A DNA stretch of 41,560 nt from Propionibacteriaceae bacterium (lineage in GTDB: Bacteria; Actinomycetota; Actinomycetes; Propionibacteriales; Propionibacteriaceae), in NCBI GenBank assembly GCA_009780915.1, contig WQZD01000023.1, forward strand, positions 1 to 41,560. The letters run 5' to 3'. The notes under the pieces were generated by a model. It did not search any database. It saw only the letters and a program-made list of their open reading frames with translations, and was not told the DNA's origin. A program made the translations under genes and the position numbers. The number at the start of each line of letters is the position of its first letter. Within the stretch, counting starts at the first letter, position 1. Shown here in pieces: positions 1 to 41,560 of this stretch.

Positions 1-108
1 AGTCATCGGTGGTCCTTTCAAGGTCTTCGAACAACTAAGCGGGTACTCCGGTGACTCGCCCCAAACGCCATCAACGACGCTCAGACCGTCACCACAATTT
101 CCACCACT

Positions 109-216
109 CTATGGGACGCACCCATCCCGTGCTTGGGCGACAAGCGCCGCCTGTTCAGAATCGGTTTCCAGTGCCGTATCCGTGATCGTCACTCGTGCGT
201 CGTCCTTGTCAGCCAT
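109..216 (-). CDS. Possible 35-residue hypothetical protein
   Basis: An ATG at 216 lies inside the last codons of the NYN gene and opens a 35-codon frame ending in TAG at 109-111, so it overlaps the upstream stop by 8 bp, as in translational coupling. The peptide is acidic and rich in Ala, Asp and Thr, with no motif, signal peptide or membrane segment. No good ribosome binding site is seen and the frame is short enough to be chance. Positions 1-108 beyond it show no gene or clear signal. Confidence 0.25.
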   Translation of the reverse strand: MADKDDARVTITDTALETDSEQAALVAQARDGCVP

Positions 217-1945
217 GTCGCAGCTCGACGATCCGGTCCTTCATGTGGTTGAAGGTGGCTTTGGTCTTGGGCCCGAAGGGGATCGGCCCCGCCTTCGTCT
301 CCGTGCGCACTTGGTCGACCATGCGGCACAGCACGACGAGCTCGGAGTAGGCGGCTCGCGTGATGTAGTGCTTCATTGATCGAGTGCGCGTACGAGTCGA
401 AGTGTGGGGATGATCGATGGACACATCTGTCGATGGCGCCAGGGTCAGGACGTGGATCGACGAGTCGCCCAGCTCCAAGGTAGAGGTCGACGCTGCCACG
501 AGCGCGTCGGCGGGCTCGCGCGCCGGTACCACCGCAACCAGGAACCCCTGTTCACTCATCCACTTCAGACACGACCCAACCTCCGTCATGTCCACCCCTG
601 CGATGCGTGACTCGGAAACCAGGGCCACCTGACACTGTCGAGCGTCGAAGATCTCGTTCTGCTGTGCGCACCAGCGGGCGATCAGGGGAAAGGCTCCGCT
701 GACAAGGCCATAGGCCGTGATGGGGTGTATCTCCTCCATGTCGCCGAGATCCTCCATCACATACGGGCTGAGGACCGCACGCCCCTGGAGGTAGGCCCGG
801 TGGACCACCCGATAGGTGGACGGTTTGCTGCCCACCACAATGACGTACTGCCCCGGCAACGCGACCCGAAGCATCGTCCTCCAGTGCTTGAACCCCACAT
901 CCAGGGCGGTGGCGGCCGGGATGAGATAGATGAGCGATGTGACCACGTCGGGGAGGAGGAGCCCGTCGGCGCCATGCGCGGCGATCACGGCGCCCAACTT
1001 GCCCAGAAAGAGATGCGTGACGAGCTCGCAGTAGGTGCGCATGCGATCCTCTTTGATCACGGACACGGTACGCCGGATCAGCGCGACCTCGGGCAGGACG
1101 GGGGTGGGCAGCGCCTTGCGCGGTGGCCGCTCGATCACGGGCGCGCGATCCTGGATCTCTCGGGGCTCGCAGATGACGACACGATCGATGTGGCGTCGAT
1201 AGACGGGTCCGAGTGTGCGGCCCCACGTGATGGCGGTGACCACAATCTTTCCCATGGATCTCAGCTTGCTCGCCAAAGCACAGAAACCGTTGTCCCCGCT
1301 CATGATGACGAAGGTGCCGATGTCGGGTCGGGTGGCGGCGAGGAACACCGCGTCGGCGTAGATCTGGAAATCGGCCGCCTCCTTCTCTCCGATGTCGGAT
1401 TTCGGCTTTCGAAAGTTCGGAGCGTCCTTCACGGCGATGTTCAGATCCTTGAGGTGATCCACGATCGCGCCCAGACGGGTGGTCGTCGGGATGTGGGCGT
1501 ACGCCGCGGCGCTCACGATCTGCTTGCCCTCCCCCAGGGCTGCGAAGGTCTTCACGAAGTCGACCGGGCACCAATCGGCACGGTACCCCCCGCCTTCCGT
1601 CAGATTCTCGATGTCGATGAAGACGGCGACCCTGTCAGCAGGATTCGTCGTTTGTGTCGCGTCGCCGTCTGCGGGGCCCATGGCGTCGTGTGATTGATCG
1701 GGCGCCGACACGAGGTCGGGGACAGGTCCCGTCAGAATGTCAGCGACGTGTACGGGATTCGCCGTCGCGTCCTCGACCAGTTGTTGCGCATGCGCCCGCA
1801 ATCGACGCACCTGGTGCTCGTCGAGCATGATCGACGTGTAGGAATTGTCCCCGAGGTGGTGCAAACGACACAGCACCTCCCAGTTGCTGATCCCCATGTC
1901 CCGCGCCACGTCTTTGATGCGCACTCTCTTGCCATTGTTGTCCAC
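209..1945 (-). CDS. NYN-domain (PIN-like) putative ribonuclease with IF2-N-like N-terminus
   Basis: The protein has 578 residues from a GTG start chosen because GAAGGGAGA lies 5 nt upstream; an in-frame ATG at 2017 has no such site. Residues 6-56 (KRVRIKDVARDMGIS...) resemble the small helical domain at the N-terminus of translation initiation factor IF2. Residues 105-260 form an NYN domain: FIDIENL places acidic D111 and N114, followed by EKEAADFQIYAD (D192) and MSGDNGF (D218), the usual metal-binding carboxylates of this PIN-like nuclease fold. The C-terminal 300 residues are not recognised, although 285-400 could be an OST-HTH/LOTUS-like winged domain as in many NYN proteins. NYN proteins usually cleave structured RNA; the substrate here is unknown. 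A LexA-like box about 120 bp upstream suggests damage control. Confidence 0.85.
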   Translation of the reverse strand: MDNNGKRVRIKDVARDMGISNWEVLCRLHHLGDNSYTSIMLDEHQVRRLRAHAQQLVEDATANPVHVADILTGPVPDLVSAPDQSHDAMGPADGDATQTTNPADRVAVFIDIENLTEGGGYRADWCPVDFVKTFAALGEGKQIVSAAAYAHIPTTTRLGAIVDHLKDLNIAVKDAPNFRKPKSDIGEKEAADFQIYADAVFLAATRPDIGTFVIMSGDNGFCALASKLRSMGKIVVTAITWGRTLGPVYRRHIDRVVICEPREIQDRAPVIERPPRKALPTPVLPEVALIRRTVSVIKEDRMRTYCELVTHLFLGKLGAVIAAHGADGLLLPDVVTSLIYLIPAATALDVGFKHWRTMLRVALPGQYVIVVGSKPSTYRVVHRAYLQGRAVLSPYVMEDLGDMEEIHPITAYGLVSGAFPLIARWCAQQNEIFDARQCQVALVSESRIAGVDMTEVGSCLKWMSEQGFLVAVVPAREPADALVAASTSTLELGDSSIHVLTLAPSTDVSIDHPHTSTRTRTRSMKHYITRAAYSELVVLCRMVDQVRTETKAGPIPFGPKTKATFNHMKDRIVELRHG

Positions 1946-2063
1946 GTTCTCTCCCTTCAGTCGTGTGGACACCACCGTGCTGTGCCGATATGTTCCCCAA
2001 TTCGGCCGGTGGCTCATCGTGTGACAAGAGTAGGAGAGGACACGGACAATTTATATATGATAC

Positions 2064-2079
2064 TCGAACAAATGTTTGC
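2064..2079. promoter_or_regulatory. Candidate LexA (SOS) box upstream of the NYN gene
   Basis: CGAACAAATGTTTG at 2065-2078 differs at one base from the actinobacterial SOS consensus CGAAC-N4-GTTCG. It lies just upstream of an AT-rich stretch (2050-2058) that reads TATAAA/TATATA on the minus strand and is the best -10 for the NYN gene, so a bound repressor would cover the -35/spacer region. No forward gene starts nearby, so the NYN gene is the likely target. A single mismatch site can occur by chance. Confidence 0.45.
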
Positions 2080-2085
2080 GTGCGC

Positions 2086-2129
2086 GGGGAAGTACGGGGA
2101 GTATGTGGGGGAAGTACGGGGAGTACGTG
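2086..2129. repeat. Two tandem 22-bp G-rich repeats
   Basis: Two adjacent 22-bp copies (2086-2107 and 2108-2129) beginning GGGGAAGTACGGGGAGTA differ at one position. Each copy is itself nearly two 11-bp subunits. They sit between the EcsC gene stop and the NYN promoter. Function is unknown; a regulator binding tract or a slippage tract are possible. Confidence 0.7.
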
Positions 2130-2143
2130 GGGTGCTACCCCCG

Positions 2144-2887
2144 TCATCCCCTCTCGGCGCCGGGCCACGCGTACGACGTGATCGGCGTGGTCAACCGGCG
2201 TGGCACCAGATGGTGACGGGCGCACCGGGCGACGATCACGGTGTCGACCCAGTCCGCCAGGCCGGCGACTCCGCCGCCGATGATGGGCGCTTTGCGGCCC
2301 ACGGTGGTGACGATCCCCTTGCCGGCGGACTCGCCGAGGATGTGGCCGAGGACGCGGTCGGCCACATGGGCGTGCAATCCAGGGTCGCGCACAGGGGAGG
2401 TCGCCACGGCCAAGGGGGTGGTGGGCAGCTCCTCCGCAGTGATCTGGCGCTCCAACTCGCGCTCCCCGAGCAGGCACATGACGATGGCGGTACGTACCCG
2501 CGGGTCGTCGATGTCGTACCCGTGGAGGTGCGCGATGCACGCCACCATGCGCGTCTGCACGACGATGATGCCTGTGGCGTTGATGGGAGTGCCGATCAGG
2601 GCCGAGACCACCCCGCCGATGTTGGTCACGATCCCCTGGGCGGTGGCGAGCAGCACATGGGACCGTACGACCGAGTCGACGGCCAGGCTCACGTCCTTCG
2701 TCCGCTGGAGGTGGCGGGCGGCGGCACGCTTGGCGCCGGGGACGACTCCCACTCCGTCGATGGCCATGTCGACGAGCCTGACCATGGCCGACGTGAGCAT
2801 CGGCCCGGCCGCCTGCGGCAGTTTCACGAGGGCGAGGTCCTGGACGAACCCCACGACAGTGTCGGGTATCGGTCCGATCTTGGGCAT
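2144..2887 (-). CDS. EcsC family protein
   Basis: This 247-residue protein starts at the ATG (2887) preceded by GGAGGGAGG; longer in-frame starts read through low-complexity shadow sequence. It has the mix of amphipathic and hydrophobic helices typical of the EcsC family: IVTNIGGVVSALIGTP, then VVQTRMVACIAHLHGYDIDD with the family's characteristic QxRMVxxIAxLxGxD pattern, and a Gly-rich C-terminal segment (GRKAPIIGGGVAGLADW). EcsC is named after a gene next to an ABC exporter in Bacillus, but its biochemical role is unsettled. The gene stands alone between the NYN gene and the divergent yigZ-like gene. Confidence 0.75.
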   Translation of the reverse strand: MPKIGPIPDTVVGFVQDLALVKLPQAAGPMLTSAMVRLVDMAIDGVGVVPGAKRAAARHLQRTKDVSLAVDSVVRSHVLLATAQGIVTNIGGVVSALIGTPINATGIIVVQTRMVACIAHLHGYDIDDPRVRTAIVMCLLGERELERQITAEELPTTPLAVATSPVRDPGLHAHVADRVLGHILGESAGKGIVTTVGRKAPIIGGGVAGLADWVDTVIVARCARHHLVPRRLTTPITSYAWPGAERG

Positions 2888-3174
2888 CCGGCCTCCCTCC
2901 AATATCAACGCGGCGCTATCAGGCGTCTTCTCTATTGTGGCACCGCGCCCGATGCCGTTCCACCCGGACCATGCGGGCCGTCCCCCAGTAGGGCGCGAGT
3001 CGGGCGAGGCTCCAGCGGTCGTCGTACACCTTCGATGCGGCCATGGTCCGGCAACTCGATCACTGCGCCATGGTCCCACCCGCGAAGGGGGCGTGACCGA
3101 CCTGACCGAGCGCCGCCGACCTGACCCAGCGCAGCCAGCCTCACCGACCTGGCCAGCGTGACCAGCCCGGCCGG

Positions 3175-3180
3175 TACACT
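3175..3180 (+). promoter_or_regulatory. -10 element of a leaderless promoter (YigZ-like gene)
   Basis: TACACT ends 7 nt before the GTG at 3188, which is the distance from a -10 box to the transcription start. No Shine-Dalgarno precedes that GTG, so the mRNA probably begins at the start codon. No clear -35 is visible. Confidence 0.5.
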
Positions 3181-3187
3181 GGGGCAC

Positions 3188-3808
3188 GTGTCATCCATGC
3201 CGCCCGCCGGGTACCGCTCGACGACCGAGGTCGAGATCAAGAAGTCCCGGTTCATCACCACAGTGGGGCGTACTGACACAGAGACCGAGGCCCGCGACCT
3301 CATCGCGGAGGTCCGGGGGACCTACCCCGACGCGCGACACCACTGCCAGGCCTTCCGCCTCGACGAGGACGGCGTGCTGTCCACCCGCACCTCCGACGAC
3401 GGCGAACCAGCCGGCACGGGCGGGGCGCCCATGCTCAACAGCCTCACCCACGCGGATGTGGTCAACATCACGGCCGTCGTGACGCGGTACTTCGGCGGGA
3501 TCAAACTCGGCGCCAGCGGGCTGGCCAGGGCGTACGGCGGGTGCGTGGCCGACGCGGTGGCGGCGATGCCGCGCGTGGTCCGCCGTCGGTTCCAGGTCTG
3601 GAGCGTCCGCCTCCCCCACGCCGACGCCGGGCGCGTCCAGGACGAACTGCTCCGGTGCGGCGCCGTCGTTCTGGAGGTGGAGTACGACCCCGACGGCGTG
3701 TGTATACGCTTCCACGGCGACGACGGGCTCGCCGTGGTGGCCCGCGCCACCCAAGGCGAGTGTGTGCCGATCCCAGACGGCGTCCATGAGATCGAAACCC
3801 CTTGTTGA
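3188..3808 (+). CDS. yigZ: YigZ / IMPACT family protein (UPF0029)
   Basis: The 206-residue protein has the family hallmarks: EIKKSRFI near the N-terminus, ARHHCQAF, the GEPAGTGGAP loop (residues ~76-85) and TRYFGGIKLGASGLARAYG (~103-121). A C-terminal ferredoxin-like domain follows (LPHADAGRVQDEL...). YigZ relates to eukaryotic IMPACT, which affects translational control; the bacterial role is not firmly known. The start is the GTG at 3188, judged from the leaderless -10 spacing; a GTG at 3158 and an ATG at 3197 are alternatives. It is divergent from the EcsC gene and upstream of, but probably not co-transcribed with, the TetR operon, which has its own promoter. Confidence 0.9.
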   Translation: MSSMPPAGYRSTTEVEIKKSRFITTVGRTDTETEARDLIAEVRGTYPDARHHCQAFRLDEDGVLSTRTSDDGEPAGTGGAPMLNSLTHADVVNITAVVTRYFGGIKLGASGLARAYGGCVADAVAAMPRVVRRRFQVWSVRLPHADAGRVQDELLRCGAVVLEVEYDPDGVCIRFHGDDGLAVVARATQGECVPIPDGVHEIETPC

Positions 3809-3828
3809 CCGACATTCGACGAGCAGAT

Positions 3829-3857
3829 TTGACACATCCTGTACATTCGTACAGTAT
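3829..3857 (+). promoter_or_regulatory. TetR operon promoter with embedded palindromic operator
   Basis: A consensus -35 TTGACA (3829-3834) is followed after 17 bp by CAGTAT (3852-3857), whose end lies 7 nt before the ATG at 3865, giving a leaderless start. Between the hexamers, CTGTAC-ATTC-GTACAG (3839-3854) is a perfect inverted repeat. A palindrome between -35 and -10 directly before a TetR gene is the classical arrangement for autorepression. Confidence 0.7.
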
Positions 3858-3864
3858 TTAATAC

Positions 3865-4497
3865 ATGAGTACAGCCACACAGCCGGACGACCGGACTGCG
3901 CGGGCTCGGATCCGCGACGCCGCATTAGTGTGCTTCGCGCGGGACGGTTTCTCGACTCCGCTGCGGTCGATCGCCCAGGAGGCGGGGGTCTCCGTCCCCC
4001 TGATCACCCATCATTACAAGACGAAAGACGCGCTGCGCCAGACCTGCGACGAGTGGGTCCTCGACCGCTTCCTCGAGCTGAAACTGCTCGCCATCCACAC
4101 GCCCGACTCGGTGAAGGAGTCCCTGGCGGACACCTCGTCCGCCTCGGTCCTGACCGTGTACATCGTCCGCAGCTTCCTGGACGCCACGTCCTCGGCCCGG
4201 CGTTTCTTCGACCGGTACATGGACCAGCTTCGGACCATCATCGCCACGGCGCGCGCCGCCGGCATGGTCAACCCCTCCGTCGACGAGGAGGAACAACTCC
4301 ACCTGCTGGCCACGCAGAGCATCGGCACCTTGATGGTGGAGTTCGTCCTGCACCCGCCCGAGGACCCGACCCTGTTCGTGGACCAGGTCTTCACCTCCCG
4401 CAACATGACCGCGTACATGGAGATCTACTCCCAGCCGCTCCTCGCCCCCTCGCCCGCGATGGACACCTACCTGACCTCGATCAAGGAGAAACCCTGA
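3865..4497 (+). CDS. TetR family transcriptional repressor of the adjacent ABC exporter
   Basis: This 210-residue protein has a TetR N-terminus: helix 1 RIRDAALVCFARDGF, then a helix-turn-helix around residues 33-57 (LRSIAQEAGVSVPLITHHYKTKDAL). The C-terminal helical ligand domain (60-205) is unspecific. It is the first gene of a three-gene unit; its last codons carry the AAGGAG used by the ABC ATPase gene, which starts 2 nt after its stop. The palindrome in its own promoter is the likely operator. By analogy with similar TetR-ABC units, it would sense a toxic compound or drug and release the operon; the ligand is unknown. Confidence 0.9.
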   Translation: MSTATQPDDRTARARIRDAALVCFARDGFSTPLRSIAQEAGVSVPLITHHYKTKDALRQTCDEWVLDRFLELKLLAIHTPDSVKESLADTSSASVLTVYIVRSFLDATSSARRFFDRYMDQLRTIIATARAAGMVNPSVDEEEQLHLLATQSIGTLMVEFVLHPPEDPTLFVDQVFTSRNMTAYMEIYSQPLLAPSPAMDTYLTSIKEKP

Positions 4498-4498
4498 C

Positions 4499-5383
4499 AT
4501 GACAGACTCGACCATCTCCCTGACTGGCATCGTCAAGAACTTCGGTCGAGTACGGGCCTTGGACGGCGTCGACCTCCAGGTCGGACCCGGGCAGATCTAC
4601 GGGCTGATCGGGCCGAACGGCGCCGGGAAGTCCACCATGATCCGCATCCTGCTCGCCATCCTGAGGTCCGACGCCGGGCACGCGACGATCTTTGGCCAGG
4701 ACGTGTGGAAGCAGGCGGTCGACATCCATCGACGGGTCAGCTACGTCCCGGGCGAGGTCAACCTGTGGCCCAACCTGACCGGTGGCGAGGTCATCGACCT
4801 GTTCGTACGCCTGAAGAAGTCCGGGGACTCCCGCTATCGCGAGGAGTTGGTGAGTCGTTTCGACTTCGACCCGACCAAGAAGTGCGGCACGTACTCCAAG
4901 GGCAACCGTCAGAAGGTGGCGCTCATCGCGGCGTTCTCCACCGACGCGGACGTGTACATCCTCGACGAGCCGACCTCCGGGCTGGACCCGCTCATGGAGA
5001 TGGTCTTCCGTGAGTGCGTGCGCGAGGTGGCCGCCCAGGGCAAGACCGTGCTGCTGTCCTCTCACATCCTCTCGGAGGTCGAGCACCTGTGCGACCGGGT
5101 GTCCATCATCCGCCAAGGCAGGATCGTGGACAGCGGCACCTTGGCCGAGATGCGGCACCTGACCCGCAACCAGGTGTTGGTCGAAGCGACCGGCGCCCTC
5201 GACGGCCTGGCCGGGCTCGACGGGGTCCACGACCTGGCTCTGGTCCCCGGTGGCGCCGAGTTCCATCTGGACAACGACCACACCGCGAGCGTCATGGCGT
5301 ACCTCGCCCAGGCCGGCGCGACCCGGCTCGTGTCGACCCCGCCCACCCTCGAAGAGCTCTTCATGAGCCACTACCAGGGCTGA
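4499..5383 (+). CDS. ABC exporter ATP-binding protein (drug-efflux type)
   Basis: This is a 294-residue single ABC domain: Walker A GPNGAGKST (K44), Walker B DVYILDEP with the following TSGLD, and the switch His in LLSSHILSEVEHLCD. The signature is degenerate (YSKGNRQKVAL instead of LSGGQ), as in the DrrA/CcmA-like efflux group. The C-terminal ~80 residues form the small extension common in antibiotic exporters and end TLEELFMSHYQG. An AAGGAG site lies about 11 nt before the ATG. It should energise the downstream permease at the membrane. Confidence 0.92.
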   Translation: MTDSTISLTGIVKNFGRVRALDGVDLQVGPGQIYGLIGPNGAGKSTMIRILLAILRSDAGHATIFGQDVWKQAVDIHRRVSYVPGEVNLWPNLTGGEVIDLFVRLKKSGDSRYREELVSRFDFDPTKKCGTYSKGNRQKVALIAAFSTDADVYILDEPTSGLDPLMEMVFRECVREVAAQGKTVLLSSHILSEVEHLCDRVSIIRQGRIVDSGTLAEMRHLTRNQVLVEATGALDGLAGLDGVHDLALVPGGAEFHLDNDHTASVMAYLAQAGATRLVSTPPTLEELFMSHYQG

Positions 5384-5393
5384 GGGGGGCGCC

Positions 5394-6983
5394 ATGCACA
5401 ACTGGGCTCTCCTCCTTCGTGTGATGCTGCGCCGGGACCGGGTGTCCCTGCCCGTGTGGATCCTGTCGGTCGCCGCGTTCTGCGTGGTCTTCGTCCCCGC
5501 GCTGCCGCAGGTCGCGGGCACCCCCGACGAGGTCGCCGTCCTGGCGGCGATGATGGACAGCCCCGCCATGGTGGCCATGTGCGGGATGCTCTACGGTGAT
5601 GCGCACACCCTCGGCATCATGTACACCCAGCTGATGATCGTGTGGTCGGCCCTGCTGGTCGCGGTGATGAACATCCTCATCGTCGTCCGCCATACCCGCG
5701 GGGACGAGGACGAGGGGCGCCTGGAGGTGGTCCGCGCGCTGCCCACGGGCGCGGCCGCGCACCTGGGCGCCGTGACCGTCCTGATGGTCGGAGTCGACGC
5801 GGTGCTGACTGTGTTGATGGGGGTCGCCATGCCCAGTTTCGGCGTGGACTCCATCGACTGGGCGGGGTCCTGGGTGTACGCGGCCGCGCTGGGGATCTGC
5901 GGGCTCTTCTTCGGCGCTGTGACCCTGGTCATCGTCCAACTGGTCCACAGCGCAAGGGGCGCCATCGGGGCCGGGTTGGTCGTGCTGGGCGGGTTGTACG
6001 TCCTGCGGGCGTACGGGGATGTCAGCTCGGAAACGGCGGCGTGGATCTCCCCCCTGGGGCTGATCCAACGCACCTTCCCCTTCTACGCCGACCGGTGGTG
6101 GCCGTTGGGCATCCTGGCTCTCGTCTGCGTGATCCTGATCGTGGCGGCTTTCGTCCTGAACTCGATGCGCGACATGGGGCAGGGGCTCGTGCCGCGACTG
6201 GGAGGTCTGAGGGCGCACGCTGGCCGTACACTGTACGGCGAGTGGGGTCTGTCGTGGAGGCTCGTCCGCGGCACGGTCGTGGCGTGGGGCGTCGCCGTCT
6301 TCCTGCTCTCGGCGGGGTACGGCTCGGTCATGGGCGAGATGGAGGGGTTCGTGCAGTCGTCCCCGATCTACCAGGCGATGATGGGGGTCGGCGCCGACAC
6401 GGTGGACGTGGTCGGCCCAGTGGTGTCGATGCTGCTGCTGATGATGGCGATCCTCGGCGCGGTCCCCGTCCTGACGACGGCGTACAAGATCCGTGCCGAA
6501 GAGGGCCGAGGCCGCATGGAGGGCGTCCTCGCGGCGCCCGTCTCGCGCGTCCGGCTGTACGGGGGGTACGCGGGGCTGATCGTGCTGATCGCTGTCGCGA
6601 TGCAGGTCCTCGCCGCGGCAGGGTTCTGGATGGTGGCGAGCGCGGTCATGACGGACCCCGTCCCCGTCCGGGTCGTCGTCATCGTGGCGTTCAACTTCGG
6701 CGCGGCTGTGCTCTTCTTCGGCGGGCTCGGGTTGTTCCTCACCGGTTGCGCCCCGCGACTCACCCTCGTGGGGTGGGCGTACCTCATCATCTCCTTCCTC
6801 ATCGTGTACATGGGCGGCCTGCTGGACCTCCCCCGCTGGGTGGCCCGCCTCACCCCCTTCGGCCTCGTCCAACGCTGGCCCAGCGAACCCTTCTCGTGGT
6901 GGCCCTGGATCGGGCTGGTGGCCGGTGGCGTCGTGCTCGCCGTGGTCGGCGCCCTCGGGTGGCGGCGACGCGATGTGATCTAG
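5394..6983 (+). CDS. ABC exporter permease, large two-part type
   Basis: This 529-residue integral membrane protein has about 12 hydrophobic segments in two similar halves (1-280 and 285-529). Each half begins with an amphipathic stretch followed by a membrane helix (LLLRVMLRRDRVSLPVWILSVAAFCV; SWRLVRGTVVAWGVAVFLLSAGYG). This resembles the actinobacterial TnrB/polyketide-antibiotic exporter permeases that work with a DrrA-type ATPase. The half-repeat EEGRGRMEGVLAAPVSR echoes DEDEGRLEVVRALPTGA in the first half, consistent with internal duplication. It starts 10 nt after the ATPase stop. Its TAG stop shares a CTAG palindrome with the stop of the convergent AraC gene. Substrate unknown. Confidence 0.88.
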   Translation: MHNWALLLRVMLRRDRVSLPVWILSVAAFCVVFVPALPQVAGTPDEVAVLAAMMDSPAMVAMCGMLYGDAHTLGIMYTQLMIVWSALLVAVMNILIVVRHTRGDEDEGRLEVVRALPTGAAAHLGAVTVLMVGVDAVLTVLMGVAMPSFGVDSIDWAGSWVYAAALGICGLFFGAVTLVIVQLVHSARGAIGAGLVVLGGLYVLRAYGDVSSETAAWISPLGLIQRTFPFYADRWWPLGILALVCVILIVAAFVLNSMRDMGQGLVPRLGGLRAHAGRTLYGEWGLSWRLVRGTVVAWGVAVFLLSAGYGSVMGEMEGFVQSSPIYQAMMGVGADTVDVVGPVVSMLLLMMAILGAVPVLTTAYKIRAEEGRGRMEGVLAAPVSRVRLYGGYAGLIVLIAVAMQVLAAAGFWMVASAVMTDPVPVRVVVIVAFNFGAAVLFFGGLGLFLTGCAPRLTLVGWAYLIISFLIVYMGGLLDLPRWVARLTPFGLVQRWPSEPFSWWPWIGLVAGGVVLAVVGALGWRRRDVI

Positions 6984-8980
6984 GGCAGGCTGGAGCCGAG
7001 GTCGCGAGCTTTCTGGTATCGGACGCGGTACTGTCCGGGGGTCATGCCGACCTGGGCGCGAAAGACCTGAGCGAGATAGCTCGCGGAGCTGAAGCCGACC
7101 ATGGTGCTGATCTGCTCCAAGGTCAGCCGAGTCGTCACAAGGTAATCCCGGGTTCGATAGATCTTGAGATCTCGAACGATCTCGGCGAACCGCCGGCCCG
7201 TACGGCGCTGGAGGACACGGGACACATGGGTGGGCGAATAGTGGAAGACATCCGCGACGTCTTGGAGCGTGACGTCGCGGCAGTGATCGGTGATGTGGCG
7301 CAGAATCGGAGCGAGCGGGAAGCTGGGGTCGCTCGCCTTGTCCCCGGCCGAGGCGCTGCCTGATGAGGCGAGAAGGCTGAGAACACCCGTCATCTCGCCT
7401 GTCGCATACATGTTCCACGCCACATGGCGCTCCCACAGGTCGACGGACATCCGCTCGTACCGCAGTCGGACGGCATCCGCACTGCTCTCGTCTCGGGGCA
7501 GGTACACGGGCATCGTCGTACGGATGCCGTATCGATAACCGAGGAAATGGTCGCCGAAGACGCCTGATTCGGGCACGAACATGCTGGTGATCGTCAATGC
7601 CGCTTCGGGACGCATGATGAAGCTGATGACGCAGGAGTCGCCGTCGTACTCGGTGCGGTGGGCCACCAATGGATCACAGAAGAACGCGTCGCCCGCGCCC
7701 AAGGAATGCTGTCCCTTCGAGTCGGTGATCGTCACGCCTCCGTAGTACACGTACGCCAACTTGAAGACATAGAGCCGATGGAGGCCGGGTTCCGTGTGAG
7801 GCTGCGTGAAGAATCTCAGCGCACGGTCCTCGTCCGGCGCCATGAGAACGAGCTCGTACTGATGACCCGGCTCCCCGGGTTTCGGGCCTGAGACCAGGTA
7901 GGTGGCCGGATCGGCCGCGAAGGCATGGTTGTTATCTTCGGAGTGTGATCGAATGATGTCTCGCATGACGTGGTCGGGGCCCGATCCGTCGGGGGACGGC
8001 GACATGGGTCCTGGGGCGTGGTGGAGCGAAGGAGGGGATGCGTCAGCGGGTATGCGCCTCATCGCGCGAGGGGCCGACTCGCTCGGGTCGTTCCCTGTCG
8101 AGCGGGGAGGTGTCGTCGCCCTGTACTGTCCGGGAGTGATTCCCACCTGCTGATGAAACACGTGGGCGAAATACCCCGTGGAGCTGAAACCGACCATGTG
8201 GCTGATCTGTTCCAACCCCAGACCGGTGCTGGTGAGGTAGTCCATGGCGTGACGGATTTTCAGATCGCGTACCAGATCCGAGAAACGCCTCCCTGTGTGA
8301 CGCCGCACGAGGCGGGCGATGTGGTTGGCAGAGTAGTTGAAGAGCTCCGATAGGTGGCGCAATGTCACTGTTTGATAATTGTCCCTGGTATAGCTCAGTA
8401 TCCTCCCAAGAACTGGCCAGTGCTGATCCGAGGGGAACTCGGTGTCCACGGCGGCCCCCTGCGCCAGGAGCGTCAGCAGACAGGTGAGCTCGGCGGACGC
8501 GAACAGAGTCCACTCCGCATGAGACGCGTCCACGTTCGCAGCGATCGACGCCACGCGGAGGTGGACCTCCGAGGCCACGTCGTCGTTGCGCGGCACGTGA
8601 ATGGGGCCCTGCCCATGAATGCCATGGGCGAACCGGAGGAAGTAGTCTGCGAAAACGCCCAGGTCCTGGTTGAAGACACCAGGGCCGTCGTTCACGATGT
8701 GCGGCCGCATGACGAACCGGGCCACACGGGCGTTCGGGCCGAGTGTCAACGAATACGCGGTGTCGGGTCCGCACAGGACGGCGTCCCCAGTGTCGAGCTC
8801 CCATACGCTCGTCGAGTCGGAAAGGGTGGCACGACCGTCATCCACGTAAGCCAGCGTGAATCTGTCGCGCCAGGTGTCCGACGTGCCCGTCAGCATGTCG
8901 AAGAACACATCGGCCCCCGGGTGATCGACAGTGGACGCTGTGCTGGCCCGGGCGGCCATGTCTTCGGTGATATCAGGCAT
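6980..8980 (-). CDS. Tandem double AraC-family regulator (two sensor plus two DNA-binding modules)
   Basis: One uninterrupted 666-residue frame contains two full AraC-like proteins in series. Module 1 has a cupin-type sensor (about 20-180) and an AraC HTH pair ending at 287 (FSDLVRDLK...GITPGQYR). A Pro/Ser-rich linker (290-360) leads to module 2, with a sensor (370-545) and an HTH pair ending at 652 (FAEIVRDLK...GMTPGQYR). The two 55-residue C-terminal HTH segments (233-287 and 598-652) match at 36 positions by hand alignment, so this is an old tandem duplication, not an assembly repeat. The start at 8980 is favoured because GAGGGG lies 9 nt upstream; the ATG at 8989 touches that site. It lies just downstream of the rhamnosidase gene, so control of glycoside use is the simplest guess; effector unknown. 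Confidence 0.92.
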   Translation of the reverse strand: MPDITEDMAARASTASTVDHPGADVFFDMLTGTSDTWRDRFTLAYVDDGRATLSDSTSVWELDTGDAVLCGPDTAYSLTLGPNARVARFVMRPHIVNDGPGVFNQDLGVFADYFLRFAHGIHGQGPIHVPRNDDVASEVHLRVASIAANVDASHAEWTLFASAELTCLLTLLAQGAAVDTEFPSDQHWPVLGRILSYTRDNYQTVTLRHLSELFNYSANHIARLVRRHTGRRFSDLVRDLKIRHAMDYLTSTGLGLEQISHMVGFSSTGYFAHVFHQQVGITPGQYRATTPPRSTGNDPSESAPRAMRRIPADASPPSLHHAPGPMSPSPDGSGPDHVMRDIIRSHSEDNNHAFAADPATYLVSGPKPGEPGHQYELVLMAPDEDRALRFFTQPHTEPGLHRLYVFKLAYVYYGGVTITDSKGQHSLGAGDAFFCDPLVAHRTEYDGDSCVISFIMRPEAALTITSMFVPESGVFGDHFLGYRYGIRTTMPVYLPRDESSADAVRLRYERMSVDLWERHVAWNMYATGEMTGVLSLLASSGSASAGDKASDPSFPLAPILRHITDHCRDVTLQDVADVFHYSPTHVSRVLQRRTGRRFAEIVRDLKIYRTRDYLVTTRLTLEQISTMVGFSSASYLAQVFRAQVGMTPGQYRVRYQKARDLGSSLP

Positions 8981-9048
8981 GGGTGTCATCCCCTCTCGGC
9001 ACACCCGCCGAGTCGTGGTTAACAGCAATACTAGTGGCTCTCGTCACA

Positions 9049-9093
9049 GGCTGGTGGCGAACCCGGGTGCCATCCACGAGTTCGCCACCAGCC
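9049..9093 (-). terminator. Strong hairpin terminator after the rhamnosidase gene
   Basis: Perfect 14-bp arms (GGCTGGTGGCGAAC at 9049-9062, GTTCGCCACCAGCC at 9080-9093) with a 17-nt loop lie 18 nt beyond the rhamnosidase stop. There is no T-run, which is common in high-GC actinobacteria. It separates the rhamnosidase gene from the araC-like gene. Confidence 0.75.
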
Positions 9094-9111
9094 ATGTGCC
9101 ATGACCAGCGC

Positions 9112-12100
9112 CTAGCGTGTGGCATTCCGCCGGTGGAGGAACCAGACGGATGCCGGCAGGATGATGACGCCGAACAAGGCGAGCCATGCCCCCAGCAGCG
9201 GACTGCCGCCTGGTGCTGTCGAGCCACCCGTGGGCGCCTGGGGGGCGGCGGGCAGACCTTGAGGGGTCACAGTGGGCACGACGATCGTGGGCTCCACGGT
9301 CGGAGTGGGTGTGGGTGTGGGCGGGGGTGTCACATCGGGGCCAGACTCGAATGTGAACTCACCCGCTCCCACCGAATACACGGTGTACCCGTCCTCGACT
9401 CGCAGATATGTCGCCCGCGACGACGCGAGCACCGTGTCGCCACTCGTGGTGGGCACCCAGACTTCCGCAGTGGTGTTGCCTGGGATGGTCACGTCCATGG
9501 TCAGGTCGGACCCTGTCCGGGTCATCTTGTTCTCAGCCAACCCGCGGGACGTGGTGAAGGCGCCGTCGAGGCAGGGTATGTCGTCGATTCCCTTCCCAGT
9601 CGCCGGTTTGATCAGCAGGTGGCCGTACCCGATGGAACTGCTGGGCTGATCGATGCCGACCAGGTCATGGATGAGCCAGGAGCCCACTTCTCCAAGGAAG
9701 TGGTGGTCCTGCGACCCGCCGCCGCTCAGGTCCTCGGTCAACGTGGTCTCACCCAGGCCGACCAGGTACGCATAGCTCGGGGCGTCGGGACTCGTCACCA
9801 TCCTGAACAGCAAGTCGTCACGGCCCCCGGCGTGGAGCGCCCGGAACAGTGCCCCCATCGCCGGTGAGCCTGTGCCGATCTTGTAGTCGTACGCCTCGAC
9901 CGCTCCCACCAAGGAAGCGAACACGGCGTCACGGTACTGGTCTGGCACGAGACCGGCGTCGAGGGCGATCGCATTGGACGCCTCGGTGTCATTCGCGTAA
10001 GAGACCGCGCCACTCGCGGAGTCGACATGCAGGTAGGCCGTGTTGTACTCATCCTTCAACTGCGCTGCCAAGGACGTGTACCTGGCCGCGTCGGCGCTCT
10101 TGCCGAGCACGCCGGCGATGAGGGCGAGCTGGGCCGCGCCTTCATAGTAGCCGGCGTCGATGATGGCCTGTGCGGGGTCAGTGGTCTGACCAGCCGACCA
10201 ATCACCCAGGCCGTACAGTCTGCCGTTGGCGTCGATCTGCGCTGCTTCGTAGCCCATCCATTTCACCATCGCGTCGTAGTTCGCCGCCATCACTGACGTG
10301 TCACCGTATGTTTCGTACAAAGCCCAAGGGATCCGAATGATCGCGCCACCCCAGTTGGGCTCGTCCAAGAACCACAGTCCGAAGAGGAGATCGGGTGGGA
10401 TCGCGTGGTACTCGGGCGCGATGTTGGCGATCAGGCCTGCCAACTGATCCGGGAAGTCCATGTCGCTGATCGCGTTGGGCCGCTGTGAGGTGTTCATGTT
10501 CATCACCAGCTGCCCTTCGAAGGCCGCCATGTCGTACAAGGTCAGTTCCGTGTCGATGTTGTGCAGGTTGTCTCCCGTGTACGGCCCCTTCTCACGGTTC
10601 GGGCAGTCCGTCATGACCGACTGCATGTTGTTCTCCAGCGCCAGCTTCGTGATGTCGTAGATGGAGCTCAGCAGGGTGTCGCACGACGAGAACGTCGCTG
10701 TGGGAGTGTTGTCGGCATGCGTGACGAGCAAGGTGACTGTCTGTTTCGTCGGCGTGTCCGGCAGCCCTCGAACGACGACGAAGCGTTGGCCATTGTATGT
10801 GAACTGGGTGTGCCACGTCTCGACTCCCGTGCCGGCGAAGGTGTAGTCATACAGGCCGGTCGAATTGACGCTGTTGTAGTCGGTGGGAGGTTGCGGTCCC
10901 TCTGAGCCCAGCAGGGTGACGGTGGTGCCAGACGGTTCCTCGCCCGAGACCTGAAGCAGGCCCACGAGATTGCGCCCGAAGTCGAGCACGTACGCCGGCT
11001 GGGGGTCGCTGGTCAGCGCTGTCCCCTGGGCCGCGGACTGTGCCAAAGCAGGGGTGATGCCGATGCCGGTCCCCTCACCCTGCACTGCCTCATCTGTGGC
11101 GTGGTTGAGGTGGAGAGCCGGTGTGATCGTGACGGTCCCTGGGATGGGAGTGGGCGGGCCGAAGGGACTGCCACCACCTCCAGCCTGGTGGGTGACCCCT
11201 GTCACGGTCACCGACTCCTCCGTGGCGCCAGCGCCGATGACGATGGGCTGTCCGATGATGAAGTTCGTCGTCCCGTCACAGCTTCCGCCAGCGGAGCAGT
11301 CGCCGCCGACGTTGGCCACGTTGATCGTCGTGTCGCCGATCGCGGAGTCGGAAGCCAGGGTTGTGGCTGGACTCGCCGAGGTCCCCACACTCGTCACGGT
11401 GTAGTGGTCGCCGGCCACTTGGACGCCGTCGCCGGTGAAGATGCCCGTGGCCGAGGCGATTTTCAGGGTCGTCGCGCCTGCCTGGGCGCTCGCGACGATC
11501 GATGTTGTCGCTGCGTCTGGGTGCACCGTGGTGATAGACACGGGTTGTGCTTCCTCAGCGACTGTCACGGGGGGACGCGGATTCGCGACCATGGGGGTGT
11601 CAGCCCTCGGAATGGTCGTGCCGTCCAGCGCCGACACCCGAGCATGATGCCAGGCTGAGCCGAGCAGGTTGTCTGTCGAGCCTGTCCAACCTGTGGGCAG
11701 GATGCGTGCGTCGTAGTCTTCGCCGCCCCACCATGACGAGAAGGTCGTCGGGCCCGAGCGCGCCAGCCAGGACGCGTTGGTCGCCACCGTCTGCGTCGTG
11801 CCGTCTGTGAACGTCACTTCTAGCTGGGCTCGCACCTTTGGCGTCCCCATGACGGGGTCCATCGACGCCTGGAAGCCGTACCTTCCCACAGATGTGTTGT
11901 CGGCTTGCTGGTAGGCGCCACTGCCCACCTCCATGCCCACGACATTGGCCCCTCGCGTCACCAGTGTGGTGACATCGTAGGCCCGGTAGTCCACCTCGTC
12001 CCAGTACCCAGTCTGGCCTGGCTCCAAGACGGCGTCCCCGATGGGGAGGCCGTTGATGGTGGCCGTGAACTGCCCTAGCCCGGTGGCGTACAGCATCGCC

Positions 12101-12708
12101 GACGCCACAGTCTTCACGACACTGAATTCCGAAGCGAAAACGGGGAGGGGGTTCGGCACGCCATTGGTCTGGTACGTGTAGGCGGGATCCTCGATCCACT
12201 GTGCGGACCAGTCTGACGCGTTGAGAAGGCCGATCGTGAACTGGGACGGATCGCTCCACGCCGAAGAGTAGCCGTTGGCGTCCCATACTCTCGCCTGCCA
12301 GACCACCGATGCCCGTGATCCGACTGTCCCACCGAAGGTGACGCTTTGATCGGAGGAATCAACCTTTCCCGTGTCCCAGAGCCATGGGCCAGCAGTGAGA
12401 TCGGCCGCCGAGCTGGCAGCCCGAACCTGGTAGGCCTCCTGTTTGTCCATCCCGCAGACACCGACGGCGGCGTCGCTAAAACACGGATTGCCATCGACCT
12501 GGGTCGAGGCGAGTCGCCATGCCAATGTCGGTGTTGGGTCGCCCAACCCGAACTGGGTTGAGGGGAGTCCGTCGACGCTCAGGTCGATCACACGAGTCGC
12601 GGTCGCCTCGTCGTACGTCGCGTGAGCGAGCGTGCTCACTCCGGCGAGAGAGATCATGAGGCCACAAGCAATGGCCACCGTCATGCCACGCATAGTCTTT
12701 CGCATCAT
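9112..12708 (-). CDS. Secreted, membrane-anchored GH78-type alpha-L-rhamnosidase
   Basis: This 1198-residue protein has a signal peptide (MMRKTMRGMTVAIACGLMIS...AHA, cleavage near residue 28), an N-terminal Ig-like segment, and beta-sandwich modules including SDWSAQWIEDP, typical of bacterial rhamnosidases. The (alpha/alpha)6 catalytic domain lies around 640-1040. The DCPNREKGPYTGD motif contains E706, matching the proposed GH78 general acid, and HHFLGEVGSWL contains E1007 as a candidate base. An insert of about 150 residues (~395-545) carries Gly/Thr-rich repeats (AGATTLKIASATGIF; IGDTTINVANVGG) that interrupt the usual domain order. The C-terminus is a PTPTPTPT linker, a hydrophobic helix and RRNATR, without a clear LPXTG. 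The start follows GGAAGGAAAGG; the ATG at 12705 is equally possible. It would release rhamnose from plant or host glycosides outside the cell. Confidence 0.87.
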   Translation of the reverse strand: MMRKTMRGMTVAIACGLMISLAGVSTLAHATYDEATATRVIDLSVDGLPSTQFGLGDPTPTLAWRLASTQVDGNPCFSDAAVGVCGMDKQEAYQVRAASSAADLTAGPWLWDTGKVDSSDQSVTFGGTVGSRASVVWQARVWDANGYSSAWSDPSQFTIGLLNASDWSAQWIEDPAYTYQTNGVPNPLPVFASEFSVVKTVASAMLYATGLGQFTATINGLPIGDAVLEPGQTGYWDEVDYRAYDVTTLVTRGANVVGMEVGSGAYQQADNTSVGRYGFQASMDPVMGTPKVRAQLEVTFTDGTTQTVATNASWLARSGPTTFSSWWGGEDYDARILPTGWTGSTDNLLGSAWHHARVSALDGTTIPRADTPMVANPRPPVTVAEEAQPVSITTVHPDAATTSIVASAQAGATTLKIASATGIFTGDGVQVAGDHYTVTSVGTSASPATTLASDSAIGDTTINVANVGGDCSAGGSCDGTTNFIIGQPIVIGAGATEESVTVTGVTHQAGGGGSPFGPPTPIPGTVTITPALHLNHATDEAVQGEGTGIGITPALAQSAAQGTALTSDPQPAYVLDFGRNLVGLLQVSGEEPSGTTVTLLGSEGPQPPTDYNSVNSTGLYDYTFAGTGVETWHTQFTYNGQRFVVVRGLPDTPTKQTVTLLVTHADNTPTATFSSCDTLLSSIYDITKLALENNMQSVMTDCPNREKGPYTGDNLHNIDTELTLYDMAAFEGQLVMNMNTSQRPNAISDMDFPDQLAGLIANIAPEYHAIPPDLLFGLWFLDEPNWGGAIIRIPWALYETYGDTSVMAANYDAMVKWMGYEAAQIDANGRLYGLGDWSAGQTTDPAQAIIDAGYYEGAAQLALIAGVLGKSADAARYTSLAAQLKDEYNTAYLHVDSASGAVSYANDTEASNAIALDAGLVPDQYRDAVFASLVGAVEAYDYKIGTGSPAMGALFRALHAGGRDDLLFRMVTSPDAPSYAYLVGLGETTLTEDLSGGGSQDHHFLGEVGSWLIHDLVGIDQPSSSIGYGHLLIKPATGKGIDDIPCLDGAFTTSRGLAENKMTRTGSDLTMDVTIPGNTTAEVWVPTTSGDTVLASSRATYLRVEDGYTVYSVGAGEFTFESGPDVTPPPTPTPTPTVEPTIVVPTVTPQGLPAAPQAPTGGSTAPGGSPLLGAWLALFGVIILPASVWFLHRRNATR

Positions 12709-12768
12709 GCGTACCTTTCCTTCCATGCAGCTGCTTCTCCTCCCAGCGGTGGGCGAAGGGACGCCAGT

Positions 12769-12786
12769 GGTTGAAACGATTCAACC
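12769..12786. promoter_or_regulatory. LacI-type operator upstream of the rhamnosidase gene
   Basis: GGTTGAAACGATTCAACC is an 18-bp palindrome with a central CG and one mismatch, the shape bound by LacI-family sugar regulators. It lies about 60 bp before the rhamnosidase start and would block transcription in the minus direction. No LacI gene is in the window, so the regulator would act from elsewhere. Confidence 0.6.
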
Positions 12787-12852
12787 GAAGCTGTACATAC
12801 TTGAGACTAGAAGCAATCCCGATGAGCGACTAGATCAAAATCCACCATGTCG

Positions 12853-12994
12853 ATGTCGGAAATGCGACATTCTTCGTCGCGGGGGCGCGAACTGCTGGTT
12901 GTCAGGTCCATGTACGACAGTTCGTGCCCCCGCCAATGGCGGGGGTTCGGCGGGGCTGTACGATGACTCGTTGTGTCGCGCTGCGGGGCAGCGC
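12853..12994. other. Hairpin-dense intergenic region, possible structured RNA or attenuator
   Basis: Four stems occur within 142 bp of non-coding sequence. ATGTCG-6 nt-CGACAT (12853-12870). A 16-bp stem with one G-U position between 12879-12894 and 12918-12933, loop 23 nt. CCCCCGCC-AAT-GGCGGGGG (12927-12945). GCGCTGC-GGG-GCAGCGC (12978-12994). The second and third stems share the CCCCCGC segment and cannot form together, as in attenuators. It lies between the rhamnosidase operator and the tauE-like gene; no open frame explains it. Which strand is transcribed is unknown, and a decayed mobile element is an alternative. Confidence 0.45.
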
Positions 12995-13044
12995 TTCCCC
13001 CTGCCGCGCCCGTGCCGCGCCACCCCGCCCCGCGTTCGGCTTGA

Positions 13045-13050
13045 TAGTGT
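13045..13050 (+). promoter_or_regulatory. -10 element of a leaderless promoter (TauE-like gene)
   Basis: TAGTGT ends exactly 7 nt before the GTG at 13058, the same geometry as for the YigZ-like and TetR genes. No Shine-Dalgarno is present. No -35 is recognised. Confidence 0.5.
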
Positions 13051-13057
13051 GGCAGTC

Positions 13058-13846
13058 GTGATCGACCACCTACCGCTACTGACCGTCTTGGCCCTGTGCG
13101 CCGTGGCCCTGGCGGCCGGGTGGATCGACTCGGTCGTGGGCGGTGGCGGGGTGATCCAACTGCCGGCTCTGCTGATCGGCTTGCCGTCCAGTACCCCCGT
13201 GGCCACCGTCTCAGGGACGAACAAACTCTCGTCCGTCGTCGGCACGGCCATGGCGTCGGGCACGTACCTGTCGAAAGTGCGCGTGCATTGGCCGACGGCG
13301 TTGACGGCCGTGGCGACCGCGTACCTCGGATCGACGCTGGGCGCCAACCTGATCAGATACATCCCCCGGGCCGCGTTCTCGCCGATCATCGTGGTCGTCG
13401 TCGCGGTGGTCGGGATCTACACCTGGCGGCGTCCCCATCTCGGACAAACCACACATGTTTTCCGCCGTGGGGCCAGCCATTGGGTGGTGGCGGCCGCCAT
13501 CGGCGCCGTGTGCGGGCTCTGGGACGGCATGATCGGGCCCGGCACCGGCATCTTTCTCGTCATCGGGTTCGTCGCCCTCATGGGGTACGGGTTCCTGGAG
13601 GCCACCACGATGGCCAAACTGGCCAACTTCGCGACGAACATCGCGGCGCTTGTCGTCCTCGGCGTGTCGGGGCACATCTTGTGGGCCCTCGGCGGGTGCA
13701 TGGCTGTGTGCAATCTGATCGGCGCCGGCGTCGGGGCCCGGATGGCGATCAAGCACGGCAACGGTTTCATCCGCACGGTCTTCCTCGTCGCCGTGGTCAT
13801 CGTCGAGGTGAAACTCGTCTACGACACGGTCATGCTGTACGTGTAG
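13058..13846 (+). CDS. TauE/SafE family (sulfite exporter-like) membrane permease
   Basis: The 262-residue protein has about 8 hydrophobic helices in two halves, each opening with the family pattern: AAGWIDSVVGGGGVIQLPALL (residues ~20-40) and GLWDGMIGPGTGIFLVIGFV (~153-172). GTNKLSSVVGT in the first half and AKLANFATNIAAL in the second are also typical (TNK/N motif). Members move sulfite, sulfoacetate or other small organosulfur anions; the substrate cannot be read from sequence. The GTG start is supported by the leaderless -10. The frame remains open upstream to 12632 but crosses the hairpin region and is not coding-like. Confidence 0.88.
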   Translation: MIDHLPLLTVLALCAVALAAGWIDSVVGGGGVIQLPALLIGLPSSTPVATVSGTNKLSSVVGTAMASGTYLSKVRVHWPTALTAVATAYLGSTLGANLIRYIPRAAFSPIIVVVVAVVGIYTWRRPHLGQTTHVFRRGASHWVVAAAIGAVCGLWDGMIGPGTGIFLVIGFVALMGYGFLEATTMAKLANFATNIAALVVLGVSGHILWALGGCMAVCNLIGAGVGARMAIKHGNGFIRTVFLVAVVIVEVKLVYDTVMLYV

Positions 13847-13883
13847 TCGTCGCCCTGCGCGGGCGTCGTCCCGGTGGATCTGC

Positions 13884-13889
13884 CAGACT
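13884..13889 (+). promoter_or_regulatory. Possible -10 of a leaderless promoter (GNAT gene)
   Basis: CAGACT ends 6 nt before the ATG at 13896 and there is no Shine-Dalgarno. The first base departs from TANNNT, so this is weaker than the other cases; read-through from the TauE-like gene 50 bp upstream is also possible. Confidence 0.35.
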
Positions 13890-14423
13890 TGTCCCATGAC
13901 CCTGATCACGCCCCTGCTCGATGAGGAGATCCCCGAACTCGCCGCTTTCATCAATGAGTGTTGGCGCACCACGTACGGGGGATTCATCCATGCGAGCTTC
14001 CTCGCGGGGCTGACGGCAGCCGAGCAGTCCATGCGGTTGAGGGGGCAACGCGACCGCGGACAGGTGGGTGTTCTCGCGAGGTCGGACGACGGCGAGCTGG
14101 TGGGGGTCGTCACCTACGGACCGACCCATCTCGAGGTTCTCGGCGACGCGGGGGAGATCGGGAAACTGTACGTCCATGCGCCCTTGATCGGAACGGGCCT
14201 CGGCCATCGGCTCCTGACCATCGCCGAGGACGCCCTGACCGCGATGGGATACAGCCGGATCGGGCTGGACGTCTTCACCGCCAACCAGCGAGCCGTGGAT
14301 TTCTACCATGCCCATGGGTACGTGACGGTGGGGAGGAAGATCGACCATATCGAGGGCCATGACTACCCCCTCGACATCATGGCCAAGGACATGCCCTCGC
14401 TCGGATCGACGGAAACTAGTTCC

Positions 14424-14441
14424 ACCGGGCACACGGCCCGG

Positions 14442-14442
<1 letters not shown>
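14424..14442. terminator. Hairpin between convergent GNAT and glgP genes
   Basis: ACCGGGC-ACACG-GCCCGGT is a perfect 7-bp stem with a 5-nt loop starting at the last base of the glgP stop codon. It probably ends glgP transcription; being symmetrical it could act on both strands, although it lies inside the GNAT reading frame. Confidence 0.5.
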
Positions 14443-17007
<2,565 letters not shown>

Positions 17008-17009
<2 letters not shown>

Positions 17010-17024
17010 CGTATAACGGTACCG
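17008..17024 (-). promoter_or_regulatory. Possible glgP promoter with overlapping palindromes
   Basis: On the minus strand TACCGT (17021-17016) ends 6 nt before the GTG at 17009. The same bases form two palindromes: ACCGT-ATA-ACGGT (17008-17020) and CGGTACCG (17017-17024). Symmetry over a promoter suggests a repressor site, but the evidence is only positional. Confidence 0.35.
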
Positions 17025-17085
17025 GTTACAACAAGACTGTCCTAATCGCCGCACCCGGTTGCAGGAAGTCTCCGAATCTATTTAG

Positions 17086-17109
17086 TGATTGCTCTTTAAC
17101 TGGCAATCA
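17086..17109. other. Inverted repeat between the tad operon and glgP
   Basis: TGATTGC-10 nt-GCAATCA is a perfect 7-bp inverted repeat in an AT-rich patch (17071-17109), about 50 bp beyond the last tad gene and 77-100 bp before glgP. It may be a weak tad terminator or an upstream regulatory site for glgP. The remaining intergenic sequence shows nothing else. Confidence 0.4.
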
Positions 17110-17156
17110 GGGCGTGTGCCGGGGATGTCGCGGCTCTCCGATCTGGGAAACGGCGC

Positions 17157-17588
17157 CTAGCGGGGGACGTAGGTGTCGATCGCCGTGGTGAAGGACTCTG
17201 CGACCTCCACCTGGCCAGGAAGTCCGGGGACGGCCAGGTCTGCGAGGGGCACGACGCACCGCACGGCGGCCGTGACGGACCCGGGGCGACCCGGGGGCTG
17301 GTCCAAGGCGGCGGCTTCCACGGTGACGTCGAGGGCACGGCAGGTGACCCCCTGCTGGGCCAGGTGCGCGACGATGGCGTCCCTGGCTGCCGACTCGCCC
17401 CTTGTGGAACTAGTTTCAAGCGAGGCGATGCGCGCGCCTTCGACCACGGCCGCATGCACGTCGGACCGTACGGCGGCTGTGCGCGCGATGCCGGCGATCA
17501 GGGCCAGGAAGAGCAGGAACGCCGGAATGACGAGCACGGCTTCGATGGACATCGACCCTGCGGTGGATCGGTCACGCCGGCGCCTCAC
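17157..17588 (-). CDS. TadE-like pseudopilin (second copy)
   Basis: This 143-residue protein starts at a GTG whose GTGA overlaps the stop of the upstream tadE-like gene, with GGGAGGGAC just before it. After a short basic leader (RRRRDRSTAGS) comes a prepilin-like site AGSMSIEAVLVIPAFLLFLALIAGIARTAAV, where the Glu five residues after the presumed cleavage Gly and the following helix match TadE/TadG pseudopilins. The soluble tail has two Cys residues (TCRALD, VRCVV) that could pair outside the cell. It is the last gene of the tad operon and probably takes part in pilus assembly at the membrane. Confidence 0.75.
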   Translation of the reverse strand: MRRRRDRSTAGSMSIEAVLVIPAFLLFLALIAGIARTAAVRSDVHAAVVEGARIASLETSSTRGESAARDAIVAHLAQQGVTCRALDVTVEAAALDQPPGRPGSVTAAVRCVVPLADLAVPGLPGQVEVAESFTTAIDTYVPR

Positions 17589-18091
17589 CGTCCCTCCCAG
17601 GGAAGGGTGGCCGACTCTCGCACCTGGATATGCACTCCGGGCAGGGCCGACGGCGCGTGTCCGGTGACGGTGACGGTCATCGCGCGGTCGGTCGAGTCGA
17701 CAGTGACGACCCAGTCTCCCCCGACGTCCCGGGCGAGCAAGATGTCGCGTGCCATGTCCTGGGCGGCGCCGACTCGCGCGCCCGACGCCGTGCCAGCGTT
17801 CACCGCGTCCTGGGCCGCCGCTTGCGCCACCGTCGACGAGAACACCCACAACGAGGCCTCCAAGATGGCGAAGACCACCGTCATGAACAACGGGATCATG
17901 ATCATCCCCTCGATCGAGACCGAGCCGGTGGACGAGGGGCGCGCGCGTGGAGAGGCGCCCGGTGGGGACGAGTCGCGGGGTGGGGACGAGCCGCCCGAGT
18001 GGGACGAGCCGCCCGGAGGGGATGAGCCATCCGAGTGGGACGAACCACCCGGAGGGGACGAACCCCCCGCCCCGCCCATGGCGAGGATCAT
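17585..18091 (-). CDS. tadE: TadE-like pseudopilin with Gly-Ser-Pro repeat leader
   Basis: This 168-residue protein starts at an ATG overlapping the pilin gene stop (ATGA). Residues 58-90 (SVSIEGMIMIPLFMTVVFAILEASLWVF) are a TadE transmembrane/prepilin helix with the typical Glu, preceded by Gly. The odd part is the leader: residues 9-48 are repeats of GGSSPPGGSSHS, unlike the short basic leaders usual for TadE. If a prepilin peptidase cuts before SVSIE, the whole repeat stays in the cytoplasm. The tail (95-168) is a small soluble domain (AAQDAVNAGTASGARVG...). A second ATG at 18079 is possible. Confidence 0.78.
   Translation of the reverse strand: MILAMGGAGGSSPPGGSSHSDGSSPPGGSSHSGGSSPPRDSSPPGASPRARPSSTGSVSIEGMIMIPLFMTVVFAILEASLWVFSSTVAQAAAQDAVNAGTASGARVGAAQDMARDILLARDVGGDWVVTVDSTDRAMTVTVTGHAPSALPGVHIQVRESATLPWEGR
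17948..18067 (-). repeat. In-frame 36-bp tandem repeats in the tadE-like leader
   Basis: Two full copies and one partial copy of a 36-bp unit encode GGSSPPGGSSHS, DGSSPPGGSSHS and GGSSPP, ending in RDSSPPGASP. The unit length equals that of the repeats in the tadA gene of the same operon, though the sequence is unrelated. Length variation between strains is likely. Confidence 0.85.
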
Positions 18092-18273
18092 GACGCGATC
18101 AGCTCGGTGGAGTGGCTGGTCACGTACATCGTGATGGCGGTGACGACGATGGCGGCGATGGCGATGACGGCCAGGGCCCAGATCACGTTCTCCATCGTGA
18201 CGGAGCCTTGCTCTGCCCGGCGAGATCGTCGTGCTCCGGCCTGCCCCCACCAGAGGGCGATCAGTTCGGACAT
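18088..18273 (-). CDS. flp: Flp-like pilin (short actinobacterial type)
   Basis: A 61-residue peptide with AAAGGAAACACA before the ATG. A charged leader with basic patch (QAGARRSRRAEQGS) ends at a prepilin-like site, QG|SVTMENVIWALAVIAIAAIVVTAITMYV, with Glu at mature position 5 and a single hydrophobic helix. This is the normal build of Flp pilins and of the short DUF4244-type proteins of actinobacterial Tad loci. It would be the main pilus subunit or its closest relative here. It lies 31 bp after tadC and overlaps the tadE-like start. Confidence 0.78.
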   Translation of the reverse strand: MSELIALWWGQAGARRSRRAEQGSVTMENVIWALAVIAIAAIVVTAITMYVTSHSTELIAS

Positions 18274-18304
18274 TGTGTTTCCTTTCGATAGTCGTGCCGG
18301 GCGC

Positions 18305-19195
18305 TCATGGCAAGACGCCCGTCATGTTCAGCAGTGCCGGACCGATCAGGATGGCCAGGAACACGATCCCGAGCAGACTGACCGGCACGCTCATCTTCTC
18401 GTTGGTCTCGTTCGCCCGCGTCATGTCGGTGAGGAGGATCCCTTCGCGCATGCTGCGGGCCTTGGCCCTCAGGATCCGATAGACGCCCGCGCCCTCGGCG
18501 CCGGACAGCCGCATGATGTCGGCCACGTCGCACAGTTCCCCCACGTCCAACTCGGCGCCGAGCTCACGCAATCCGTCCCACCCGGTCAGCCCTGCCCAGG
18601 TGCTGCGATCCAGGCATTCGCGCAGGCGATGGAAGACCCAGGAGTCCCCCACGCCGGCGGCGGTGTCGAGGGCTTGTTTGGCGCCCGATCCGCAGGAGCG
18701 TTCCAGGGCGACCAGGTCGATGAAGCATGCCAGGGCACGGGTGAATTCGGCACGCGCCCCAGCCGCCTTCGCCCGTACGTCGAGGTCTGGCAGGAGGAAT
18801 CCCAGCGCTCCCACGGCGCAGGCGAGCAGGACGGGGACCGCCCACGGCACATGGACCCCCATCAGGATCAGGACGGTCACCGTCACACCCGGGAGGAGCA
18901 GCCCGATCAGGAAGCCCATGATCTTGCGGGCCAGAAACGCCGTGGGGGTCATCGACAGGAGGGCGAGGTCCTTGGTGGGCACGGGCCGTACTCCCTCGGG
19001 CAGCCGCGCCATGCCCCATGCCCCGACCGCTTCCCAGCCCTGGACCTCGTCCGGGCGTCCGGGGTCGATCACGGGGGCGAGCATCGCGAGGGACTCGGCG
19101 AGGTCCGCGTGGACGGGCGCCAGTCGGCTCACGAGCAGCCACAGGCCCAGCCCGGCCATGGCCCCGGCGAGCGCGATGATCTGGAATCCGGTCAT
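18305..19195 (-). CDS. tadC: TadC-like inner-membrane platform protein (T2SS F family)
   Basis: The 296-residue protein has hydrophobic helices at residues 1-23, ~88-112, ~115-135 and 270-292, and a cytoplasmic helical domain between (RAEFTRALACFIDLVALERSCGSGAKQALDTAA...). The order and the segment GAEGAGVYRILRAKARSMRE match T2SSF/TadC proteins. With TadB it forms the platform that couples TadA ATP hydrolysis to pilin extrusion. Its ATG overlaps the tadB stop (ATGA), showing translational coupling. Confidence 0.85.
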   Translation of the reverse strand: MTGFQIIALAGAMAGLGLWLLVSRLAPVHADLAESLAMLAPVIDPGRPDEVQGWEAVGAWGMARLPEGVRPVPTKDLALLSMTPTAFLARKIMGFLIGLLLPGVTVTVLILMGVHVPWAVPVLLACAVGALGFLLPDLDVRAKAAGARAEFTRALACFIDLVALERSCGSGAKQALDTAAGVGDSWVFHRLRECLDRSTWAGLTGWDGLRELGAELDVGELCDVADIMRLSGAEGAGVYRILRAKARSMREGILLTDMTRANETNEKMSVPVSLLGIVFLAILIGPALLNMTGVLP

Positions 19196-20034
19196 GACGC
19201 CCCCTGTTTGGCCTTGTCACCCAGGAATCTCAGGGGCGGTGGCCCTGCGGCCACTTTCTTCATCCACGCCAGGACGACCCCGTACGCCCCCAGGAGGACG
19301 AGCAGGATCAGTTGTCCCATCCCCGATTTGTAGGGCGCGACGTAGTCGCCGGTGAAGAACAAGCCGGCGAGCACGACGGCGGTGATGATCGTGACCCAGC
19401 GGGCGGTGGTACGGGGCTTGGCGGCGTCGGCCTCGACCTGGCGGCGGGCGCGGATGTCGAGGGCCACCGACTCCGCCAGCCCCTCCAGGATGGTGGCCAG
19501 GCCGTCCCCGCGCCGCTGCGCCCCCAGCAACAGGTTGGCGGCGATGATGTCGCCCGTGGGGTCGTCCAGATCGTCGGCGAAGGCCCGGATGGCGGCTTGT
19601 GTCGTCCATCGGGCCCTCAGGCGGGCCACCAGGCGCGACACCTCCGGTTTCAGAGGGGCCGGGGTGGAGCGCCATGTCCCGACGAGGGCCTGTTCGATCC
19701 CGGCGCCCGCGGTCAGGATCCCGGACAGGGACCGGGTCCACTCCTCCATGGCCTCCAGTTTGGCGATGTCGACGCCCCGGTCGGTCGTGCCGATCAGGTA
19801 CGGGAGCCCGATGCCGATCACGGGCAGGACCACCACGGCGACGACCCAACCCGTCGTCAGGGCCACCACCAGGCCCACGGCGACCAAGGCCGCGCCGATG
19901 GTCCACGGCGAACGCCAATCCAGGCGGGGCCACCGAACGTGGATGCGTCGGCGTGGCGCTTTCCGGGCGCCGCCGACGATCAGCCACACGCCGCAGCCGA
20001 CGAGGACTCCCAAGCATGCGATGATCACGGCCAT
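19192..20034 (-). CDS. tadB: TadB-like inner-membrane platform protein (T2SS F family)
   Basis: The 280-residue protein has two N-terminal helices (IIACLGVLVGCGVWLIV; IGAALVAVGLVVAL...), a cytoplasmic T2SSF domain (AMEEWTRSLSGILTAGAGIEQAL...RRQVEADAAKPRTTARWVT) and two C-terminal helices (TIITAVVLAGLFF; LILLVLLGAYGVVLAW). This is the standard TadB layout. The ATG at 20034 lies inside the tadA coding end, a 10-bp overlap. It pairs with TadC downstream. Confidence 0.87.
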   Translation of the reverse strand: MAVIIACLGVLVGCGVWLIVGGARKAPRRRIHVRWPRLDWRSPWTIGAALVAVGLVVALTTGWVVAVVVLPVIGIGLPYLIGTTDRGVDIAKLEAMEEWTRSLSGILTAGAGIEQALVGTWRSTPAPLKPEVSRLVARLRARWTTQAAIRAFADDLDDPTGDIIAANLLLGAQRRGDGLATILEGLAESVALDIRARRQVEADAAKPRTTARWVTIITAVVLAGLFFTGDYVAPYKSGMGQLILLVLLGAYGVVLAWMKKVAAGPPPLRFLGDKAKQGAS

Positions 20035-22793
20035 GACAGGTTCCACATCTCTTCCATGGGGTCGAAGACGTCGAGGTACCCGTCGGGGCAGGTCTCCATT
20101 CCCGCCAAGGTCTCCCCGGGCAAGGTGGAGAACAACCGTGTCGTGGCGTACCCCCGCACAGAGTCGCTGGGCTCCAGGGCCAGGATCTCTTTCACCCAGC
20201 GCTGTCGGCGGAACTCGCCCGAGCGGGTACGGTAGGTCCTCATCTCCATGTGGACGATGAAGTCGATGTCCTCGGCGATGGCGCGGGTGGCGTACTGGCT
20301 TGTCACATGGGGGCCGGCCTCCATCGCGCAGGTGATCAGCTTGCGGATGGCCCCCTCGGCCGAGTGGGAGTGCGTGGTCGACAGGGACCCCGATCCGGAC
20401 TGCATGGCTTTGAGCATGGCCAGGATCTCGCGTCCGCGTACCTCCCCCACGATCTGGCGGGAGAGGTTGAAGCGGAAGGAGTCGTACAGGGCGTCGTCGA
20501 GCAGGAACTCCCCCGCGCGGCGTCCGTTGGCGTCGGTCTCGCCCGAGCCGGGACGGGCTTCCCAGGCGTGGACGATGTGGTGGCGCTCGGGCATCAGGTG
20601 GAGGTGCAGTTCGTACTCCGTCTCGAACGTGCCGATGACCTCGTCCGGCGGGATGGCCGAGCACAGAGCTCTCATGAGGGTCGTTTTCCCGGCGCCCTGG
20701 GCGCCGGACACCACGATGGAGGCGCGGCGGCGCACCGCTTCGGTGAGGAACCGGGACATCTGCAGACTCACGCATCGGCGATCGAACATGTCGGCGATGG
20801 TGACCTCTTGGAGGCGGTGGCGACGGATGACGACCGACGGACGCGGAGTGACCCATGCGGCGGCGGCCAGGCGCGCGCCCGAGTCCAGACGCAGGTGAAG
20901 CCGGGGTTCGGCGGGCGAGAAGGAGCGCTCGTTCACTTCGGAGCGCGATGCGATGAAGCTGAGGAAGTCCACGAGCTCCTGGTCGGAGTCCGCGACGGGC
21001 GGGCCGGGGCGTATCCGACCGTCGGAGGTCTCCAGCCACACGTTGTCCGCGCCCGAGATGACGATGTTCTCGATGGTCTCGTCGTCGACGAGGGCCTGCA
21101 GGCGTCCGAGCCGGAACAGGGCGTCGAAGACCGCCTGCCCCATGCGGGCCTGGTACGCCGGGTCCCAGGGGCTCAGCCCCTGGGCGATGGACGAGGACGC
21201 GCGCTCGTCCAACAGATCGGCGATGATGGCCCGGCCCAGACTCTGTTGATGGTCGGCGTCCAGGCGGTCCGAGCCGATCCGGTTGCTCATCCGGGTGGAC
21301 GCGCTGCCGCGCATGGCGGCGACGATCTCCCAGTCGATGGGGGTCTGTGTGGCCCAGGGGATGTCGGTGAGGGCGTCTGTGGTGGCGACCACGGGGAGTG
21401 CGGCGACCACGGGGAGGGGGTCGGCCGTGGGGGGTGCGGGTGGTGTGGGGAACGCGGGTCGTGTTGGTGGTGCTGGGGGTGTGGGGAACGTGGGTCGTGT
21501 TGGTGGTTTAGCGGGTGCGGGGAGCGCTGGTGCTGCTGGTGGTGTGGCGGGCTCGGGGAACGTGGGTCGTGTTGGCGGGGCTGGCGGGGTTGGTGGTGCG
21601 GGGGGTGGTGTCGGCGAGGTGTGGGCATGCGACTGTGTCTGGTGGTCTTCGACGGCGACGCGGTGGGGGTCGAGGTGGGACAGGTCCCACGTCCGCCCAG
21701 AGGTCGTGGATGCGAAGAGCGGAAGGGCGCCCAGGGGATCCTCCGGCGGGGCCAGGACCTGATCGGGCGTACGGGCGGCAGGCTGTCGTTCTACATCGGG
21801 ATGTGGTGTGGCCGGTGGTGGGAGTGGTGTGGCCACTGGGGTGGGCGCTGGTCCACAGATGGGCAGAGGCACGGGGGTGGGCGCAGATGTGGGGGGAAGC
21901 AGGGGTGCGGGGGGCTTCATGGGTCCAAGGGTGGTCGCGGGGTTATTGGACGGTCGGGTTTCAGACACGGGTGGAGTCCCAGGTATGGTCGCTGACCCAA
22001 GGGCCGTGCCAGTGTCAGTGGCCGCTACGTCTCCGCGTGTCGACATATCTCTATGGGCGAGACGGGCCTCAAGGAGCGGCATATCCGCAGGGAGGGAGGT
22101 GGGTGGCGGGATGGGGACAGCCGTACGCATGTGTGCTGTGCCGACGGACGCCGTACCCGTCATCGGGGGATGGGACGGTGCTGGGTGAGGCGGGCCAGCC
22201 GTGTCCGTGAGTGCGGGGAACTGTGTGGGATCAGGGCTCGTCGGCACGAGTGCGGACAGAGGCAAATGCGCTGTGAAGATGAGCCCCGGCTGCGGCGCGG
22301 ACGTGGGTGTGGCAATCGCGGAAGGGTTGGCAGCCCCTGGTCTGGCGGCGATCACCGGAGGGACCACGACCAGGGATGGGTCGACAACCGCCGGGGGGAC
22401 GACGACCGAAGGCGGGTCGACAGCCGCCGAGGGGATCACGGCTAAGGAGGGGTCGACAGCAGCCGGGGGGATCACGGCTAAGGAGGGGTCGACAGCAGCC
22501 GGAGGGATCACGACTAAGGGCGGGTCGACAGCCGCCGGGGGGACGACGACCGAAGGCGGGTCGACAGCCGCCGGAGGGACTACTACCAAAGGCGGGTCGA
22601 CAACCACCGGCGATACCGGGACAACCGGCTGGTCGACCGCCGGGACCCCCGTACCGTCCCCCTCCGACGTGAAACTAGTTTCAGCAATGTCCACCCGCGT
22701 GTCTGCTGGCTCGGGAGACATGCGCACGGGAAGCCCTGGCGTCAACCAGGGCGGGGACAGGGGGTCCTGAGGATGTTGGGGGAAGATGTTCAT
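20025..22793 (-). CDS. tadA: TadA/CpaF-type pilus ATPase with long Pro-rich repeat extension
   Basis: This 922-residue protein starts at an ATG coupled (ATGA) to the tadZ-like stop. The C-terminal ~435 residues (from ~485) are a CpaF-type secretion ATPase: the N-terminal domain (GQAVFDALFRLGRLQALVDDETIENIVISG), Walker A SGAQGAGKTTL (K703), the Asp box region FETEYELHL, Walker B-like QIVGEVRGREILAML, and the His box STTHSHSAEGAI. It would power pilin assembly at the inner membrane. The first ~485 residues are low-complexity Pro/Ala/Val/Thr: eight 12-residue repeats at 53-148, and PPAPPTRPTFPTPPAPP runs around 410-470. Known CpaF proteins are about 400-500 residues, so the extension roughly doubles it. 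The sequence upstream of 22793 in this frame is shadow of tadZ. Confidence 0.93.
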   Translation of the reverse strand: MNIFPQHPQDPLSPPWLTPGLPVRMSPEPADTRVDIAETSFTSEGDGTGVPAVDQPVVPVSPVVVDPPLVVVPPAAVDPPSVVVPPAAVDPPLVVIPPAAVDPSLAVIPPAAVDPSLAVIPSAAVDPPSVVVPPAVVDPSLVVVPPVIAARPGAANPSAIATPTSAPQPGLIFTAHLPLSALVPTSPDPTQFPALTDTAGPPHPAPSHPPMTGTASVGTAHMRTAVPIPPPTSLPADMPLLEARLAHRDMSTRGDVAATDTGTALGSATIPGTPPVSETRPSNNPATTLGPMKPPAPLLPPTSAPTPVPLPICGPAPTPVATPLPPPATPHPDVERQPAARTPDQVLAPPEDPLGALPLFASTTSGRTWDLSHLDPHRVAVEDHQTQSHAHTSPTPPPAPPTPPAPPTRPTFPEPATPPAAPALPAPAKPPTRPTFPTPPAPPTRPAFPTPPAPPTADPLPVVAALPVVATTDALTDIPWATQTPIDWEIVAAMRGSASTRMSNRIGSDRLDADHQQSLGRAIIADLLDERASSSIAQGLSPWDPAYQARMGQAVFDALFRLGRLQALVDDETIENIVISGADNVWLETSDGRIRPGPPVADSDQELVDFLSFIASRSEVNERSFSPAEPRLHLRLDSGARLAAAAWVTPRPSVVIRRHRLQEVTIADMFDRRCVSLQMSRFLTEAVRRRASIVVSGAQGAGKTTLMRALCSAIPPDEVIGTFETEYELHLHLMPERHHIVHAWEARPGSGETDANGRRAGEFLLDDALYDSFRFNLSRQIVGEVRGREILAMLKAMQSGSGSLSTTHSHSAEGAIRKLITCAMEAGPHVTSQYATRAIAEDIDFIVHMEMRTYRTRSGEFRRQRWVKEILALEPSDSVRGYATTRLFSTLPGETLAGMETCPDGYLDVFDPMEEMWNLSWP
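22350..22637 (-). repeat. Eight in-frame 36-bp tandem repeats in tadA
   Basis: GTCGAC recurs every 36 bp at eight positions (tcgac at 22381, 22417, 22453, 22489, 22525, 22561, 22597 and 22633), defining eight units of 12 codons with consensus VDPPLVVVPPAA. The two middle units around 22453-22524 are the most alike, suggesting recent copying. A second, looser Pro repeat lies at 21420-21620. Confidence 0.92.
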
Positions 22794-23563
22794 GATTGCT
22801 CTTTCGGGGCCAGATGTCGATCGACGTCGCTGATCATCTCGCGTACCTTCTGCCCGCAGGCGACGAGGTCTTTCTGCAGGCGAGAGGCGCGTGCCCGAGT
22901 CGCGCCCACGGAGTAGACCGCGGCGCCGCGCGGGTCCACGCCGAGGCTGGCGACCACGGGCAGCCCCAAGACCGAGGAGACTTCCCGTACGCTGTACGGA
23001 CGCCCGTCGCCGACGGCCACCACTGTCCACGGGGCCGACTCTGGGCGCAGGTCGCGGTCCGCGGCCGCCCTCTCGGCCCACTGTCTGGCCGCGGCCAGGG
23101 AGGGAAGATCCGTGCGGGTGACCAGGACGACCAGGTCCGCCGTCTGGAGTAGATGATGGGCGAAGGACTCCATGCCCAGACGTCCGGCGTCGATCAAGAC
23201 GTCCGTCTCGCTCGACTCGAGCGCCCGCCACACCCACGCCAGTGGTTCCCAGAGCTCCAGGGCGCTGTACGCCTGGGCGTGGGACCGCGGCCCGGGCAAG
23301 ACGGAGGCGTTGGTGCCCTGGATCCGGATCAGCGACTCGGGGAACTGCTCGGCCAGTCGTCCGCCGCGGTGGGCCATGAGCAGGTCCACGAGGGACAGGG
23401 ACGGCGCGGTGAACCCTCGGAAGTACCCCGCGAGCATCGACGAACCCCCCACGGGATCGGCTTCGACGGCGATGGCCTGTCGGGGCCACGTGCAGGACAA
23501 CCCGAGGGTCGTGGTGGTGACCCCGGGGGAGCCGCTCGCGGATGTGAAGACGATGATGGACAC
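22790..23563 (-). CDS. tadZ: TadZ/CpaE-like MinD/ParA family protein with degenerate P-loop
   Basis: The 257-residue protein begins MSIIVFTSASGSPGVTTTTLGLS, where a deviant Walker A (KGGxGKT/S) would be; here neither lysine is present. The rest fits the MinD/ParA fold: VAVEADPVGG in the position of the switch-I/Walker-type Asp, DVLIDAGRL (Walker B-like), and VVLVTRTDLPSLAAARQW. TadZ proteins help place Tad machines at the pole, and weak or lost ATP binding is known among them. It starts at a GTG 5 nt after the SAF gene stop, with GGGAG about 12 nt upstream. ATP hydrolysis seems unlikely; nucleotide binding is uncertain. Confidence 0.78.
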   Translation of the reverse strand: MSIIVFTSASGSPGVTTTTLGLSCTWPRQAIAVEADPVGGSSMLAGYFRGFTAPSLSLVDLLMAHRGGRLAEQFPESLIRIQGTNASVLPGPRSHAQAYSALELWEPLAWVWRALESSETDVLIDAGRLGMESFAHHLLQTADLVVLVTRTDLPSLAAARQWAERAAADRDLRPESAPWTVVAVGDGRPYSVREVSSVLGLPVVASLGVDPRGAAVYSVGATRARASRLQKDLVACGQKVREMISDVDRHLAPKEQS

Positions 23564-23568
23564 GGGCC

Positions 23569-24201
23569 TCAGCGCTCCCGTGAGGCGAGGACGAGAGCCA
23601 GCCGGTTGGACGCGGACAGGGCCGCCAACTGCGGAGCGTCCGCAGCCCCGACCAGCACCGTCGCGGTGATCATGGTGTTCCCCTGCGGCGCCGACAGGGA
23701 CACCAGCACCCCTGTGTACCCCAGGGGCGCGGTCGTCAGGTCGCTCCTCTCAGGAACCGCGACGAGAAGCACGCGGTCGCCGGGCAGCAAGCCGTCGTCC
23801 GGGTACTGCCCCGCCATGAGGGCGACGCCGATCTCCGCCTGCCCCACGACGGGACTGACCCTCTCTCCGACCGAGTCCTTCGTGAGGAAAGTGCCCGGGA
23901 CAAGGTCTGACGTGGCGTACTGGCCGACGATCTGGTTCAGGTGCGAGGAGGGGACGGGGGTCAGCAGGGGGTCGAAGCCCACATGGGCCGTCATTAGATC
24001 GGCACGGTGGATCTGCTCCCCCCGCGCCACCGGCGACACGATGACGATGACCTCCTGCGTCTGGCCGAGGTGGGAGTAGATGCCCACGGACGTCAGCGCG
24101 CCGGCCAGGACGAGGACGATTCCGGCGATGACCATCACGGGGTTGCGCTGCACATGCGGAGGCCGGTTCGCGGCCATGGGGGAGGATCGGCGAAGGCTCA
24201 T
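23569..24201 (-). CDS. cpaB: CpaB/RcpC-like SAF-domain pilus protein
   Basis: The 210-residue protein has one N-terminal membrane helix (VMVIAGIVLVLAGALTSVGIY, ~22-42) followed by a SAF domain: VIVIVSPVARGEQIHRADLMTAHVGFD and LVPGTFLTKDSVG. The layout is that of Flp pilus assembly CpaB proteins, which sit at the outer face of the membrane and may bind wall material. It is the second gene of the tad operon, 18 bp after the preceding stop. Confidence 0.82.
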   Translation of the reverse strand: MSLRRSSPMAANRPPHVQRNPVMVIAGIVLVLAGALTSVGIYSHLGQTQEVIVIVSPVARGEQIHRADLMTAHVGFDPLLTPVPSSHLNQIVGQYATSDLVPGTFLTKDSVGERVSPVVGQAEIGVALMAGQYPDDGLLPGDRVLLVAVPERSDLTTAPLGYTGVLVSLSAPQGNTMITATVLVGAADAPQLAALSASNRLALVLASRER

Positions 24202-24219
24202 GTCGTGTCCTTGTCTTGC

Positions 24220-24699
24220 TCAACGTCCCTGGAGGACCACAGCCGAGGCTGTTCCTCGTATGGGCAACTGGTCGATGGCGATGATGGTCAGGATTTTGGT
24301 CCTGTACGTGCCGGACGTCCGAATGACGAGGGTGTCGTCCACGAGCTGCACTGTCCCGGTCATACCCTGGGCTGACAAGCACTGATACGCGGACGCGACG
24401 GCGTTGAGCGCAGTGATCGCCCCTAAGGGGACCCCCTGTGCGCTCTCGCGCGCGCAGTGGCCGGCCCGGTCCCTCAGGTCCTGCTCGGCCAGAGCCTGCC
24501 CAGAGAAATCCACGCCGATCCCCACGCAGATGAGGGCAGCCAGGCTGGCCAGCGGCGTCATCGCCACGATCCTCCCGGCCTCGCGGACGCGGACACGACC
24601 CCACCTGCGGGCGTGCGGGCGCTCGCGGTCGCCGATCAGCGCGACTCCGTCACGGACTACCGCGCCCCGTGGCGCCCGTCCAGAACCAAGAAACGTCAT
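24220..24699 (-). CDS. Membrane protein of the tad operon, TadG-like (uncertain)
   Basis: The 159-residue protein has a basic N-terminus, one hydrophobic segment (AMTPLASLAALICVGIGVDFSG, ~46-67) and an extracytoplasmic tail with ALAEQDLRDRAGHCARES right after the helix, a layout like TadG/TadE accessory proteins (helix, then Asp/Ala-rich amphipathic segment). Two Cys (GHCARE, YQCLSA) may form a disulfide. No defined family is recognised. The start at 24699 is weakly supported; GTG codons nearer the helix are possible. It is the first gene of the tad operon. Confidence 0.65.
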   Translation of the reverse strand: MTFLGSGRAPRGAVVRDGVALIGDRERPHARRWGRVRVREAGRIVAMTPLASLAALICVGIGVDFSGQALAEQDLRDRAGHCARESAQGVPLGAITALNAVASAYQCLSAQGMTGTVQLVDDTLVIRTSGTYRTKILTIIAIDQLPIRGTASAVVLQGR

Positions 24700-24705
24700 A
24701 CAGTA

Positions 24706-24711
24706 AGACTG
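24706..24711 (-). promoter_or_regulatory. Possible -10 for the tad operon
   Basis: CAGTCT on the minus strand ends 6 nt before the ATG at 24699, without a Shine-Dalgarno, matching the leaderless geometry seen elsewhere in the window. An overlapping TACTGT abuts the ATG. The 115 bp up to the ABC ATPase stop at 24815 holds no other evident signal. Confidence 0.3.
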
Positions 24712-24814
24712 GCGAACCCGCAAGACCCTATGGGAGTTTTCCACAAGGGACTTTTGAACACCGGCTGTGGGTCGCTGGGCCGGGGCACGGATTCTGGCGG
24801 GGAGCCCCGACGGC

Positions 24815-25696
24815 TCACCCGGCGCCGACGACGCGGCTGGCTCGGGTGCTGGGGGGCGCAGGCAGGGTATGGGTGGCGCCGGTGATCGCCGCCACGATGT
24901 CCTCGTACGTGACGTACGACATGGGCGACTCGCCCACGATCCGGCCGTGGCGCATGACGACCACACGGTCCGCGATGGCCTGGACGTCGGCGAGGTTGTG
25001 GCTGATGAAGACGATGGCATGGCCGAGTCCGCGCATGCGGGTGATCAGGTCCAGCACCTCCCCGGTCTGGGTGACGGACAGGGAGGAGGTGGGTTCGTCG
25101 AGGACGACGATCCTCGGCTTGGCCAAGAGGGCTCGGGCTATCGCGACGGATTGGCGTTGCCCTGCCGAGAGGTTCGCCACGGGGTATCGTACAGACGGGA
25201 TCCGCGCGCCGATGTCGTCCAGGATCGCCCGGGCCGCGTTCTCCATCTCCTCGCTGTGCAGGATGAACGCCCGCTTCAACTCGTGCCCGAGGAACATGTT
25301 GGCGGCCACGTCGAGATTGTCGGCGAGCGCCAGGTCCTGGAAGACGGTCGCGATGCCCAGACGGGCGGCCGCCGAGGGGGAGTTGATCGTCACGTCCGCG
25401 CCGTCGGAGAGGATCCGTCCTGATGTCGGGCGATGGACTCCGGCCATGACTTTCGCCAAGGTCGATTTCCCGGCGGCGTTCTCGCCCACGATGGCCACGA
25501 TCTCGTGGCGTCGGACCTCGAAGTCGATGTCCTCCAGGGCTTGGACTCCCCCGAAGCTCAGACACACTTGGCGCAGGCAGAGAGCGGGCGCGCGTGACGC
25601 CTGCGCCGCCAGGACGGGCGCGTGGAGGGACGGGATGTGCCCGCGCTCCGCCAAGACGGGCTCCCGGGCGTGGGTGGTCAGGACTTCGTCAATCAT
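24815..25696 (-). CDS. Single-domain sugar ABC transporter ATPase (FrcA-like)
   Basis: This 293-residue protein carries one ABC domain: Walker A GENAAGKST (Ala where GENGAGKST is usual), Q-loop TVFQDLALADNLDVAANMFLG, signature NLSAGQRQSVAIARALL, Walker B RIVVLDEPTSSLS, and switch His in VFISHNLADVQ. The 'FQDLALADNLDVAANMFLG' wording is that of the ribose/fructose/xylose (CUT2) importers, and one ABC domain of this size matches FrcA, not the usual 500-residue CUT2 ATPase. An extra ~35-residue N-terminus precedes the domain. The ATG overlaps the ROK gene stop by 8 bp. No permease or binding protein is in its own operon. Confidence 0.85.
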   Translation of the reverse strand: MIDEVLTTHAREPVLAERGHIPSLHAPVLAAQASRAPALCLRQVCLSFGGVQALEDIDFEVRRHEIVAIVGENAAGKSTLAKVMAGVHRPTSGRILSDGADVTINSPSAAARLGIATVFQDLALADNLDVAANMFLGHELKRAFILHSEEMENAARAILDDIGARIPSVRYPVANLSAGQRQSVAIARALLAKPRIVVLDEPTSSLSVTQTGEVLDLITRMRGLGHAIVFISHNLADVQAIADRVVVMRHGRIVGESPMSYVTYEDIVAAITGATHTLPAPPSTRASRVVGAG

Positions 25697-26897
25697 GGAA
25701 GACCATCCCGTCGAGGTTCCCGGGCAGGCTGACCGCGTCCAGCGCCATGCAGAGAGCGCCCATGAGCTCGCAGTCCCCGCCCAGAGCCCCGCTGACGATT
25801 TCGATCGTCGGAGTCGAGCTTGGCAAGGTGAAACGCGAGGTCGCCGTGCGGAGGGGGTCGAGGAACAGGTCCTGCACCACGGACAGTTCCCCTCCCACGA
25901 CCACGCGCTGAGGGTCGACGATGTTGCACAACCCGGCCAGGGCCAGGCCGATATGCCGGGCGGAGTCCTCGATCACGCGCCGGCAGGCGATGTCGCCGGC
26001 GAGCGCCCGTTCGGTCAGATCGGCCAGCGACAGGTTCCCGTGGGTCAGGCGCAAGGAGTCGAGCATGGGCGTGGCGCCCGCCACCGCCTCCAGGCACCCA
26101 CGGTTCCCGCAGTAACACATGGGGCCGTGCTCGTCGATGCTGACGTGTCCGATCTCCCCCGCCGTGCCCGAGAACCCCCGGAACACCTTGCCGTCGGTGA
26201 CGATGCCGGCCCCGATCCCGTACGAGACGTACAAGTACACCATGGGATCCGCGCCGATCCCCGCTCCCATACGCGCTTCGGCGAGGGCTCGTACGTTGGC
26301 CGCGTTGTCCACGATCACCGGCGAGCCGAGGCGTCGTTCGAGGGTGTCGGCGATGGGGACCTGGTCCCAGCCGCGCATGAGCGCGGGCGAGCACACCATG
26401 CCGGTCGTACGGTCGATGGGCGCGTCCACGGCCACGCCTGTGCCCAGGATCTCGTCGTGCGTGGCGCCGAGATGCTCCACCATGTCCGCGATGAACAGGC
26501 TGACACGATCCAACCCGGTGTCGGCTCGGTGGTCCTTGGCCAGGGGCATGTGCTGGCGGGACAGGATCTCTCCGGCGGGGTTCGCCAGGGCCACGCGCAG
26601 ATCGCGACGTCCGATGTGGACCCCGGCCACCAGGCCTAGGCGGCGGGCCAAGGTGACGTTGATCGCCCGGCGTCCGCTGCGCGAGGTCGGCGCTGTGGTG
26701 ACCACCCCCGCTTCGTGCAGTTCCTTGATGATCACCGACACCGTCCCAGCCGACAGCCCCGTCGCGTCAGCCAGTTCGACTTGCGTGATGACGCCGAACC
26801 TTTTGACGGCGTCGAGGATGCGCGCGCGATTGGCTTCGCGCAAGGAAGTCTGCGAGCCATAGGCGAGACCGACCACATCCACCATAGTCGTCATCAT
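25689..26897 (-). CDS. ROK family transcriptional regulator
   Basis: The 402-residue protein has an N-terminal winged HTH (NRARILDAVKRFGVITQVELADATGLSAGTVSVIIKELHEAGVV, ~20-65), then a ROK sugar-kinase-like domain with VAGVHIGRRDLRVAL and GIGAGIVTDGKVFRGFSGTAGEIGHVSID. The ROK zinc motif is intact (CYCGNRGCLEAV). It is likely a repressor released by a sugar (XylR/NagC type), controlling the divergent sugar importer and itself. The start at 26897 has GAGGA 4 nt upstream; the ATG at 26894 is equally good. It is coupled to the FrcA-like ATPase gene. Confidence 0.9.
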   Translation of the reverse strand: MMTTMVDVVGLAYGSQTSLREANRARILDAVKRFGVITQVELADATGLSAGTVSVIIKELHEAGVVTTAPTSRSGRRAINVTLARRLGLVAGVHIGRRDLRVALANPAGEILSRQHMPLAKDHRADTGLDRVSLFIADMVEHLGATHDEILGTGVAVDAPIDRTTGMVCSPALMRGWDQVPIADTLERRLGSPVIVDNAANVRALAEARMGAGIGADPMVYLYVSYGIGAGIVTDGKVFRGFSGTAGEIGHVSIDEHGPMCYCGNRGCLEAVAGATPMLDSLRLTHGNLSLADLTERALAGDIACRRVIEDSARHIGLALAGLCNIVDPQRVVVGGELSVVQDLFLDPLRTATSRFTLPSSTPTIEIVSGALGGDCELMGALCMALDAVSLPGNLDGMVFHD

Positions 26898-26985
26898 AGC
26901 GTCCTCGTCGCGGCATGGACGGTTTCTTGGTGCGGGGCGATGTCCCCGGTCCGTCACCCGTCCCATCCCTCATGGCCAATCGCCG

Positions 26986-27045
26986 TATTATATGCTGTCT
27001 TTGAGAAACTAAGTAACGATTTGGTAAACCCTGAAAATTGGGTTT
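26986..27045. promoter_or_regulatory. Divergent control region of the ROK gene and sugar importer
   Basis: The AT-rich centre holds back-to-back promoter elements: TATTAT/TATGCT on the plus strand (26986-26996) and TATAAT on the minus strand (26992-26987) with TTACTT 18 bp upstream of it. AAACTAA (27006-27012) matches the half-site of XylR-type ROK operators and lies in the imperfect repeat ACTAAGT-AACG-ATTTGGT (27008-27025). AAACCC-8 nt-GGGTTT (27026-27045) is a second, perfect inverted repeat. ROK binding here would control both directions. The importer leader runs on to 27161. Confidence 0.5.
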
Positions 27046-27161
27046 GATTTCAAAACTCAAGGGGGAGTAATGTCGCATTATTCCATGAGGATATCTTGTG
27101 GACGATTCACCGTCTGACTCCGTCGCACGGTGCGATCGACAGCTCTCAAAGAGGAGGAACT

Positions 27162-28286
27162 ATGAAGCTGAGAAAATTGGCGATCGTGGCGGTGGGGGCG
27201 AGCATGACTCTTGCGCTCGCTGCCTGCAGCGGGTCGCCGAGCAGCAGCCCGAGCACCAGTGCCAATACGGACAACACCGGTGCTTTGATCGGCATCTCCA
27301 TGCCGACGACGACCCTGGAACGGTGGAACAATGACGGCGCCCACCTGGTCGACCAGCTCAAGGGTATGGGGTACAACACGGATCTGGAGTTCGCGGACAA
27401 CAAGCCCGACGAGCAGATCTCCCAGATCCAGAACATGATCAACAACAACGCCAAGGTCCTGGTCATCGCCGCCATCGACGGCACTGTCCTGGGCCCCGTG
27501 CTCCAGACCGCGGCCGACGCCGGGATCAAGGTGATCGCGTACGACCGCCTGATCAACGGAACCCCGAACGTCGACTACTACGCGACGTTCGACAACTACA
27601 AGGTCGGTACCTTGCAGGGGCAGTTCATCGAGACCCAGCTGGGCCTCAAGGACGGCAAGGGCCCGTTCAACCTCGAACCCTTCGCAGGGTCTCCCGACGA
27701 CAACAATGCCAAGTTCTTCTTCGCGGGCGCGTGGGATGTCCTCCTGCCGTACATCCAGAAGGGCCAGCTCGTGGTCCCCTCCGGGAAGTCCCCCGCCAAT
27801 GACGACGCCTGGCAGTCCATCGGCATCCAGACCTGGGCGACAGCGACGGCGCAGTCCGAGATGCAGAACCGCCTCAACTCCTTCTACTCCGGCGGCCAGA
27901 AGGTCGACGTCGTGCTCAGCCCCAACGACTCGCTGGCTCTGGGCATCGAGCAAGCCCTCCAGGGCGCCGGGTACACCGTGGGCACGGACTGGCCGATCAT
28001 CACCGGTCAGGACGGCGACCTCGCCAACGTGAAGAACATGCTGGCAGGGATGCAGTCCATGACAGTGTGGAAGGACACCCGTCAGTTGGGTGACGAGGTT
28101 TCCAAGATGGTCGATCAGATCCTCACGGGGAAGACGGTCGACACCAATGACACGACAACCTACAACAACGGCGTGAAGACCGTGCCGTCGTACTTGCTGA
28201 CGCCTCAGGTCGTGACCAAGGACACCGTCGAGCAATACCTCGTCGGCTCCGGGTTCTACACCAAGACTCAGCTGGGCATGTCGTGA
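27162..28286 (+). CDS. chvE: Sugar-binding lipoprotein (ChvE/MmsE-type, CUT2 family)
   Basis: The 374-residue protein has a lipoprotein signal peptide with lipobox LAAC (C22), then a Ser/Thr-rich linker. The mature part is a periplasmic-binding-protein type 1 fold: IGISMPTTTLERWNNDGAHLVDQLKGMGY, LVIAAIDGTVLGPVLQTAADAGIKVIAYDRLI, VLSPNDSLALGIEQALQGAGY and ITGQDGDLANVKNMLAG. This wording is typical of ChvE, which binds aldoses such as galactose, glucose, arabinose and xylose. AGAGGAGGAAC precedes the ATG. Lipid-anchored outside, it delivers sugar to the two downstream gene products. Confidence 0.93.
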   Translation: MKLRKLAIVAVGASMTLALAACSGSPSSSPSTSANTDNTGALIGISMPTTTLERWNNDGAHLVDQLKGMGYNTDLEFADNKPDEQISQIQNMINNNAKVLVIAAIDGTVLGPVLQTAADAGIKVIAYDRLINGTPNVDYYATFDNYKVGTLQGQFIETQLGLKDGKGPFNLEPFAGSPDDNNAKFFFAGAWDVLLPYIQKGQLVVPSGKSPANDDAWQSIGIQTWATATAQSEMQNRLNSFYSGGQKVDVVLSPNDSLALGIEQALQGAGYTVGTDWPIITGQDGDLANVKNMLAGMQSMTVWKDTRQLGDEVSKMVDQILTGKTVDTNDTTTYNNGVKTVPSYLLTPQVVTKDTVEQYLVGSGFYTKTQLGMS

Positions 28287-28326
28287 GTTCGTGGTCGTGC
28301 CCTGTGATTCCACCCGTGACGGGGCA

Positions 28327-28393
28327 CGACCCGCGCGCCGGGTCGGGGGCGTACGCGTCCCCGAGTGGGGGGCTGACCAGTCGTCAGCCTCCC
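28327..28393 (+). terminator. Hairpins between the binding-protein and ATPase genes (attenuator)
   Basis: CGACCCG-5 nt-CGGGTCG (28327-28345) and GGCTGAC-CAGTC-GTCAGCC (28371-28389, extendable to about 28367-28393 with one G-T pair) follow the binding-protein stop. A smaller GTGAC-4 nt-GTCAC lies at 28424-28437. There is no T-run. Such structures commonly stabilise the upstream mRNA and cut transcription so the binding protein exceeds the membrane components. The 232-bp gap holds no gene. Confidence 0.6.
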
Positions 28394-28518
28394 ACGACGG
28401 CGCATGACAACATATGAGAATGAGTGACGGGGGTCACGGTCTCGGCGTCCGCCCGACATGCCAGGGGCGTTGGATGCGCTCCTCGGCTCCGGTCGGCACA
28501 GGGCGAAGGTAGGACGAC

Positions 28519-30060
28519 ATGGATGACGATTACATCTTGGAAATGCGGGGAATCACCAAAGAGTTCCCCGGTGTCAAGGCGTTACACGATGTCACGCTGA
28601 GAGTGCGACGGGGCGAGGTGCACGCCATCTGCGGGGAGAACGGCGCGGGGAAGTCCACCTTGATGAAAGTGCTGTCGGGGGTCCACCCCGCCGGGTCGTA
28701 CACAGGGGACATCGTGTACGAGGGCCAGGTCTGCACCTTCCACTCCATCCGGGACTCGGAGAGACGCGGCATCGTCATCATCCACCAGGAACTCGCGCTC
28801 AGCCCGTACCTGTCGATCGCGGAGAACCTCTTCCTGGGCAATGAACGCGCCCGTGCCGGAATCATCGACTGGCGCGCGACCACCAGCGCGGCACAAGAAC
28901 TCCTGACCCGTGTCGGTCTCGACGAGGACCCTGACACGCGTATCGCCGACATCGGCATCGGCAAGCAGCAACTGGTCGAGATCGCCAAAGCCCTGTCCAA
29001 AGAGGTACGTCTCCTGATCCTGGACGAGCCGACGGCCGCCCTCAACGACGACGACTCGGACAACCTCCTCCAGCTGATCCGCCAACTCAAAGCCCAGGGG
29101 ATCACCTGCATCATGATCTCCCACAAACTCTCAGAGATCGAGAAGATCGCCGACACCACGACCATCATCCGTGACGGACTCACCATCGAGAGCCTCGACA
29201 TGCACGGGGACGGCGACCATTCCCAAGACCACATCATCCGGTGCATGGTCGGGCGCTCCTTGGAGAGCCGCTTCCCCGAGCGCACGCCGAACATCGGCGA
29301 GGAGGTGCTGCGGGTCGAGGACTGGACGGTGTACCACCCCATCGACACCAACCGGGCGATCGTCAAGAACGCCTCGCTGACCATCCACCAGGGCGAGATC
29401 GTCGGCCTGGCCGGGCTCATGGGCGCCGGGCGCACGGAGCTCGCCATGAGCCTGTTCGGGCGCGCGTACGGCATCAAAATCACCGGGCACGTGTTCAAGG
29501 ACGGCCAGGAGATCCAAGTGCGCAACGTCGAGGAGGCCATGAGCCACGGGATCGCGTACGCGACCGAGGACCGCAAGAAGTACGGCCTGAACCTGATCCA
29601 GACCGTCAAAGAGAACATCACCTCGGCGGGGCTGCGCCAACTGGCCAGGATGGGCGTGATCGAGACCGAGGCCGAGACCGGGGTCGCCGAGGGGTACCGC
29701 AAAGAGCTCGACATCAAGACTCCGACCATCGAAGTCCCCGCCTCCAAGCTCTCGGGCGGCAACCAACAGAAGGTCGTCATCGCCAAATGGATCTACACCA
29801 ACCCGGACGTCCTGATCCTGGACGAGCCGACGCGGGGCATCGACGTGGGCGCCAAGTACGAGATCTACACGATCATGAACCGCCTCGCCGACGCGGGCAA
29901 GGGGGTACTGATGATCTCCTCGGAACTGCCCGAGTTGCTCGGGGTGTGCGACAGGATCTACACGCTGAGCGAGGGCCGGATCACGGGGTGCCAGAGCCGC
30001 GACGAGGCGACTCCGGAGTCGCTGATGTACCTCATGACACTTGAAACACTGAAACACTAG
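28519..30060 (+). CDS. gguA: Sugar ABC importer ATPase with two ABC domains (GguA/MmsA type)
   Basis: The 513-residue CUT2 ATPase has domain 1 with GENGAGKST (K45), [36 protein letters not shown] and [13 protein letters not shown]. Domain 2 has the expected degenerate P-loop [10 protein letters not shown], then [27 protein letters not shown] and [20 protein letters not shown]. This half-degenerate pattern is standard for ribose/xylose/galactose importers. GAAGGTAGGA precedes the ATG. It energises the permease encoded 11 nt downstream for uptake of the sugar captured by the lipoprotein. Confidence 0.94.
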
Positions 30061-30071
30061 GGGAAACAGAC

Positions 30072-31313
30072 ATGGACGCCATCAAAGACCTCTTCAGCAA
30101 GAACATCCGTCAGTACGGGATCATGCTGGCGCTCGTCGTCATCGTGATCGTCTTCGCGACCATCACCAACGGCAAACTGGTCCAGCCCAACAACGTGGCC
30201 GCCCTCATCGGGCAGAACGCCTACGTCCTGATCTTGGCCCTCGGCATGCTGCTGGTCATCGTCGCCGGGCACATCGACTTGTCCGTGGGCTCCGTGGTGG
30301 CGTTCATCGGCGCCATCATCGGCTACCAGATGTCGATCTGGCACGTCCCGTGGGGGCTCGCCGTCCTCACCGGCCTGGGCGTCGGCATCTGCGTCGGCAT
30401 CTGGCAAGGGTTCTGGGTGGCGGTGGTGAAGATCCCCGCCTTCGTGGTCACCCTGGCCGGCATGCTCCTCTTCCGCGGCCTGGACCAAGTCATCGCGGCC
30501 CGTACGATGGGCAGCCTCCCGCAGGGGTTCAACAACATCTCCAATGGGTTCATCCCACGATTCCTCGGGTCGATACCCAACCCCTTCGCGGGGTGGCTCA
30601 TACCGTCGGGCTCGGTGTTCTCCCGCGAACTGGACGGGGTCACCGTCGCCATCGGGGCGTTCGCGGTCCTCGGGCTCGGTTTCCAGTCCTGGCGCTCGCG
30701 ACGCTCCCAGATCGAGCACGGCCTGGTCGTCTCGCCGTTGTACTTGTCCGTCCTGCGCTGGGTCCTGCTGTCCGTCGCGATCCTCGCCGTCACCTTCGTG
30801 TTGTCGATGAACACCCCCGGCGCGACCCCGATCCTGCGTGGGACCCCCATCCTTCTGATCCTGCTCGGCGTGCTCATCCTGGTGTACTCGTTCGTCGCCA
30901 CCCGCACCGTCTTCGGACGCCATGTCTTCGCCGTCGGCGGCAACCGCAACGCCGCCCTGCTGTCCGGCGTCAACACCCGCGTCACCGACTTCCTCATCTT
31001 CGTCAACATGGGCTTCCTCACCGCGGTCGCCGCCATCGTCACCACCTCGCGTGCCGGGAACGCCTCCGCTCAGGCTGGGACGGGGTACGAGTTGGACGCC
31101 ATCGCGTCGTGCTTCATCGGCGGAACGGCCGTGACCGGCGGCATCGGCCGGGTCTCCGGCGCCATGGTCGGCGCGCTGATCATGGGCGTGCTCAACATGG
31201 GCCTGTCCATCGCCAGGGTCAACGCCAACTGGCAGATGGCCATCAAGGGGCTCGTCCTTCTCATCGCCGTCACCTTGGACCTGGTGTCGAAGAGACGCTC
31301 AGCCGTCGGATGA
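30072..31313 (+). CDS. gguB: Sugar ABC importer permease (GguB/MmsB/XylH type)
   Basis: This 413-residue membrane protein has about 10-12 hydrophobic helices. CUT2 permease hallmarks: NVAALIGQNAYVLILALGMLLVIVAGHIDLSVGSVVAF near the N-terminus, KIPAFVVTLAGMLLFRGLDQVI, GRHVFAVGGNRNAALLSGVNT, and GYELDAIASCFIGGTAVTGGIGRVSGAMVGALIMGVLNMGL near the C-terminus. At over 400 residues it belongs to the longer GguB/XylH branch, with an extra loop around 190-260. It completes the importer operon and ends 20 bp before the convergent DUF4143-type gene. Confidence 0.93.
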   Translation: MDAIKDLFSKNIRQYGIMLALVVIVIVFATITNGKLVQPNNVAALIGQNAYVLILALGMLLVIVAGHIDLSVGSVVAFIGAIIGYQMSIWHVPWGLAVLTGLGVGICVGIWQGFWVAVVKIPAFVVTLAGMLLFRGLDQVIAARTMGSLPQGFNNISNGFIPRFLGSIPNPFAGWLIPSGSVFSRELDGVTVAIGAFAVLGLGFQSWRSRRSQIEHGLVVSPLYLSVLRWVLLSVAILAVTFVLSMNTPGATPILRGTPILLILLGVLILVYSFVATRTVFGRHVFAVGGNRNAALLSGVNTRVTDFLIFVNMGFLTAVAAIVTTSRAGNASAQAGTGYELDAIASCFIGGTAVTGGIGRVSGAMVGALIMGVLNMGLSIARVNANWQMAIKGLVLLIAVTLDLVSKRRSAVG

Positions 31314-31333
31314 GGCGCCGTGGGCGACGCCCG

Positions 31334-32614
31334 TCAGGGACGTAGAGCCGTGAGGGGGCATGTGACTGTGCCATCGTCGCAGACATAGGTCTGACCCGTC
31401 CCCGTGACTACCATACGGAAGGCCGGCTGCGACACCACAGTGGAATCGATTTGGCTGATGGCCTTCGCGAGCGACAGTCTGCCCTCCCCGATTTGACCGG
31501 CGCCAAGTTTGATCTCGATGGCGCCCCACCGGCCATCGGGCAGGGTCACAACGGCATCAATCTCGTGGCCATTGGAATCTCGGTAGTGTCGGACCTCTGC
31601 TTCCAGCGAAGCGGACAGGATACGTAGGTCGTGGATCACTGCGCTTTCGAAGAGGAGGCCGACCGTCGCCGGATCCCTGCTCAGTGACTCTTTGCTGGCG
31701 CCCAGCGCCGCGGCCGCAAGCGCGGGATCGGCAAGATGCTGCCTGACCGACGACCTCAAGCGAGCGCGAGATCGCAGTGCGGGCGCCCACGCCTTCTGAG
31801 GTTCTAGCACGAAGAGCTGTTCCAGCACGCCTGTGTACGTGGCCACCGTGTCGGGAGTGATGGTCGGGGCCACTTGTCTGACGTCCGCCGCCAATGTCGA
31901 GTAGGAGACTTCTGAAGCCACCGACCGTGCCAGCGAGTTGAGGAGCTGTCGCATGACAATGGGATCATGTCGCATGTCAATGAGCCGAGGCATGTCCACG
32001 CGAGCGACGTCGTCAAGATAGGAGCGCAACATGCGTTGACTTCGTTGGGGTGGAAGATCTCGCAAGCCGGGAAACCCTGGACGTAAGAGACGGCCCAACA
32101 CGTCCGAGTAGGTCAGGGGTTGCGATAGATCGGGCGTCGGCACGCCGCCGTCGAACAAGTCAGACAGGCTCACCCCTGTGGATGTGGGCAGTCCATCCTG
32201 CTCGAACCATGTCAGCGTTCGCTGTTGAATCCGCATGACTCGTGCCGCACCGGTGTGCCGTGTGACGTCATCCGCAGGGGTCGCTGAGCCAGTGAGTAAG
32301 AACTGGCCCTTCTCCGAGGACGCGTCCACTGCTCTGCGGACAAGGTTCCATAATTGTGGCATTAATTGCCATTCATCGAGTAACCGCGGCCTCGCTCCCT
32401 CGAGGACGGCCTCCGGGGCCACTCGCACGATGTCGGCGGTGACAGGATCGTCAAGCATGGCGCAGGATGCGGCGGCGTTCGTCGCTGTCATGGTCTTTCC
32501 TGAACCACGGGGTCCCTCGATGAGCACTGCGCCTGCTGACGCCAATGACTCCACGACAAGGGGATCTATGACACGTGGCTGGTATGGATGTCCGAGCAGA
32601 TCCTGAGTGTCCAT
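31334..32614 (-). CDS. AAA-type ATPase with DUF4143 and nuclease-like C-terminus
   Basis: The 426-residue protein has the layout of a widespread orphan family: P-loop IEGPRGSGKTMTATNAA (~33-49), Walker B-like RPRLLDEWQLMPQLWNLVRRAVD, sensor QFLLTGSATPADDV, a DUF4143 helical middle (YLDDVARVDMPRLIDMRHDPIVMRQLLNSLARSVASEVS), and a C-terminal PD-(D/E)xK-like segment (GHEIDAVVTLPDGRWGAIEIKLG). The cellular role of the family is not established. It is a single-gene unit flanked on its 5' side by tandem repeat arrays. The ATG has no Shine-Dalgarno but a leaderless-type -10 at 32621-32626. Confidence 0.88.
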   Translation of the reverse strand: MDTQDLLGHPYQPRVIDPLVVESLASAGAVLIEGPRGSGKTMTATNAAASCAMLDDPVTADIVRVAPEAVLEGARPRLLDEWQLMPQLWNLVRRAVDASSEKGQFLLTGSATPADDVTRHTGAARVMRIQQRTLTWFEQDGLPTSTGVSLSDLFDGGVPTPDLSQPLTYSDVLGRLLRPGFPGLRDLPPQRSQRMLRSYLDDVARVDMPRLIDMRHDPIVMRQLLNSLARSVASEVSYSTLAADVRQVAPTITPDTVATYTGVLEQLFVLEPQKAWAPALRSRARLRSSVRQHLADPALAAAALGASKESLSRDPATVGLLFESAVIHDLRILSASLEAEVRHYRDSNGHEIDAVVTLPDGRWGAIEIKLGAGQIGEGRLSLAKAISQIDSTVVSQPAFRMVVTGTGQTYVCDDGTVTCPLTALRP

Positions 32615-32620
32615 GACATC

Positions 32621-32626
32621 ATCGTA
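32621..32626 (-). promoter_or_regulatory. -10 of a leaderless promoter (DUF4143-type ATPase)
   Basis: TACGAT on the minus strand ends 6 nt before the ATG at 32614. CATAAT lies just upstream (32632-32627) as an alternative. The repeat arrays begin 27 bp further upstream. Confidence 0.4.
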
Positions 32627-32652
32627 GCATTATGACCCATGTCGCAGGGTCT

Positions 32653-32744
32653 CTAGGACGGAAGTTGCAGGGGTTCTAGGGCGGAAGTTGCAGGTACCCT
32701 AGGCCGGAAGTTGCAGGACTTCTAGGGCGGAAGTTGCAGGATTT
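32653..32744. repeat. Four tandem 23-bp repeats
   Basis: CTAGGGCGGAAGTTGCAGG recurs at 32653, 32676, 32699 and 32722, an exact 23-bp period; only the base before CGG and the 4-nt spacers vary. A decayed fifth copy may lie at 32630. The short regular period, with spacers of only 4 nt, rules out CRISPR. The array runs straight into a second, different array. Confidence 0.95.
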
Positions 32745-32747
32745 TCG

Positions 32748-32821
32748 GGTCAGCTGTGCCCGTAGTGGTCAGCTGTGCCCCAAGGGGGTCAGCTGTGCCC
32801 CGAAGGGGTCAGCTGTACATC
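32748..32821. repeat. Four tandem ~20-bp repeats reaching into the Alr-like gene
   Basis: GGTCAGCTGTGCCC(C) occurs at 32748, 32767 and 32787, and as GGTCAGCTGTACAT at 32807 (period 19-20). The last copy contains the stop codon and final Ser and Tyr codons of the Alr-like gene. Two short-period arrays of different sequence side by side resemble the multiple terminal repeats of IS21-like elements, but no transposase is present, so origin remains open. Confidence 0.9.
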
Positions 32822-33885
32822 GGGAGCCCGCGGACGTACCTGCGCGGCACTCGGGAGGTGAGCAGGCAGACGGGCTCTTCGGCGACGCCGTGGGTGTGGG
32901 CGGCGATCTCGTCGAGGTGGCGGGGGTCGCGGATGACCACCACAGTGTCGCCGGACAGGACGGTCTGGTCGACGGCGATCAGGGTGACGTCCATGGTCAC
33001 CGCGACGATGGGGTAGCGCCGGTCGTGGATGAACACGTCGCGGCCCACGTTCGCTTTGGCCAGGCCGTCGCCGTACCCGATGGGGAGCACGGCCACCCGG
33101 CCGTCCGTGTCGGCGGTGTACGAGCTGGCGTACCCGATCCGGTCGCCCTGGCGCAGGTTGACGACTTGAGCCACCTCGGTGCGCAATTGGAAACAGGTTT
33201 CGAGGCCGAGGGAGTCGTTCTCGATCCCGTAGATGAGGTTGCCGATGCGGCAGGCGTTGGAGTACGGCTTCCGCGGGTACCGGGGAAGCGTCAACGAGTT
33301 GGACGCGCTCACCACGGGGATCTGTGTCAGGTCGATCCCGGCGGTCATCTCCTCGAACGCGTTGTACTCGGCCAGCGTCTCCGCCTCGTCCTCGGGGTGG
33401 TAGTTGTGCAGGTAGATCCCCTCCAGCTGAGCCGGCGAGTTGTGGATCAGGCGATAGAGTTCGGTGAAGCCGGACTTGGTGGTCGGTCCGCCGAAGAGGT
33501 CGTGGCCGCCGTTGGCCCGGAGGAAGACTTTGAGCCCCGGCACTCGTACGGCGCGACGCGCCTGGTCCAGGGTCGCCACCGTCACCGCGATGTCCATCTC
33601 CTGCAGAGCGGGCAGGGACTTCTCGGGGGCTGGCACGAAGATGAGCACGGGCACATCGGGCGCGTACCGGCGCACGGCCAGCGCCTCCTCCGGCAGACTG
33701 ACGCACAGGTAGTCGCATCCGGCGTCGACGAGCGTCCTCACCAGGGGCATCCCCAGGCCGTAGCAATCAGCCTTGATCACCCCGACCATGTGCTCGTACC
33801 CCGGGTACGCCCGCTTGATGACACCCAGATTCCGCCTGACGGCGTCGACATCCACGTACAGGGTGGTGGGACGGTACTGCTCCAT
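32809..33885 (-). CDS. Alanine racemase-like PLP enzyme with altered substrate loop
   Basis: The 358-residue protein has a fold-type III racemase layout. VIKADCYGLG (residues 36-45) holds PLP lysine K38, and IGYASSYTA holds the second catalytic base Tyr (Y252); LPIGYGDGLAK and VTMDVTLI are also present. What differs is the loop normally reading KxDTGMxRxG, with the carbamylated Lys and the catalytic-region Arg: here it is VFLRANGGHDLFGG (120-133), losing the Lys, TGM and Arg. RPGIxxYG is CRIGNLIYG. It may racemise another amino acid, or bind one without turnover. The start at 33885 has GGAG 6 nt upstream; the ATG at 33897 is an alternative. It is the last gene of the MurT-like operon. Confidence 0.82.
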   Translation of the reverse strand: MEQYRPTTLYVDVDAVRRNLGVIKRAYPGYEHMVGVIKADCYGLGMPLVRTLVDAGCDYLCVSLPEEALAVRRYAPDVPVLIFVPAPEKSLPALQEMDIAVTVATLDQARRAVRVPGLKVFLRANGGHDLFGGPTTKSGFTELYRLIHNSPAQLEGIYLHNYHPEDEAETLAEYNAFEEMTAGIDLTQIPVVSASNSLTLPRYPRKPYSNACRIGNLIYGIENDSLGLETCFQLRTEVAQVVNLRQGDRIGYASSYTADTDGRVAVLPIGYGDGLAKANVGRDVFIHDRRYPIVAVTMDVTLIAVDQTVLSGDTVVVIRDPRHLDEIAAHTHGVAEEPVCLLTSRVPRRYVRGLPMYS

Positions 33886-33897
33886 GGCAATCTCCAT

Positions 33898-34608
33898 CTA
33901 GTCCAGGGCGAGTCCGGGCCGGCGCATCTCCGCCAGCTTCTTCTCGTACGCCCGATAGGTCTCGGCCTCGAAGGGGAGGTCGTCGGGCGCACCCAACTCG
34001 GCGAGCAGACGTTTGGTCACATCCGGATTCGCGATCAACAACGGACCAAGTATATAGGTCGCGTACAGTCTTCCGCTGTGAATTCCCTCGATCCGAGTGT
34101 CCGGATTGAGCCCGACGCCCATCTGCACGGTGACCAGGCCGGGCAGGTCCGCGTCCGGGTAGGCGTGTGAGAAGCGGCTGGTGTAGCCGACGACGGTCGT
34201 CCCGTCGGCGTCCCCCATGATCAGGGAGTTGAACCGGGTGGGCGCCTGGCGGACGGCGTGCAGCGGGAGGAGGCCGAGCCCTTCCTTGCGCGTGCCGTCC
34301 TCGCGGCGGATGAAGGTCCCGAACAGTTCGAGGGCGTTGCCGGTCAGGAGGATCGTCGTGCGCCCGGCGTCCATGATCTCGCGCAGGCGATCACGGTACG
34401 GCCACAGCAGGTCGATCAGCAGTTCCTGGCTGGCCTCGCTCATGGACCCGATGTAGATCAGGTCCACATCCTCGGCGGCGAAGCGGGGGGTGTCGGTCAG
34501 CGCGGTGCGGATCACCTCGGCGTCGGGCAGGCAGCGCTGGAGATAGAGCCAGTTGGCCTTGTCGCCGTACAGGCAGCAGACTTCCGGATACAGGACTTCG
34601 ATCTTCAC
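33898..34608 (-). CDS. GatD-like glutamine amidotransferase homologue lacking catalytic residues
   Basis: The 236-residue protein aligns along its length with GatD, the glutaminase of lipid II isoglutaminyl synthase: CCLYGDKANWLYLQR (cf. YxDxGNxxxLxxR), DLIYIGSMSEASQELL, EGLGLLPLHA, and LYATYILGPLLIANPDV. The nucleophile region, normally CGGYQxLG, reads LLTGNALELFG (87-97) with no Cys nearby; the catalytic His of TYLHGP is Leu (L187). Both halves of the dyad are therefore missing while the frame and flanks are intact. It cannot be expected to release ammonia from glutamine; a structural or regulatory partner of the MurT-like protein is more likely. GTGA overlap with the upstream gene shows coupling. 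Confidence 0.85.
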   Translation of the reverse strand: MKIEVLYPEVCCLYGDKANWLYLQRCLPDAEVIRTALTDTPRFAAEDVDLIYIGSMSEASQELLIDLLWPYRDRLREIMDAGRTTILLTGNALELFGTFIRREDGTRKEGLGLLPLHAVRQAPTRFNSLIMGDADGTTVVGYTSRFSHAYPDADLPGLVTVQMGVGLNPDTRIEGIHSGRLYATYILGPLLIANPDVTKRLLAELGAPDDLPFEAETYRAYEKKLAEMRRPGLALD

Positions 34609-35984
34609 CGTGCGGCCCCTTCCAGGGTGGACAGGATCCGGGCTTTCATGGACATGGCCACATCGTAGGTCGAGGTGTCGTAGAGGATATAGACCGAGTC
34701 CATCCCCGCGGTGAGGATCCTCGTGTGGGCGTCCGCTTCGGACTCGCAGCACTGGATCCGCTCGTGGGGCACCCCGGCAAGGAGCAGGCGGACCTCGTAG
34801 TCATAGCAGCGCGGACCGCAGGCGATCACCTGCACCACGTCCGGGTCGGCCAGGAATTCGAAGTCGGCGTCGTAGATCCAGCCGATGTACTCGACGGAGG
34901 TCTTGCGGTCGTACCAATCGTCCATGGCCAGGACGACGACCTTGCGCCCCGGTTCGTGGGTGACGAAGTCGAGGGTACGGGACGTCGACACGCAGCTCTG
35001 TCCTTTGCTCATGGCCTGCACCACGGTCACGTCGCCGACCTGGGTACGTCCCAGGCGCGAGTCCACCACGGCGAGGATGGACAGGCCGGCCTCGACGCGC
35101 GCCGGATCCAGTCCGATCTCGGTGAGCGTGGCGATGACGGCCAGCTGATTGTAGATGTTGAATGTCACGGTGCTGACAAGGGGATACGTGTGGGTGGCGC
35201 CGTCGTGGGCGACTGTGAAACTGGTTGCGTCGCTCTCGACCCGCTCCACGACGTAGTCGCAGTCCTGCGACGCGAACCCGCATGCCGGGCAGTGGGCCCG
35301 TCCGATGTGGTGGTACCGCAGATGGTCGTACGCCAAGCCCGTGTGGCAGCGCGGGCAGGTCGAATAGTCGGACACCAGGTTGATGGAGTCCGTGCGGTCC
35401 CCCGCCATGGACTCGATTCCGAAGAACACCCTCGGGTTCCCCGCTCGCTCGCCCAGCCGGGACGAGCACAGGTCGTCGCCGTTGAGCACGAGCCGAGTGT
35501 CGTCGGGGGTGTAGGTGTCGAGCACGTCGAAGATGTAGTCCGGGTGGGCGTTGCGCTTCAGGGAGTCGCGGAAGAGGTTGGTCACGACCAGGTACGTGGG
35601 GCGGACGTACGGCAGGATCAGCCGGGACGCCCGCTCGTCCACTTCGAGGACGCAGGCGTCTTTGTTCGGCTTCCCCGACCAGGACACCGCGTTGGTCAGC
35701 GACGACGCGATCCCCGGCGCGATGTTGGAGCCCAGCCGGTTGGTGGACACCGAGTACCCCTGGCCCACCAGCACGTCGGCGATCATGTTGGTCACCGTGG
35801 TCTTCCCGTTCGTGCCCGTCACGCACACGACGAGCTCAGGTTTGGCGATGAGTTCCAGGAAGTCAGGGCACACATGCAGGGCCAACCACCCCGGCAGGTT
35901 GGAGGCGTTGCGCCCGAGCAGGCGCAACCCGCGATAGGTCGCTTTCGCCAGGGCGAGCGCCACCCACAGCCTGACCACCGACAT
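34605..35984 (-). CDS. Divergent MurT-like Mur ligase (DUF1727)
   Basis: The 459-residue protein matches MurT: an N-terminal helix, VTGTNGKTTVTNMI (P-loop 57-63), NRLGSNIAPGIASSL, VLEVDERAS, TNLFRDSLKR (MurT: NxFRDQxDR), and the inserted Cys4 zinc ribbon CPRCHTGL...CPACGF. The C-terminal DUF1727 part ends WIYDADFEFL... Deviations: KNPxGxN is SKGQSCVS, and the NDxxADGRDxSW region that meets GatD reads MDDWYDRKTSVEYIGW with an insertion. ATP-dependent activation of a carboxylate is likely kept; the nitrogen donor and substrate may differ from ammonia and lipid II D-Glu. The start has GGAG 5 nt upstream. It is the first gene of the three-gene operon, 81 bp after the PFOR stop. Confidence 0.87.
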   Translation of the reverse strand: MSVVRLWVALALAKATYRGLRLLGRNASNLPGWLALHVCPDFLELIAKPELVVCVTGTNGKTTVTNMIADVLVGQGYSVSTNRLGSNIAPGIASSLTNAVSWSGKPNKDACVLEVDERASRLILPYVRPTYLVVTNLFRDSLKRNAHPDYIFDVLDTYTPDDTRLVLNGDDLCSSRLGERAGNPRVFFGIESMAGDRTDSINLVSDYSTCPRCHTGLAYDHLRYHHIGRAHCPACGFASQDCDYVVERVESDATSFTVAHDGATHTYPLVSTVTFNIYNQLAVIATLTEIGLDPARVEAGLSILAVVDSRLGRTQVGDVTVVQAMSKGQSCVSTSRTLDFVTHEPGRKVVVLAMDDWYDRKTSVEYIGWIYDADFEFLADPDVVQVIACGPRCYDYEVRLLLAGVPHERIQCCESEADAHTRILTAGMDSVYILYDTSTYDVAMSMKARILSTLEGAAR

Positions 35985-36065
35985 TCGATCTCCGTCCCAC
36001 ATGCGCCCGAGCTGGCACGCGATCTAGCTTACCGAATGATCACGACACGACTTCCGGCCCCCGGC

Positions 36066-39000
36066 TCACCGGCCCATCAGCTGGGCGCCCTGGGCGTCGG
36101 CTACGAAGTCTTGGCCGGGCTGGCGGGCCATCTGCTCGTACTGGGTCCATCTCTGGTCGACGGTGAGTTGCGCCAATCGGGCCATCTCCTCCGCCTCCTC
36201 GGGGTCGGCGGAGACCAGCATCTTGTACCGCAACTCGTTGTAGATATAGTCCTTGACCTTCAGCCTCGGCCTCGGGGAGTCCAGCAGGAAGGGGTTGGCG
36301 CCCGTGCCGCGCGTGACCGGGTTGTAGCGGATCAGCGGCCAGTGCCCGCAGTTGACCGCGCGGTACTGCTGGTCAAGCCCCTTCTGCATGTCGATCCCGT
36401 GGGCGATGCAGTGGCAGTACGCGATGATCAGGCTCGGGCCGTGGTAGGCCTCGGCCTCGCGGAAAGCCTTGAGGGTCTGCTGGGGGTCCGCGCCCATGGC
36501 CACGCGTGCGACATAGACATTGCCGTACGAGATGGCCTGCATGGCCAGGTCCTTCTTGTTGGTGCGCTTGCCTGCGGCGGCGAACTTGGCCACGGCGCCC
36601 AACGGGGTGGACTTCGACGCCTGGCCGCCGGTGTTGGAGTACACCTCCGTGTCCATCACCAGGATGTTCACGTCGCGCCCGGATGCGAGCACGTGGTCCA
36701 CCCCGGAGGAGCCGATGTCGTACGCCCAGCCGTCGCCGCCGACGATCCACACCGACCGGCGGATCAGATGATCGGCCACCGACAGCAGGTCCTCGGCGCG
36801 GGCTGCCACGGACGGGTCTCCCGTGGCCGTGAGGGCGGCCAGTCTGGCCTTGAGGTCGTCGATCCGGGCGAACTGCCGACGGATGTCGGACTCGTACTGC
36901 TGCGGCGCGGCGAGGATCTCGTCCACGAGGTCAGGGTCGAGGGCGCCGCGCATCCCCTCCAGGCGCTGGCGGGCCATGTCGGTCTGCAGGTCGGCGGCGA
37001 GCCTCAGGCCCAGGCCGAACTCCGCATTGTCCTCGAACAGGGAGTTGGACCACGCCGGGCCGCGGCCCTGGTCGTTCTTCGCCCACGGCGTGGTGGGCAG
37101 GTTGCCGCCGTAGATGGACGAGCACCCCGTCGCGTTGGCCACGCTCGCCCTGTCCCCGAAGAGCTGTGAAAGTAGTTTCAGGTACGGCGTCTCGCCGCAC
37201 CCCGCACAGGCGCCCGAGAACTCGAACAGCGGCTGGAGGTACTGGGCGCCGCGCACCGTGCCGAAATCCAGACGGGAACGGTCGTTGTAGGGCAGCGATT
37301 GGAAGAAGTCGACGTTGCGCGTGGCGTCGGTCTTGTCCGGCATCGGGGTGAGGTTGATCGCGCGCCGATTGGGGGTTTTGACGGGACGGACCGGGCAGGC
37401 CTCCACGCAGAGGCCGCAGCCGGTGCAGTCCTCCGCGAAGACTTGGAGGGTGAAGGAGCCCTCGGGCACCCCGGCCGCGTTCAGCGGGGCTTTCTGGAAG
37501 GAGGGTGGGGCGTCGGCCGCCGCCGCGGTGGGATAGTACTTCGCACGGATCACCGCGTGCGGGCACACGAAGGCGCAGTTGCCGCACTGGATGCACTCGT
37601 CGGGGTCCCACACCGCGACGATGTCGGAGATGTTGCGCTTCTCGTACTGGGTCGTCCCCGACGGATAGGACCCGTCCACGGGCAGGGCCGACACGGGCAG
37701 GGTGTCGCCCTTGTCGAGGATCATGGTGGCCGTCACCGTGCGCACGAAGTCGGGCGCGGTCGGCGGGACCGGCTGGACGTACCCCTGATGCCCCACCGGC
37801 GTCGCCGGCACATCGATCTTGTGCAGATGGGCGATGGCGTGGTCGACCGCCGTGTGGTTCTTCTCCACGATCTCGGCCGACTTCTTCTGGTATGTCTTCG
37901 TGATGGCGTCCTTGACGGCCTTGATCGCGACGTCGGTGGGCAGGACCCCCGAGATCGCGAAGAAACAGGTCTGCAGGACGGTGTTCGTCCGCCCGCCGAG
38001 GCCGGCGGAGCGCGCGACCTCGTTGGCGTCGATGGTGTACACCTGGATCCCCAGGTCGATGATCCTCTGCTGCATCGGCTCGGGGAGGTGGGCGAAGACC
38101 TGGTCGGGGGCGTGGGCCGAGTTGATCAGCAGGATCGTGCCGGGCCGGGCGTACGCGAGGACGTCCACCCTCTCCAGCACCGACCACTGATGGCATCCGA
38201 TGAAGTCGGCTTTGGAGATCAGGTACGGCGCGCGGATCGGGTCGGGCCCGAAGCGCAGGTGGGACACGGTGCGCGACCCCGACTTCTTGGAGTCGTAGAC
38301 GAAGTACCCCTGTGCGTACAGGGGCTCGTCGCGGCCCTCGGCCGGGGTGGTGCCCAGGATCTTGATGGTGTTCTTGTTGGCGCCGACCGTGCCGTCGGAG
38401 CCCAGGCCGTAGAAGACCGCGCGCGTGGTGCTCGGCGACTCGATGTCGACGTCCCGGTCGTAGTCCAGGGAGAGCAGGGACACGTCGTCGGTGATGCCGA
38501 CCGTGAACCTCGGGCGGGGGCTGGGGCCGGCCATCTCGTCGACGATCCCCGTGACCATCGCCGGGGTGAAGTCCTTGGAGGACAGCCCGTACCGCCCGCC
38601 GATCACCCTCGGCATGGTGTCGAGGGCCCCACGGGAGTACGCCTCGCCGACCGTGGTGAGCACGTCCTGGAACAGCGGCTCGCCGTTCGAGCCTGGTTCC
38701 TTCGTCCTGTCGAGGACCGCGATTGTCCGTACAGTTGCCGGAAGCGCGGCGAGGAAAGCCTCGGTGGGCCAGGGCCGATAGAGCCGCACCGTGATGACGC
38801 CGACCTTGGCGCCGCGGGCGGTGAGGTACGACACGGTCTCGTGGACGACCTCGCCTCCGGAGCACATGACGACGATCACCGACTCGGCGTCGTCGGCGCC
38901 GTGGTACTCGACCAGCCCGTACTTTCGACCGGTCAGCTCCGCGAAGCGGGCCATGACGTCCTCGACCACGCCGGGGACCTTGGCGTAGAAGGGGTTGGCC

Positions 39001-39695
39001 GTCTCGCGGGACTGGAAGTAGGTGTCGGGGTTCTGCGCCGTGCCACGGATGAAGGGGTGCTCGGGGCTGAGGGCGCGCTCACGATGGGCGCGGACCAGTT
39101 CCACCGGCACCATGGCCCTCAGGTCGTCGTCGGAGAGCATGCGTAAGGTGTTGAGCTCGTGGGAAGTGCGGAACCCGTCGAAGAAGTGCAGGAAGGGCAC
39201 GCGCGACTCCATGGTCGCCACCTGGGAGATGAGCGCGAAGTCGTGCGCCTCCTGCACGGACGCGGAGCCGAGCAGGGCGAAGCCCGTCTGGCGTACCGCC
39301 ATGACGTCCTGATGGTCGCCGAAGATGGACAACCCCTGCGTGGCCAGGGAGCGGGCCGCCACATGGAAGACCGTGGAGGTCAGCTCGCCCGCGATCTTGT
39401 ACATGTTGGGGATCATGAGCAGCAGGCCCTGTGAGGCGGTGAACGTCGTGGACATCGCGCCGCCTTGGAGGGCGCCGTGCATGGCGCCGGCCGCTCCGGC
39501 CTCGGACTGCATCTCGATGACTGTCGGGACGGTGCCGAAGATGTTCTGTCTCTTCTGGGCAGACCACTCGTCTGCCAGTTCGGCCATCGTGGAACTGGGC
39601 GTGATGGGGTAGATCGAGCACAGCTCGTTGCAGCGGTAGGCCACCGAGACGGCGGCTTCGTTCCCGTCGATGATTCCCCTTGTCGTGTCAGTCAT
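36066..39695 (-). CDS. nifJ: Pyruvate:ferredoxin (flavodoxin) oxidoreductase
   Basis: The single-chain 1209-residue enzyme converts pyruvate and CoA to acetyl-CoA and CO2, reducing ferredoxin or flavodoxin. Domains in order: the pyrimidine-binding domain (YRCNELCSIYPITPSSTMAELADEW), the transketolase-C-like domain (~260-420), the gamma domain (YGLGSDGTVGANKNTIKI, FVYDSKKSGSRTVSHLRFGPDPI), the two 4Fe-4S ferredoxin motifs CIQCGNCAFVCPHA (C701) and CTGCGLCVEACPVRP (C757), and the thiamine-diphosphate domain (ACAGCGETPYLKLLSQLFGD, GCSSIYGGNLPTTPW, MDTEVYSNTGGQASKSTPLGA). Length and order are normal. AGGAGGCGACC precedes the ATG, 13 bp after the GltD-like stop, so the two are co-transcribed. It indicates anaerobic pyruvate metabolism. 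Confidence 0.97.
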   Translation of the reverse strand: MTDTTRGIIDGNEAAVSVAYRCNELCSIYPITPSSTMAELADEWSAQKRQNIFGTVPTVIEMQSEAGAAGAMHGALQGGAMSTTFTASQGLLLMIPNMYKIAGELTSTVFHVAARSLATQGLSIFGDHQDVMAVRQTGFALLGSASVQEAHDFALISQVATMESRVPFLHFFDGFRTSHELNTLRMLSDDDLRAMVPVELVRAHRERALSPEHPFIRGTAQNPDTYFQSRETANPFYAKVPGVVEDVMARFAELTGRKYGLVEYHGADDAESVIVVMCSGGEVVHETVSYLTARGAKVGVITVRLYRPWPTEAFLAALPATVRTIAVLDRTKEPGSNGEPLFQDVLTTVGEAYSRGALDTMPRVIGGRYGLSSKDFTPAMVTGIVDEMAGPSPRPRFTVGITDDVSLLSLDYDRDVDIESPSTTRAVFYGLGSDGTVGANKNTIKILGTTPAEGRDEPLYAQGYFVYDSKKSGSRTVSHLRFGPDPIRAPYLISKADFIGCHQWSVLERVDVLAYARPGTILLINSAHAPDQVFAHLPEPMQQRIIDLGIQVYTIDANEVARSAGLGGRTNTVLQTCFFAISGVLPTDVAIKAVKDAITKTYQKKSAEIVEKNHTAVDHAIAHLHKIDVPATPVGHQGYVQPVPPTAPDFVRTVTATMILDKGDTLPVSALPVDGSYPSGTTQYEKRNISDIVAVWDPDECIQCGNCAFVCPHAVIRAKYYPTAAAADAPPSFQKAPLNAAGVPEGSFTLQVFAEDCTGCGLCVEACPVRPVKTPNRRAINLTPMPDKTDATRNVDFFQSLPYNDRSRLDFGTVRGAQYLQPLFEFSGACAGCGETPYLKLLSQLFGDRASVANATGCSSIYGGNLPTTPWAKNDQGRGPAWSNSLFEDNAEFGLGLRLAADLQTDMARQRLEGMRGALDPDLVDEILAAPQQYESDIRRQFARIDDLKARLAALTATGDPSVAARAEDLLSVADHLIRRSVWIVGGDGWAYDIGSSGVDHVLASGRDVNILVMDTEVYSNTGGQASKSTPLGAVAKFAAAGKRTNKKDLAMQAISYGNVYVARVAMGADPQQTLKAFREAEAYHGPSLIIAYCHCIAHGIDMQKGLDQQYRAVNCGHWPLIRYNPVTRGTGANPFLLDSPRPRLKVKDYIYNELRYKMLVSADPEEAEEMARLAQLTVDQRWTQYEQMARQPGQDFVADAQGAQLMGR

Positions 39696-39708
39696 GGTCG
39701 CCTCCTGG

Positions 39709-41337
39709 TCAGCGTTCCGGAATCATCTCGATGGCATGGACTGGGCATTGCTCGTAGCATGACGCACACCCCGTGCATTTCTCATAGTCGTACCGATATC
39801 GGAGGCCCTTGCCGAGCTTGATGACCGCCCCCTCGGGGCAGGCGCCCAAGCAGCCGTCGCACTCGATGCAGTTGCCGCAACTCAGGCACCGCACCGCCTC
39901 GAAGCGGGCCTCCTCGGCTGACAGGCCCCTGACGATCTCCTGGAAATCGGTGCGCTCGGCGACGTCCAGCTCGGACTGCATGCGCCGCTCGTGGTCGCCG
40001 AAGTACCACAGGTGCAACTGGTCGAATCCCACGACCGGGGCGGGCGCTTTGTGCCCGGGCTGTCGGGAGTAGAGCCACGTGTCGATCATCCTGGCGGCTT
40101 TTTTGCCGTGGCCGACGCCGATGGTGACGGTACGGTCGGAGGGGACGGCGTCCCCGCCGGCGAAGATCCCCGGCACGTCGGTCATCAGGGTCGCCGGATC
40201 GACGTTGACCACGTCGTTCTCGAACCGCATCCCTGGGATGCGGCGCAGGAAGTTGGAGTCGGCCTCTTGGCCGATGGCGAGGATGACGGTGTCGGCGTGC
40301 AGGGTCTCGAACCGCCCCGTGCCCACGGCCCGGCCCTTGGCGTCCAACTCCATGATCTCCACGCGCACGTCGCCCTCGGACTCGACCTCGGAGATCGTGC
40401 GCAGCCATCGCATCTGCACGCCCTCGCGCTTGGCCTCCTCGCGCTCCTCCTCGTGGGCCGGCATCTGGTCCTCGGTGCGCCGGTAGATGACGACGGACTC
40501 CTCGGCGCCGAGGCGGCGCGCCACACGGGCCGCGTCCATGGCGGTGTTGCCGCCGCCGTACACAGCCACGCGGCGACCGATGACGGGTCGCTGTCCGGCG
40601 GCCACGTCTTTGAGGAAGGTGACGGCGTCGATGAGCCGCGAGGCGTCCATGCTGGGGATCTCGACCCTTTTGCTGAGCCCGGCGCCGATGGCGACGAACA
40701 CGGCTTGGAAGTTGCCCTCCGCCTGCTCCTTGAGGAGGTCTTTCACCCAGTAGTCCTGCTGGAAGGTCACGCCGAGGTCGCGGAGTCGCTGGATCTCGGC
40801 GTCGAGGACGTCGCGGGGGAGGCGGTACTCGGGGATGCCGTACCTCATCATTCCGCCGGGCTCCTCACCGCCGTCGCGCACCTCGACGGTGTGGCCCAGG
40901 CGGGCCAGGTGGTACGCGCAGCTCAGGCCCGCGGGACCCGCGCCGATGATCAGGACCCGGAACCCCGTGGCGGCCTCGGGGGCGGGGAACGACCAGCCCT
41001 GTTCGAGCGCCATGTCGCCGAGGTAGCGCTCGACGCCGTGGATGGAGATGGACTGGTCCAGGCACCCCCGGTTGCAGGCGGTCTCGCACGGGTGGTAGCA
41101 CACGCGGCCGTGGATCGCGGGGAAGGGGTTGTTCTGGACGAGGACCGTCCACGCCTGGTGGGGCTGGCCCTCCTTGACCAGGCGCAGGTACTCCTGGATG
41201 TTCTCTCCCGCTGGGCAAGCGTCATTGCACGGCGGGAGGAGGTCCATGTAGACGGGCATTCGCGATCTCACGGGTCCCACGCGGCCTGCTGTCGCTGCCA
41301 AGTCCGGAAGTGCGGTGATGTCGTGAGTGTCTGCCAT
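39709..41337 (-). CDS. GltD-like FAD/NAD(P) oxidoreductase with C-terminal ferredoxin domain
   Basis: The 542-residue protein has an N-terminal GltD-type Fe-S domain (CNDACPAGENIQEYL, CYHPCETACNRGCLD), FAD-binding VLIIGAGPAGLSCAYHLARLG, EEPGGMMRYGIPEYRLP, the NAD(P) site VAVYGGGNTAMDAARVARRLG, and TDVPGIFAGGDAVPSDRTVTIGVGHGKKAA. Unlike plain GltD, it ends with two further clusters: CLSCGNCIECDGCLGACPEG and CTGCASCYEQCPVHA. Directly upstream of nifJ, it most likely moves electrons between NAD(P)H and the ferredoxin reduced by PFOR; amination of glutamate is less likely because no GltB is present. GAAGGATCGCC precedes the ATG at 41337. Confidence 0.9.
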   Translation of the reverse strand: MADTHDITALPDLAATAGRVGPVRSRMPVYMDLLPPCNDACPAGENIQEYLRLVKEGQPHQAWTVLVQNNPFPAIHGRVCYHPCETACNRGCLDQSISIHGVERYLGDMALEQGWSFPAPEAATGFRVLIIGAGPAGLSCAYHLARLGHTVEVRDGGEEPGGMMRYGIPEYRLPRDVLDAEIQRLRDLGVTFQQDYWVKDLLKEQAEGNFQAVFVAIGAGLSKRVEIPSMDASRLIDAVTFLKDVAAGQRPVIGRRVAVYGGGNTAMDAARVARRLGAEESVVIYRRTEDQMPAHEEEREEAKREGVQMRWLRTISEVESEGDVRVEIMELDAKGRAVGTGRFETLHADTVILAIGQEADSNFLRRIPGMRFENDVVNVDPATLMTDVPGIFAGGDAVPSDRTVTIGVGHGKKAARMIDTWLYSRQPGHKAPAPVVGFDQLHLWYFGDHERRMQSELDVAERTDFQEIVRGLSAEEARFEAVRCLSCGNCIECDGCLGACPEGAVIKLGKGLRYRYDYEKCTGCASCYEQCPVHAIEMIPER

Positions 41338-41461
41338 GGCGATCCTTCGTCGAATGTGCCATCTCATGGTAGCAGCACGGGCCCGCTGTGGCTAGAGAAA
41401 TGACATGCATGCTTGTGTGTTGGGCATGGGTATTATCGCTTGTCAGGGGGCAATATTGTTG

Positions 41462-41560
41462 GCTGTTGGTGGTGGGGGTGTGTATTGCGTGGGGTGCGTG
41501 GGGTGGGGGGTGTGGGGGGCGGGGAGGGCGTGGGGTGCGCTGGGGGGCGGGGGGGGTGTG
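41462..41560 (+). other. G-run-rich low-complexity tract at the window edge
   Basis: About 100 bp of almost pure G with T, repeating GTGGGGTG-like units and many G4-G8 runs on the plus strand, continuing past the window end. It could form G-quadruplexes or be the start of a low-complexity coding tract; neither can be decided here. The stretch 41338-41461 holds the GltD-like gene leader and no clear promoter. Confidence 0.5.

Follow-up and report, generated by a model that had tools for sequence, protein, structure and literature searches.

A MurT-like Mur ligase and a GatD-like protein that has lost its glutaminase residues, encoded side by side in a Propionibacteriaceae genome, probably constitute an ATP-dependent ligase that attaches an amino acid, here D-2,4-diaminobutyrate, to the alpha-carboxyl of D-Glu2 as the group-B branch of peptidoglycan. 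The observations that support this reading are the loss of the glutaminase triad, the intact ATP-site residues, the conservation of the catalytically dead state, the racemase and EctB neighbors, and an enrichment in a family with group-B walls. What we infer is that ligation takes place, which amino acid is joined, in what sequence the steps run, and which acceptor is used, be it lipid II or an earlier intermediate. The genes are located in a stretch of 41,560 nucleotides, referred to here as the window:

32809-33897, minus strand: alanine-racemase-family protein; its ATG abuts the GatD stop, and a second Met lies 12 bp further
33898-34608, minus strand: GatD-like protein without the glutaminase Cys and His; GTG start
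34605-36002, minus strand: MurT-like Mur ligase of 465 aa; alternative start Met at 35984
36066-39695, minus strand: pyruvate:ferredoxin oxidoreductase gene, directly upstream of the MurT gene with a 63-bp gap

A GTGA overlap joins the GatD start to the MurT stop. The open reading frames, this overlap, and homology matches confirm the original prediction of three coupled genes with kinship to MurT, GatD, and alanine racemase. The oxidoreductase gene occupies the same strand and is possibly co-transcribed with the MurT gene, and we claim no functional link between them. We abandoned the notion that Clostridia share this upstream gene by synteny, as the 1211-aa neighbor in locus L068 matched Sulfatase only.

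The GatD-like protein matches Staphylococcus aureus GatD (E=1e-16), with Gly replacing Cys94 (TILLTGNALELFG) and Leu replacing His189 (TYILGPLL), which agrees with the earlier claim that the nucleophile and its His are both gone. An alignment of 28 window-type GatDs contains no conserved Cys or His column, the best being a Cys in 17 of 28. An AlphaFold model of the window protein (pLDDT 94.2) shows strand 85-89 and helix 90-96 with the nucleophile elbow at Gly90, and the nine best Foldseek matches of this model are all GatD chains. The alignment and the predicted structure together rule out a catalytic Cys or His relocated elsewhere in the protein. Where the Cys elbow would be, window-type GatDs conserve T-[GH]-N-A-x-[ED] (T-G-N-A-x-E in the window). 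The protein had been proposed to act as a scaffold, a word that may undersell it since it carries a conserved motif of its own.

The partner matches S. aureus MurT (E=2e-48), has the Mur_ligase_M and MurT_C domains with the zinc-ribbon cysteines present, and retains an intact ATP site with the P-loop GTNGKTT and Glu120, the equivalent of S. aureus E108. The predicted departure from KNPxGxN was found in the alignment, although the Lys is kept and only the aligned N, P, and G are replaced. Tyr372 stands at the position of the triad residue Asp349, an Asp that is found in 0 of 70 window-type rows (two of them gaps) versus all 70 live-GatD rows, among which Firmicutes are not represented. Because the GatD mutants C94A and H189A (PMC5871853) and the MurT mutant D349N (PMC6113224) are described as inactive, glutamine-dependent isoglutamine formation by the window pair appears very unlikely, in line with the original assessment that it seems impossible. 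A profile search for MurT_C in the source genome, which is 99.4% complete, turned up only that of the window.

The Cys is absent from all 57 named GatD relatives, which span Propionibacteriaceae, Microbacteriaceae, Clostridia, and others, and a MurT gene adjoins GatD in every one of the 57, while a racemase lies beside only some. Since all 57 share the same state, the loss is more than chance, and a decayed gene or a sequencing error is ruled out. By sequence, the dead GatD-MurT pair is a conserved clade across phyla and not a one-off. The gene order at locus L088 is EctB-MurT-dead GatD-racemase; EctB also adjoins the pair in L081, L098, L108, and L121 and lies 2 kb away in L071. A window-type racemase follows the dead GatD in L067, L084, and L088, and these three proteins share R-x-[ND]-x-G-x-D-[LF]-[FY]-x-GP with that of the window. 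The racemase beside the sister loci L034/L071 and L035 is an Orr-family gene, and three loci from Propionibacteriaceae (L087, L096, and L107) have MurJ next to the pair. Within the flanking stretch read, EctB, Alr, or Orr was seen in only 9 of the 57 loci. A Pfam survey of 60 chosen neighbor ORFs returned mostly scattered families, led by Aminotran_3 (5) and ATPgrasp_ST (4). At the genome level, EctB is present in 16/50 dead-GatD genomes versus 1/30 live-GatD genomes (p=0.0019), and all four near relatives, L067, L068, L071, and L111, carry it. An EctB match is lacking in the other 34 of the 50, for which other amino acids or incomplete metagenome-assembled genomes must account.

The window racemase matches alanine racemases (E=8e-32), contains two Alr domains, and scores 168.5 bits against the alr model TIGR00492 (cut-off 168). 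It keeps the PLP Lys42, Arg217, and Tyr256. The motif KxDTGMxRxG marks the substrate loop of alanine racemase, and alignment with the canonical alr of the same genome, encoded separately elsewhere (on C16), places LRANGGHDLFGGP at KxDTGM, with R-x-N-G-G-x-D-L-F-G-G-P substituting for K-x-D-T-G-M. This comparison corroborates the prediction that the PLP Lys and Tyr are kept and the loop is lost, and the separate alr rules out the window racemase as the sole housekeeping enzyme. The source genome also encodes a predicted diaminobutyrate-making aminotransferase of the EctB class (551.2 bits versus the TIGR02407 cut-off of 552.2; 582.8 bits versus the NF006733 cut-off of 438) and so possesses both this gene and an extra racemase. 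An ectoine role for EctB is weakly rejected, as no EctC match was found in a weak search in which no positive control matched.

These genes suggest a pathway in which EctB would make L-2,4-diaminobutyrate, the racemase would turn it into the D-form, and MurT with the dead GatD would attach it to D-Glu2, producing the branch that carries group-B (2-4) cross-links. Having lost the glutaminase triad, GatD may serve as an amino-acid-binding or gating subunit. D-2,4-diaminobutyrate is most likely the amino acid used by the window pair, given the EctB and racemase genes. The organism is known as sequence only, and its gene content points to substitution of the D-Glu2 alpha-carboxyl. Comparative evidence favors the earlier idea that MurT joins a different amine handled by the racemase. 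As for the accompanying suggestion of a new peptidoglycan or envelope modification, the product is probably the known group-B branch instead of a new one.

Microbacteriaceae is a family with group-B peptidoglycan and is generally regarded as uniformly type B. Among the GatDs read, those without the Cys account for 93/110 in this family versus 3/56 in other actinobacteria (p about 1e-24, with the genomes being related); these 3 are the window protein and two more of the window type, and Cys and His are both retained in the remaining 53. The Microbacteriaceae type is less altered than the window type, since the partner MurT keeps Asp349 (84/84 rows) and 55 of the 93 Cys-less GatDs retain His. 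A GatD match is missing in 45 of 150 Microbacteriaceae genomes, and 14 of the 105 with a match have only a live GatD with Cys and His intact, which counts against the ligase reading in a family regarded as uniformly type B. Cutibacterium, a Propionibacteriaceae genus tabulated in a review, is listed as type A (PMC11382707), which also counts against a group-B reading. An Alr-family gene lies near 27/93 dead versus 0/17 live Microbacteriaceae loci when 1.5- and 4-kb flanks are pooled (p=0.011). This enrichment was discarded as it loses significance when flank size is fixed (24/72 versus 0/8 at 4 kb, p=0.097; 3/21 versus 0/9 at 1.5 kb, p=0.53), and the racemases concerned include ordinary ones with KxDTG. 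A MurT+GatD tree rejects a single origin of the dead state under a simple model (p-AU 0.0006), whereas with GatD alone one common clade of dead proteins is not rejected (p-AU 0.36). On balance, we lean toward the dead GatD-MurT pair being the missing ligase that starts the group-B (2-4) bridge, having arisen at least twice as GatD lost its glutaminase activity, with the pseudo-GatD as its amino acid specificity subunit.

It is unlikely that the complex still amidates D-Glu using free ammonia, with the dead GatD as a structural cap only, in the manner of synthetase halves that need no glutaminase. Ammonia-dependent synthetase activity is well known for amidotransferases, and the intact ATP site of MurT and the intact GatD fold in the predicted structure are compatible with it. 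However, free ammonia leaves unexplained why racemase and EctB genes neighbor some of the pairs, why EctB is in excess in dead-GatD genomes, why a new T-[GH]-N-A-x-[ED] motif is conserved, and why Cys loss is concentrated in a family with group-B walls. We also doubt a variant of the proposed ligation in which the chemistry is the same but glycine or some other residue is joined, as happens in B1 and glycine-substituted walls, and the racemase serves another purpose. Group-B bridges that begin with Gly are known, as is Gly attached to D-Glu in further wall types, and the rarity of racemase and EctB genes in the stretches read around the 57 loci would fit. Yet the window racemase directly follows the dead GatD in a genome with its own normal alr and EctB, and the four near relatives all carry EctB.

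A non-peptidoglycan substrate, such as a gamma-glutamyl or envelope polymer, is highly improbable. The varied neighbor genes would allow it, and the Mur-domain relative CapB has a role in making poly-gamma-glutamate (PMC11915815), but the zinc-ribbon cysteines and overall family of MurT are kept, MurJ adjoins three of the pairs, and dead GatDs are enriched in a group-B family.

Group-B walls have reportedly been recognized since the 1970s, by Schleifer and Kandler, and our searches of an open-access library brought up no paper that identifies the enzyme responsible for substituting the D-Glu alpha-carboxyl in them. If the proposed ligation is true, a known amidation complex has turned into an aminoacyl ligase by loss of its ammonia supply, and isoglutaminyl synthase is a wrong annotation for the dead-GatD clade. 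Wall type would then be predictable from the GatD Cys and His, plus MurT Asp349 in the window type, which would allow a wall type to be assigned to many gut Clostridia and Actinobacteria that lack one.

Among known systems, the window pair resembles the MurT-GatD isoglutaminyl synthase, with structures from S. aureus, S. pneumoniae, and S. pyogenes, in gene order, GatD fold, Mur ligase core, zinc ribbon, and ATP-site residues. It differs in the replacement of Cys94, His189, and MurT Asp349, in the altered KNPxGxN, in the change of the elbow Gln98 to Glu, and in the racemase within the operon. Compared with Alr and Orr, that racemase keeps the PLP Lys, Tyr, and Arg and has lost the KxDTGM loop. 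In MurC-MurF, an acyl phosphate is attacked by the amine of an amino acid, and the same chemistry is expected of the window pair. Unlike these ligases, MurT works together with GatD, and its target is the D-Glu alpha-carboxyl. It is described as being without the UDP-binding N-terminal domain found in MurE/MurF (PMC6113224).

The window carries a MurT-like, a GatD-like and a racemase gene, as the original prediction described; these and three nearby features are as follows.

34605-36002, minus strand, MurT-like protein
33898-34608, minus strand, GatD-like protein
32809-33897, minus strand, alanine-racemase-family protein
32747-32816, tandem array of an about 20-bp unit, GGGTCAGCTGTGCCCCAAG, x3.6, at the 3' end of the racemase gene
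32652-32741, tandem array of a 23-bp unit, TCTAGGGCGGAAGTTGCAGGACT, x3.9, at the 3' end of the racemase gene
31334-32614, minus strand, AAA_14/DUF4143 ATPase gene, possibly acquired, with a GC3 of 0.68, below the 0.91-0.94 of its neighbors

The MurT-like and GatD-like proteins match Staphylococcus aureus MurT (E=2e-48) and GatD (E=1e-16), respectively. The GatD nucleophile and its His were predicted to be lost, and in S. aureus numbering Cys94 is indeed replaced by Gly and His189 by Leu. The third triad residue, MurT Asp349, corresponds to Tyr372 in the window MurT, which retains both the P-loop Lys and E108. An AlphaFold model of the window GatD (pLDDT 94.2, pTM 0.91; 28 sequences) places a Gly at the predicted nucleophile elbow, residue 90, and its nine top Foldseek matches are GatD chains of S. 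aureus, S. pyogenes and S. pneumoniae. A catalytic Cys and His elsewhere in the protein would have refuted the prediction; no conserved substitute column was found among 28 aligned relatives (best Cys, 17/28; best His, 13/28). GatD mutants C94A, H189A and R128A are reported to have no glutaminase activity (PMC5871853), and MurT D349N to abolish amidation (PMC6113224). Because Cys94, His189 and Asp349 are all replaced in the window, glutamine-dependent amidation by its MurT-GatD pair is very unlikely, in agreement with the earlier view that normal isoglutamine formation seems impossible.

We refer to GatD homologs lacking the catalytic Cys as dead, to those retaining Cys and His as live, and to loci resembling the window as window-type. 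Within the window's order, 87/245 genomes have a GatD match, and 27 of the 29 best-scoring loci besides the window keep Cys and His, the two exceptions being window-type. Scanning a species-genome collection with four window-type sequences yielded 57 loci, which span Propionibacteriaceae metagenome-assembled genomes (MAGs; isolate names suggest insect guts as their source), Microbacteriaceae (Schumannella, Glaciihabitans and others), many Oscillospiraceae, Lachnospiraceae and other Clostridia, Erysipelotrichaceae, Bacillales and one Tenericutes MAG. The proposed search for GatD homologs lacking both residues and co-occurring with MurT thus returned a family: Cys is absent in 57/57 loci, His in 56/56 with a readable second site, and MurT adjoins the dead GatD in 57/57. 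The window-type elbow reads T-[GH]-N-A-x-[ED]; the live elbow has Gln in all 53 actinobacterial and 18 Firmicutes rows, versus Glu/Asp in 98% of 107 window-type rows, which include some genes fetched twice (e.g., L124 and L082). Window-type GatDs keep an Arg within one alignment column of R128, the glutamine-holding residue of S. aureus GatD (PMC5871853). We infer that the altered elbow/Arg site may now bind an amino acid.

The dead state is concentrated in Microbacteriaceae, the family of the Schumannella genome, where 105/150 genomes have a GatD match and 45/150 do not. Of the 110 genes, all of which were fetched, Cys and His are both present in 17 and Cys is missing from 93; among the latter, 55 keep His, 37 lack it, and one was broken by the aligner into two pieces, the second of which contains His. 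Of these 93, ten belong to the window type and one to a second dead type. By genome, 88 have dead GatD only, 3 have both and 14 have live only. In a sample of the class, 26/30 loci read are live, the four exceptions being the window plus three members of f39, a family that has contigs in common with the Microbacteriaceae set. Live GatD accounts for 53/56 loci read outside the family (the three dead ones are the window and two window-type loci) versus 17/110 inside (p about 1e-24, only indicative because the genomes are related and the outside loci are the best-scoring ones). MurT_C is found in 103/150 Microbacteriaceae genomes; the top 17 scores (71-95 bits) belong to the 17 live-GatD partners, and all others are <=63 bits.

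The Firmicutes loci read show no intermediates. GatD matches occur in 52/77 genomes of the Erysipelotrichaceae MAG's family and 25/80 of the Eubacteriaceae MAG's family, as grouped by the search tool. Thirty loci read in each gave 18 and 24, respectively, without both residues, 12 and 6 with both, and 0 mixed, counts in which L292 and L308 are one gene and L249, L250 and L279 repeat loci of the 57. Two contigs carry two dead GatD genes each, L288/L307 (G840:C127) and L284/L306 (G879:C23), spaced about 1 kb and 3 kb, respectively, which suggests two ligases in one cell, possibly with different amino-acid substrates.

A GatD tree of 104 rows groups window-type sequences with the second dead type (L035, L298, L300-303, L243) and places the Microbacteriaceae dead clade apart, among live actinobacterial GatDs. 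A single dead clade is not rejected by GatD alone (p-AU 0.36) and is rejected by MurT+GatD (p-AU 0.0006; 100 rows, LG+G4 quick tree, a less safe model). The latter fits the state of MurT position 349, which is Asp in 0/70 window-type rows (2 gaps) versus 84/84 Microbacteriaceae-type dead partners, some genes appearing twice in both sets. In the second dead type, from which Cys and His are gone, most members have an elbow resembling G-[TA]-[TS]-G-A and a stretch resembling TNxLGPxxVKNP; its member L035, from the window's own genus, adjoins an ornithine-racemase-like gene.

Genes for diamino acids and racemases accompany some members. L088 has the order EctB (diaminobutyrate aminotransferase)-MurT-GatD-racemase; EctB is also the immediate neighbor of the MurT-GatD pair in L081, L098, L108 and L121, and in L071 it is found at a distance of 2 kb. 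A window-type racemase follows the dead GatD in L067, L084 and L088, and an ornithine-racemase-like (Orr) gene lies beside L034/L071 and after GatD in L035. MurJ neighbors the pair in L087, L096 and L107, and an aspartokinase and an ATP-grasp gene precede it in L032/L096. Overall, EctB, alanine racemase (Alr) or Orr is near 9/57 loci, including L100 as a fragment only, many flanking stretches being short. Genome-wide, EctB (E<=1e-100) occurs in 16/50 dead-GatD genomes (one fragment; the set comprises G211 and the genomes of 49 loci from the 57, the other 8 being near copies or from the same genome) versus 1/30 live-GatD genomes (p=0.0019), the latter hand-picked, of differing kinship and including G799 with a second, unclassified GatD. 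L067, L068, L071 and L111, which are close to the window by sequence or phylogeny, all come from genomes with EctB. Alr-family genes lie near 27/93 dead versus 0/17 live Microbacteriaceae loci (pooled p=0.011), an excess that is suggestive only because flanks are unequal and single flank sizes give 24/72 versus 0/8 (4 kb, p=0.097) and 3/21 versus 0/9 (1.5 kb, p=0.53). These neighbors are often tandem paralogs, one being an ordinary KxDTG enzyme; in L164, L176, L210 and L243 one copy is apparently degenerate, and the pair is perhaps a heteromeric racemase. Separately, an ATP-grasp protein lies near 8/57 pairs (L086, L087, L096, L100, L109, L110, L112, L115) and could add a further bridge residue; four scanned neighbors match ATPgrasp_ST.

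The window organism's own genome (2.78-Mb assembly, 99.4% complete) was searched for a canonical murT-gatD pair, and MurT_C occurs only once. Ala_racemase_C occurs twice: the window gene scores 92 bits, and the other hit, at 166 bits, is a canonical alr on C16 with an intact KxDTGM loop. An EctB-class gene on C9, near ABC-transporter and ribosomal-protein ORFs identified by eye, scores 551.2 bits, one bit below the TIGR02407 cut-off, and 582.8 bits against NF006733 (cut-off, 438). EctC had no match in this genome or, likewise, in the control genomes.

Among the open-access papers in the capped listings, none ties MurT/GatD to group-B walls or diaminobutyrate. A paper on the archaeal Mur family reports MurT and MurT-like proteins, and its passages seen mention no amino-acid-adding MurT (PMC11915815).

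The most economical reading is that MurT and dead GatD would form an aminoacyl ligase acting on D-Glu2, since the triad is gone, the ligase site is kept, a second enzyme was not found, and some members carry racemase and diamino-acid genes. In the window organism, D-2,4-diaminobutyrate would be the likeliest residue attached. The 14 live-only Microbacteriaceae genomes and the 45 without a GatD match are unexplained by the aminoacyl-ligase reading. It is also favored because the dead state concentrates where D-Glu substitution is known: to our knowledge, the whole family Microbacteriaceae has type B walls, in which the cross-link branches from the alpha-carboxyl of D-Glu2.
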